Positions 1 to 46,149 are shown, counted from the stretch's first letter. The stretch: 46,149 nt of DNA from Sulfurimonas sp. (GCA_013791885.1 VMSZ01000049.1:1-46149); one strand, 5' to 3'. Numbers and translations are program-made. Notes: generated by a model not told the origin, from the letters alone.

Positions 1-203
1 GAAAAAAGAGATGACAGCCAATACAACCTGAATGCGACTATGAAATATACTCTCAAGAATAACGCAGCGTCAGTTTTGACTTTTGAATTTTCATCTTTAT
101 TAAACGGTATGAAAAGTTCAAAAGTTTTTGTCTCCTCTGAGTTATTCTTGAGAGTATATTTCATAGTCGCATTCAGGTTGTATTGGCTGTCATCTCTTTT
201 TTC
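1..203. repeat. 63-bp perfect inverted repeat at the window edge (probable fold-back artefact)
   Basis: Bases 1-63 are the exact reverse complement of bases 141-203; the 77 bases between them (64-140) are single copy. The match breaks at 64 versus 140, and the outer arm runs off the window edge. Positions 64-1325 read as one uninterrupted minus-strand protein. At base 63 the reading frame passes into an antisense copy of its own coding sequence, which does not look like DUF4139 protein. A perfect coding-sequence palindrome reaching a contig end is typical of fold-back chimeras or assembly edges. I therefore treat 1-63 as probably not genomic; a real hairpin cannot be excluded from the sequence alone. 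Confidence 0.9.
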
Positions 204-1325
204 TATGGACTCTGTAACTTTGAGATCAAAACTTTTGCCAATTTCTAAGTTAATGCCTGACTCTTTTGGAGTGTGCTCAAGATTGCTTTCACCCAGAAGA
301 ATATTTGTTTTGTTGAGTTGAGAGTAGGTTCTGACAATACCTTTTGGCAAAGCTATATCCAGAGGATTAAGTGAAATAGACTGGGTAAGCGTATGCTCGT
401 TGTAACCGTTAAAATTAGACGGATTTGAAAGTATTGCGGTGTATTTTCTCTGTGCTGCAATATTTGTTCTGTGAATAAATTTTATCTGCGTTTTTTCGTT
501 GTTCGCAATACTTACCTTAAAAGGAACGGTGTAGAAATGGTAGCCTTCATGGGCCTGATGAGCAACATTTGACGAATCTTCCATCATTGCCATGGCTCGC
601 ACCTGCTTATACCGCACAGGCTGTTGCACGGCTCTGTTAATGTCTCCGGCTAAAACATGCAGATCGACATCTTCGTAGGCTTTTCCTGAACGGTTATCTA
701 TACTTATCCATCCATCAAGCGTGGCTTCGTCTTTGGAGAGGTTAAGGATGTAGTTGCTCTGCCAGGAGATATTGTTTATGAGGTAGTCTATTTGCATCGC
801 TGCGTTTACATTGTTTGTTGTTTCTACGTTCCAAACCAAGGATGCTTTTGTAATAAGCTCTTCAGGAATTGCTCTAAAAATGATGGCGTCTGAATCTACG
901 GTTATGATGTTCCCATCGCTTGAACGCACAAGTGATTTAGTGTTCTCACTTGAGAGCAGGGTTGCGTTTATGATTTTGAAACTTTGGTCATCTTTTGGAA
1001 GTCTCACTTCAATGTTTTTGCCTATATGCGCTTCAAGAAGTTTACTTTGGGTGAGTTTGTCAAAACGGTACTGCTGTGATTTGAGCTTAATATCTTGAGG
1101 AAGAGAAACATTGACAGAATCAATCTCTATACTGTTGGCAACACCTTCATAAATAATATTGCTCTCTTCTTGGGAGATACTTAAATTTCTCTGCTCATGA
1201 ACAAGACCGATGTTGCTGTTGTAAACTATGAGAGAATCCTCATCAGCAATCTTACTTAAAGTTGATGCGTAAACAGTGCCCGAAAGTAGCAATGACGAGA
1301 GAAGAACCAAATTCATTTTTTTCAT
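64..1325 (-). CDS. DUF4139 domain-containing secreted protein (3' truncated)
   Basis: The reverse strand from an ATG at 1325 encodes a protein beginning MKKMNLVLLSSLLLSG, a clear Sec signal peptide, with a GAGGG ribosome site upstream. About 420 residues are readable. The middle contains a stretch centred on NNISWQSNYILNL followed by DGWISIDNRSGKAYEDVDL and LAGDINR, the hallmark of the DUF4139 C-terminal domain found in MuiA-like and outer-surface proteins of unknown role. The likely location is periplasm or outer membrane. The natural C-terminus is missing: after VKTDAA the frame enters the inverted copy at 1-63. The downstream neighbour is unknown; upstream the next gene is divergent. Family assignment is fairly safe, function unknown. 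Confidence 0.8.
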
Positions 1326-1374
1326 AAAAACCCTCATTTATAAATCATATTCAGTCACTAAAGCTTCAGTGAGA

Positions 1375-1391
1375 GGAACCTTCTTGGTTCC
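1375..1391. repeat. Small intergenic hairpin
   Basis: GGAACC (1375-1380), loop TTCTT, GGTTCC (1386-1391), lying between the divergent starts at 1325 and 1436. A perfect 6-bp stem without a T tract is more likely an operator or chance palindrome than a terminator. Confidence 0.35.
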
Positions 1392-1435
1392 CTATGAAGA
1401 TATGTTACACTTCTAGAAAAAATAAAAGGTAAACT

Positions 1436-2572
1436 ATGATAACTTCACCGCTGACCTATCTTTTTACCTTGGCGTTTACCGCCACTGCGTTTGCTGTTTT
1501 AGAGCAAAAAGCGAAACTCAAAATTTTTAAAGTTATTCCTGCGGTAGTGATGATTTATGCCTATTCAATGTTGCTTGCGAGTTTGGGTTTTTTTGACTCC
1601 AACAAGGAGATAAACGCAGTCTATGAGCTTACGAAAGGAAACCTTTTGCCCGCCATGCTTTTTTTAATGCTTCTGCAAATTGACATACGGCACTTTCTAA
1701 AACTTGGCAAAACGCTCACTATCGCCTATGTTCTGGCGGTTGTCTCCATCGCATTTTCTTTTATTTTTGTCTCTTATCTGTTTGCGTTTAACGCAGATAT
1801 GGCAGCTGCGTTTGGGGCACTGGCTGGAAGCTGGATGGGGGGAACGGCAAATATGATAGCCGTAGGTTCGGCACTTGGAGCAAGTCAGGAAGCTTTCGGT
1901 TTTGCGCTTGTGGTAGATAGCGTGAACTATACATTGTGGGTGATGCTCTTGCTTTTTTTAGTTCCCTTTGCCGCCGCGTTTAACAAATTTACAAAGAGCC
2001 AAGAGAATCTTGCTTATTTGAGTGACGTAGGCTGTGCCTGTGCTATGGGTGCTAAACGCTATTGGCTGCTCATCTTTTTGGCGCTTGGTGTTTCCCTCGC
2101 ATCGCAGGTGCTTGCAAATTATGTTGAACTACTTAACAAAACTACAAGCATCGTTTTGTTTGCTACCTTTTTTGGTGTTGCCGGTTCATTTACAAGGCTG
2201 AAAAATGTCAACGGCTCAAGCGAAGTGGCAACGACAATGCTCTACGTCCTCATTGCGCTCATCGGTTCAAAAGCTGTTTTTGAGAGTTTCAGTGGACTTG
2301 GTCTTTATGTCTTTGCCGGTTTTGTTATTTTGTCTATTCATGCATTTATTATGGTGCTTGGAGCCAAACTTTTTAAATTAGACCTCTTCTCCATCGCCAT
2401 TGCCTCACTCTCGAATATCGGCGGTGTTGCTTCCGCGCCAATTCTGGCAGCAGCATATAACAAGAATCTTGTAAGCATCGGTGTTTTAATGGCAATAATG
2501 GGTTACCTCATAGGTACCTTCGGTGGTTTGATTGTCGGAAATATTCTGGTATATCTTGCGGGGCTGACTTAA
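1436..2572 (+). CDS. DUF819 family integral membrane protein
   Basis: A 378-residue, very hydrophobic protein with about ten predicted membrane segments. The conserved block GSWMGGTANMIAVGSALG near residue 130 and the closing SNIGGVASAPILAAAY / MGYLIGTFGGL segment are characteristic of the DUF819 (YjcL-like) family, suspected to be transporters; the substrate is not known. The ATG at 1436 follows AAAAGG at a suitable distance. It is divergent from the DUF4139 gene and convergent, with a 13-base gap, to the MFS gene, so it is probably transcribed alone. Its coding sequence carries several copies of the dispersed AAACGCAG word (1485, 1612, 1806). Confidence 0.8.
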   Translation: MITSPLTYLFTLAFTATAFAVLEQKAKLKIFKVIPAVVMIYAYSMLLASLGFFDSNKEINAVYELTKGNLLPAMLFLMLLQIDIRHFLKLGKTLTIAYVLAVVSIAFSFIFVSYLFAFNADMAAAFGALAGSWMGGTANMIAVGSALGASQEAFGFALVVDSVNYTLWVMLLLFLVPFAAAFNKFTKSQENLAYLSDVGCACAMGAKRYWLLIFLALGVSLASQVLANYVELLNKTTSIVLFATFFGVAGSFTRLKNVNGSSEVATTMLYVLIALIGSKAVFESFSGLGLYVFAGFVILSIHAFIMVLGAKLFKLDLFSIAIASLSNIGGVASAPILAAAYNKNLVSIGVLMAIMGYLIGTFGGLIVGNILVYLAGLT

Positions 2573-2585
2573 GTTTTTGCATTAG

Positions 2586-3851
2586 CTAACTCAAGGCTTT
2601 TATAACATCTTCTTTTACTTTTTTCTCATCGACAAAAAAGAGCAAAATGCCGCCTACTATGAAGAAGATGGCGACTGAGGCTATGGCAATACGGGAGTTT
2701 TGGCTAAAAAGTGCGACTATGGCAACTAAAAGCGGCCCCAAAATTGTGGCAAATTTTCCTAAAAAGTTGTAAAAACCAAAAAACTCGGCTGCGTTTTTCT
2801 GAGGAATCATTTTTGAATAATAAGAGCGGCTTAAAGCTTGGATACCTCCTTGAACAAGGGCTATCATAAGCGCTAAAATATAAAATTCATAGACTTCACT
2901 CATTCGAGAAGCAAAGAGAATAATAAAAAGATAGATGGCAATTGCAAGGAAAATTGCTTTTTTTGTGTCCCATTTTTGTGCAAGTTTTGCAAAGAGCAGG
3001 GTTGCGGGAAAGCCGACAAACTGTACAAGCAAAAGAGAGAGAATAAGATTTTTTGTATCGAACCCCAGCGCCATACCGTAATCAACCGCCATACGGATAA
3101 TTGTGTCAACTCCGTCAATGTAGAGCCAGTATGCGACCAAAAAAAGTAGCAGACCTTTAAGCTGTTTTACTTTTGAGAAGGTGTTTTTGAGTCTCAGATA
3201 GCCTTGAAGAAGCAAAGTTCCTTCGTGCTCGAGAGGCTCTTTTTTTTCTTCAACAAACAAAAAGAGAGGTGCAGAAAAGAGTGCCCACCAAAGAGCCACA
3301 GAGATAAAAGAAGCCTTTACCGCCTCAGCTTCGTTTTCTAAACCAAAAAGTGTAGGATTTTGAAGCATCCAGACATTGATGGCAAACAAGATTCCACCGC
3401 CAAGATAGCCAAGAGCAAAGCCTAGGCCTGAAACAAAATCAACACTTTTTTCATCGGAAACTGTAGAGAGCAGAGCATCATAAAAAGTGTTTGAGCCCAT
3501 AAAGCCAATATTTCCAAGTACGTAAACAAAGGCTGCTAACTCCCATTGACCTTGGCCAACAAGTGCTAAAGCTGCGCTCATTAAAATACCCAAGTAGGCA
3601 AACAAAAATAAAAAGCGTTTTTTAATGGAGCCTGCGTCAGCTATGGCACCTAAAAGCGGCGCTATAAGCACAACGATTAAACTTGAAAGAGAATTTGCAA
3701 AACCAAGCTGTGCGGTGCTGAGAGTTACATCTGCATTTGCACTGTAATAAGTTTTGAAGAAAAGAGGAAAAAAACCAGCCATAACAGTAGTAGCATACGT
3801 AGAGTCTGCCCAATCATAAAGTGCCCAGGAGGTAACAGTTTTTTTATTCAT
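2586..3851 (-). CDS. MFS transporter, UMF1 (Atg22-like) family
   Basis: 421 residues with about twelve hydrophobic segments. The N-terminal WALYDWADSTYATTVMAGFF and the following LSTAQLGFANSLSSL are signatures of the UMF1/Atg22-like branch of the major facilitator superfamily. Members are presumed efflux or uptake carriers of small metabolites, and substrates are mostly undefined. The C-terminal half contains ALVQGGIQALSRSYYSKMIP, a conserved motif of this branch. No Shine-Dalgarno is visible. A TATTAT box on the minus strand (3862-3857) ends five bases before the ATG, suggesting a very short or absent leader. It is convergent with the DUF819 gene and divergent from the epimerase gene. Confidence 0.85.
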   Translation of the reverse strand: MNKKTVTSWALYDWADSTYATTVMAGFFPLFFKTYYSANADVTLSTAQLGFANSLSSLIVVLIAPLLGAIADAGSIKKRFLFLFAYLGILMSAALALVGQGQWELAAFVYVLGNIGFMGSNTFYDALLSTVSDEKSVDFVSGLGFALGYLGGGILFAINVWMLQNPTLFGLENEAEAVKASFISVALWWALFSAPLFLFVEEKKEPLEHEGTLLLQGYLRLKNTFSKVKQLKGLLLFLVAYWLYIDGVDTIIRMAVDYGMALGFDTKNLILSLLLVQFVGFPATLLFAKLAQKWDTKKAIFLAIAIYLFIILFASRMSEVYEFYILALMIALVQGGIQALSRSYYSKMIPQKNAAEFFGFYNFLGKFATILGPLLVAIVALFSQNSRIAIASVAIFFIVGGILLFFVDEKKVKEDVIKALS

Positions 3852-3911
3852 GACATATAATACATCAAAACAAAGGTGCGGTCAAGTGACTGTTATTTCA
3901 AATATACACTG

Positions 3912-3917
3912 TATAAT
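3912..3917 (+). promoter_or_regulatory. -10 box placed for leaderless transcription of the epimerase gene
   Basis: TATAAT ends six bases before the ATG at 3924, so a normal start point (about seven bases downstream) would fall on the A of the start codon. There is no Shine-Dalgarno in the intervening CTTCTT. Confidence 0.6.
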
Positions 3918-3923
3918 CTTCTT

Positions 3924-4946
3924 ATGAAAATACTAAATATTGAAACAGAAATTAAACTTATAGAGTTAAAGACACCTTTTATTACGGCGCTTAGACGGGT
4001 TGAAAGTGTGGAGTTTGTCCGAGTGAAAGTAAGCTGTGAAAATAAAGTTGTTGCGTTTGGCGAAGCTCCGGCAACTAAGGCTATTACGGGCGAAGGGGTT
4101 GAGGAGATTTTATATTCCATTGAAACTGTTCGAGAACCTATTCTTGGTGAATCGCCCCAAGATTCACTTGCGTTTATTCATGAACAGTCCATTGGAAGTT
4201 CTGCAAAAGCTGCTCTTGACATGGCGTTTGTCTCTTTGATGGCGCAAGAAAAACAGCAAAAACTTTATGAATATTTGGGTGCAAAAGAGCCATGCGACCT
4301 CCAAACTGATATTACCATTTCTTTAGGCAGTGAAGATAAGATGATTCGGGATGCAAAAGAGGCCTATAAAGAGGGTATGGACATCTTAAAAATAAAAGTG
4401 GGTAAAGATGTAGACCATGCCATAAAAGTTGTTCGTGAGCTTTGTATAGAACTGCCAAAGGTGAAAATTCTTGTTGATGCCAATCAGGCCTGGAATTTGG
4501 AAGAGTCCCTTATGTTTATAAACGCAATGAAGGGCGTGAAAATTGAGCTTATTGAGCAGCCAGTTGCGGCAGAAGATTTGGATGCCTTGTGTGTTATAAC
4601 AAAATCAACACCCATAGATATACTTGCAGATGAAGCGGTTTTTACGCTCGAAGATGTCAAAAAAGTGTATACACACAGATGTGCAGATATAATAAATATA
4701 AAACTGATGAAATGCGGCGGTCTTTCTAAGGCTGTTGAAATTTTAGAGTATGCTAGAGCAAACGATATCAAATGCATGCTCGGTTCTATGCTTGAGGGTC
4801 CAATTTCCATAAACGCAGCCCTGCATCTGGCGATGGCATACAGCGACGTCATTAAGTATTTAGATCTTGACAGCCCGCTTCTTTACAAAACGCCCTCCGA
4901 TGAGCTGGATTTTTTATATGCAGGCTCGCAGGTGATTTATCTTTAG
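3924..4946 (+). CDS. Dipeptide epimerase (enolase superfamily, L-Ala-D/L-Glu epimerase type)
   Basis: 340 residues from the ATG at 3924. A longer reading from 3876 would place the TATAAT box inside the gene and is rejected. The fold is the muconate-lactonising subgroup of the enolase superfamily: a capping N-terminal domain, then a barrel with the KxK base motif (DILKIKVGKD), metal ligands in ILVDANQAW, IEQPV and ILADEAVF, and the second catalytic lysine in NIKLMKCGG. C-terminal DLDSPLL closes the active site. Such enzymes interconvert L-Ala-D-Glu and L-Ala-L-Glu during murein peptide recycling. Substrate specificity cannot be fixed by eye; other dipeptides are possible. It is followed by pyk 71 bases downstream. 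Confidence 0.85.
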   Translation: MKILNIETEIKLIELKTPFITALRRVESVEFVRVKVSCENKVVAFGEAPATKAITGEGVEEILYSIETVREPILGESPQDSLAFIHEQSIGSSAKAALDMAFVSLMAQEKQQKLYEYLGAKEPCDLQTDITISLGSEDKMIRDAKEAYKEGMDILKIKVGKDVDHAIKVVRELCIELPKVKILVDANQAWNLEESLMFINAMKGVKIELIEQPVAAEDLDALCVITKSTPIDILADEAVFTLEDVKKVYTHRCADIINIKLMKCGGLSKAVEILEYARANDIKCMLGSMLEGPISINAALHLAMAYSDVIKYLDLDSPLLYKTPSDELDFLYAGSQVIYL

Positions 4947-5017
4947 GCACTTTTGTAGCCAGTATGTGACAATGGTATGCAATAATTTTAAAATAATATG
5001 AAAGTAACAGGCAAAAT

Positions 5018-6463
5018 ATGAAAAAACGTACCAAAATTTTAGCGACTATAGGACCGGCTTCGGATTCTCTTGAAAGTATTAAAAATCTCCTCCGAGCGGG
5101 TGTAAATGTTTTTAGACTCAATTTTTCGCATGGTTCTCATGAATACCATTATGAAACGCTGCAAAAAATCCGTCAGGCAGAAAAAGAGACCGGACTTCTT
5201 GTCGGAGTGCTTCAAGACATCAGTGGTCCAAAGATTAGAATTGGACAGCTCGAACTTCCTTTTGATCTCAAAGAAGATGATACTTTGGAGTTTTCCAAAA
5301 ATGAAATTCTCGGTAAAAAAACAGGTGAAAACTCTTATGTGACATGCTTAAGCCAGCCTGCAATTTTGGGACAATTAAAACTCGGTGATTATGTCTATTT
5401 ATATGATGGAATTATCCGTACGCATGTTATTGATGTCAATGAAGAAAGTGTAAGTGTACGCGTAGAGAATCGAGGAATTCTTACCTCGAAAAAGGGTGTA
5501 AATTTTCCAAATACGCATTTAGGTATAGATGTTTTGACTGAGAAAGATAGAGTAGATATGCTTTGGGGTGTGAAAAATGAGGTAGATTTTATGGCTATTT
5601 CTTTTGTGCAGGATGCAACCGATATGATTGAAGCCCGCAAAATAGTTACGACCTATGGCGGCAAAGTGCAGTTATATGCAAAGATTGAAAAGTTTGACGC
5701 GGTTGAAAACATTGATGCCATTTTAGAAGCGAGTGACGGCATTATGGTCGCTCGTGGTGACTTGGGCATAGAAGTGCCTTTTTATGAAGTTCCTGCCTTG
5801 CAAAAAATGCTTATTAAAAAAGCAAACGCAGCTTCAAAGCCTGTTATTACCGCAACACAGATGCTTTTGTCTATGACAGAAAAAGAGACGGCAACCCGCG
5901 CTGAGATAAGCGACATTGCAAACGCAGTGCTTGATGGAACAGATGTGGTGATGCTCTCAGAAGAGAGTGCTGTCGGGCGAAATCCTGTTTTGGCGGTGGA
6001 GACTATGGTTAAAACCATTCAGGGTGCTGAGAAAATGTATCCGTTTAACAAATGCTCGGTGTTTAAGCTCCATGATGCAACAGACAGTGTCAATGAGGCG
6101 GCGGTAAAACTTTGCGAAGATGTTCAGGCTTGGGGACTAATTTGTCTCACATCTTCAGGCTCGTCTGTCAAAAAAATCTCCCGTTACAGACCTAGAAGAG
6201 ATATTTATGCAGTAACGCATGACATGAGAGTAGCCCGTTCTTTGACTATTTGTTGGGGCGTTGTTCCTGCGTTTATGGTAAATGAGAGCTCATTTGGACA
6301 AGTGATGAGTGAGGTGGTCAAACAAGGTTTAGAGAGAAATGTTTTAAAACTTGACAAGAGTTATGTACTTACAGCAGGAGACCCCGTTGGAGTTCCCGGA
6401 AGTACAAATATGATTCGAATTTTAGGAGAACATGAAATGGGGTATTTCAAGTCTCTTGTTTAA
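5018..6463 (+). CDS. pyk: Pyruvate kinase
   Basis: 481 residues, full length for the bacterial enzyme, which converts phosphoenolpyruvate and ADP to pyruvate and ATP in the cytoplasm. The N-terminus KKRTKILATIGPASDS and RAGVNVFRLNFSHGS, the active-site signature YAKIEKFDAVEN followed by GIMVARGDLGIEVPF, and the ITATQMLLSM and DGTDVVMLSEESAVG blocks are all intact. The C-terminal regulatory domain ends near GDPVGVPGSTNMIRI. The ATG at 5018 follows AGGC. In an autotroph using the reductive TCA cycle, pyruvate kinase would act in the catabolic or overflow direction. The stop lies 6 bases from the convergent nhaA stop. Confidence 0.97.
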   Translation: MKKRTKILATIGPASDSLESIKNLLRAGVNVFRLNFSHGSHEYHYETLQKIRQAEKETGLLVGVLQDISGPKIRIGQLELPFDLKEDDTLEFSKNEILGKKTGENSYVTCLSQPAILGQLKLGDYVYLYDGIIRTHVIDVNEESVSVRVENRGILTSKKGVNFPNTHLGIDVLTEKDRVDMLWGVKNEVDFMAISFVQDATDMIEARKIVTTYGGKVQLYAKIEKFDAVENIDAILEASDGIMVARGDLGIEVPFYEVPALQKMLIKKANAASKPVITATQMLLSMTEKETATRAEISDIANAVLDGTDVVMLSEESAVGRNPVLAVETMVKTIQGAEKMYPFNKCSVFKLHDATDSVNEAAVKLCEDVQAWGLICLTSSGSSVKKISRYRPRRDIYAVTHDMRVARSLTICWGVVPAFMVNESSFGQVMSEVVKQGLERNVLKLDKSYVLTAGDPVGVPGSTNMIRILGEHEMGYFKSLV

Positions 6464-6469
6464 GCAGTT

Positions 6470-7810
6470 TTAATTGTTTTGGGCAGGTTTGGCAATATAT
6501 CGTAACCAGATAAAGCCAAAAAGCCCGGCAAAAAGTGATGCGGCAAGTATTCCGACCTTGGCCTGGAAAATGAGAGTATCATTGCCCATAAATGCAAGAT
6601 CTGCAACGAAAATACTCATAGTAAAACCTATGCCCCCTAAGAATGCAACTCCAAAGACTTGATTCATCGTACTGTTTTCTGGCAACTTTGCTATGCCGAG
6701 TTTAATTGCAAGCCAAGCAACTCCGGCAATTCCTAAAACTTTTCCAAAGATAAGCCCGGCCATAATACCAAGAGATACCGGCTGGATTATCGTGTTGCCT
6801 ATGGAGGAGAAGTCTATTGATATACCTGCGTTTGCAAGAGCAAAAAGAGGGATGACAATCAGAGCTACAGGAAGATGCAAATCATGCTCCAATCTTTGTG
6901 CGGGAGAACCGACAGCGTCAATCCTGTCTTTAATATTTTGCAGGAGCGCTTTCTGATTTTCATGCATCATATGGTCTGTAGTTACGGGATACGCATCATA
7001 CTCTTCAAAAAGATTTCTTGTGTGCTGCGTAAAATCGACAGGGGTACATTTTGGCTTTGATGGTATGGACATAGCCGCGATAACACCCGCAATAGTAGCA
7101 TGAACCCCAGAATCAAGCATAAAGAGCCACATAACAACTCCCACGATGAAGTAAGGCAGTACCGCGTGAATACCAAAACGGTTAAAAGAGACCAAGACTA
7201 AAAATGATACTCCCGCAAGTGCTAATGGCAGAAAATGGATTTGTTCCGTATAAAAAATAGCTATTACTACTACCGCGCCAAGGTCATCAACTATAGCAAG
7301 GGCAACCAAAAAAGTAACAAGAGCAGGGGAGACGCGTTTACCTAAAAGAACTAAGGCACTAATTGCAAATGCAATGTCTGTAGCCATAGGGATTCCCCAA
7401 CCGTTTGCACCTTCTTGGCCACTGTTGATGCTTAAATATATAAGAGCCGGCAAAAGCATTCCGCCAACAGCCGCTAAAATAGGAAGAATTGCAATTTTAA
7501 TATTTGAGAGTTCTCCTACTAAAACTTCACGTTTTATCTCAAGTCCGACAATGAAGAAAAAGATGGCCATTAAGCCGTCGTTTATCCAGTGATGAATAGA
7601 GTGTGAGATGCTCCATGAACCTACGCTGAAGTCTATTTTTGTGTGAAAAAGATGCATATACGCATCAGCCAAAGGCGTGTTGGCAAGTATAAGCGCTATG
7701 ATAGTCATAGCCATTAAAATAATACCTGTAGTTGTCTGGGCATGTAAAAAGTGCTCAAACGGCGTCGCTACTTTTTGAAAAGCTTTTTCCCAAGGTGCGT
7801 AAAGTTTCAT
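6470..7810 (-). CDS. nhaA: Na+/H+ antiporter NhaA
   Basis: 446 residues with about twelve membrane segments. Diagnostic sequences are TTTGIILMAMTIIALILANTPL, NDGLMAIFFFIVGLEIKRE, GWGIPMATDIAFAISAL and the ion-binding pair in ALAIVDDLGAVVVIA (two adjacent aspartates in segment 5), plus the C-terminal GGIGFTMSIFVADLAF. It exchanges Na+ for H+ at the inner membrane for pH and salt homeostasis. A cytoplasmic loop of about 60 residues before VGSPAQRLEHDLHLP is normal in the longer NhaA subgroup. The start lies 8 bases downstream of the Sel1 gene, so the two probably form one operon. Confidence 0.96.
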   Translation of the reverse strand: MKLYAPWEKAFQKVATPFEHFLHAQTTTGIILMAMTIIALILANTPLADAYMHLFHTKIDFSVGSWSISHSIHHWINDGLMAIFFFIVGLEIKREVLVGELSNIKIAILPILAAVGGMLLPALIYLSINSGQEGANGWGIPMATDIAFAISALVLLGKRVSPALVTFLVALAIVDDLGAVVVIAIFYTEQIHFLPLALAGVSFLVLVSFNRFGIHAVLPYFIVGVVMWLFMLDSGVHATIAGVIAAMSIPSKPKCTPVDFTQHTRNLFEEYDAYPVTTDHMMHENQKALLQNIKDRIDAVGSPAQRLEHDLHLPVALIVIPLFALANAGISIDFSSIGNTIIQPVSLGIMAGLIFGKVLGIAGVAWLAIKLGIAKLPENSTMNQVFGVAFLGGIGFTMSIFVADLAFMGNDTLIFQAKVGILAASLFAGLFGFIWLRYIAKPAQNN

Positions 7811-7818
7811 CAGTACTC

Positions 7819-8082
7819 CTAAAACATATTTTTTGTGGAAGTTTTTATTTCAGAAAGAGCAAAGGCAGCATCTCTCTGGCCGTTACGTCTGGCTTTTGCC
7901 CACCAATTCATGGCTTTTTCTTCGCTTTGTTCCACTCCAAAACCGTTTCTGTACATCATACCCACATAATATTGTGCTTCTCCGTCATTTTTATACGCTG
8001 CCGCATCAAAAAGAATCTCAAAAGCTTCAGTAAATTTTCTTTCGTTATAGAGTCTAAACCCGTCTTCTACTGTTTTTGACAT
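7819..8082 (-). CDS. Small Sel1-repeat (TPR-like) protein
   Basis: 87 residues, no signal peptide, so probably cytoplasmic. Residues about 15-80 carry two Sel1-type helical repeats (AFEILFDAAAYKNDGEAQYYVG, then NGFGVEQSEEKAMNWWAKA). Sel1 repeats act as protein-binding scaffolds; no partner can be named. It is the first gene of a probable two-gene unit with nhaA, and a TATAAT on the minus strand lies about 25 bases upstream of the ATG. Confidence 0.75.
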   Translation of the reverse strand: MSKTVEDGFRLYNERKFTEAFEILFDAAAYKNDGEAQYYVGMMYRNGFGVEQSEEKAMNWWAKARRNGQRDAAFALSEIKTSTKNMF

Positions 8083-8107
8083 TTGTACCCTTTAATATAT
8101 TTGTTTT

Positions 8108-8113
8108 ATTATA
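8108..8113 (-). promoter_or_regulatory. Probable -10 box for the Sel1-nhaA unit
   Basis: The minus strand reads GCTATAATAAAAC here, a perfect TATAAT. Predicted transcription starts near 8101, leaving a leader of about 20 bases before the ATG at 8082. Confidence 0.5.
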
Positions 8114-8122
8114 GCCAAGAAG

Positions 8123-8145
8123 AAAAAATGAACTCTTTTAAGAGC
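8123..8145 (-). terminator. Probable terminator of the YfiR/GGDEF operon
   Basis: Read on the minus strand, CTCTT-AA-AAGAG (8144-8133) is followed by TTCATTTTTTC. A short stem with a U tract lies just after the stop codon at 8154. Confidence 0.45.
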
Positions 8146-8153
8146 TCTCTTTT

Positions 8154-9416
8154 TTATAAATCTTTAAAAGAGACGATGGCATCTCTGCCATTTTCTTTTG
8201 CTTTGTAGAGGGCCGTATCTGCTTGTTTGATAATATCTTCACTCTTTAAATCTTTTGTTACAATACAAGAACTGATTCCAAAACTCAGTGTAACAGGTTT
8301 GTCTTGCATACTTTTAAAATAATTGCTTTTAAGATGAGTTTGAATGGTACTGACCAGTGCTACGGCTCCGTCGTTGTCGGTGTCATACATGACGATGATA
8401 AACTCTTCTCCCCCATATCTTGCAACAATATCCGTCATTCTTTTTAGAGACTGTTCAATCATCTGAGCAACACTAACTAAAACTACGTCTCCAACTTGGT
8501 GTCCGTAAGTATCATTAACTACTTTAAAGTGGTCAATGTCACACATGATAATAGACAGCATTGACTGCTTGCGTTTACTAAGCTCCCAGGTATCTGAAAG
8601 AACCTGTTCAAAGTGTCTTCTGTTGGCTATGCCGGTGAGGGGATCCATTGTTGAAAGAAGCTGGAGTTTTTTATTTGCTTCTTCTAGTTCTGCTGTTCTT
8701 TTTTGCACTTTTTCTTCAAGTGATTGATTAATTGCATCGAGCTCTTTTGCATGATTATTTATTTTATGGAACATAGAGACGATTGCGTTTTGGATGACGC
8801 CTATTTCATCTTTTCTTTGTGATGGTTCCAGGTTGAGATTATGATGTTTTGGGTTGTAAGATAAAACAGTTTTACTAAGTAATGTCAGGTGCTTAAACTC
8901 TCTGTGTAGAAGAAAAATAAACAAAATCAATAATACAAAAATGAGAGCAAAGATTTTTAAGGTTGTAGTTTTGTTTAAGTCTTGGAGTTCATAAAATTCA
9001 TCGTTGGAAAAAAGGATTACAATAGTTCCGATTTCTTCCTCTGTTAAAGGGTCATAGAGTTCTTTTGAAGCAAGATTAATATTGGAATCAACTATTCTAA
9101 AATTATTGTTTGAGGTTTTTGTAAAAGTAAAAAGTGAATTTAGATCTTTGTCTGAAAGTTCCACGAGTTGTATATCATTATTTTGTTCTATGATTTTTTC
9201 GAGGTATTCTGTATTGGACTCATGAAGTCCTAAAGAGAGGTTTAAGCTGATGACAGGAGAAATTGTGTTGATGAGCAAAGAGTTTTTGGATTCTTTAGAT
9301 TTTTTAAATTGAGAAACAATGTTTTGGGCTAAAAGGTAGCGTTCTGTTGCACTTATAAAAAGAGTGAAAAATACTATTGCGAGAATTATTTTGACTTTAA
9401 AACTAATGCTTGGCAT
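8154..9416 (-). CDS. Membrane-anchored diguanylate cyclase (GGDEF)
   Basis: 420 residues: membrane segment at about 8-24, a periplasmic region of about 125 residues with no recognised ligand pocket, a second membrane segment at about 153-170, a HAMP-like/coiled-coil linker (about 172-255) and a GGDEF domain. The signature is GGEEF at 335-339, competent for making cyclic di-GMP from two GTP. An RMTD inhibitory site sits five residues before it, so product inhibition is expected. The gene starts within the TAATG junction with the YfiR-like gene, so the two are translationally coupled. This pair is analogous to the YfiR-YfiN system, in which the periplasmic protein restrains the cyclase. Confidence 0.88.
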   Translation of the reverse strand: MPSISFKVKIILAIVFFTLFISATERYLLAQNIVSQFKKSKESKNSLLINTISPVISLNLSLGLHESNTEYLEKIIEQNNDIQLVELSDKDLNSLFTFTKTSNNNFRIVDSNINLASKELYDPLTEEEIGTIVILFSNDEFYELQDLNKTTTLKIFALIFVLLILFIFLLHREFKHLTLLSKTVLSYNPKHHNLNLEPSQRKDEIGVIQNAIVSMFHKINNHAKELDAINQSLEEKVQKRTAELEEANKKLQLLSTMDPLTGIANRRHFEQVLSDTWELSKRKQSMLSIIMCDIDHFKVVNDTYGHQVGDVVLVSVAQMIEQSLKRMTDIVARYGGEEFIIVMYDTDNDGAVALVSTIQTHLKSNYFKSMQDKPVTLSFGISSCIVTKDLKSEDIIKQADTALYKAKENGRDAIVSFKDL

Positions 9417-9976
9417 TATTTTTCCCCGCTTTTGTAAATTTTTGAGATTCTTAGAAATACATTTTCAAGCTTAATTTCTTTGGCAAGAATAGTTTTTATG
9501 TTTATATAAGGAAGAATATTCCGGCCTAAAAAAAGAGACATATCGACTCCAAGTTCAAGGAGAGCAGCATCGTAAGAGACAGTCAAAGTTTTATGAACAT
9601 TGGAAAAATCTAAGGCTCTGCGAAGGTTGTTTTCGTCTGTGTTGAAAAGAAAAAGAAGTTGAGCTTTTTGACATGCTTGAAGGTTTGTGTATTCACTAAG
9701 TATGGTGACTATATTGTAATTCTTAATTCCTTGGGGGTAATTTTGTTTGATTTTATCTGCAAGAGAATCAGCCGTATTTTTTTCAATGGAGTCGTAGAGA
9801 AGACATATAGTAATCTCTTTGTCAATTTTGTTTTTGGATTCACTCATAAGGATAAAACGCGGAATAATTTTTGCAAAAATGTTTAAAGAATCATCATCAT
9901 AAGAAAATGCGTACAAGAAAGAAGGATTTAAAAATAGAACAAAACAAAGTAAAACAGAGGAGAATCTATACACCAT
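9416..9976 (-). CDS. YfiR-like (DUF4154) periplasmic protein
   Basis: 186 residues with a signal peptide (about 1-24, ending near FLYAFS). The pattern of an opening helix IFAKIIPRFI, a central NTDENNLRRAL segment and a closing LFLGRNILPYINIKTILAKEIKLENVFLRISKIY matches the YfiR/DUF4154 family. Those proteins sit in the periplasm and inhibit partner diguanylate cyclases or link to TonB receptors. Only one cysteine pair candidate is evident, so redox control as in Pseudomonas YfiR is uncertain. It overlaps the downstream GGDEF gene by one base and is divergent from the TonB receptor gene at 10132. Confidence 0.75.
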   Translation of the reverse strand: MVYRFSSVLLCFVLFLNPSFLYAFSYDDDSLNIFAKIIPRFILMSESKNKIDKEITICLLYDSIEKNTADSLADKIKQNYPQGIKNYNIVTILSEYTNLQACQKAQLLFLFNTDENNLRRALDFSNVHKTLTVSYDAALLELGVDMSLFLGRNILPYINIKTILAKEIKLENVFLRISKIYKSGEK

Positions 9977-10033
9977 TTTTTGCTCCTTTTATAGGTTCTT
10001 TTGAGGCATTTAAAGCTTAAATAAATCTTTGTT

Positions 10034-10039
10034 AGTATA
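10034..10039 (-). promoter_or_regulatory. Possible -10 box for the YfiR/GGDEF operon
   Basis: The minus strand reads TATACT at 10039-10034, about 55 bases before the ATG at 9976. The 155-base gap also has to hold the divergent promoter for the TonB receptor; no clear operator was seen. Confidence 0.35.
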
Positions 10040-10131
10040 ACATCAATTTGTAAATTAAATCTTATTTTTGTGATAACAATAGAAAATAGTGTATTTTAAC
10101 GGGGTATATGTAAAATTCTCAGGGGGCAAAA

Positions 10132-12288
10132 ATGAGAAAAAGTTGGGTTATAGCAATGGGTATAGTAGTGTTCACTTTAACACTACATGCTAACGAGTCA
10201 GTAGAGCAAATGGAAGACTTTCAATCACTTCTGAGCGAGGTGAGTGAAATAGCCACCAAAAAATCTTTAAATGTAGATTATCTTCCTTCTGTTGTGACAG
10301 TAGTTGATGCTCAGACTTTTGTTGATGGCGGGATTCAAAATCTTGGTGAGGCTCTTGGAATGCTTCCGGGCATTCAGGTGCAGATTAACCAGATGGGTTA
10401 CACTATGACGACGGTACGCGGCTTTAAAAATCCTAATGCCTATCTTTCAGACAAGATAAAAATTCTTATCGACGGCGTGGCAATTAACAATGCAGTTTCA
10501 GGGACAACAAGTTTTTATATGGACTTCCCGATGCAGCTTATTGAAAAGATAGAAGTGCTTCGCGGCCCGGCTTCAACGGTTTACGGTGCAGGCGCATTTT
10601 ATGCCACGGTCAATGTTATAACAAAACTCGGCAACGCTAAAAAAGAGAATCAAGTTTTTGTAGGAGCAGGGAGCTACGGCTACAGAACTGTTGGGGGAAA
10701 TCTCTTTGCAAACGCAGGTGATTGGAAGATTTTTAGTGACGGGTATTATCAGACGAATACAAAAGAGCTCTATTTTGAACCACAAGACGGCTATACGGAT
10801 GAAGGTATGAGAGATTTGTCTCTTGGGTTTAAAGCGCAAAATGGCGGTTTAGAGTTTTTGGCAAGATTCAAACGCAGCGTTTACGGAAATTTTTATAGTT
10901 TTGAGGGAGAGCTCGATCCTATTCCCCAAAAAGGCGAAGAACACATTAACACTTACTTTTTTACGCAGCTTGCATATAAACACAGTTACAATGACTATGA
11001 GTTTGAAACCAAGGCAAATTTTTCACATAGAGAGTTGGATACGAGTGCAAATATATATAGCATAGGCAGTCAGATTGGTAAATTTTCTTCTGTTGGTATA
11101 GATATGCAGGATGGATTCTTTTATTATGAGAAATCAGCCGAGCAAAACTATGCAATTGAATCCAGCGTAAGACTTCCTGAAATAGCTTCTAATGATATCT
11201 CTCTAGGAGTTGGTCTGCAATACGCTGCTGTGCGAAAAGATGAGTTTTTCAGCAGCGTGGAAGATGCTATTGTAAGTTCGGCAGACCCTTTAGCTCTGAG
11301 AGATGACCCTTCTTTTCGTTATCGTCTTAATAAAGAGCCTGCGTTTTGGACATCTTATGAAAATGGAGAAGTCGGACATCTTTTAGACGGCGGGAATAGT
11401 GTAACAAGAACAAATGTGTATGCGTATGCACAGGATCTCATCTCTGTAAGTGACGCTGTGGATGTGATTCTTGGACTGCGTTTAGACAATTACTCAGACT
11501 TTGGTTCGCAGTTGAGTAAAAGAGCAGGTATAGTTTACAGAGCAAATGATGAATTGATTTTTAAAGTTCTTTACGGCTCAGCATTTCGTGCGCCGACTTT
11601 TATGGAAGCGTACCAAAACGGACATATAAACTTTCGTGCGGGTGATGAAAATATAAAACCGGAAGAGACAAACACGTATGAGGCTGTCGTTATCTATTCT
11701 CCGAACTTTTATAATAGATTTTCTCTCAATGTATTTTATTCTGAACTCACTAATGTTATAGATCTCGAAGAGTTTCAAGATACTAATCCAGGCTATCAAA
11801 ATTTCGACAGACGCCTGAGCCGCGGTGTGGAGTTTGAATATAATTACAAAACGAAACTTGCACATAACTTCTACTTCAACGCAACCTATATAGATGCGGG
11901 TTATACCATACCGGCAGAAGACGGCCAGCCTGCGGTAAATGTCAGTATGCCTGATATCTCAGATGTGATGCTCAAAGCCATGTACATCTACACGCCTATA
12001 AAAGCGCTCTCTTTTGGAACAACTTGGAGATATTTTGCTCAAACAACATCCACAGAGTTGGAGTGGGTACTTGAAGAAGCTGATGAGTATGATGCAACGG
12101 CAAAAGCTGTGCATATTTTTGACGAAACCGTAACATACAGACTTTCTCCCTCAAGCGAAATCCGTGCGACCGTTAAAAATCTCTTTGACGCAGATGTCCG
12201 CATGCCGGCCTATTATTACTACACTGCCGATGGCGGAATTCAGAGAGAAGGCAGAAACTACTTTGTGAGTTATGTTCACCGCTTTTAA
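10132..12288 (+). CDS. TonB-dependent outer-membrane receptor
   Basis: 718 residues: signal peptide 1-20 (ending LHANE), plug domain at about 45-160 (SVVTVVDAQTF, LGEALGMLPGIQV, TVRGF, KILIDGVAINN, IEVLRGPASTVYGAGAFYATVNVITK), then a 22-strand barrel ending in YFVSYVHRF with the usual terminal phenylalanine. It has HmuR/BtuB-like length, and the substrate (siderophore, haem, cobalamin or other) cannot be told from sequence. A strong CAGGGGGC ribosome site precedes the ATG. It is divergent from a YfiR/GGDEF pair; TonB receptor, DUF4154 and GGDEF genes recur together in marine and sulfur-oxidising bacteria, suggesting ligand uptake or sensing linked to cyclic di-GMP. Confidence 0.93.
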   Translation: MRKSWVIAMGIVVFTLTLHANESVEQMEDFQSLLSEVSEIATKKSLNVDYLPSVVTVVDAQTFVDGGIQNLGEALGMLPGIQVQINQMGYTMTTVRGFKNPNAYLSDKIKILIDGVAINNAVSGTTSFYMDFPMQLIEKIEVLRGPASTVYGAGAFYATVNVITKLGNAKKENQVFVGAGSYGYRTVGGNLFANAGDWKIFSDGYYQTNTKELYFEPQDGYTDEGMRDLSLGFKAQNGGLEFLARFKRSVYGNFYSFEGELDPIPQKGEEHINTYFFTQLAYKHSYNDYEFETKANFSHRELDTSANIYSIGSQIGKFSSVGIDMQDGFFYYEKSAEQNYAIESSVRLPEIASNDISLGVGLQYAAVRKDEFFSSVEDAIVSSADPLALRDDPSFRYRLNKEPAFWTSYENGEVGHLLDGGNSVTRTNVYAYAQDLISVSDAVDVILGLRLDNYSDFGSQLSKRAGIVYRANDELIFKVLYGSAFRAPTFMEAYQNGHINFRAGDENIKPEETNTYEAVVIYSPNFYNRFSLNVFYSELTNVIDLEEFQDTNPGYQNFDRRLSRGVEFEYNYKTKLAHNFYFNATYIDAGYTIPAEDGQPAVNVSMPDISDVMLKAMYIYTPIKALSFGTTWRYFAQTTSTELEWVLEEADEYDATAKAVHIFDETVTYRLSPSSEIRATVKNLFDADVRMPAYYYYTADGGIQREGRNYFVSYVHRF

Positions 12289-12303
12289 AAACGCGGTGAC
12301 TCT
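12276..12303 (+). terminator. Terminator after the TonB receptor gene
   Basis: TCACCGC (12276-12282) pairs with GCGGTGA (12293-12299), followed by CTCTTTT. The stem spans the stop codon and could also serve the converging DAB operon. Confidence 0.55.
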
Positions 12304-12304
12304 T

Positions 12305-12604
12305 TTACATCATGTGTGTGTCGGTAATAAACATCACGCCAGAATGTTTCTCAAAAAAGAGGGCAAGCCCTTCGCTTATTGTTTCAGCTTTGGCTTCATC
12401 AACTACGGTCATAATCATGACAAGGGCGTCTTCATCATTAAATAGCAGCTGTCCTTCATGGTAGCCTGCGTTTCCTCTGCCCTCAAGGTTACGAAAAATT
12501 GTATAACCTTGAATTTCTATTTTTTCGAGTAGTCTTGTTAGGTGTGCTAAAAACTCACCCTCAATAATCATCTCTACTTTTTTCATTTTTTTGAGGTTTC
12601 TCAT
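12305..12604 (-). CDS. PII-like protein of the DAB operon
   Basis: 99 residues with a PII/GlnK-like ferredoxin fold pattern: KKVEMIIEGEFLAHLTRLLEKIEIQGYTIFRNLEGRG, then a short T-loop region, LVMIMTVVDEAKAETISEGLALFFEKHSGVMFITDT. It lacks the long uridylylated T-loop of nitrogen-type PII, as do the bicarbonate-associated groups (carboxysome CPII, SbtB). The expected role is to gate the DabA/DabB carbon pump in response to adenine nucleotides or bicarbonate; this is inference. Its ATG overlaps the dabA stop by four bases, so translation is coupled. It is the last gene of the operon. Confidence 0.72.
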   Translation of the reverse strand: MRNLKKMKKVEMIIEGEFLAHLTRLLEKIEIQGYTIFRNLEGRGNAGYHEGQLLFNDEDALVMIMTVVDEAKAETISEGLALFFEKHSGVMFITDTHMM

Positions 12605-15600
12605 GCTCTGTTTTCTCCTTGTGTAAATGTTTTAAATTCAAGTTTTTCCCAAGTTTGTGTGTTACCTTCATAGAGGAAAAACGCAGTCTCTTTTTCATCT
12701 ATAAAAATGGTTTTTATCCATTCGTTGTATACAAGTTCGCTTATTTTGTGAATCTTGTCTATAACATTTTTATGCGTCTCAAAAGGTGCTTCTATCATGG
12801 TGATTAAACGCAGCGGCTCATGATAAGGCTCATTTTCCAAATTTACTGTTTGTGAGGGAAGACCGGTTCTAAGGTCGCTCATATTTCCTGAAATAACCCC
12901 GAGTTTTCCGACAACATTGTGGTAAACCTTGCTCTCACTTCCAAAAGCACTATTGTCTAGTGTAGAAAAAAAGTGTTCCATATTAATCCACTCCCCGACA
13001 ACGAGAGGACCGGATAAGATAACGCTCAAAATTGCCCCTTTTTTGTCGCCCGTATAATCATAAGAATGTAAAAAAGTCCTTCCTGCTAAATTCATATTTT
13101 TCGAGTTTTCACGTTTTCCTATGAAAAAGGAGTGGTTTTTAGAGAGTCCCCATTCGGGCCTTGGCTGTGACCAATCCATGGTGTTTCTCTTAGCTAAAGA
13201 AAAAGCGCCCTGTTTGCTCCTTGTGTTCGAAAGAGGCAGAGTTGCCATACGTTCAGCGGCAGTTAGCATGCCGGCAAGCTCCAAATCTGCTTTGAGTTTT
13301 TTCAGAGCTTCATGATGGGAGTGCGGAGCATGTGCGTCAAAAAGAGTTAAAACATCGCTGGTAGTGTTGTGAAGCGCCGCTATGAAATAGGTCTGCTCAG
13401 GAATATGAATTCCATGTTTATGAAGTTCTTCGCGTATATTTTGTTTGTTTGCCATATAGGCGAGAACCTTTGCGTTTATAAGTGAACTGCTTCCTCCGCA
13501 GGCTCCGCAATCAAGTGCGGATTCATAAGGGTTGTTTTCTGATTGGCTTGCATGGGCGGACAAAACCACAATATCGCAAAAGCTCTTGAGCCCGACAGTT
13601 TTAAGTGCGCTTTGAACATAATACAGCTGCTCTTTGAAGCTAAAGCCAACCTTGGCCATTTTTGCTTTTTGAATGCGCATATGACCGGCTGAAACCTTGT
13701 ACTCTTTGCGCAGAAGCTCTATGAGTCTTTGTTCTTCTATCTGTAAAAGATTGTATTTTGCACCGAGTTTTGTCACAGAATCTATGGCTACGCCGTCTTG
13801 GTCTTCTTGAACTATGTCTTCTTTGCTGAGGGCTATCTCTCTGATTTCGTTGAGAATTTCATCGTCAAGCGAAGATGGTTTAATGTTAAACTTCTCTTCT
13901 ATAACAAACTTGATAATCTGGTTTTGTATAGCGGTAATACTCTCTGTCGCCTCTTTTTCGGTATAACGCTCTATGCGAAGTTCTTCCTCAACCTTGGGGT
14001 CAAAGATTTTTTTTCTCAAAGGCATGTAGGCTTTTGGCACTAAACTTTTACCAAAAAAATCAAAGGCAAAGAGAGCACCGATGGCTTCGACGGTAACGTA
14101 AGGAGTGAGAACATTGTATTTGAGTTCGTTTAAAACTTTTTTGACAATTTTCATCAGTCCCTTGGAGTTAATGGCCTCTTTTTCATGAAAGCTGTAAACG
14201 ATGTGTTTTGGCGTGAGTATTGCCGGACACAAGTCCGATTCGCATCTGTTACTAACATCAATGGATTTAAAAGGAATCCCGAAAAAACCTGCCATGCCGT
14301 AAGTCTCGTAAGCACCTGCAGCTTCGATGTTTCTGCGTATGCGTTCTGAACGGGTATCTATACAGAAAAAGAGTTGGGCATCAGAGCTATTTACCTGCTC
14401 TTGCGTTTTTTTGCTCTGAACATAGTCGCTCATGAGCTGCATCATGCTGGTTTTTTCCATCGCTTTGAGCCAAATAAAACCCTCTTCATCCTCGAAATCC
14501 TGCAAGGCTGCGTTTATAGCGTTGAGTTCTTGAGCTTGCAATGTTTGTATCTGCTCTTCCTTGAGAACAAGAGAAAGAACTTTGTAGAGATACTCTGCAA
14601 GGACCTCGCAGTCATGGATTTTTTTGTCATAAATATATTGGTCGTAAATCTCTTTGGCATCTGTTTTTTGTGTTTCGTGCAAAAAGTTCTCAACACTTTG
14701 AAAATAACTTAAAAGAAGTTTTCCGCTGTTATACTCAGCTCGTAAAAAGGCCTCTTCTTTGTTGTTCATAATGTAACTTCCAAGCTCTTTCATACTTGGA
14801 AAAAAGCCCAAAGAATTTTCCTGCTTTTTTAAAAGCATATAGGAGTAGTAGAGGCGTATAGCCAAAAATTCTTCCATAAAAGCAGGATATTTTTTCTGGT
14901 ATTCGCTTGAGCTCTTGCTTCTGTATTTTAAAAAACCGCTCCAACCGTGAAGTTTTGTAAGTTCAAGTGTAAAGTACTCTTCCCAAAATGAGCGTGGAAT
15001 CTTGAGCTCTTTTAGAACCATGAAAATGATGTCTTCCGCAAGTGCTGTTTCCCGTAAAAGTCTGCAGAGGGTTTCGTTTTCATTGAAAAAAACTTTGTCC
15101 TGCATGACTATCTCTTTCCAAGATAAAAACATCCCTTTTTCACGTTTTGGCATGTTCCAAATGGCTTGTCCTTCACCCAAAAAACGCATAGCAATCTGCG
15201 ACATAATGTCATCAAGCGCTTCTCCCACGTTGGTGGCAAAAAGCATATCGACTACATCATAGATAGTTTTTTCTTTGGCAAGGTGTTTGACAAGGTTTGC
15301 ATTAAAATCAGCATAATCGTTAAGAGACTCAGGAGAGAGATTTTTGGCTATTTGAGGGATGAGAGGGCTCACGTTTGTTATCTCGTCAAAATGGTGGCAC
15401 TCCCGTGACTTTGTCATAAGCTGTATGAAAAGATTTTCCAGAAGAGGATGGGTGTGTCCGCATTTTGTGCCAAAGTTTTCTAACTCTTCTCTAAGATACA
15501 TATCCTCAATTTTGCCCTCTTGGTAAAACCTCTGGTACTGCTCTCTGGTGAGGGATTTTTTTGCATGAAAGAGCGTATGCGCCTTATTTACGGCTTCTTC

Positions 15601-15735
15601 AAAATGCATATTTTCAAAACCGTGCAACGGATTGTGGTGAATAAAAGATTTCATAGGCCAAAAGTTTGGAATATGCTCAACAGCACTCTCAACGAGTGAA
15701 TCTATGAAAAGAATATCTTTTTCTTTTACGATCAT
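12601..15735 (-). CDS. dabA: DabA, inorganic-carbon transporter subunit (DUF2309)
   Basis: 1044 residues, the large cytoplasmic subunit of the DAB complex. The N-terminus (WPMKSFIHHNPLHGFENMHFEEAV) is typical of DUF2309. The carbonic-anhydrase-like zinc site is complete: C458 and D460 in FFCIDTRSER, H728 in LSAHASQSENNPYES and C743 in DCGACGGSS. DabA hydrates CO2 to bicarbonate vectorially when driven by its membrane partner, concentrating inorganic carbon for CO2 fixation. It has four-base overlaps with both the upstream membrane gene and the downstream PII gene. Length and motifs are intact, so it should be functional. Confidence 0.93.
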   Translation of the reverse strand: MIVKEKDILFIDSLVESAVEHIPNFWPMKSFIHHNPLHGFENMHFEEAVNKAHTLFHAKKSLTREQYQRFYQEGKIEDMYLREELENFGTKCGHTHPLLENLFIQLMTKSRECHHFDEITNVSPLIPQIAKNLSPESLNDYADFNANLVKHLAKEKTIYDVVDMLFATNVGEALDDIMSQIAMRFLGEGQAIWNMPKREKGMFLSWKEIVMQDKVFFNENETLCRLLRETALAEDIIFMVLKELKIPRSFWEEYFTLELTKLHGWSGFLKYRSKSSSEYQKKYPAFMEEFLAIRLYYSYMLLKKQENSLGFFPSMKELGSYIMNNKEEAFLRAEYNSGKLLLSYFQSVENFLHETQKTDAKEIYDQYIYDKKIHDCEVLAEYLYKVLSLVLKEEQIQTLQAQELNAINAALQDFEDEEGFIWLKAMEKTSMMQLMSDYVQSKKTQEQVNSSDAQLFFCIDTRSERIRRNIEAAGAYETYGMAGFFGIPFKSIDVSNRCESDLCPAILTPKHIVYSFHEKEAINSKGLMKIVKKVLNELKYNVLTPYVTVEAIGALFAFDFFGKSLVPKAYMPLRKKIFDPKVEEELRIERYTEKEATESITAIQNQIIKFVIEEKFNIKPSSLDDEILNEIREIALSKEDIVQEDQDGVAIDSVTKLGAKYNLLQIEEQRLIELLRKEYKVSAGHMRIQKAKMAKVGFSFKEQLYYVQSALKTVGLKSFCDIVVLSAHASQSENNPYESALDCGACGGSSSLINAKVLAYMANKQNIREELHKHGIHIPEQTYFIAALHNTTSDVLTLFDAHAPHSHHEALKKLKADLELAGMLTAAERMATLPLSNTRSKQGAFSLAKRNTMDWSQPRPEWGLSKNHSFFIGKRENSKNMNLAGRTFLHSYDYTGDKKGAILSVILSGPLVVGEWINMEHFFSTLDNSAFGSESKVYHNVVGKLGVISGNMSDLRTGLPSQTVNLENEPYHEPLRLITMIEAPFETHKNVIDKIHKISELVYNEWIKTIFIDEKETAFFLYEGNTQTWEKLEFKTFTQGENRA

Positions 15736-16487
15736 CCTAAGTTTACCTCCATAAATATAAATCCGATGCCGACACTCAGAAGATAAAGAAAGACTAAAAA
15801 TATTGTTTGCAAGGGTGATAAATCTCTGTAATGAAGTTTTCTTTGAGCAACTCCATAGATGAGTTTTTCAATAAGAGTAATCCCTGACCAGCTGATAAGC
15901 AGCCAAGAGATAACGATGGCAATAAGATAGTAGATGTCAAACTTCACTACTTCTTCAATAAATATCCTGAAACCCGGAAAATAGGGTGTGAAGATAAGCG
16001 CGACAATGGATATGACAAGCAAGACGGAAAACCTCGGCATAACATTGCCAAGCCCTTTAAAAGCTTTAAAATACGTAGTTTTAAACTGTTTGTCTAAAAA
16101 CGCAACAAGGAATCCAAAACCTATAATCGGGAGGATAAACGCAATGAAAAAGACCGACATCTCTCCATCTACGGATTTCCACAGCCATGCAAAACCGGAG
16201 ATTGTGCTGTAGTAGAAGATAAGGTAACTATAGGCATGACTTACGCTTAAAAGGCGCAACGCGTAAAACATGGTGCTAAAAAGTGCCACAACCGATATGG
16301 CCACTATAACTGTTTGATTTTCATAACTGCTTAAAAGAAGTGCGCCTGTAAAAAACATGGAGGAAAGCACAAACAAAAGCATGAGGCCTTTAAATTTACT
16401 CAGTATAAAATTGCTCAGCATGCTAAATGGAAATATTGGAAGTAAAAAAAGTACAGCCAAGGTTGTAAGCAGTTCTTCTAACATCAA
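15732..16487 (-). CDS. Small antiporter-like membrane protein in the DAB operon
   Basis: 251 residues with about seven or eight membrane segments, lying between dabB and dabA. I do not recognise a named family. One part (GNVMPRFSVLLVISIVALIFTPYFPGFRIFIEEVVKF) resembles the discontinuous-helix region of NuoM/MrpD-type proton channels, where P, G, F and E positions are conserved. It may therefore be a shortened antiporter-like subunit and a third component of the carbon pump. The overlap with dabA is four bases and the gap to dabB is five bases. An unrelated accessory protein is possible; the operon position is the firmest evidence. Confidence 0.6.
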   Translation of the reverse strand: MMLEELLTTLAVLFLLPIFPFSMLSNFILSKFKGLMLLFVLSSMFFTGALLLSSYENQTVIVAISVVALFSTMFYALRLLSVSHAYSYLIFYYSTISGFAWLWKSVDGEMSVFFIAFILPIIGFGFLVAFLDKQFKTTYFKAFKGLGNVMPRFSVLLVISIVALIFTPYFPGFRIFIEEVVKFDIYYLIAIVISWLLISWSGITLIEKLIYGVAQRKLHYRDLSPLQTIFLVFLYLLSVGIGFIFMEVNLG

Positions 16488-16492
16488 GGCTC

Positions 16493-18193
16493 CTAATATT
16501 TAAATTTTGTATTGAGTCTCAGGGAAAGACTTTTAAGTTTGAATGAGACTAAGGAAATCATATCTAAGATGTAAAATTCTCTCGAGAGTGTTTTATAAAT
16601 AAAGTGGTAAAAACCTGTGAGCTCATTTATTTTTATTTTACGTTTTTCTTCAGAGTAAAAGGCAAAAATCCATCCCACAATGACTAAAAACAGAGCGATT
16701 GAAACAATGGCGTAAAAGAGCAGCTCAGGAATTGCAGCCGATGCAAAGATGGCGCTGCTTAACTCTTGATTGGTATAAATAATCCCGCCAAACCAGTGCT
16801 CGATACTCAAATATGCAACAATGGCTACAGAAAAGAGAAGCGTAGTCAAAAAGAGCATAACCCACATTTTGCTCAAAACTGAGCGGTAGACGGAGAAGAT
16901 AGCCTGCGCTCCCGTGAGCCATGCAAAGAAGAGGAGGATGACATCACCCTGAAAGTGCATAAGCCCTCCGCTGAGCCAGACATAGATGCCCACAACAATG
17001 GCCATAGGTGCTACGGTTGTTAAAATAGCATGAATAAACCAAGGGGTTCTGTCGGTATCTTCTTCGTTAAAGAAGAAGTTAAAGTAGGATTTTCCACTGA
17101 TATTTGGGGCTTTTCTTGCATTGTGAATGACATCGCCAGAACCCAAAAAGAGAGTCGCTTTAAAGAGTCCATGGACTATGAGGTGATAGACAGCAAGGGC
17201 AAAGGCGCCAACGCCAATTTCAAGCATCATGTAGCCCATTTGCCCGATTGTGGAGTAGGCCAAAGATTTTTTGACATCGTTTTGTACAAGCATCAAAGCA
17301 GAACCGATGACGGCGGTAATGAAACCGACGAAAAACGCCAAGTGCAGAGCAAAATCGGCATGAACAAAAAGCGGAGCAAAGCGGTTAATGAGAAAAGCTC
17401 CTGCGTTTACTATTCCTGCGTGCATAAGTGCAGAAGCCGGATTTGGACCTTCAAGCGTGTAGGCAAGCCAGATGTGAAAGGGAAACTGGGTTGATTTAAT
17501 GAGTGCGGCAAGCATGATAAGCAGACCGATAACTTGAAGTGAAGAGACATCAAACCAAAATATGCTGATATTTTGCACTTCCATTGTATTGATTGCGTTT
17601 AGAAAAGTATGCAAATCCAGCGTTTTGTAGTAGTCAAAAATAAGATAAATGGCGAAAAAGAGAGGAATGTCTGCCAAGAGATGGGTAAAATAGGTGTAAA
17701 AACCATACTTGTAGGTCTTTTCTCTTTTGTAGTTGTGTACAAGAATAAAATAGAGATTGAGCCCGATAAGGTGCCAAAAAGCCAAAATAACAATAATATT
17801 TCCAGCAAACAAAAGCGATAAAATTATACCGATCATCATATCGAGCAGGATAAAAAAGCGTATATATCCCTCTTCATCGTACATGTATTTGATAGAGAAT
17901 TTATGGACAACGAGTCCTACCAAACTTACAAATATGCTCATAACAATAGTTAAAGAGCTAATGTTTAGCGTGTAAAGGGTATTTGCAAAGAGGAGTTTTT
18001 CACTCAGTGAATTTTCATAAAAAAGATAGCCCAGAGAAAGAGCACCAAGAAGTGTCAAAAGTGAAAAAAATATTGAAATTTTATATGAAGCTTTGCCTAA
18101 AAATTTAAAGCTTAGCAAGAGTATTAATGCAGATAAAAACGGTAAGGCGAGCAGGGCATACGTCAGAGTGGTGAATTGGTCGTCAAAAGTCAT
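16493..18193 (-). CDS. dabB: DabB, proton-conducting membrane subunit (NuoL-like)
   Basis: 566 residues with about fourteen membrane segments, related to complex I NuoL and Mrp antiporter subunits. The conserved channel block IKSTQFPFHIWLAYTLEGPNPASALMHAGIVNAGAFLINRF (about residues 220-260), the following KKSLAYSTIGQMGYMMLEIG and the HGLFKATLFLGSG segment carry the expected lysine, histidine and glutamate positions. Beside DabA it is identified as DabB, which lets protons drive CO2 hydration, rather than a respiratory complex I subunit; no other nuo genes are nearby. It is the first gene of the operon. The upstream 170 bases contain several possible -10 boxes, none decisive. Confidence 0.88.
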   Translation of the reverse strand: MTFDDQFTTLTYALLALPFLSALILLLSFKFLGKASYKISIFFSLLTLLGALSLGYLFYENSLSEKLLFANTLYTLNISSLTIVMSIFVSLVGLVVHKFSIKYMYDEEGYIRFFILLDMMIGIILSLLFAGNIIVILAFWHLIGLNLYFILVHNYKREKTYKYGFYTYFTHLLADIPLFFAIYLIFDYYKTLDLHTFLNAINTMEVQNISIFWFDVSSLQVIGLLIMLAALIKSTQFPFHIWLAYTLEGPNPASALMHAGIVNAGAFLINRFAPLFVHADFALHLAFFVGFITAVIGSALMLVQNDVKKSLAYSTIGQMGYMMLEIGVGAFALAVYHLIVHGLFKATLFLGSGDVIHNARKAPNISGKSYFNFFFNEEDTDRTPWFIHAILTTVAPMAIVVGIYVWLSGGLMHFQGDVILLFFAWLTGAQAIFSVYRSVLSKMWVMLFLTTLLFSVAIVAYLSIEHWFGGIIYTNQELSSAIFASAAIPELLFYAIVSIALFLVIVGWIFAFYSEEKRKIKINELTGFYHFIYKTLSREFYILDMISLVSFKLKSLSLRLNTKFKY

Positions 18194-18351
18194 AAGTATT
18201 TTCCATCATCTTTAAAGTGTATAAACTAATTAGAGTGTAATATAGCCTAGAAAGTCACACTTTTATTAAGCATGTTACATATATTTAGTTGTATCAAGGC
18301 TTAAAATTGGGAGCTTGTTTAATTTGAGATGGTTTACTAAAAATAAATTAG

Positions 18352-18357
18352 TATAAT
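18352..18357 (+). promoter_or_regulatory. -10 box placed for leaderless transcription of the BRCT-like protein gene
   Basis: TATAAT ends six bases (CACTTT) before the ATG at 18364, with no Shine-Dalgarno between. The geometry is identical to that at 3912 and 27353. Confidence 0.6.
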
Positions 18358-18363
18358 CACTTT

Positions 18364-19716
18364 ATGAATTTAAAAGAACTAGAAAACAAAACCATACTTC
18401 TCTTTGGTAAAAGCCGTGCCTTCAGCTCTGAAGAGTTTGAATCGCAGATGCGCCACCATAAAATCACTGTTCTTAAAGAGTACAGCGATGAGGTAGTTTT
18501 AAGTATTGATGGCAGGATGATGACGCCTTATGAGCAAAACGCGAGTGATGATTTGTATGAAAATAAAAACATCAAAAGCATTTCCATAGATGAACTTGAA
18601 CGTGCATTAGCAAAAGAAATTGATGCAGATGTTTTACTTATGAGTCTCAAACTTTCTCATGATAAAGAGCGGCTCAAAGCTTTTATAAAAAACACGATGA
18701 TTAGTGATGAACTCTTTTTCAGACTTCTCAAGATGTACGCATGGGACGGCGAAGATTTTTTTGAAAATGATGACAACCGTGATGTCACAGCAGCACTCAT
18801 TGGACGTTTTTACGAAAATATAGAACGCAACCACAATGTTCAGTACGCAACCTTAGGTTTGATGCATCTTGTAGCCCAGTGCAAGAATGAAAAGCTCATA
18901 GAAACCATTGCTTTACTTGAACCTCTGCAAAAGAGTTTAAACGCCAAGAAAAACAGTGCGAACTTCGCGATTGTCACAGCCATAGCAAAGCATCCTAAAA
19001 CGCCAAAGTCTGTTTTGAAAACGTTTGTAAAAAAAGCAAATACTTACGTGCAGACCTTGATTGCTTTGAGAGAAAATTGCGATGCGATGATGCAAGAACA
19101 ATTGTTCATTGAGTCGGATGAGAACGTGTTAGAGGCACTTTCACGTAATGCTAACTTAGACAAAGCAATTGTTAAACAGCTCCTGAGCAAAGAGAGATTT
19201 GCGAAAAATATAGGGCAATTTATTCGTTTAGATGAAGAGCTTTTTGAACTTTTGTTTGAAAAGTATGCTTTGGTCTTGGCTGCAAATGAGTCACTAACGC
19301 TTGAAATGCAAGAGCGGCTTTACCAAACGCAGAGTGAAGAAGTGAAGGCGATTCTTGGAGCAAACTCTTTGCTTCAAAGAGAGATTATAGAAAAACTCTC
19401 CCAGGAGGAGAGTCAAATCATAAGTTCGGCTTTGTATGCAAACGCACAAACGCCTCATAAAATTTTGCAAGAAGCTTATGCAAACGCAGCCAATCACACA
19501 GCTTTGGCAAAAAATTCAAATACTCCTGAGGAGATTTTACTTTTGCTTGGACAAAGCGAGGAAACGCAGATACTTGCAGCTTTGGCGAAAAATGAAAGCA
19601 CACCCGTTGAAGTTTTGTACCAACTCCAACTCGATAGCAGATTTGAGCGTTTAGTAAAAGAAAACGCAGCCTTTGGCAAACATATACAAACACAAAATAT
19701 AGGTTGGATGGTATAG
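18364..19716 (+). CDS. BRCT-like / leucine-rich-repeat-variant protein
   Basis: 450 residues, no signal peptide or membrane segment. Residues about 6-80 (KTILLFGKSRAFSSEEFESQ, VVLSIDGRMMTPYEQ, SISIDELERAL) have the strand-helix spacing of a BRCT domain; this is a moderate call. From about 195 to 440 the protein is built of helical repeats of the LRV/HEAT type, clearest in ALAKNSNTPEEILLLLGQ and AALAKNESTPVEVLYQL. These scaffolds bind proteins or nucleic acid. The gene immediately precedes, and is probably co-transcribed with, the MoxR ATPase gene. The function is unknown; a substrate adaptor for the ATPase is one idea. It contains four AAACGCAG words within 350 bases. Confidence 0.65.
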   Translation: MNLKELENKTILLFGKSRAFSSEEFESQMRHHKITVLKEYSDEVVLSIDGRMMTPYEQNASDDLYENKNIKSISIDELERALAKEIDADVLLMSLKLSHDKERLKAFIKNTMISDELFFRLLKMYAWDGEDFFENDDNRDVTAALIGRFYENIERNHNVQYATLGLMHLVAQCKNEKLIETIALLEPLQKSLNAKKNSANFAIVTAIAKHPKTPKSVLKTFVKKANTYVQTLIALRENCDAMMQEQLFIESDENVLEALSRNANLDKAIVKQLLSKERFAKNIGQFIRLDEELFELLFEKYALVLAANESLTLEMQERLYQTQSEEVKAILGANSLLQREIIEKLSQEESQIISSALYANAQTPHKILQEAYANAANHTALAKNSNTPEEILLLLGQSEETQILAALAKNESTPVEVLYQLQLDSRFERLVKENAAFGKHIQTQNIGWMV

Positions 19717-19718
19717 CA

Positions 19719-20708
19719 ATGAAAGCATCAGAATTAACACTCACCATAAGCGCACTCGTAGAACAAAAAGTTCCCACATTTCTTTGGGGCGCACCGGGCA
19801 TAGGCAAATCTTCGATTGTTAAACAGATAGCCGATGAAAAAGACATAGGTTTTATAGACCTGCGTTTGTCGCTTATGGACCCGACCGACCTTAAAGGAAT
19901 TCCTTTTTATGACAAAGAGAGCCACACGGCACTGTGGGCGCCGCCTGCGTTTTTGCCAAGCAAGGGCGAGGGAATACTCTTTTTAGATGAACTCAACTCC
20001 GCGCCGCCTTCGGTTCAGGCTTCGGCGTATCAGCTCATTCTTGACCGTAAAGTAGGCGAATACACGCTTCCTGATGGCTGGGCAATTGTAGCCGCCGGGA
20101 ACCGTGAGGGCGACAGAGGTGTAACCTACAGAATGCCCGCTCCTTTGGCAAACAGGTTCGTGCACTTTGAGATGGAAGTGGATGTTGATGACTGGCGTTT
20201 GTGGGCGTACAAAAAAGAGCTTGATTCAAGAATCATTTCTTACATCTCTTACAAGAGTGAACATCTGTTCACATTTGATGCAAAGAGCGAAAATAAGAGC
20301 TTTGCAACGCCTAGAAGCTGGGAGTATGTCAACAGCATTCTTAAGAGCGGGTTGAATGAGAGTTTGGTATTAAACGCAATAAGCGGAGCGGTTGGCAAAG
20401 AGGTGGCTGTGGGCTTTTTGAGTTTTGCAAAAGTTATGAGCAGACTGCCTGACATTGAGTCAATTCTCTCAAGCGCTGAGGGCGATTACCCAGAGGAGAT
20501 AGATGTCCTTTATGCTCTGAGTACGGGGCTTGTCAGCGCTGTTTTAAGAGACAAAGAAAAGCTGGACAATCTGCTCAAATACACGCTAGGTCTCAAGGGC
20601 GAATTTGCCGTGATGATAGTCCAGGATTTACAAAGAAACGGTATCGTAATGGAACATTCAGAAGTTTATAAAGAGTGGGTGAGAAAGTTTATGTATCTCT
20701 TGGAATAA
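19719..20708 (+). CDS. MoxR-type AAA+ ATPase
   Basis: 330 residues from the ATG at 19719 (MKASELTLTI). An in-frame ATG at 19704 overlaps the previous gene and is the alternative. Walker A is WGAPGIGKSSIVKQ (about residues 26-39), Walker B GILFLDELNSAP and sensor 1 VAAGN, all intact. Cytoplasmic MoxR ATPases act as chaperones that remodel or load metal or cofactor into targets, usually together with a von Willebrand A (VWA) protein. Here the likely VWA partner lies 4.2 kb downstream at 24894, beyond a GGDEF-EAL gene and a divergent membrane gene, which is an unusual separation. Confidence 0.88.
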   Translation: MKASELTLTISALVEQKVPTFLWGAPGIGKSSIVKQIADEKDIGFIDLRLSLMDPTDLKGIPFYDKESHTALWAPPAFLPSKGEGILFLDELNSAPPSVQASAYQLILDRKVGEYTLPDGWAIVAAGNREGDRGVTYRMPAPLANRFVHFEMEVDVDDWRLWAYKKELDSRIISYISYKSEHLFTFDAKSENKSFATPRSWEYVNSILKSGLNESLVLNAISGAVGKEVAVGFLSFAKVMSRLPDIESILSSAEGDYPEEIDVLYALSTGLVSAVLRDKEKLDNLLKYTLGLKGEFAVMIVQDLQRNGIVMEHSEVYKEWVRKFMYLLE

Positions 20709-20718
20709 CCAAATCGTG

Positions 20719-20741
20719 ATAAAACTTCATATTAGTTTTAT
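20719..20741 (+). terminator. Weak terminator-like hairpin after the MoxR gene
   Basis: ATAAAACT (20719-20726), loop TCATATT, AGTTTTAT (20734-20741), then TTATATT. A perfect but AT-only stem in the 88-base gap before the next gene. Confidence 0.4.
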
Positions 20742-20796
20742 TTATATTGCTCTACTATGTTCTTAAAATATTTTGTTTTAAAAAAAAGGTTTGTTT

Positions 20797-23700
20797 ATGC
20801 CGTTAAAGCTTGCTTTATTGTTTTTCATGACTTTCTCGTATCTCTTTGGAGCAGAGAAGGTTGCCATAGGTGTTTTAACCTTTAAAAACAAAGCGCAAAC
20901 GCTCAAGCAGTGGGAACCAATGGCACAGTACCTTAACAAAATGAAGCCTGAATACTCTTTTAGCATTGTCCCTTTGAGCCAGCCGGAGATAAATGAGGCT
21001 GTTAAAAATTCTGCAATAAATTTTGTAGTGACACATCCCGGGCACTATGTATATTTGGAAAAAGAATACCGTATCTCACGTATAGCGACTATGATTGAGT
21101 ACAAACACGAGCAGTGGCTTGAGCGTTTTGGAGGGGTAATATTTACGCGTGCAAATCGCGCGGACATAAAAAAGATTGAAGATTTAAAAGGTAAAAAAAT
21201 TGCGGCCACGCAAGCGAGAGGGTTTGGCGGTTACGCAGTGCAAATGTATGAATTTTTTAAAAATAATATTTTTGCGGAGGATTTAGAATTTGCCTTTACA
21301 GGTATGCCGCAGCAAAATGTAGTTAGAGATGTTATCTCAGGTAAGGCAGATGCAGGATTTGTCCGTACGGATGTTCTTGAAACTATGGCACAAAACGAAG
21401 AGCTGGACTTAAACTCCATAAAAATTATCAATCAAAAAAACAGAGTTGATTTTCCGTATATGCTCTCAACAGAACTCTACCCCGGATGGCCGATTGCCCA
21501 GCTTGCAAACCCAAGACAGGATTTATCAAATGAAGTTGTTATCGCTTTGTTGCAGCTCGTTCCTCACAATAATGCGAAAAATGGAGATATAGGCTGGAGC
21601 GCACCGCTTGAATACAGAGATGTTCATGATATATATCAAGTGCTGCGTTTAGCTCCCTACGATAAGGCACGCGGATTTACTATAAACGACATTTATGAAA
21701 AATATCGTTTATATATTTGGACTTCTTTTGTCTTACTGATTTTAATTTTTATCGGCATTGTTATTGAGTTTACTTTGCGCAGAAGATTGTCTTATGAGAG
21801 TCAAAAAAATCAGGCTTTTTTACACTCTTCGGCAGATGGTATTCATATTTTGAATGAAGACGGCAAGCTTGTACAGGTAAGTGACAAGTTCTGTTCAATG
21901 CTTGGATATACCCGTGAAGAGATGACAGATATGAGTGTTTCAGAATGGGATGATGCACTTCCTTTAGAAACTATACAGGCAAACTTACAAAAACTTTCAC
22001 AGAAAAATGAACGGATACAAACACGACACCGTCGTAAAGACGGGACACTCTATGATGTGGAGATAAATCTCAGCGTTATTCATGTGGGTAAAAAAAACTT
22101 GGTGTATTGTTCTGCACGTGATATTACAGAACAGTTACTCAAGGAAGCCCAAAGAGAACTGGCCGCTTTGGTATACGAAAATAGTTCGGATGCAATTTTA
22201 ATCAGTGATTCCGAGGCACATATAGTTAGTCTTAACCCCGCGTTTACATTACTTACGGGCTACTCTTTGGCAGATATAAAAGGGGAAACACCGCATATTC
22301 TCAGTTCCGGCAATCAAAATTCTGAATTTTACCACCAAATGTGGGAATCTCTTTCTATCAGCGGTAATTGGGAAGGAGAAATTGTAGATGTTGATAAAGA
22401 AGGAAATGTCTTTTCAAAGTGGCTTTCTATTCGTACTCTTTTTGACCACCTGAAAAATCCTTACCGTCGTATTGCTATTTTTAGTGAGATTACTGACCAA
22501 AAAGAGGTAAAAAAAGAACTTTGGTATCAAGCGAATTTTGATGGACTGACAGGTCTTTGTAATAGAAAACTTTTTATGTACCGCCTTGAGAAAGAGTTGG
22601 ATGAGATTGGACGAAGCCATAAAAAAATGGCGCTTTTATTTTTAGACTTAGATAATTTTAAAGATATTAATGACACTCTCGGGCATGATAAAGGAGATGT
22701 TTTACTTAAAGAAGCTGCCAACAGAATCAATGTTTGCGTACGTAAAAGTGATGTTGTCTCGCGTTTTGGCGGAGATGAGTTTACAGTTTTACTCACAAAT
22801 ATAGAATCTGCCGATGATGCAGAGAATGTTGCAAATAAGCTTCTGTTTGAATTGTCTCAAAAGTTCATGTTTGATTTGGAAGCATATTTTATTTCAGTTA
22901 GTATTGGTATTACTATGATTCCAAATGATGGTTCCAAAGCCGAAAGCCTTTTGATTAATGCCGATCAGGCAATGTACGAAGCAAAAAATAATGGGCGAAA
23001 CAGATTTCGGTTTTATGAAAATTTCATGCAAGAAAAGATACAAAAACGTATGACCATAGCGCAGACACTTCGTGAAGCAATTAAAGAAAACGAATTTATT
23101 CTTTATTATCAGCCAATCATGCATCTTAGAACAGGAGAAATTCATAAAGCCGAAGCACTCATTCGCTGGCAAAAATCTGACGGCACTATGGTTAGCCCTG
23201 CGGATTTTATTCCTATTGCCGAGGAGAGCGGGTCTATTACTCAAATTGGGGCATGGGTGTTTGAAGAAGCTGTACGACAGGTGCAGTTGTGGAGAAATAA
23301 CTATGTATCAAACTTCCAGATATCGGTCAATAAATCGCCTGTGCAGTTTCGCAATGAAGGAAAACGCTCACTGATTTTGGATTTGATGCAAGCGCACAAC
23401 TTGTCAAATGATGCAATAGTTGTAGAAATAACAGAGGGAATTTTGATGGAACAAACATCTGACGTTCAGAATAAACTTCTTGAGTTTGAGAAAAGAGGAG
23501 TTGGTGTTTCTCTCGATGATTTTGGAACAGGCTATTCATCACTCTCGTATTTGAAAAAATTTGACATTGATTACGTAAAAATTGACCAATCTTTTATTAG
23601 AAATGTGGTTAGCGACTACAATGACCAGGTCTTATGTGAAGCGATTCTTGCCATGGCCCATAAAATGGGCATTTTAGTTATAGCAGAAGGTGTTGAAACG

Positions 23701-23811
23701 CAGGAACAAAAAGAGTATCTGAGCTCCATAGAGTGTGACTACATCCAAGGCTATCTCATCTCAAAACCAATTTCAGCGGAGGAGTTTGAGAAGAAGTTTT
23801 TCTCAAACTAA
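20797..23811 (+). CDS. PhnD-like sensor with PAS-PAS-GGDEF-EAL domains
   Basis: 1004 residues from the ATG at 20797 with AAAGGT upstream; a TTG two codons earlier is a weaker start. Order: signal segment (1-20), a periplasmic PhnD/phosphonate-type substrate-binding domain (about 22-285; KIAATQARGFGGYAVQMYEF, KADAGFVRTDVLE), a membrane segment (about 307-328), two PAS domains (about 340-570), GGDEF with RFGGDEF and an RKSD inhibitory site, then EAL (AEALIRW, VVEITEGIL, DDFGTGYSSLSYL, VKIDQSF, IAEGVET). All phosphodiesterase residues I can check are present, so it probably degrades and may also make cyclic di-GMP. The ligand could be phosphonate, phosphite or another oxyanion; unknown. Confidence 0.9.
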   Translation: MPLKLALLFFMTFSYLFGAEKVAIGVLTFKNKAQTLKQWEPMAQYLNKMKPEYSFSIVPLSQPEINEAVKNSAINFVVTHPGHYVYLEKEYRISRIATMIEYKHEQWLERFGGVIFTRANRADIKKIEDLKGKKIAATQARGFGGYAVQMYEFFKNNIFAEDLEFAFTGMPQQNVVRDVISGKADAGFVRTDVLETMAQNEELDLNSIKIINQKNRVDFPYMLSTELYPGWPIAQLANPRQDLSNEVVIALLQLVPHNNAKNGDIGWSAPLEYRDVHDIYQVLRLAPYDKARGFTINDIYEKYRLYIWTSFVLLILIFIGIVIEFTLRRRLSYESQKNQAFLHSSADGIHILNEDGKLVQVSDKFCSMLGYTREEMTDMSVSEWDDALPLETIQANLQKLSQKNERIQTRHRRKDGTLYDVEINLSVIHVGKKNLVYCSARDITEQLLKEAQRELAALVYENSSDAILISDSEAHIVSLNPAFTLLTGYSLADIKGETPHILSSGNQNSEFYHQMWESLSISGNWEGEIVDVDKEGNVFSKWLSIRTLFDHLKNPYRRIAIFSEITDQKEVKKELWYQANFDGLTGLCNRKLFMYRLEKELDEIGRSHKKMALLFLDLDNFKDINDTLGHDKGDVLLKEAANRINVCVRKSDVVSRFGGDEFTVLLTNIESADDAENVANKLLFELSQKFMFDLEAYFISVSIGITMIPNDGSKAESLLINADQAMYEAKNNGRNRFRFYENFMQEKIQKRMTIAQTLREAIKENEFILYYQPIMHLRTGEIHKAEALIRWQKSDGTMVSPADFIPIAEESGSITQIGAWVFEEAVRQVQLWRNNYVSNFQISVNKSPVQFRNEGKRSLILDLMQAHNLSNDAIVVEITEGILMEQTSDVQNKLLEFEKRGVGVSLDDFGTGYSSLSYLKKFDIDYVKIDQSFIRNVVSDYNDQVLCEAILAMAHKMGILVIAEGVETQEQKEYLSSIECDYIQGYLISKPISAEEFEKKFFSN

Positions 23812-24785
23812 GCTTTTGATGCTTTTTTATTTTCCCAAACAGAATGCAAAAATGCTACCAAAATGAGCCCTATGCCGACAGTTCCAGTTACTGCTTCGCT
23901 GATGTGCATAGTAATTTTCATAAGCATAATTATGGCTAAAATACCTATTGCGTAATGTGCTCCATGTTCGAGATACTGGTATTCTGAGAGTGTTTTGTGT
24001 TCTACGAAGTAAATTGTCAAACTACGTACAAACATCGCTCCTACACCTAAACCTATCATAATAATAAAAATATTGCTTGTCAGTGCAAATGCTCCGATTA
24101 CCCCGTCAAATGAAAAACTTGCATCTAAAACTTCCAAATAGATAAAACCGGCAATACCGCTTTTTACTGTATTGCTTGAGAGAAAATGGTCAACCATACC
24201 AAGCAGAGAATGGAGTAATACACCAAACATAAAGGCCATGACAACACTAAAATTTTGTGTAATTTCTCCAAGTGAAAGCCCCACGATAATGGCAATAATA
24301 AGTTCTATATTTGATACACCGCTAAATCTTTTGAGCATGCGGGAATTTTCTACCATTCCAAACCAGGTGATTTCACGTGCTTCAAAAAAGAAGTCTAAAA
24401 ATACCATAAGCAAGAAGGCACCACCAAAGGCAAAAATAGTTCCCTCCGTACTTTTGAGAATGCTCTCATATGTGGCAGGGTCGTTCATGGCTACATCTAA
24501 GGTCTCTAAAAGACCCATACCGGTTACAATAGCCACAATAGCTAATGGAAAAAGCAAACGCATGCCAAATACGGCAATAGGAATACCAAAAAGAATAAAA
24601 CGTTTTTGCCAGATTGGATCCATTTTTGCAAGGACTTTGGCGTTGACCACAGCATTGTCAAAGGAGAGAGAAATCTCAAGGATAATCAAAAGAAACGTGA
24701 TGTAAATAGCAGCCAAACCGCCGAGATAAAACGAGAGCAAAAGGCCTATAGCCATTATGATAAACGAGCTGTAAAAATAGCGCAT
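23808..24785 (-). CDS. DUF475 / TerC-family integral membrane protein
   Basis: 325 residues, about nine membrane segments. The paired acidic motifs ISLSFDNAVVNAKVL (near residue 40) and DASFSFDGVIGAFAL (near 225) are diagnostic of the TerC/DUF475 superfamily, whose members export or handle divalent metals, notably manganese. It overlaps the stop of the convergent GGDEF-EAL gene by four bases. AAGGA precedes the ATG, and a minus-strand TATAAT lies at 24815-24810. It sits between a MoxR gene and a VWA gene; in tellurite-resistance-type clusters TerC-like and VWA proteins also co-occur, so a link is conceivable but not shown. Confidence 0.85.
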   Translation of the reverse strand: MRYFYSSFIIMAIGLLLSFYLGGLAAIYITFLLIILEISLSFDNAVVNAKVLAKMDPIWQKRFILFGIPIAVFGMRLLFPLAIVAIVTGMGLLETLDVAMNDPATYESILKSTEGTIFAFGGAFLLMVFLDFFFEAREITWFGMVENSRMLKRFSGVSNIELIIAIIVGLSLGEITQNFSVVMAFMFGVLLHSLLGMVDHFLSSNTVKSGIAGFIYLEVLDASFSFDGVIGAFALTSNIFIIMIGLGVGAMFVRSLTIYFVEHKTLSEYQYLEHGAHYAIGILAIIMLMKITMHISEAVTGTVGIGLILVAFLHSVWENKKASKA

Positions 24786-24809
24786 GCGTGTCCTTGAATT
24801 TTTTTTAGA

Positions 24810-24815
24810 ATTATA
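24810..24815 (-). promoter_or_regulatory. Probable -10 box for the DUF475 gene
   Basis: The minus strand reads GCTATAATTC, about 25 bases upstream of the ATG at 24785. Confidence 0.5.
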
Positions 24816-24856
24816 GCGGATGAATAGAACAAAAGTCAGGGCAAATTTTAATTTGT

Positions 24857-24862
24857 TATAAT
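24857..24862 (+). promoter_or_regulatory. Probable -10 box for the VWA gene
   Basis: TATAAT in GTTATAATAG, 31 bases before the TTG start at 24894. The VWA gene therefore seems to have its own promoter and does not depend on the MoxR transcript. One AAACGCAG word (24872) lies in the leader. Confidence 0.5.
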
Positions 24863-24893
24863 AGAAAAACTAAACGCAGACAGGGCTGAACTC

Positions 24894-26057
24894 TTGAATC
24901 CATTGGACAAAAAAATCTCTCAGGCAAAAGCAAAACTTTTGGTTGATTATCCTTATTTTGGAACGCTTGCTTCAAAGTTGGAGCTTGTTTTGAATGACAA
25001 CATAGAGGCCTTTAAAGGTGATGGAAAAAAACTTGAGTACAGCGGTAATTTTTTAGATAACGCAACGATTTCTGAATTGGAATTTATTTTGGCAAACGGG
25101 GCTATGCATGTCTCACTTGCACACGAGAGCCGAAAAAACGGACGCAGCGGGTGGTTGTGGCAGATGGCGACAGACATGGCCATTAACGATATGCTTGTAG
25201 AAAACGGCCTTGATTTGCCTTACGGAGCGCAGTACAGAAAAAGATTTCAGGGGATGTACGCGGAAGAGATTTATGCCGAGCTCAAGTCAGATATGATTCG
25301 CGAAGAGGACAATCTGGAGTATGAAGCAGATGATGCAGGGGATGTTCAAAACAAAGATAACAAACAAAAAAATAAAGAAAATGCAGAGAACCAAACGCAG
25401 TTAAGCCAAGAAGAACAAGAGGCACTGTTTCAAGAAGAACTGCTTCAAGAACAACTCTTAGCCGAGGAAGCAATCTCGCTTTTAGAGAGAGAGTTCAAAA
25501 AAGGGGAAGCTCCTGCGCAGATAGAGCGGTTTTTTAAGATTGATTTTATTGGCAAAATAGACTGGAGAGATGAACTGAAATCTGCTATTGACAGACATTT
25601 TAAAGATGACTACACACTTTTACCTCCGAGTAAAAAACTCATCTCTCAGGGAATTTATCTCCCATCTAATGTGAGTCAGACTTTTAGAATAGTCGTTGCC
25701 ATTGACAGCTCCGGTTCCATAGATGAAATACTGTTGAGTAGTTTTTTGAGTGAAGTGAATTTTTTAATGAGTATGGTAGCAAGGTATCAGATTGAGCTTT
25801 TGGTGTGTGATGAAAAAATTAAACTCCATAAAACTTTTTACAGCGGGGAGGCACTTGAGTGTGAAGTCAAAGGTGGAAGCGGAACCGACTTTCGGCCTGT
25901 GTTTGCGTTTATAGACAAAGAATTTGATGATGTGAAGTTACTTTTATATTTTACAGATTTACAAGGAAACTTCCCACCGCAAGCGCCACAATATGAGGTA
26001 AAGTGGGTGAGCCCAAAAGAAGTAGAAGTTCCTTTTGGCGAGCTAATCCTGCTGTAA
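24894..26057 (+). CDS. VWA protein with DUF2201-type metallopeptidase-like domain
   Basis: 387 residues, starting at TTG (no ATG fits; CAGGG lies upstream and the first residues, KAKLLVDYPYFGTLASKLEL, match the usual family start). Residues about 1-125 form the putative metallopeptidase domain (DUF2201_N), but the expected HExxH is replaced: the sequence is NGAMHVSLAHESR, keeping only the distal histidines. A charged, glutamine-rich linker (about 140-190) leads to a VWA-like domain with an intact MIDAS motif DSSGS (VVAIDSSGSID) and GGSGTDF. Such proteins normally partner with a MoxR ATPase, here the one at 19719. Catalysis is doubtful; a binding role is more likely. Confidence 0.8.
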   Translation: MNPLDKKISQAKAKLLVDYPYFGTLASKLELVLNDNIEAFKGDGKKLEYSGNFLDNATISELEFILANGAMHVSLAHESRKNGRSGWLWQMATDMAINDMLVENGLDLPYGAQYRKRFQGMYAEEIYAELKSDMIREEDNLEYEADDAGDVQNKDNKQKNKENAENQTQLSQEEQEALFQEELLQEQLLAEEAISLLEREFKKGEAPAQIERFFKIDFIGKIDWRDELKSAIDRHFKDDYTLLPPSKKLISQGIYLPSNVSQTFRIVVAIDSSGSIDEILLSSFLSEVNFLMSMVARYQIELLVCDEKIKLHKTFYSGEALECEVKGGSGTDFRPVFAFIDKEFDDVKLLLYFTDLQGNFPPQAPQYEVKWVSPKEVEVPFGELILL

Positions 26058-26064
26058 AAGCTGT

Positions 26065-27312
26065 TTATTCGTAAACAACTCTGTTTCTTCCTTCTTGTTT
26101 GGCCTTGTATAGCATCATATCTGCTTGATTTATGGACTCTTCTAAGCCATCTTCACTATTATGAGAAGCAAGACCTATGGAGATAGAGATAGTTATAGTG
26201 GTGTGAGCATCTATTTTAATGTTTGTATTTTGTACTTCGGCTCTTAATCGCTCAACTACGGGTATTGTTTGACTCATATTTTTGTTTTTAAATACTAAAC
26301 AAAACTCTTCACCGCCAAAACGCGCGATAATGTCGTTATGCTTGAGATTAGATCTTAAAATATCTGCCAGATTTACAATGACTTTATCTCCGGTGTCATG
26401 TCCATAACTGTCATTTATTTTTTTGAAATAATCAATGTCTACTACTGCTACTGTAAAGTGTTCAGCACTCTCTTTTGCTTCAGCCATATATTCGGACATA
26501 TGTTCATAAAAGTATCTGCGATTGTAAAGTCCGGTTAAGTAGTCTCTGTTTGCATAGTTTGTAAGCGCATGGAGGTTCTCAAGTGCCTCAATTGAATTGT
26601 TTATACGACAAGAAAACTCCTCTTTGGAAAAAGGTTTTTTAATAAAATCATTTGCCCCCTGTTTCAAGAAGAGAGCATTCATCTCTTCATCATCATGCAC
26701 AGAAATAGCGATGATGCACAAATCATTTTTGCTAAATATTTTTCTTGTCTCTTTGACAAGTTCAAGTCCGTTCATGACAGGCATATTGTAATCAGTTATC
26801 ATGAGAGAGATGTCCGGATGCGTCTTTAGCATTCCCAGGGCTTCTTCTCCGTGGGCAACAGTATAGACTGTAAAAAAAAGATTCTCTAAAAGTGTGCTCA
26901 TCATTTTTCTGACAACAACAGAGTCATCGACAACTAAAATCTTGTGAGTTTTATTATTTTGAAGTCTTTGAATGCTTTGAATGATGTAATTGATATCTTC
27001 TATACCGCTTTTGTTTACATAGTCAATAATATTCTTTTGCAGTATTTTTTTTCTGAAATTTTTGTCTATATTTCCACTGAGTACGATGACATGCTGACCT
27101 TTAGAGAGAACATAATCAATAATTTCTCCGTTTGGAGCATCTGGAAGATTGATATCTAAAAGTGTTACAAAGTAGGTGTATCTTTGCAAAAAGAGCTTTG
27201 CCTCGGCCATATTAAAGACCACATCAACTTCAAAGGGCAAAGCAGTTTGTAGTTTTTTGGCAATAAGTTTTGCCAAAGTTTTGTTGTCTTCTACTATTAA
27301 AATTCTCTCCAT
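26065..27312 (-). CDS. Response regulator REC-REC-GGDEF (diguanylate cyclase)
   Basis: 415 residues, soluble. The first receiver spans about 1-120 with phospho-acceptor D53 (LLDINLPD); the second spans about 124-240 with D174 (MITDYNMPVMNG) and acidic pair DD at 129-130. The GGDEF domain (about 250-415) has RFGGEEF, so it should be an active cyclase. The position of the usual RxxD inhibitory site reads KHND, so product inhibition is probably absent. Architecture as in PleD, but without proof of the same role. No histidine kinase is adjacent. It is divergent from the helicase gene, and the two -10 boxes overlap. Confidence 0.92.
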   Translation of the reverse strand: MERILIVEDNKTLAKLIAKKLQTALPFEVDVVFNMAEAKLFLQRYTYFVTLLDINLPDAPNGEIIDYVLSKGQHVIVLSGNIDKNFRKKILQKNIIDYVNKSGIEDINYIIQSIQRLQNNKTHKILVVDDSVVVRKMMSTLLENLFFTVYTVAHGEEALGMLKTHPDISLMITDYNMPVMNGLELVKETRKIFSKNDLCIIAISVHDDEEMNALFLKQGANDFIKKPFSKEEFSCRINNSIEALENLHALTNYANRDYLTGLYNRRYFYEHMSEYMAEAKESAEHFTVAVVDIDYFKKINDSYGHDTGDKVIVNLADILRSNLKHNDIIARFGGEEFCLVFKNKNMSQTIPVVERLRAEVQNTNIKIDAHTTITISISIGLASHNSEDGLEESINQADMMLYKAKQEGRNRVVYE

Positions 27313-27350
27313 ACTCTCATACCCGCTTTTGATTCTTTTTGGGATATTTT

Positions 27351-27358
27351 ACTATAAT
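27351..27358. promoter_or_regulatory. Overlapping divergent -10 boxes
   Basis: ACTATAAT reads TATAAT on the plus strand (27353-27358, six bases before the helicase ATG at 27365) and TATAGT on the minus strand (27356-27351, for the response regulator starting at 27312). Simultaneous polymerase binding looks impossible, implying mutually exclusive firing. Confidence 0.5.
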
Positions 27359-27364
27359 CGGATT

Positions 27365-28621
27365 ATGGATTATTTAAGTAGCATTGTAAATAAATTAAAG
27401 TTAAAGCAAAACGTTTTTTTGACCGGTGGAGCGGGCGTCGGTAAAACTACTATCACGCGTGAAATTATTAAAGCATACGAAGAAGATGCTAAAAAAGTTG
27501 CAAAATTAGCTTCAACAGGCATGGCAGCAACCCTCATTGGCGGGCAGACTCTTCATAGTTTTTTTGACTTGGGTATTGCAAACAGTGTAAATGAACTTCA
27601 GCTAAACGCAAAATTAGAGATTAAAACAAAGATAAAAAAACTCATAGCAAGTATGCAGTTGATTGTGATAGATGAAATATCTATGGTGAGCGACACTCTT
27701 TTTGACATGATTCATTTAAGACTCTCTCAAGCCGGATTTAGCGGAGTGCTTTTAATAGTGGGCGATTTTTTACAGCTTCCCCCGGTTGTTCGAGGGCAAA
27801 GTGAAGTAAATTTTGCTTTTGAGTCAAATTCTTGGAAGAGCTTCGATTTTGTTAAGGTAGAATTGACGCATATTTACAGAACAGACGATCAGAAATTTAT
27901 AGAGTTGCTCAATCATATTCGCTTTGGCTACATTGACGAAAACATTCATAATGAACTCAATGAATTTATAAAACCGCTTCCCCAAGAGCTCGATGCGTTT
28001 ACTTTTTTGTTTGGTAAAAACGCAAGCGCTGCGTTTCATAATAGAGCACAGCTCTCTAATATTGAGAGTGAACTTTTTGTCAAAGAAGCACAGGTCATCA
28101 AACATCTCAAATCAACCAGCGACAAAGAGATAGAAAGATTTATGGATGACGCGCGTATAGAGAAAGATTTAGAACTCAAAATTGGGGCTCCCGTTCTTTT
28201 TACAAGAAACTCCTGGAACTATTTTAACGGTGAGAGAGGCTTGGTTGTCAATGTCGATTCTTCCTGTGTTTATGTGCAAAAGAGTGACGGTAAAGTTGTA
28301 AAACTTGAAGCAGTGGCTCAGAGTAAGGAAGTCTGGAAAGAGAAAAACATAGATGGAAAAAAAGAGATGTTGCAAGAGCCGATTTTTAGCGTTTATCAGT
28401 TTCCAATAAAACTTGCGTTTGCCATTACTATTCACAAATCCCAAGGAATGAGCATAGAAGATTTAATAATTCAGACAAATGAAATTTTTGCTCCTTCGCA
28501 ATTTTATGTTGCACTTTCGCGTAGTTCTAACCCAGCGCGCTTGAATCTCTTAGCCCCATCAAAACAATGGAGTGAACTTATTTTCGTTAATGAAAAAGCC
28601 ATGGAATTTGTAAAAAATTAG
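27365..28621 (+). CDS. Pif1/RecD-like AAA helicase
   Basis: 418 residues from the ATG at 27365; an upstream in-frame extension to 27176 lies antisense within the regulator gene and is rejected. Walker A is VFLTGGAGVGKTTITRE (about 17-33), Walker B LIVIDEISMVSD, then GDFLQLPPV, and the C-terminal motifs AFAITIHKSQGMSIEDLII and YVALSRSSNP, i.e. a superfamily 1B Pif1-like DNA helicase. It is shorter than eukaryotic Pif1, as is usual in bacteria. Probable role: 5'-3' unwinding during replication or repair, perhaps at G-quadruplexes. Transcription appears leaderless. It contains an inverted pair of the AAACGCA word at 28018-28036. Confidence 0.9.
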   Translation: MDYLSSIVNKLKLKQNVFLTGGAGVGKTTITREIIKAYEEDAKKVAKLASTGMAATLIGGQTLHSFFDLGIANSVNELQLNAKLEIKTKIKKLIASMQLIVIDEISMVSDTLFDMIHLRLSQAGFSGVLLIVGDFLQLPPVVRGQSEVNFAFESNSWKSFDFVKVELTHIYRTDDQKFIELLNHIRFGYIDENIHNELNEFIKPLPQELDAFTFLFGKNASAAFHNRAQLSNIESELFVKEAQVIKHLKSTSDKEIERFMDDARIEKDLELKIGAPVLFTRNSWNYFNGERGLVVNVDSSCVYVQKSDGKVVKLEAVAQSKEVWKEKNIDGKKEMLQEPIFSVYQFPIKLAFAITIHKSQGMSIEDLIIQTNEIFAPSQFYVALSRSSNPARLNLLAPSKQWSELIFVNEKAMEFVKN

Positions 28622-28629
28622 CACTATGC

Positions 28630-28635
28630 TATAAT
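28630..28635 (+). promoter_or_regulatory. Probable -10 box for the two-lipoprotein operon
   Basis: TATAAT within GCTATAATCG, 31 bases before the ATG at 28667, and followed by a TTGGAG ribosome site. Confidence 0.5.
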
Positions 28636-28666
28636 CGTGAAAATAAATTTAAATTGGAGTATTAGT

Positions 28667-28804
28667 ATGAGTAAGATAACAATGATTTTTTTAATAGTTC
28701 TAGGCATTGCTTTTGGTGCATGTGCAAAAACACCTCAGGATAACTACTACAATAGAGCAACAAATTCTTCTGAACAAGCCATCCAGAGTTTAGACCATGA
28801 ATAA
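28667..28804 (+). CDS. Very small lipoprotein
   Basis: 45 residues, start MSKITMIFLIVLGIAFGAC, with a hydrophobic signal ending in a lipobox (FGAC, lipidated Cys19), followed by a polar 26-residue tail rich in N, Q and S. A good ribosome site (TTGGAG) and a TATAAT promoter precede it. Its last eight bases overlap the start of the next lipoprotein gene, suggesting coupled translation. No family recognised. Mature peptide of about 27 residues; it may be an entericidin-like small lipoprotein or a translational leader for its neighbour. Confidence 0.65.
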   Translation: MSKITMIFLIVLGIAFGACAKTPQDNYYNRATNSSEQAIQSLDHE

Positions 28805-29195
28805 AATTCTATTGTCTGCGTTTGTCTTGTTTTCTTTAAGCGGTTGTCTAAGTTCAGAAGCTCCAAAATGTTCGGATGAAGATGTTACTACTCTTGTGAA
28901 AGATCTCTATGTTCAGATGCTTGATAATATGAAAGAGGCACCTTATACTGCAATGTTTGTGGCTGCTTTACCAAAAGAGATGCTCAGTATTGACTCCATA
29001 CGTCCTGTTGCTTATGATGAAGCGATAAAGATGAGAAGCTGTAAAGCAACTGCTAAACTTGAAGGCGATAAAGAGATAAATATTGAATATACTATTCAGA
29101 CAAATGAAGAAAACAGTGACGAGTATTATGTTGAACTTGGAAGTGATTTTCTAGAGGGACTAATGATGCAAAACATCATGAATTTAGCGAAATAA
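28797..29195 (+). CDS. Hypothetical lipoprotein
   Basis: 132 residues with a signal peptide and lipobox LSGC (Cys17), then a mostly charged globular region with a conserved-looking pair of cysteines (PKCSDED and RSCKATAKLEG), which could form a disulfide. The layout resembles small periplasmic lipoproteins with a DUF-type cystatin-like fold, but I cannot name the family. It overlaps the 45-residue lipoprotein gene by eight bases and is followed by a strong hairpin. Probably anchored in the inner or outer membrane facing the periplasm. Confidence 0.7.
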   Translation: MNKILLSAFVLFSLSGCLSSEAPKCSDEDVTTLVKDLYVQMLDNMKEAPYTAMFVAALPKEMLSIDSIRPVAYDEAIKMRSCKATAKLEGDKEINIEYTIQTNEENSDEYYVELGSDFLEGLMMQNIMNLAK

Positions 29196-29203
29196 AGTTT
29201 AAG

Positions 29204-29226
29204 CACTCTCACATAATGTGAGAGTG
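29204..29226. terminator. Bidirectional terminator between the lipoprotein and ahpC genes
   Basis: CACTCTCACAT (29204-29214) and ATGTGAGAGTG (29216-29226) form an 11-bp perfect stem between two convergent genes. There is no long T run on either side, so termination may be inefficient. Confidence 0.6.
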
Positions 29227-29238
29227 ACAAGAGAACGA

Positions 29239-29835
29239 CTAAAGGTCGTTTTCGTGTTTTGCCAAGTACTCAGCAACACCTTCAGTAGATGCTTTCATAC
29301 CTTCGTCACCTTTTTGCCAACCAGCAGCACATACTTCACCATGCTCATCAGTAAACTGCATTGCGTCTACCATACGAATCATTTCATCAATATTACGGCC
29401 AAGTGGTAAGTCATTGATTACTGCGTGACGAACGATACCTTTACCATCAATCAAAAATGAACCGCGTAGTGCGACAGCTTCACCGAAAAGCACGTCGTAG
29501 TCTTTAGAAATTTGTTTTGTAAGGTCAGCTACAAGAGGGTATTTGATACGACCGATACCACCGTTGTTTACCGGAGTTTCTCTCCATGCAAAGTGTGAAA
29601 ATTGAGAGTCAACTGAAACACCGATTACGTTTACGCCACGGCTTTTAAAATCTTCGATTCTGTGAGAAAACGCAATGATTTCTGAAGGACATACGAATGT
29701 AAAGTCAAGTGGGTAAAAGAAAAGTACTGTACCTTTTTCACCTAGATTTTCTGATAATTTGAAGTTCTCAACGATTGAACCGTCTGCTAAAACTGTTGTT
29801 GCTGTAAAGTCTGGAGCTGGATTTGTTACTAACAT
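29239..29835 (-). CDS. ahpC: Typical 2-Cys peroxiredoxin (AhpC/TsaA)
   Basis: 198 residues. Peroxidatic cysteine in DFTFVCPSEI (near residue 50), resolving cysteine in HGEVCAAGW (near 170), with the conserved GGIGRIKYPLVADLTKQISKDYDVL and VALRGSFLIDGKGIVRH blocks. It reduces H2O2, organic peroxides and peroxynitrite in the cytoplasm, probably using thioredoxin. It closely resembles the C. jejuni AhpC I recall, also near the ferredoxin-ndk cluster. AAAGGA ribosome site. The 235-base gap to metK holds divergent promoters; no Fur or PerR box could be assigned with confidence. Confidence 0.93.
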   Translation of the reverse strand: MLVTNPAPDFTATTVLADGSIVENFKLSENLGEKGTVLFFYPLDFTFVCPSEIIAFSHRIEDFKSRGVNVIGVSVDSQFSHFAWRETPVNNGGIGRIKYPLVADLTKQISKDYDVLFGEAVALRGSFLIDGKGIVRHAVINDLPLGRNIDEMIRMVDAMQFTDEHGEVCAAGWQKGDEGMKASTEGVAEYLAKHENDL

Positions 29836-30017
29836 ATATATTTCCTTTGGGTTTTAAGTTTTAATATGCTCGTAGTGTAACAAAAAAATATTAACATAAA
29901 TCTGATGAACCAAATAAGTATAATTATTTAAGGAAAATTTTTATCTTTTAAATGCTTATTTTTTCTTTACAAGAAATTGAGTTTTTCATATAAAACAGAG
30001 TTTTTAAGATTCTTCGA

Positions 30018-30023
30018 TATAAT
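30018..30023 (+). promoter_or_regulatory. Probable -10 box for metK
   Basis: TATAAT in CGATATAATTCC, 47 bases before the ATG at 30071, with AAGGAA as ribosome site. The short leader leaves no room for a SAM riboswitch. Confidence 0.55.
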
Positions 30024-30070
30024 TCCTGCGATTTATGGAGCGAGACTCTATACTTCAATAAGGAAAATCG

Positions 30071-31228
30071 ATGACGAAAGAGTATATATTTACCTCAGAG
30101 TCTGTAACAGAAGGGCACCCTGATAAGATGGCAGATCAAATCAGTGACGCAATTCTGGATTATATTATTGAGCATGATGCTAATGCGCGCGTTGCGTGTG
30201 AAACTTTAGTATCAAATGGTTTTTGTGTAATTGCAGGCGAACTGAAAACAACGGCTTATGCCCCGATGCAAGAGATTGCAAGAAAAGTGGTGCAAGAAAT
30301 AGGTTATACGGATGCAACGTATGGTTTTGATTACCGCTCTGCTGCAGTTTTAAATGGTATTGGTGAGCAATCACCTGATATTAATCAAGGTGTTGACAGA
30401 TCTAATGGTGAAATTGGTGCCGGAGATCAAGGTCTTATGTTTGGATACGCATGCCGTGAAACAGATGTTTTAATGCCTATGCCGATTCATTTGGCGCATA
30501 AATTAACGAGAAGATTGGCAGAAGTTCGTAAAGAAGGAATTATTCCTTATCTTCGTCCTGATGGAAAAGCACAAATCAGTATCAAATATGTCGGCGGAAA
30601 ACCGGTTTCTGTGGAAACAGTAGTAGTTTCAACACAACATGCACCTGATGTATCTCAAGAAAAAATTCATGAAGATGTAATTAAAGAGGTTATTAGACAT
30701 GTAATTCCTGCGGATATGATGACTGAAAGTACTGTTTTTCATATCAATCCAACAGGCAAGTTTGTAATCGGCGGACCACAAGGTGATGCAGGTTTGACAG
30801 GACGTAAAATAATCGTAGATACTTACGGCGGAAGTTGTCCTCACGGCGGTGGAGCATTTTCAGGAAAAGACCCAACCAAGGTTGATAGAAGTGCTGCGTA
30901 CGCTGCAAGATGGGTTGCTAAAAATTTAGTGGCTTCAGGCGTTTGTGATAAGGCTACTATTCAAGTTGCTTATGCTATCGGTGTTGTACAGCCTGTATCT
31001 ATTATGGTAGATACACACGGAACAGGCCTGGTTGGAGAAGAGAAAATTGAAGAGTGTGTGAAGCACCTTTTTGATTTATCTCCAAAAGGGATTATCACTT
31101 CGCTTGATTTACTTCGCCCAATTTATAGAAGAACTGCTGCTTATGGTCACTTTGGCCGTGAAGAAGAAGGTTTTACATGGGAAGTTACAAATAAAGCGGA
31201 TGCAATCAGAGAGTATTTAGGCTTATAG
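30071..31228 (+). CDS. metK: S-adenosylmethionine synthetase
   Basis: 385 residues, full length. It makes S-adenosylmethionine from methionine and ATP. Signature motifs intact: [20 protein letters not shown] at the N-terminus, [13 protein letters not shown], the phosphate loop [23 protein letters not shown], and the C-terminal YGHFGREE. It begins the block of housekeeping genes that continues with ferredoxin and ndk, but its own promoter and the 152-base gap afterwards suggest separate transcription. Confidence 0.97.
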
Positions 31229-31380
31229 GTAAAACGGTATATATATGATGAATTCATTCGTCATCAATACTATGTAAGATAGGTAACGTACGGCTGAATT
31301 TTAAATGGATTAAAACTAGTTTTAGCTACATTTAAAAATCTTCTGTGTATAGTTACTTCAACAAAAATTAGGAGAAAATA

Positions 31381-31665
31381 ATGGCTGTATATATTAATGA
31401 CACTTGTATTAACTGTGGCGCTTGTATTGACGAATGTCCAGTAGAAGCAATCGTAGACGAGGATGATAATCCAACTGGTGAAGAAATTTACTATGTATAT
31501 GGTGATAAATGTGTAGAGTGTGTTGGTCATCATGATGAACCAGCTTGTGCTACTGCATGTCCTACTGAGGGTTGTATAGTTTGGGATGCTATTGGTGATT
31601 CTCCAGAGCACCGTTCAGATATTACAGCTGAACAACGTTCAAGTCAAGAACCTGTAGTAGAATAG
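31381..31665 (+). CDS. 2[4Fe-4S] ferredoxin, Alvin type
   Basis: 94 residues. The first cluster motif is CINCGACIDECP, the second CVECVGHHDEPACATACP, where the CX8C insertion and a C-terminal tail define the Allochromatium-type low-potential ferredoxins. One further cysteine follows (TEGC). Such ferredoxins supply electrons to the oxoacid oxidoreductases of the reductive TCA cycle and to other reductases. AGGAG ribosome site; TATAGT at 31348-31353 is a possible -10 box. It is followed by two hairpins, so it is probably a monocistronic, abundant transcript. Confidence 0.93.
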   Translation: MAVYINDTCINCGACIDECPVEAIVDEDDNPTGEEIYYVYGDKCVECVGHHDEPACATACPTEGCIVWDAIGDSPEHRSDITAEQRSSQEPVVE

Positions 31666-31672
31666 GTTTTTC

Positions 31673-31696
31673 ATAAGCACTCTCCCGAGTGCTTAT
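31673..31696 (+). terminator. Terminator 1 after the ferredoxin gene
   Basis: ATAAGCACTC (31673-31682), loop TCCC, GAGTGCTTAT (31687-31696): a 10-bp perfect stem followed by AATAATTG. Confidence 0.65.
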
Positions 31697-31703
31697 AATA
31701 ATT

Positions 31704-31724
31704 GTATGGGTGATTTACCCATAC
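31704..31724 (+). repeat. Second hairpin downstream of the ferredoxin gene
   Basis: GTATGGGT (31704-31711), loop GATTT, ACCCATAC (31717-31724), a perfect 8-bp stem only 7 bases after the first hairpin. It could be a back-up terminator or an mRNA-stabilising structure; no T tract follows directly. Confidence 0.5.
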
Positions 31725-31781
31725 GAAATAAGTTTTGTCCCCTAAATTTTAAAATTCAATAAAAATACTTTCTTTTTTAGA

Positions 31782-31787
31782 TATAAT
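31782..31787 (+). promoter_or_regulatory. Probable -10 box for the ndk operon
   Basis: TATAAT in AGATATAATTCC, 33 bases upstream of the ndk ATG; AGGAG is the ribosome site. Confidence 0.55.
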
Positions 31788-31820
31788 TCCACTCTAATTT
31801 TATATTTAACAGGAGATTTG

Positions 31821-32234
31821 ATGGAAAGAACTCTATCTATAATCAAACCAGACGCAGTTGCTAAAGGTGTTATCGGCAAAATCTTAGATCGTTTTGAGAG
31901 TAATGGCCTTAAAATAGCTGCAACTAGAAAAATTCAACTTTCTCGTGGTGATGCTGAAGCATTTTATGCTGTACATTCAGAAAGACCTTTTTTCAATGAT
32001 TTAGTTGATTTTATGATCAGTGGACCAGTAGTTGTTTCTGTTCTTGAAGGCGAAAACGCTATGCAAAAGAACCGTGATTTAATGGGTGCTACAAACCCTA
32101 AAGAAGCTGAAGCTGGCACGATCCGTGCTGATTTCGCTGAAAACATAGATGCAAACGCAGTTCACGGAAGTGATTCTGTAGAAAATGCAGCTGTAGAAAT
32201 TGCGTTCTTTTTCTCTGAGAGAGAAATTTCTTAA
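31821..32234 (+). CDS. ndk: Nucleoside diphosphate kinase
   Basis: 137 residues from the ATG at 31821 (a TTG immediately before it is unlikely). It transfers the terminal phosphate of ATP to nucleoside diphosphates through a phospho-histidine. Start [20 protein letters not shown], central [13 protein letters not shown], and active-site histidine in NAVHGSDS are all present. The gene leads a run of ndk, DUF177, rpmF, plsX, fabH with short spacings and no clear internal terminator except the palindrome near 32600. Confidence 0.97.
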
Positions 32235-32243
32235 GTTACAGTT

Positions 32244-32600
32244 GTGAAGATTTTACTCAGAAAAGTAACCAAGACACCTTTAGACTTCGAAGTTGAATCT
32301 GAGGAGACAAATTTTAAAGGTTATTTACAGTACCATGCGGGTAATTTGATTTTACTTAAAGCAAACCTTAGCGGTTTTGTAGATACAGAGTGTAGCCAAT
32401 GTGGGCAAACCATAAAATTACCTTTGGATGAAGAATTAGAATTTTTTATCTCTGATGGTTTATTTGATGGTGATGAACGTATTGAACTGGATGTTATAGA
32501 ATCGTTTGATTCTGTAGCTGACCTTGATGAAATACTACATTCTGAACTTGAGCTTATCAAAAGCGACTATTTTAGTTGCGAAAATTGTCAAAATTCTTAA
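32244..32600 (+). CDS. DUF177 (YceD-like) protein
   Basis: 118 residues from a GTG start with no good ribosome site, 10 bases after ndk, suggesting coupled, low-level translation. The family is recognised by its place before rpmF and by the paired CxxC motifs ECSQCG (near residue 50) and SCENC at the C-terminus, which probably bind zinc. In other bacteria YceD/DUF177 proteins affect 23S rRNA maturation and ribosome assembly; the same is plausible here but not shown. Confidence 0.8.
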   Translation: MKILLRKVTKTPLDFEVESEETNFKGYLQYHAGNLILLKANLSGFVDTECSQCGQTIKLPLDEELEFFISDGLFDGDERIELDVIESFDSVADLDEILHSELELIKSDYFSCENCQNS

Positions 32601-32736
32601 TTTAAGAATTTAAAGTGTAGTAAAAAAGCAATTCTTGCCTCAAAGAGGCATAGCTTTAATGGCCACAGCGGCCCAAGCGAAGTAGGAGGGACTTGTTCCT
32701 TCTACGTATTAATCAAAATAGAAAGGAATTAAAACT
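32591..32736 (+). promoter_or_regulatory. Structured leader upstream of rpmF
   Basis: Three or four inverted repeats lie in the 136 bases before rpmF: AAATTCTTAA/TTAAGAATTT (32591-32611, spanning the DUF177 stop codon), TGCCTC-AAA-GAGGCA (32636-32650), a GGCC/GGCC pair near 32660-32676, and a G-U rich stem GTAGGAGGGAC/TTCCTTCTAC near 32683-32706. The ribosome site AAAGGA follows. This is far more structure than any other gap here and fits translational or attenuation control of ribosomal protein L32 or the fatty-acid genes; no known riboswitch was recognised. Confidence 0.4.
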
Positions 32737-32886
32737 ATGGCAGTACCTAAGAGAAGAGTATCTCATTCACGTTCAGCGAAGAGAAGAACTCACTACAAAA
32801 TTACTTTAGCTAAACCAGTTAAAGATAAAGATGGAACATATAGATTACCACACCACGTTAACCCTACTACTGGTGAGTATAAATAA
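32737..32886 (+). CDS. rpmF: Ribosomal protein L32
   Basis: 49 residues, beginning [17 protein letters not shown], the universal L32 start, and ending [11 protein letters not shown]. It is part of the 50S subunit. It lacks the zinc-binding cysteines of some L32 forms. It is 3 bases before plsX, the rpmF-plsX-fabH order common to many bacteria, and so probably co-transcribed with lipid synthesis genes. Confidence 0.95.
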
Positions 32887-32889
32887 TTA

Positions 32890-33888
32890 ATGGTGAAGAT
32901 TGCAGTTGATGCAATGGGCGGGGACTTCGGTCCTGAGCCAATTGTAAAAGGTTGTTTGGAAGCACTTAAGAGAAAATCATTTGAGCTTATTTTGGTAGGC
33001 AAAAAGTCGGAAATTTTACCTCTGTTACCAAAACGTTATAGAGATAAGATTTTAATTGTAGAAGCAGATGATGTTATCTCGATGAGTGACGCCGCAACTG
33101 ATGCTGTAAAACGCAAGGAAAGTAGCATCTATAAAGCTATTGATCTTGTAAAAAATGGTGAAGTTCATGGTCTTGTTTCTGCTGGACACAGTGGAGCAAC
33201 AATGACACTTGCTACTCTTAGACTTGGTAGATTAGAAGGTGTTCTGCGTCCGGCACTTGTGGCGCTTATGCCCACAAAAACTGGTCGTCGTTCTATTATT
33301 TTAGACGTAGGCGCCAATGTAGACTCGAAACCTGAACATTTGGCGCAGTTTGCCGTTATGGGTGGCTGCTACGCAGAGGATATGTTTAAAATAGAAACTC
33401 CGAGTATTGGTATTCTTGCAAATGGCGAAGAAGATTCTAAAGGAAATGAAGTCACTAAGACAGCATTTAAAATCCTTAAAGGCTATAAAGGTTTTAAAGG
33501 AAATGTAGAAGGTAGTGACATATTTAACGGAACCTGTGATGTTATTACATGTGATGGTTTTGTCGGAAACTTGGTTTTAAAAGCAAGTGAAGGTGTTGCA
33601 TCTACAATTAGCGGACTTATTAAAGATTATATTAGAAAATCCCCGGTTGCAATTACTGGCGCACTTCTAATGAGAAAAGTTTTTAAACTTCTTAAAAAGC
33701 AGATAGATTATGCTGAAGTAGGCGGAGCACCACTGATTGGCATTAAAGGATGTGTAATCGTAAGTCATGGAAAAAGTAATCCAAGAGCTATGGAAAATGC
33801 AATTTATCAGGCTATCAGTTATGTAGACACTGGTGTAAATGAAAGCATCATATCTCGACTTAAACAGTTGAAAATAAAGGAAGACTAA
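32890..33888 (+). CDS. plsX: Phosphate acyltransferase PlsX
   Basis: 332 residues. [24 protein letters not shown] at the N-terminus, [35 protein letters not shown] and [15 protein letters not shown] are the family blocks. It converts acyl-ACP to acyl-phosphate, the first dedicated step of phospholipid synthesis with PlsY. The stop codon overlaps the fabH start by one base (TAATG), so the two are translationally coupled. Confidence 0.97.
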
Positions 33889-34886
33889 TGGCTTATGCGG
33901 CTCTTCGTTCTATTGGTGCTTATGTTCCAGAAAAAATTTTAACAAATGATGATTTGGCTCAAATGGTCGATACGACAGATGAGTGGATTACTAAGCGCAC
34001 TGGAATTAAAGAACGTCATATCGCACGCAAAGATGAAACTACCAGTGATATGGGTGTTGCGGCTGCAAAAAAAGCGATTGAGCGAAGCGGAATAGCAAAA
34101 GAAGATATAGATATGGTTGTATGTGCAACTATATCTCCCGATTATTTTTGTATGCCATCAACTGCTACAATAATTTCAACTAAGCTTGGATTGCCTAATG
34201 TTACTGCGTTTGATATCTCTGCAGCATGTACCGGTTTCGTTTATATTCTTTCAATTGCAAAAGCATTTATAGAGTCCGGTATGAAAAAAAACGTACTTAT
34301 TATCGGTGCTGAAAAATTATCTTCTATAACTGATTATACAGACAGAGGCACTTGTATTTTGTTTGGTGACGGCGCTGGTGCTGCTGTTATTAGTGCGACT
34401 AATAATAAAGACGAAGCGATCATAGACATACAAACCGGGGCAGACGGTACTTTTGCCGACTTGCTTATGACTCCAAACGGTGGAACAGGCTCTCCTCATG
34501 ATTCACTTGATCAAGAGGCTGCAGGATGCTATATGCAGATGAAGGGTAATGAGACTTTTAAAGTGGCAGTGCGTACTTTAACAAAAGATGTTGTAGAGAT
34601 TTTAGAAAATAATAATATTCATAGTGAAGATATCAAGCACTTTGTGCCGCATCAAGCAAACTACAGAATTATAAAAGCTGTTGGTGATGCATTGAAGATG
34701 AAAGATGAACAAGTTGTTCTTACTGTACATAAATACGGAAATACTTCAGGTGCTTCTATTCCTATGGCAATCAACGATATTTATGAAAGTGGCGAGCTTA
34801 AAGCCGGAGAACTTTTACTTCTTGATGCTTTTGGCGGGGGATTAACCTGGGGTTCAGCACTCGTCCCTTTCTCACCTTTAAAATAA
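33888..34886 (+). CDS. fabH: 3-oxoacyl-ACP synthase III (FabH)
   Basis: 332 residues. It condenses acetyl-CoA with malonyl-ACP to begin fatty acid synthesis. The catalytic cysteine is in [13 protein letters not shown] (near residue 112), histidine in [12 protein letters not shown] and asparagine in [11 protein letters not shown]; the [13 protein letters not shown] substrate loop is intact. It is the last gene of the run and is followed by a strong terminator. Confidence 0.97.
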
Positions 34887-34888
34887 CA

Positions 34889-34918
34889 TTTTTATCCAAT
34901 TTATTCGTTGGATAAAAA
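34889..34918. terminator. Strong terminator after fabH
   Basis: TTTTTATCCAA (34889-34899), loop TTTATTCG, TTGGATAAAAA (34908-34918), an 11-bp perfect stem with flanking A and T runs. It can work for both fabH and the converging HIT gene. Confidence 0.8.
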
Positions 34919-34967
34919 CTTCTTTTCGTCCCTTACTCTGATCAAGATTAACTACCTGACTTTTTTC

Positions 34968-35345
34968 TTATTTCATTTCTTGAAGAGCGTTAAACACTTT
35001 TTTGTGAAACTCATTTTCTGTCTCTGAAAAATCAAGAGAAGATTCTCTGAGCTTTTCTCCCCACATCGGGTTTGGAAAGTGTGTGTCATCCTCAAATCGC
35101 GCCATTACGTGAACGTGAACACGGGGAAGCATATTGGCGAAAGACGCCATATTGATTTTTTTTGGATGATAAAATCGTTTCATTTCATCTTCTACAATGT
35201 CATAAACATCCCAAAGTTTGACTCTAAGCTCTTTTGGCAGATCACCAAGCTCTTTAAAAGGCTCTTGGGTAAATATTTTAAGCCAAGGTATCTGGGCGTC
35301 TTCCTTCTCTATATAAATATCTTTGTCTTCGTAAATTATATGCAT
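34968..35345 (-). CDS. HIT family protein
   Basis: 125 residues, soluble. The histidine triad reads RVHVHVMARFEDD; the third position is methionine, as in the proteobacterial HIT subgroup with HVHVxxRF followed by FPNPMWGEKL. These are nucleotide hydrolases or transferases of uncertain substrate, often Ap4A-like or AMP-lysine. A minus-strand TATAAT (35372-35367) lies about 22 bases before the ATG; no clear ribosome site. It is probably monocistronic. Confidence 0.85.
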   Translation of the reverse strand: MHIIYEDKDIYIEKEDAQIPWLKIFTQEPFKELGDLPKELRVKLWDVYDIVEDEMKRFYHPKKINMASFANMLPRVHVHVMARFEDDTHFPNPMWGEKLRESSLDFSETENEFHKKVFNALQEMK

Positions 35346-35366
35346 GATGGAACTCTTTTTTAGAAG

Positions 35367-35372
35367 ATTATA
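35367..35372 (-). promoter_or_regulatory. Probable -10 box for the HIT gene
   Basis: The minus strand reads GCTATAATCT here, upstream of the ATG at 35345. Confidence 0.5.
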
Positions 35373-35434
35373 GCAAATTATATTTGTAAATGAATTTTGG
35401 AGTGAAAAAATAATTGGTGAGAGGAGAGAAGAAA

Positions 35435-35456
35435 GACTCCAAAGTAGTTTGGAGTC
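35435..35456 (-). terminator. Terminator after the DEAD-box helicase gene
   Basis: GACTCCAAA (35435-35443), loop GTAG, TTTGGAGTC (35448-35456): a 9-bp perfect stem. On the minus strand it is followed by TTTCTTCTCTCC, 28 bases after the stop codon at 35484. Confidence 0.65.
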
Positions 35457-35483
35457 AATTTTGCAAAGAAGAGTTAGTAAATA

Positions 35484-37079
35484 CTAGTCTCTTCCTCTAC
35501 CTGCAGTTGAACGACCTCTTGAACCAGAAGAAGAACTGTTCCCACGGTAACCGCCGCCACCGCCATCACGTGTTCCACGTTCACGACTTCCGCCGCCAGA
35601 ACCGCCGCCTGAGCTTGGTTTGCTTCCACGGTATCCGCCACCAGAGCTTGAACCGCCGCTTCTGTTACGGCTACGACCTTTAAAGTCTCTACCGCCACCG
35701 CCTCTTTGGTTAGCTCTCTCAAGGATTGCTTCAATTCTATCAGCCGGAATACCAATATTATTTGGCCCTTTGATATCTTGTTTGTCTAGAATCATAGAGA
35801 TTAGTTTGAACATGATAGTCTCTTCATCAATATCTTGCTTAAGTCTGTCTAAAACTTTGTGTGCCTCATCGTAGATGTGTTGGTCTTCAATAGTTTTAAC
35901 CATATTTTCAACAGTAGATACGCGTAGGTCATTTTTACTTGGAACATAAGCGTGAGCCATTGAAGTTCCAACTTTTTGTTTAATACGCTGTAATTCTTTG
36001 AATTCTAACGGAGTTAAAAGTGTAATTGCTTTCCCTTTTGTACCTGCACGCCCAGTTCTACCGATACGGTGAACATAAGACTCAGGATCAAACGGAATAT
36101 GATAGTTGAAAACGTGAGAAATGTTATCAACGTGAATACCACGTGCAGCAACGTCTGTTGCAACAAGTACTTTTACAGAGTTGCTTTTGAAACCTTTAAT
36201 AACAGTTTCACGTTGACGCTGCTCCATGTCTCCATGAAGACCGTTTGCTAAATAACCTGCGTTTGATAAAACATTTGAAAGTCTGTCAACTTCGCTTTTT
36301 GTTCTACAAAATACAACAGATTTTTTTGTGATTTCAGAGTCCATTAAACGGATGATTGCATCATCTCTTTCTGATTCTTCAATTACATAGTAAAGTTGTT
36401 CAATGTCAGTATTTGTTGTTTCACCTTTAGTGATAGAGACAAATTCAGGGTTTTGTAAAATTCTTGAAGCAAGAGTTTTAATCGGCTGAGGCATTGTCGC
36501 TGAAAATAAAAGTGTTTGACGGTTTGTCGGAAGGTATGAAAAAATTTCATTAATGTCATCCAAAAATCCCATGTCAAGCATTTCATCTGCTTCGTCTAAA
36601 ACAACCATGCTTGGAGCAAAGTTATCTATCATGTTCTTTTTCAAAATGTCCAAAAGACGTCCCGGAGTAGCAACAACTATATTTGCCCCTCTGTTTATAA
36701 GGTCAAGTTGACGGCTGTATGAGCTACCGCCATAAACAGTTACAGTTTTAACGCCCATATTTCTGCCGTACTTAAATAACTCATCAGAAACCTGAGTCGC
36801 AAGTTCACGTGTTGGAGTAATAACTAAAACTTCAACGCCGCCTTTAAGGTGCATATTATTGATAGCCGGAAGACCAAACGCAGCAGTTTTACCTGTACCT
36901 GTGTGTGCTTGACCGACCATGTCGCGTCCAGCTAGAACAAAAGGAATTGCCTGTGCCTGAATAGGGCTTGGAACTACGAATCCAGCATCTTTGATACTAC
37001 GTAGTACTTCTTTTTTTAAACCGAGGTCATCGAATGTGAGTTCTTCTACTGAAGAGTTTTGTTGTGCATTTTCTTGCAT
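35484..37079 (-). CDS. DEAD-box ATP-dependent RNA helicase
   Basis: 531 residues. The N-terminal Q-motif region (FVVPSPIQAQAIP), Walker A AHTGTGKTAAF, VVLDEADEMLDMGF, SATMP and the C-terminal helicase block RTGRAGTKGKA are complete. Residues about 455-531 form a low-complexity tail of glycine, serine and arginine (RGG-like repeats), typical of RNA-binding tails in DeaD/CsdA and RhlE relatives. It remodels RNA in ribosome assembly, mRNA decay or cold adaptation. AAGGAG precedes the start. Two possible minus-strand -10 boxes lie 75-90 bases upstream, giving a leader of roughly 70 bases as in cold-shock helicase mRNAs. Confidence 0.93.
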   Translation of the reverse strand: MQENAQQNSSVEELTFDDLGLKKEVLRSIKDAGFVVPSPIQAQAIPFVLAGRDMVGQAHTGTGKTAAFGLPAINNMHLKGGVEVLVITPTRELATQVSDELFKYGRNMGVKTVTVYGGSSYSRQLDLINRGANIVVATPGRLLDILKKNMIDNFAPSMVVLDEADEMLDMGFLDDINEIFSYLPTNRQTLLFSATMPQPIKTLASRILQNPEFVSITKGETTNTDIEQLYYVIEESERDDAIIRLMDSEITKKSVVFCRTKSEVDRLSNVLSNAGYLANGLHGDMEQRQRETVIKGFKSNSVKVLVATDVAARGIHVDNISHVFNYHIPFDPESYVHRIGRTGRAGTKGKAITLLTPLEFKELQRIKQKVGTSMAHAYVPSKNDLRVSTVENMVKTIEDQHIYDEAHKVLDRLKQDIDEETIMFKLISMILDKQDIKGPNNIGIPADRIEAILERANQRGGGGRDFKGRSRNRSGGSSSGGGYRGSKPSSGGGSGGGSRERGTRDGGGGGYRGNSSSSGSRGRSTAGRGRD

Positions 37080-37153
37080 CTTAATCCTTTAATTTAAGGA
37101 GATGATACAAGATTGCTAAACTAAAAGCATCTTCCCCTCAAAGTATTTCGCGA

Positions 37154-37159
37154 ATTATA
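37154..37159 (-). promoter_or_regulatory. Probable -10 box for the DEAD-box helicase gene
   Basis: The minus strand reads GTATAATTC at 37160-37152; a second TATAAT lies at 37173-37168. The rest of the 289-base gap up to rmuC is AT-rich and contains nothing else I can identify. Confidence 0.4.
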
Positions 37160-37336
37160 CCCAAAAAATTATAAGGAATAATTAAAGATGTGTATATTTT
37201 AAATTAGTTAAGTTTATAATGCTTCCTAAAGACACTGATAGTGATAATTTATTAATTTGTGTCAGGATAAAATCTTGAGGTATTGATGATTTATATTTCA
37301 TTATGCCACATTTATTTATGAGAGATTCAAAAAGTG

Positions 37337-37342
37337 TATAAT
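37337..37342 (+). promoter_or_regulatory. Probable -10 box for rmuC
   Basis: TATAAT in GTGTATAATCAC, followed by a GAGAGG ribosome site (37356-37361) that favours the TTG start at 37369. Confidence 0.5.
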
Positions 37343-37368
37343 CACTTACAAACTTGAGAGGATTTTAT

Positions 37369-38628
37369 TTGCAATTAGATTTGAACTTAATTATCGCCAT
37401 CGTGGGCCTATTGTCTGCCGTTGTATTACTGTTTTTATATTTAAAACAAAAAGATATAAGTAAAGAGCAGTTTTTTCAAAATGAAGAGTTCCGTATTTAC
37501 ATAGAAAAAATTTTAGAAGAAAAAAATGAGTTAAAGCTTCATCATGCAATTTTAAATACACGCTATGAATCAGAGATACAAAGTTCAGCGGAAAAACTAA
37601 ACGCGATGCAAAACGCCAAAGATGAACTCTCAAAAGAGTTTAAAATTTTAGCAAATCAAATTTTTGAAGATAAATCAAAACAGTTTAACCACGTGCATAA
37701 AGAGCAGTTTGAAATGCTGCTCAAACCATTTCGCGAGCAAATCAGCAATTTTTCCACACAATCTAAAGAACAGTTTAATTACGAAACCAGAGAGAGACAT
37801 CTTCTAAAAAATGAACTCCTGCGTTTAAAAGAGATGAATCAGCAACTCTCTAGTGATGCGGTTAATTTGACAAAAGCTCTTAAAGGTGAGAATAAAACGC
37901 AGGGGAACTGGGGCGAAATTGTTTTAGAGAGAATTCTCGAACAATCAGGACTTCGCAAGGGTATTGAGTATGAAACGCAGAGTACGCTTAAAAATGATGA
38001 AGGAAAAGTGTACCGTCCTGATGTTGTCATTAAAATGCCCCAAGAGAGAGATATCATCATAGATTCTAAAGTTTCTTTAAATGCCTATGAGAGATTTATA
38101 AGTGCAGAGAACGAAACACTTAAGTCTTTGGCCCTAAAAGAGCACCTTGCAAGCATAGCTTCGCATGTTAGAGAACTCAGCGCTAAAAAATATGAGAGAC
38201 TTGGGGGAATTAACACACTTGATTACGTGCTGCTGTTTATGCCCATAGAAGGTGCATTTATGTTAGCACTGAGTGAAGATGGAGAATTCTTTAAAAAAGC
38301 ATATGAGAATAATATCTTAGTTGTTTCACCTTCGACACTCCTCGTAACACTGCGAACGATAGAACACATTTGGCGTACGCAAAAACAGCAGGATCATGCT
38401 AAAAAAATAGCTGATGAAGCAGAGGCTATGTATGAAAAACTCGTCGGCTTTGTTGATGAAATGCAAAATATAGGCTCTTTTTTACAAAAAGCCCAAGGTG
38501 CTCATGAAAATGCAATGAAGCGACTCAGTACAGGGCGCGGGAATATTATTAAAAGAGCTCAAAATATGAAAGAGCTAGGCCTTAAGCCAAAAACAGAACT
38601 AAGACTCCTTAGTGAGGATGATGTATGA
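37369..38628 (+). CDS. rmuC: DNA recombination protein RmuC
   Basis: 419 residues from TTG at 37369, chosen because GAGAGG lies seven bases upstream; TTG at 37354 would put that site inside the gene. An N-terminal membrane segment (about 4-22) is followed by a coiled coil (about 30-165) and the RmuC nuclease-like domain: NWGEIVLERILEQSGL, VYRPDVVIKMPQERDIIIDSKVSL, FMPIEGAFMLAL and VVSPSTLLVTLRTIEHIWR. RmuC limits DNA inversions at repeats and is a PD-(D/E)XK-type protein. It overlaps the next gene by four bases. Confidence 0.93.
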   Translation: MQLDLNLIIAIVGLLSAVVLLFLYLKQKDISKEQFFQNEEFRIYIEKILEEKNELKLHHAILNTRYESEIQSSAEKLNAMQNAKDELSKEFKILANQIFEDKSKQFNHVHKEQFEMLLKPFREQISNFSTQSKEQFNYETRERHLLKNELLRLKEMNQQLSSDAVNLTKALKGENKTQGNWGEIVLERILEQSGLRKGIEYETQSTLKNDEGKVYRPDVVIKMPQERDIIIDSKVSLNAYERFISAENETLKSLALKEHLASIASHVRELSAKKYERLGGINTLDYVLLFMPIEGAFMLALSEDGEFFKKAYENNILVVSPSTLLVTLRTIEHIWRTQKQQDHAKKIADEAEAMYEKLVGFVDEMQNIGSFLQKAQGAHENAMKRLSTGRGNIIKRAQNMKELGLKPKTELRLLSEDDV

Positions 38629-40484
38629 AAGCAGATGAAAATAGATTAATACCCTATCTTATAGTTGTAATTCCTTTGACTTTAGTTTTGCTTGCGAGTT
38701 TTTTTATTGGTTCGTTTTATCTTGAAAAGATGCGGCAGCACTTTAATTTTACAAAAGAGCAGGCAATCAAAGAGCATACAGAGTCAAAAAAAGTAAAAAG
38801 CCAAATGTGGACAAAACAGCTCAATCTGCTTTTTGAGTATAGATATAACAGCATTCAAGAAGAGATAGAATCGGAGTTAAACGCAAGAGTCAAAATGGCC
38901 TATAAAAATGCCATGCAAATCCATGAAAAGTATAAAAATAAAAAATCTTTTACTGAGATTCAAAGCAGGATTATAGATGCTTTGAGCAATATATCTGATG
39001 GTGAGGATAGAGGTGTTATTTTTGTAACGGACTATAAGGGGAATTCCATTTTAATGGGAAGTCAAAACCGAGATAAAAATAATTTAGCAGCATACATTGA
39101 TGCAGATTTACGTTCTATTGTACTAGAAGAGATACAAATCGCAAGGAAAAAAGGAGTAGGACTTTTAACTTCACGAGATGAAAAAACACTCGAGAAAGAA
39201 ATTATATTAGTGAAAGATCTCAAAGAATACAACATTATAATAGGTTCAAATATCAGGGTGGCAGATAAGATAGAAGAACTGAAAGTTTCTTTGCTTGAAA
39301 TGGTAAAGAGCATTCCGGTAGACAAATCTGATTTTATTGCTGTTTTTGATGCAAAAATAGAGAAATATATTTCAGGAACAGGCGAAGAGAGACTCAATGA
39401 GAATGATCTGGCTGCGATACGGGAGAATTTACAAGATACAGCTCAGTGGCACAATAAGGAGATAGTCAGATACCAATACTATAGTATTTACTCCAAGGAA
39501 TTGGATTGGCATTTGATATATGGTTTTGATAATTTCTCAATGACTTCCCAAGAGCTGAAAAAACAAAAAGATTTAGAAAAGCTCTTAGATGAAGAATTTG
39601 ATTTTATTCTAAAAGCGTCGGCTTTGATAGTGCTTTTTGTTGTGATTTTATCATTACTGCTCTCAAGAAAAATCAATAAAATATTTAAGCAGTATCAAGA
39701 TGAGGTCCAAATGAGAAGTATTGAACTCCATGAGCTTAACCGCTCTCTTGAACAGAGAGTGGCAAATGAGATAAATGCTCATAGAAATAAAGACAAAATG
39801 CTTATACAGCAGTCAAAAATGGCTGAAATGGGTGATATGCTCAGTATGATTGCGCATCAATGGAGACAGCCGCTGAATCAAATTTCCTATGTTTTTATGA
39901 ATATAGATTCAGCCTATGAGTACAAAGAGCTTTCTAAGGAGTATCTTGAGAGCAAGATTAAAGAAGCAAATGAGCAGTTAGAATTTATGTCGGCAACCAT
40001 TGATGATTTTAGAAACTATTTTAGACCTGATAAAGAAAAAGAGCTTGTCCTGGTGGGAGATGTCGTTAAAAAAAGCATAACATTGATGCAAAATTCATTG
40101 GACATGAGCGGGATACAGATTAAGCAAATCTCTGAGGGAACTGCTTTAACGCAGGTCTATAAAAATGAGTTTACGCAGGTTCTGCTTAATCTCATTAAAA
40201 ATGCAAAAGATGCTTTAGTAGATAATAAAATCAAAAATCCAAAAATAGTTATCAGGTCAACCGCGACAAGAGAAAAAGTGCGTGTAGAAATTTGTGATAA
40301 CGGCGGCGGAATTGATGAAACAATTATAGATAAAATATTTGATCCTTATTTTTCTACCAAAGATCAAAAACAGGGAACAGGTCTTGGACTTTATATGTCT
40401 AAGATGATTATTGATGAACATCTCAATGGAAAATTAAGCGTTTATAATACCAAATATGGTGTCTGCTTTAAAATAGAAATCTAA
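38625..40484 (+). CDS. Sensor histidine kinase with periplasmic Cache-type region
   Basis: 619 residues. Membrane segments at about 9-31 and 329-347 enclose a 295-residue periplasmic region with two Cache-like modules (GVIFVTDYKGNSILMG; FIAVFDAKIEKYISGTG). A coiled coil leads to the dimerisation domain with H411 in SMIAHQWRQPLNQI, and then N-box NLIKNAKDAL, G1 CDNGGGID, F and G2 GTGLGLYMSKMI. The H-box wording is characteristic of Campylobacterota and Deltaproteobacteria. No response regulator gene is adjacent, so the partner is elsewhere. It is translationally coupled to rmuC by a four-base overlap, which is unlikely to indicate shared function. Confidence 0.92.
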   Translation: MKADENRLIPYLIVVIPLTLVLLASFFIGSFYLEKMRQHFNFTKEQAIKEHTESKKVKSQMWTKQLNLLFEYRYNSIQEEIESELNARVKMAYKNAMQIHEKYKNKKSFTEIQSRIIDALSNISDGEDRGVIFVTDYKGNSILMGSQNRDKNNLAAYIDADLRSIVLEEIQIARKKGVGLLTSRDEKTLEKEIILVKDLKEYNIIIGSNIRVADKIEELKVSLLEMVKSIPVDKSDFIAVFDAKIEKYISGTGEERLNENDLAAIRENLQDTAQWHNKEIVRYQYYSIYSKELDWHLIYGFDNFSMTSQELKKQKDLEKLLDEEFDFILKASALIVLFVVILSLLLSRKINKIFKQYQDEVQMRSIELHELNRSLEQRVANEINAHRNKDKMLIQQSKMAEMGDMLSMIAHQWRQPLNQISYVFMNIDSAYEYKELSKEYLESKIKEANEQLEFMSATIDDFRNYFRPDKEKELVLVGDVVKKSITLMQNSLDMSGIQIKQISEGTALTQVYKNEFTQVLLNLIKNAKDALVDNKIKNPKIVIRSTATREKVRVEICDNGGGIDETIIDKIFDPYFSTKDQKQGTGLGLYMSKMIIDEHLNGKLSVYNTKYGVCFKIEI

Positions 40485-40536
40485 TTTATTATTTCTATAT
40501 TTAAATAATGGTTATTTGAATACAATTCTACCAATT

Positions 40537-40842
40537 ATGAAAAAATACAAAACTATGATTCTTTCGGCTTTATTGTTTGCGTTTACACTCTTTACATTTC
40601 ACGATTATGTGCTTGAGTCCATAGATAAAGACACTCAATATGAGTTATGTTATTTAAAGTATGATAAAAATGCTTTAGATGTAGCTTCGAAAGTGCATAA
40701 TTCAATGCACGCAATGCTTGATGCAGTTGTATCACAGCCTCTCATCCCAACTATTTCCCTTCCAAATTCCAAGCCTATGCGTTTACAGAAAAGTTTTTTA
40801 TCTTGTATCAGTATAGTTCCCCAAAGGCCTCCTCTAAGTTAA
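40537..40842 (+). CDS. Small membrane-anchored protein upstream of RND efflux genes
   Basis: 101 residues from the ATG at 40537 (a TTG at 40516 is in frame but lacks a ribosome site). One hydrophobic segment at about 7-22 looks like a signal or anchor; the rest is probably periplasmic. The C-terminus ends PQRPPLS, reminiscent of DUF2946/CzcI-type small proteins coded beside metal-efflux RND operons, a weak resemblance only. There is no His-rich or Met-rich metal site. It precedes the TolC-like gene by 42 bases and may belong to the operon as an accessory or regulatory protein. Confidence 0.6.
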   Translation: MKKYKTMILSALLFAFTLFTFHDYVLESIDKDTQYELCYLKYDKNALDVASKVHNSMHAMLDAVVSQPLIPTISLPNSKPMRLQKSFLSCISIVPQRPPLS

Positions 40843-40884
40843 CCTTATTAAAAATAAAAATAAAATATTTTAAAAAGGATTCCA

Positions 40885-42084
40885 ATGATAAAAAAATTAT
40901 CTTACATTATTTTAGTTTCTGCCAATATGTATGCCTATAGTTTAACTGAAATATTAGACCATGCAAAAGAGAGCCACAGTGCTGCGGTTATCAAAGAAAA
41001 AGCTGCATCAGATGTCGCAAACGAAGAGCTGTTCACAACTTATGAAGCCCCGCATCTTGGGTTAAGTTCTACTCATGCAAAAGCTCCTGCTGAAGATGGA
41101 CTGGAATACGGACTTTCATTTTCTCAAAACATATCCAAGCCTTTTGGCGCAACGCAAAAAGAAAACGCAAGCAAGTATGCCATAAAGGCCATAGAACAAA
41201 AAATGGAGCATGAGCTGCATATTTTTACGCTTGAAGTGACAGCAAGATACCACAACGCCTGCGTATCCAAAGAGATGAGTGAGACTGCACAGGCGCTTTA
41301 TGATGAGCAAAGTTTTAGAGTGACTCAACTCCAAAAGGCTTATGACTTAGGTGAGATATCAAAGCAGAGTTTACTTTTTCACAAACTCGACCTGGTAAAA
41401 CTTTATCAAACACTCAATACGTATAAACGCAATGCTTTGGAAAAAACTGCTTATTTAAATGAAAGCGTTGACAACCTTGTTATAAATGAAGTCCAATGCA
41501 GTGATCTTGTGGAAATTCGCAAAGACATTCAACTTGGTGAGATAACTGAGCATGGGGAAATTCAAGAAATCGGTTTTATGAAACAATCAACAGATTCTCT
41601 TGTCAGTCTGCAAAATACAGCCTTGAGTTCTTTGGGTTATGAACTGATGTACAACAAAGAGCTTGATACTACGCGTTATACTTTTGGTGTGAAAATTCCT
41701 ATGGATTTTTTATCTTCCCAAAGAGAACTTGAAAAAGCAAAATATCTTCATTTGGATGCTTCTATTGAGGCAGAAAAGAATTCACTTATGTCCAAGATAC
41801 AAGAACATTCAAACTATATGCTTCTCAAGGTTCAGACACTTTATGATGAATATATGCTTTTTAAAGAAGAACTTGTTCCGATGAGTTTCGAACTCAAAGA
41901 ACTCTCCAAAACAGCGCGTCTCTCAGGCGAAGGAAGCATGATGGAACATTTAGACAGTACGCGTTCGTATACACAAAATGTTCTAGAAATGTTAGAAATA
42001 AAACGAAAATATTATGACGAGCTTTTTGAGCTCTACAAAACAGCAGATTTAAGCTTAGGAGAACACTGTGCGAATATTCATTAA
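40885..42084 (+). CDS. TolC-family outer-membrane efflux protein
   Basis: 399 residues with a short signal peptide (about 1-17, ending MYAYS). Two long helical stretches (about 20-160 and 255-395), predicted to be coiled coils of the periplasmic tunnel, are separated by the expected barrel segments; the sequence YDLGEISKQSLLFHKLDLV is a typical TolC/CusC helix. It is somewhat short for the family (usually 420-480). A good AAAAAGGA ribosome site precedes the ATG. Its 3' end overlaps the adaptor gene by 17 bases, so the three efflux genes are translationally coupled. Confidence 0.85.
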   Translation: MIKKLSYIILVSANMYAYSLTEILDHAKESHSAAVIKEKAASDVANEELFTTYEAPHLGLSSTHAKAPAEDGLEYGLSFSQNISKPFGATQKENASKYAIKAIEQKMEHELHIFTLEVTARYHNACVSKEMSETAQALYDEQSFRVTQLQKAYDLGEISKQSLLFHKLDLVKLYQTLNTYKRNALEKTAYLNESVDNLVINEVQCSDLVEIRKDIQLGEITEHGEIQEIGFMKQSTDSLVSLQNTALSSLGYELMYNKELDTTRYTFGVKIPMDFLSSQRELEKAKYLHLDASIEAEKNSLMSKIQEHSNYMLLKVQTLYDEYMLFKEELVPMSFELKELSKTARLSGEGSMMEHLDSTRSYTQNVLEMLEIKRKYYDELFELYKTADLSLGEHCANIH

Positions 42085-43132
42085 CTTATTACTTTTGGGT
42101 GCAACGGTTTTTGCATCGCAAAACATTACAATCTCACAAAAACAGCAAAATGACTTGGGCATTAAGGTTCAAGAAATAACAGTTGTCGGTACTGTTGACT
42201 TTGGTCCATATAACGGTATGGCTGTCTTAGATAAAAAAGATATGCTCTCGGTCAGTTCAAACGTTGAGGCAATAGTCAAAGAGATTTATGTGAGAAAATT
42301 TTCTCCCGTAAAAAAAGGAGACAAACTTTTAACGCTCCAAAGTAATGCACTTCTTGGAATGCAGCGAGAGTATATTGATTCTTTGATAGAAAATAAAAAC
42401 AGTACGCAAAATTACAATAGAGATGTTAAACTTGAATCAGAAGGTATTATTGCCAAAAAAGTCGTCTTGGCTTCAGAGCAATTAAAACGCAGTTCAGACT
42501 TACGAGTACAATTAAACGCAGCACAACTTTTGACAAACGGCTTTACAAAAGATATGTTGAAAAAACTTGCAAATACACAAACGCCGATAAAAGAGTTGAC
42601 TCTTTACAGCAGTGTCAACGGTGTTGTTTATGAAATTGATGCAAATGTCGGAGAATATGTTTCAGCCGATAAAAATCTGATGCTTATCTATGGCGATGGC
42701 AAAAGATATCTTGAACTTGATGTTCCTGTAGATATTGCGGGCAGTTTGTCTTTAGGCGATATTGCAGAATTCGCATCACATGAAGCCATCATTGTGGCTG
42801 TATCAAATATTGTCAATCCTCAAAACCAAAGTGTCAAAATACGTGCAGCCATTACAGATGCAAAAGGCATCTTTATAAACAAGGTTTATGATGTACGCAT
42901 CTATAAAAATGTTGACACTGCGTTTAAAGTCAAAAAAAGCTCTTTGGTTTTTAGTGACAACAAACCGTATTTATTTAAAAAAACAGAGACAGGTTTTGAA
43001 GTTCTTGATGTTACTATCATCCAAGAGAGAACCCAGTGTTACGTCGTCAGTGCTGAGCTTCATGCAGGTGACAGTGTAGCCGCAACTTCAACAGCAGCGC
43101 TTTTAAGTGCTATGGAGGAAAAAGATGAGTGA
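42068..43132 (+). CDS. RND efflux periplasmic adaptor (membrane fusion protein)
   Basis: 354 residues from GTG at 42068 with TTAGGAG upstream. Signal peptide 1-16 (VFASQ). A first barrel/lipoyl half (AIVKEIYVRKFSPVKKGDKLLTLQS), a hairpin (about 95-160), the second lipoyl half (LYSSVNGVVYEIDANVGEYVSADKNLMLIYGD) and a membrane-proximal domain follow in the usual order. No N-terminal metal-binding Met/His cluster as in CusB. It links the inner-membrane pump to the TolC-like channel. It overlaps both neighbours. Confidence 0.88.
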   Translation: MRIFINLLLLGATVFASQNITISQKQQNDLGIKVQEITVVGTVDFGPYNGMAVLDKKDMLSVSSNVEAIVKEIYVRKFSPVKKGDKLLTLQSNALLGMQREYIDSLIENKNSTQNYNRDVKLESEGIIAKKVVLASEQLKRSSDLRVQLNAAQLLTNGFTKDMLKKLANTQTPIKELTLYSSVNGVVYEIDANVGEYVSADKNLMLIYGDGKRYLELDVPVDIAGSLSLGDIAEFASHEAIIVAVSNIVNPQNQSVKIRAAITDAKGIFINKVYDVRIYKNVDTAFKVKKSSLVFSDNKPYLFKKTETGFEVLDVTIIQERTQCYVVSAELHAGDSVAATSTAALLSAMEEKDE

Positions 43133-46130
43133 GAGATTAGTTGCGTATGCACTTTCTCAGCGTTTTTTAATTCTTCTGCTTGCGTTTGGAGTACTTCTGT
43201 ATGGTCTCTATTCGATGATGAAACTCCCGATAGACGCCTATCCGGATGTTGCCCCCGTTCAGGTAAAAATCATTTTAAAAGCGCCGGGTATGACACCTGC
43301 TGAGATGGAATCCCGCGTTACAATTGCCGTAGAACAAAATCTTCAAAGCATACCAAACCAAAAGATAGTGCGTTCACTTTCAAAATATGGCTTGTGCGAT
43401 ATTACTATTGATTTTAATGACGGAGTGGATATCTACTGGGCGAGACAACAGGTCGCCCAAAGACTCAGTGAAGTAAAAAGTGAACTGCCTGCAAATGTTG
43501 AGGGAGGACTCGCTCCAATAACAACACCTTTGGGCGAAGTACTCATGTTTACTATTGAATCTGACACACTTGATTTGATGGAAAAAAGAACGCTTCTTGA
43601 CTGGGTTATCAACAAACGCCTTCGTTCCATAGATGGTGTTGCCGATACAAACGCACTGGGAGGTTATGTAAAAACCTATGAGATTGTTCCCGATTACTCA
43701 AAGATGAAGCTCTACGGAATAACGCTTGGTGATATTCAAGAGACTTTGTCAAAAAATAATCAAAACGATGGAATAGGGCGACTCTCTCTCGGTGAGCAAA
43801 GTTTGTATGTCCGCTCAGAGGGAAGATTAAAAAATATTGAAGATATAAAAAATCTTATTCTAAAATATGATAGTGTAAACATTAGAATATCCGATGTCTC
43901 CGAGGTGAGAATAGGTTCACTCACCCGAGCGGGCTTTGTTACAAAAGATGGAAAAAATGAAGCTGTGCAGGGTCTTGTTCTCTCAAGAAAAGGGGAAAAT
44001 ACTTCCGCAGTTGTCCAAAGAGTCAAAGATGAGCTTAAAAAAATAGAAAAAGATTTGCCAAAAGGCACGACTATCAATACTTTTTATGACAGATCTGAGC
44101 TAGTAAGCAAAGCTATAAGCACGGTAACAAAAGCATTAATAGAAGCTAGTATCTTAATTATTATTATTCTTTTTGTATTTTTGGGAAATTTTGCTTCTGC
44201 GTTTAGTGTTGCGATTATCTTGCCATTTGCTGCCATGATGACTTTCATTGCCATGAACTACTTTGGAGTGACAGCAAACCTCATGAGTCTAGGCGGTCTG
44301 GCCATTGCCGTAGGTATGCTTGTCGACGCCGGTGTTGTTATGGTGGAAAACATTGCTTCTTATCTACATGATGAAGAGCATAAAAATGAACCGAAACTCT
44401 CACTTGTGCTGCGTTCTGCAAAAGAAGTGGCAACGCCTGTTTTTACGGGTATTTTAATCATTATTATAGTATTTTTACCACTTTTAACACTCGAAGGTTT
44501 GGAAGGAAAACTTTTTGTGCCTGTTGCACTCAGTATTGTTTTCGCACTTACATCTTCTCTTATTTTAGCATTGACCTTTATTCCTGTAGTGAGTTTTTAC
44601 ATCTTAAAGCAAGAAACGCATAAAGCGCCGGCACTTATGATATTCTTGGAAAACAGATATAAGACTCTATTAAAGTTTGTGCTTTCAAATCAAAAAATAG
44701 TTTTTATAACGGCCGGTATCTTGTGGATTTTGGCTGTTGGTGCTTTCATGCAAGTCGGTAAAACTTTTATGCCGGAGCTTGATGAGGGAAATATCATTAT
44801 CGGGATAGAAAAAAATCCTTCCATTTCACTTGAAGCAAGCCGTGATATTGATCTTAAAATCCAGCAGTCTTTGATGCGTGAAGTACCGGAGATTCTTTCC
44901 ATTGTAGCTAGAGGCGGAAGCGATGAGATAGGGCTTGACCCGATGGGGCTCAACGACACGGACACATTCCTGGTGCTTAAGCCAAAAGCTGAGTGGAGAG
45001 TTCCTTCAAATGAGTGGATTCAAGACGAGTTTAGACGAGTTTTAGATGAATTTGTGGGTATAGAGTACGGCTTTACTCAGCCTATTGCCATGAGAATATC
45101 TGAGATGATTAGCGGTTCACGCGGAGATATCGTCGTAAATATCTACGGGGAAGATTCCAAAAAACTGGATGATATTGCAAAAGAAGTTGTAAAAATTACC
45201 GAGGGAGTCCAAGGCAGCAGTGACGTCTATAAAAGAGCCAACGAAGGTGTAGCCTATTGGGAAATTGCTTTTAAAGATGAGGCAATGGCACGTTATGGCG
45301 TAAGCAGAGATGAACTCTCGGCCTATATGCAAACGGCCATTAATGGTTCACAGGAAGGAATTATTCAAGAAGAATTACGACGTATTCCTCTTATGATAAA
45401 GGGTGATGAAGAGTTTCAGGGTTCTATGAGCAAGATAAAAAATCTTCATTATGTGTTGAACAATGGCGTAAGCATTGAGCTTGATGAACTTGTTGCGTTT
45501 ACCATGACACAAGGACCTGTACAGATTGACCATGAAAACGGCATGAGAAAATCATTGGTTCAGACGAATGTGCAAGGTCGGGATTTGGTTGGTTTTGTTA
45601 ATGAACTCTCAGGCAAACTTGAGAGCGGTATTGACCTCCCTCAGGGCTATTTCTTAGATTATGCAGGAGAATACCAGAATCAGCAACGTGCTTCTAAGCG
45701 TCTTTCGTTCATTGTGCCCTTGAGTCTAGTGCTTATTTTTATACTGCTCATTGTGACTTTTAAATCATCTTTGCAAGCTGTTTTGGTTTTGGCCAATATT
45801 CCTTTTGCTCTTATTGGAGGTGTTTTTGGACTTTACTTTACTGGAGAGTATATGAGTGTTCCTGCTACGGTCGGATTTATTGCACTTATGGGTATTGCAG
45901 TTTTGAACGGGGTTGTTATGGTGAATTACTTCAATGATTTAAAACATGGCGTTTATGAGGCTAAAGAACTTGTTATGACGGGTTCCATTAGAAGACTACG
46001 TCCGGTTTTAATGACTGCGTTTATTGCAGCACTCGGACTTATTCCTATGCTATTCGCAACAGGGCCAGGTTCAGAGATTCAAAAACCTCTTGCCATAGTT
46101 ATTATTAAGGGTTTGGTTTTCCAGTTCTAG
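43125..46130 (+). CDS. CzcA/CusA-type (HME) RND pump, 3' end disrupted at the contig edge
   Basis: From the ATG at 43125 (GGAGG eight bases before; the ATG at 43107 would put that site inside the gene), about 1000 residues. N-terminal helix, porter domains (KLPIDAYPDVAPVQVKI, MESRVTIAVEQNLQSIPN), membrane helix 4 with AIAVGMLVDAGVVMVENI (one Asp and one Glu of the proton relay, no DFG, nearer CusA-type than Zn/Co/Cd CzcA) and GVFGLYFTGEYMSV near the C-terminal half. It is a proton-driven heavy-metal exporter; the ion is not determinable. After KPLAIVII the expected GGLVSST... becomes KGLVFQF and a stop: one extra T near 46116 would restore GLVSSS in the next frame, so the stop is probably a base error. 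Confidence 0.88.
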   Translation: MSERLVAYALSQRFLILLLAFGVLLYGLYSMMKLPIDAYPDVAPVQVKIILKAPGMTPAEMESRVTIAVEQNLQSIPNQKIVRSLSKYGLCDITIDFNDGVDIYWARQQVAQRLSEVKSELPANVEGGLAPITTPLGEVLMFTIESDTLDLMEKRTLLDWVINKRLRSIDGVADTNALGGYVKTYEIVPDYSKMKLYGITLGDIQETLSKNNQNDGIGRLSLGEQSLYVRSEGRLKNIEDIKNLILKYDSVNIRISDVSEVRIGSLTRAGFVTKDGKNEAVQGLVLSRKGENTSAVVQRVKDELKKIEKDLPKGTTINTFYDRSELVSKAISTVTKALIEASILIIIILFVFLGNFASAFSVAIILPFAAMMTFIAMNYFGVTANLMSLGGLAIAVGMLVDAGVVMVENIASYLHDEEHKNEPKLSLVLRSAKEVATPVFTGILIIIIVFLPLLTLEGLEGKLFVPVALSIVFALTSSLILALTFIPVVSFYILKQETHKAPALMIFLENRYKTLLKFVLSNQKIVFITAGILWILAVGAFMQVGKTFMPELDEGNIIIGIEKNPSISLEASRDIDLKIQQSLMREVPEILSIVARGGSDEIGLDPMGLNDTDTFLVLKPKAEWRVPSNEWIQDEFRRVLDEFVGIEYGFTQPIAMRISEMISGSRGDIVVNIYGEDSKKLDDIAKEVVKITEGVQGSSDVYKRANEGVAYWEIAFKDEAMARYGVSRDELSAYMQTAINGSQEGIIQEELRRIPLMIKGDEEFQGSMSKIKNLHYVLNNGVSIELDELVAFTMTQGPVQIDHENGMRKSLVQTNVQGRDLVGFVNELSGKLESGIDLPQGYFLDYAGEYQNQQRASKRLSFIVPLSLVLIFILLIVTFKSSLQAVLVLANIPFALIGGVFGLYFTGEYMSVPATVGFIALMGIAVLNGVVMVNYFNDLKHGVYEAKELVMTGSIRRLRPVLMTAFIAALGLIPMLFATGPGSEIQKPLAIVIIKGLVFQF

Positions 46131-46149
46131 TTTTGCCATTTTATCCGCA

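Follow-up and report, generated by a model that had tools for sequence, protein, structure and literature searches.

Four genes of the 46,149-nucleotide stretch of Sulfurimonas sp. DNA analysed here (the window) very likely encode a DAB1-type inorganic-carbon pump, in which mem, a membrane protein encoded between DabB and DabA, would act as a structural third subunit and CPII, a P-II-like protein, as an accessory regulator. The pump itself is known; what is new is the recognition that mem corresponds to one half of an antiporter-like subunit, together with the presence of CPII beside DAB1 genes in hosts without Rubisco.

ORF calling placed all four genes on the minus strand in the order dabB, mem, dabA and P-II gene (Table 1). 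The ORF coordinates confirmed the tight packing that a sequence-only reading of this DNA had described, with a gap of five bases between dabB and mem and four-base overlaps (ATGA) at both mem/dabA and dabA/P-II. Since an ATG directly follows the TTG of mem, this gene starts at either 16487 or 16484. The operon is flanked by a convergent gene for a TonB receptor and a divergent gene for a repeat-like protein. The TonB-receptor gene ends at 12288 and has the hairpin of Table 1 in common with the CPII gene; this hairpin lacks a long U run, so that termination at it is put forward as probable. The Pfam matches are not due to chance (E-values of 3e-228 for DabA, 2e-19 for P-II and 2e-47 for Proton_antipo_M) and, together with the conserved site residues, bear out the identification of the operon as a DAB system.

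Table 1. Features of the DAB1 operon, in coordinates of the window.
Feature	Position	Strand	Details
dabB, NuoL-like proton-conducting membrane subunit	16493..18193	-	566 aa; PF00361 and PF00662
mem (third subunit)	15732..16487	-	251 aa; TTG or ATG start; assigned from fold, profile and fusion
dabA, beta-carbonic-anhydrase-like cytoplasmic subunit	12601..15735	-	1044 aa, long DAB1 form; PF10070
DabA C458, zinc ligand (DabA2 C351), with D460 and R462 next	14362..14364	-	alignment
DabA E550, counterpart of DabA2 Glu444, the essential finger-helix residue	14086..14088	-	alignment
DabA H728, zinc ligand (DabA2 H524)	13552..13554	-	alignment
DabA C743, zinc ligand (DabA2 C539)	13507..13509	-	alignment
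CPII, P-II-like signalling protein	12305..12604	-	99 aa; PF00543, PDB 5d4n
Hairpin 3' of the CPII gene, probable operon end	12276..12299	-	-11.9 kcal/mol, z -3.5

The site of DabA reads C458-x-D460-x-R462 ... H728 ... C743, with C458, D460, H728 and C743 found at the positions previously claimed for the zinc ligands and R462 completing the Asp-Arg dyad. In our alignment the zinc ligands, the dyad and the finger glutamate are invariant in 30 DAB1 and four DAB2 proteins, and the window DabA matches DabA2 of PDB 9rd0. Using the DAB2 residue numbers and roles given in PMC13144422 for comparison, E550 aligns as a finger glutamate of the DabA2 type, and its insertion into DabB is predicted. Likewise, DabB keeps all seven positions matching DabB2 S256, H260, K310, S316, H339, H343 and K347, the single exception among the NuoL-like channel residues being DabB2 R182, which is a Leu in the window. 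In the DabA tree the window protein groups with DAB1, apart from DAB2; the nine Campylobacterota sequences form one group (support 100) adjoining Aquificota (99), and branches are long.

A homologue of these proteins, MpsAB of S. aureus, has been proposed to be a Na+/HCO3- symporter (cited in PMC13144422), and the window operon might encode such a symporter instead of a CO2-hydrating pump. We consider this very improbable because the hydration-site residues and, DabB2 R182 aside, the DAB2 proton-pathway residues are all kept in the alignment. By analogy, our best guess is that the window pump shares the proton-driven, one-way hydration of DAB2. DabA, a zinc protein resembling beta-carbonic anhydrases, would hydrate CO2 to bicarbonate in the cytoplasm, and proton flow through DabB and the finger helix of DabA (E550) would make this hydration one-way, as proposed for DAB2.

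On its own, the window mem protein received no name from Pfam, NCBIfam or PDB sequence searches, and it does not reach the Pfam gathering score for PF00361, which weakly matches two of 38 mem orthologues (best E 0.001). A profile of these 38 orthologues retrieved its own family together with NuoM-, NuoN- and NuoL-like ORFs, with the matches running across their C-terminal halves. The predicted fold (AlphaFold, pLDDT 90) aligns over all 250 residues with the C-terminal halves of NuoM/ND4 (VIA-align Z 23-28), corresponding to a stretch that starts near residue 190-230 and ends near 460-500, and also with the equivalent region of NuoL, MrpA and formate-hydrogenlyase chains (overall Z 22-28, rmsd 2.2-2.9). 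Judged from fold and profile, mem is the C-terminal half (TM7b-TM14) of an antiporter-like subunit of the NuoM/NuoN type. It retains the C-terminal-half fold and residual sequence of NuoM/ND4, NuoN, NuoL and MrpA/D but, unlike them, it lacks TM1-6 and the proton-transfer residues: the TM7b Lys, TM8 Lys, FPxH His and TM12 Glu are not kept in the family, and the TM7b motif K-x-P-x-F-P-x-H of antiporter-like subunits has become L-P-x-F-P-x-S. Helix numbers for mem positions follow those of Complex I. Given the loss of these Lys, His and Glu residues, mem is classed as a degenerate relative of PF00361 and not as an antiporter; its few conserved polar residues are R78, R152 and D222.

The half of NuoM whose fold is seen in mem holds the TM9-13 half-channel, and a full-length NuoM-like gene occupies the place of mem in some long-DabA operons of the order Burkholderiales, so mem could be an active second proton-translocating module, with DAB1 moving more protons per CO2 than DAB2 and working as a steeper pump. 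With TM1-6 absent and the proton residues not kept across the family, this is distinctly improbable. A half-antiporter that has lost its proton residues could also act as a scaffold, and mem might then be an assembly or stability factor instead of a permanent subunit. This seems unlikely to us, since in two Aquificaceae (L036 and L039) a natural fusion joins mem to the DabB C-terminus (residues ~555-783; E 2.5e-19 and 2.3e-16), making it a permanent part there. A model of the fused DabB-mem protein, built from DabB rows only, reached a pLDDT of 65, too low to reveal the docking mode of the half-antiporter. On the basis of its constant neighbourhood and of the two fusions, mem is very probably a true subunit, and we infer that it stands permanently beside DabB in a structural or coupling role. 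Most likely, it would lie packed against DabB and help the long DabA to seat.

When one genome per species was scanned, 68 loci emerged, spread over Pseudomonadota, Campylobacterota and Aquificota. Some 60 genomes besides the window's have the cassette, in most cases with overlaps like those of the window: at nearly all loci on a long enough contig, dabA is preceded by a mem relative and followed by a P-II gene, and a start codon overlaps the mem stop in 50 of the 61 mem ORFs from related loci. One locus (L032), whose contig ends soon after dabA, gave no P-II hit. Occurrence of the extra genes apart from dabA, which the sequence-only reading had named as evidence that would count against it, was looked for, and mem was found without dabA in none of 150 Campylobacterota genomes and in none of 200 genomes from the order of Thiobacillus thioparus. 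In the latter set, mem occurs in eight genomes, each time directly beside a long dabA, and a DabA match above the cut-off was obtained in 40 genomes. Among the 150 Campylobacterota, dabA and mem were both present only in the window's own genome; the impression that hardly any other genome of the phylum has DabA was, however, overturned by denser sampling of its family, where DabA appeared in 14 of 151 genomes.

Plasmid NC_007959 of Nitrobacter hamburgensis contains two copies of the four-gene cassette. Gene order and close spacing match the window for all four genes; identity to the window is 36% for DabA and 25% for mem, and the window CPII is 39% identical to the Nitrobacter CPII. A tblastn search of plasmids with mem gave no match, although this plasmid carries a diverged mem.

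Individual loci showed further particularities. All six Thiohalocapsa loci (L034, L048, L050, L051, L053 and L062) have dabA in two ORFs, split at about residue 90-148 in window numbering. At L055, [NiFe]-hydrogenase genes precede the DAB1 operon and a B12/radical-SAM gene and hypF come after it; ORFs of matching size lie upstream and directly downstream at L007. In a Sulfurospirillum genome, a beta-carbonic anhydrase gene (L010:4825-5487) is found directly before the DAB1 operon. Four loci from the order of Thiobacillus thioparus (L086-L089) contain a full-length NuoM-like gene, a long dabA (~1100 aa) and then dabB, with a further antiporter-like gene after dabB at L088 and a SulP-type transporter gene upstream at L086, L088 and L089.

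The best PDB match of the window CPII is 5d4n (E 2e-22), the CPII of Thiomonas, and the protein that was crystallised shows full identity, across 107 residues, to the product of the fourth gene in a Thiomonas intermedia DAB1 operon (L043); CPII is therefore the DAB1 operon's own P-II protein. Compared with the T. intermedia protein (PDB 5d4n and others), its best relative among solved structures, the window copy has diverged: it has A46 and Q52 in the P-II T-loop region where 60 and 61 of 63 relatives, respectively, keep a near-invariant His, so that its ligand response could differ. The CPII at the Sulfurospirillum locus (L010:11120-11428) also lacks both histidines. CPII proteins bind adenylates. 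Wheatley et al. 2016, going by its title, reported that CPII is regulated by bicarbonate.

The regularity of the P-II-like gene as an operon partner held up in the related loci. It lies strictly after dabA across Pseudomonadota, Campylobacterota and Aquificota, and its start codon overlaps the dabA stop in 51 of the 60 dabA genes that have one. This strict position argues against the idea that CPII signals carbon status elsewhere, for instance in nitrogen metabolism, and is only co-expressed with a pump that it does not regulate, an idea that we regard as rather unlikely while acknowledging that DAB1 is active in E. coli without CPII (PMC7714395), that CPII-DAB binding is not documented in the DAB literature examined, and that sister operons in the window's own family lack the gene. 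In that family, DabB, a mem relative and a DabA of 961-983 aa occur in seven relatives with no adjoining P-II gene, and in the six genomes checked none was found within several kilobases on either side of the dabB-mem-dabA operon. At L101-L106, this sister three-gene form consists of dabB, a diverged mem and a shorter dabA (about 960 aa), with no P-II gene. The presence of mem without CPII in the window's family indicates that mem is core and CPII accessory. Thus, the earlier suggestion that both extra proteins are built-in parts of the pump survives for mem, a constant neighbour with natural DabB fusions, and fails for CPII, which is missing in sister operons and dispensable in E. coli (PMC7714395). 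We favour CPII as an accessory regulator, probably matching pump activity to the levels of bicarbonate and adenylates.

The window genome contains ATP-citrate lyase and no Rubisco, as do the six other Campylobacterota with DAB1 that were tested (6/6). Rubisco was likewise absent from the four Aquificota tested, three of which gave weaker Citrate_bind matches, and it was present in seven of eight DAB1 Pseudomonadota, the eighth genome being small and probably incomplete. Because DAB1 hosts include bacteria with Rubisco and bacteria with ATP-citrate lyase, the cassette serves both cycles, and 'carboxysome-associated', the label given to CPII, is too narrow for a protein whose gene is also found behind those of DAB1 where the host lacks Rubisco. 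In the window host, bicarbonate would feed the reductive TCA cycle and not a carboxysome.

Tentatively, and with somewhat less than even confidence, we suggest that DABs might form a graded series of Complex-I-like arms: none extra in DAB2; a proton-dead half-antiporter in DAB1, fused in some Aquificaceae; and, in some genomes from the order of Thiobacillus, a full NuoM-like protein accompanied by one more antiporter-like protein. If this were true, the half-antiporter would have been retained for coupling or anchoring, and the CPII-bearing DAB would be a bicarbonate-gated version for both the reductive TCA cycle and carboxysomes.

The sequence-only reading had taken the layout for a new arrangement and characterised DABs for systems of DabA and DabB only. 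The same gene order was already published in 2015 for Halothiobacillus neapolitanus, where a NuoL gene is followed by genes for a putative transmembrane protein, a DUF2309 protein of 1046 aa and a homologue of P-II/SbtB (PMC4633670). Its DAB1 has been described as a 'three-subunit' DAC in which Hneap_0908 is the additional transmembrane protein (PMC13144422, 2026), and dabAB1 plus the interstitial gene, which was assigned to the mrpA family (PFAM 00361), complement carbonic-anhydrase-free E. coli without the rest of the operon (PMC7714395, 2020). This published composition contradicts the restriction of DABs to two components.

We considered the MoxR-like gene (19704-20708) and the VWA-like gene (24894-26057) of the window as counterparts of CbbQ and CbbO, but they have no relatives at other DAB1 loci and the resemblance is therefore treated as coincidence.

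Among known systems, the DAB2 of H. neapolitanus (Hneap_0211-0212; PDB 9rd0) has the zinc site, finger glutamate and proton path seen in the window, whereas it consists of two subunits, with a DabA of ~830 aa and no third membrane protein. The window shows the traits of DAB1, that is, a long PF10070 DabA with the C-x-D-x-R/H/C site, a NuoL-like DabB and the interstitial mem. From published descriptions (PMC4633670, PMC13144422), the DAB1 of H. neapolitanus (Hneap_0907-0909 and the P-II gene) has the same gene order and a DabA of ~1045 aa; its neighbours are carboxysome genes, cbbQ and cbbO, and its host uses the Calvin cycle, whereas the window genome has ATP-citrate lyase and no Rubisco. In all, the window operon is a further member of the known DAB1 kind, and one that clarifies its previously unnamed third subunit.
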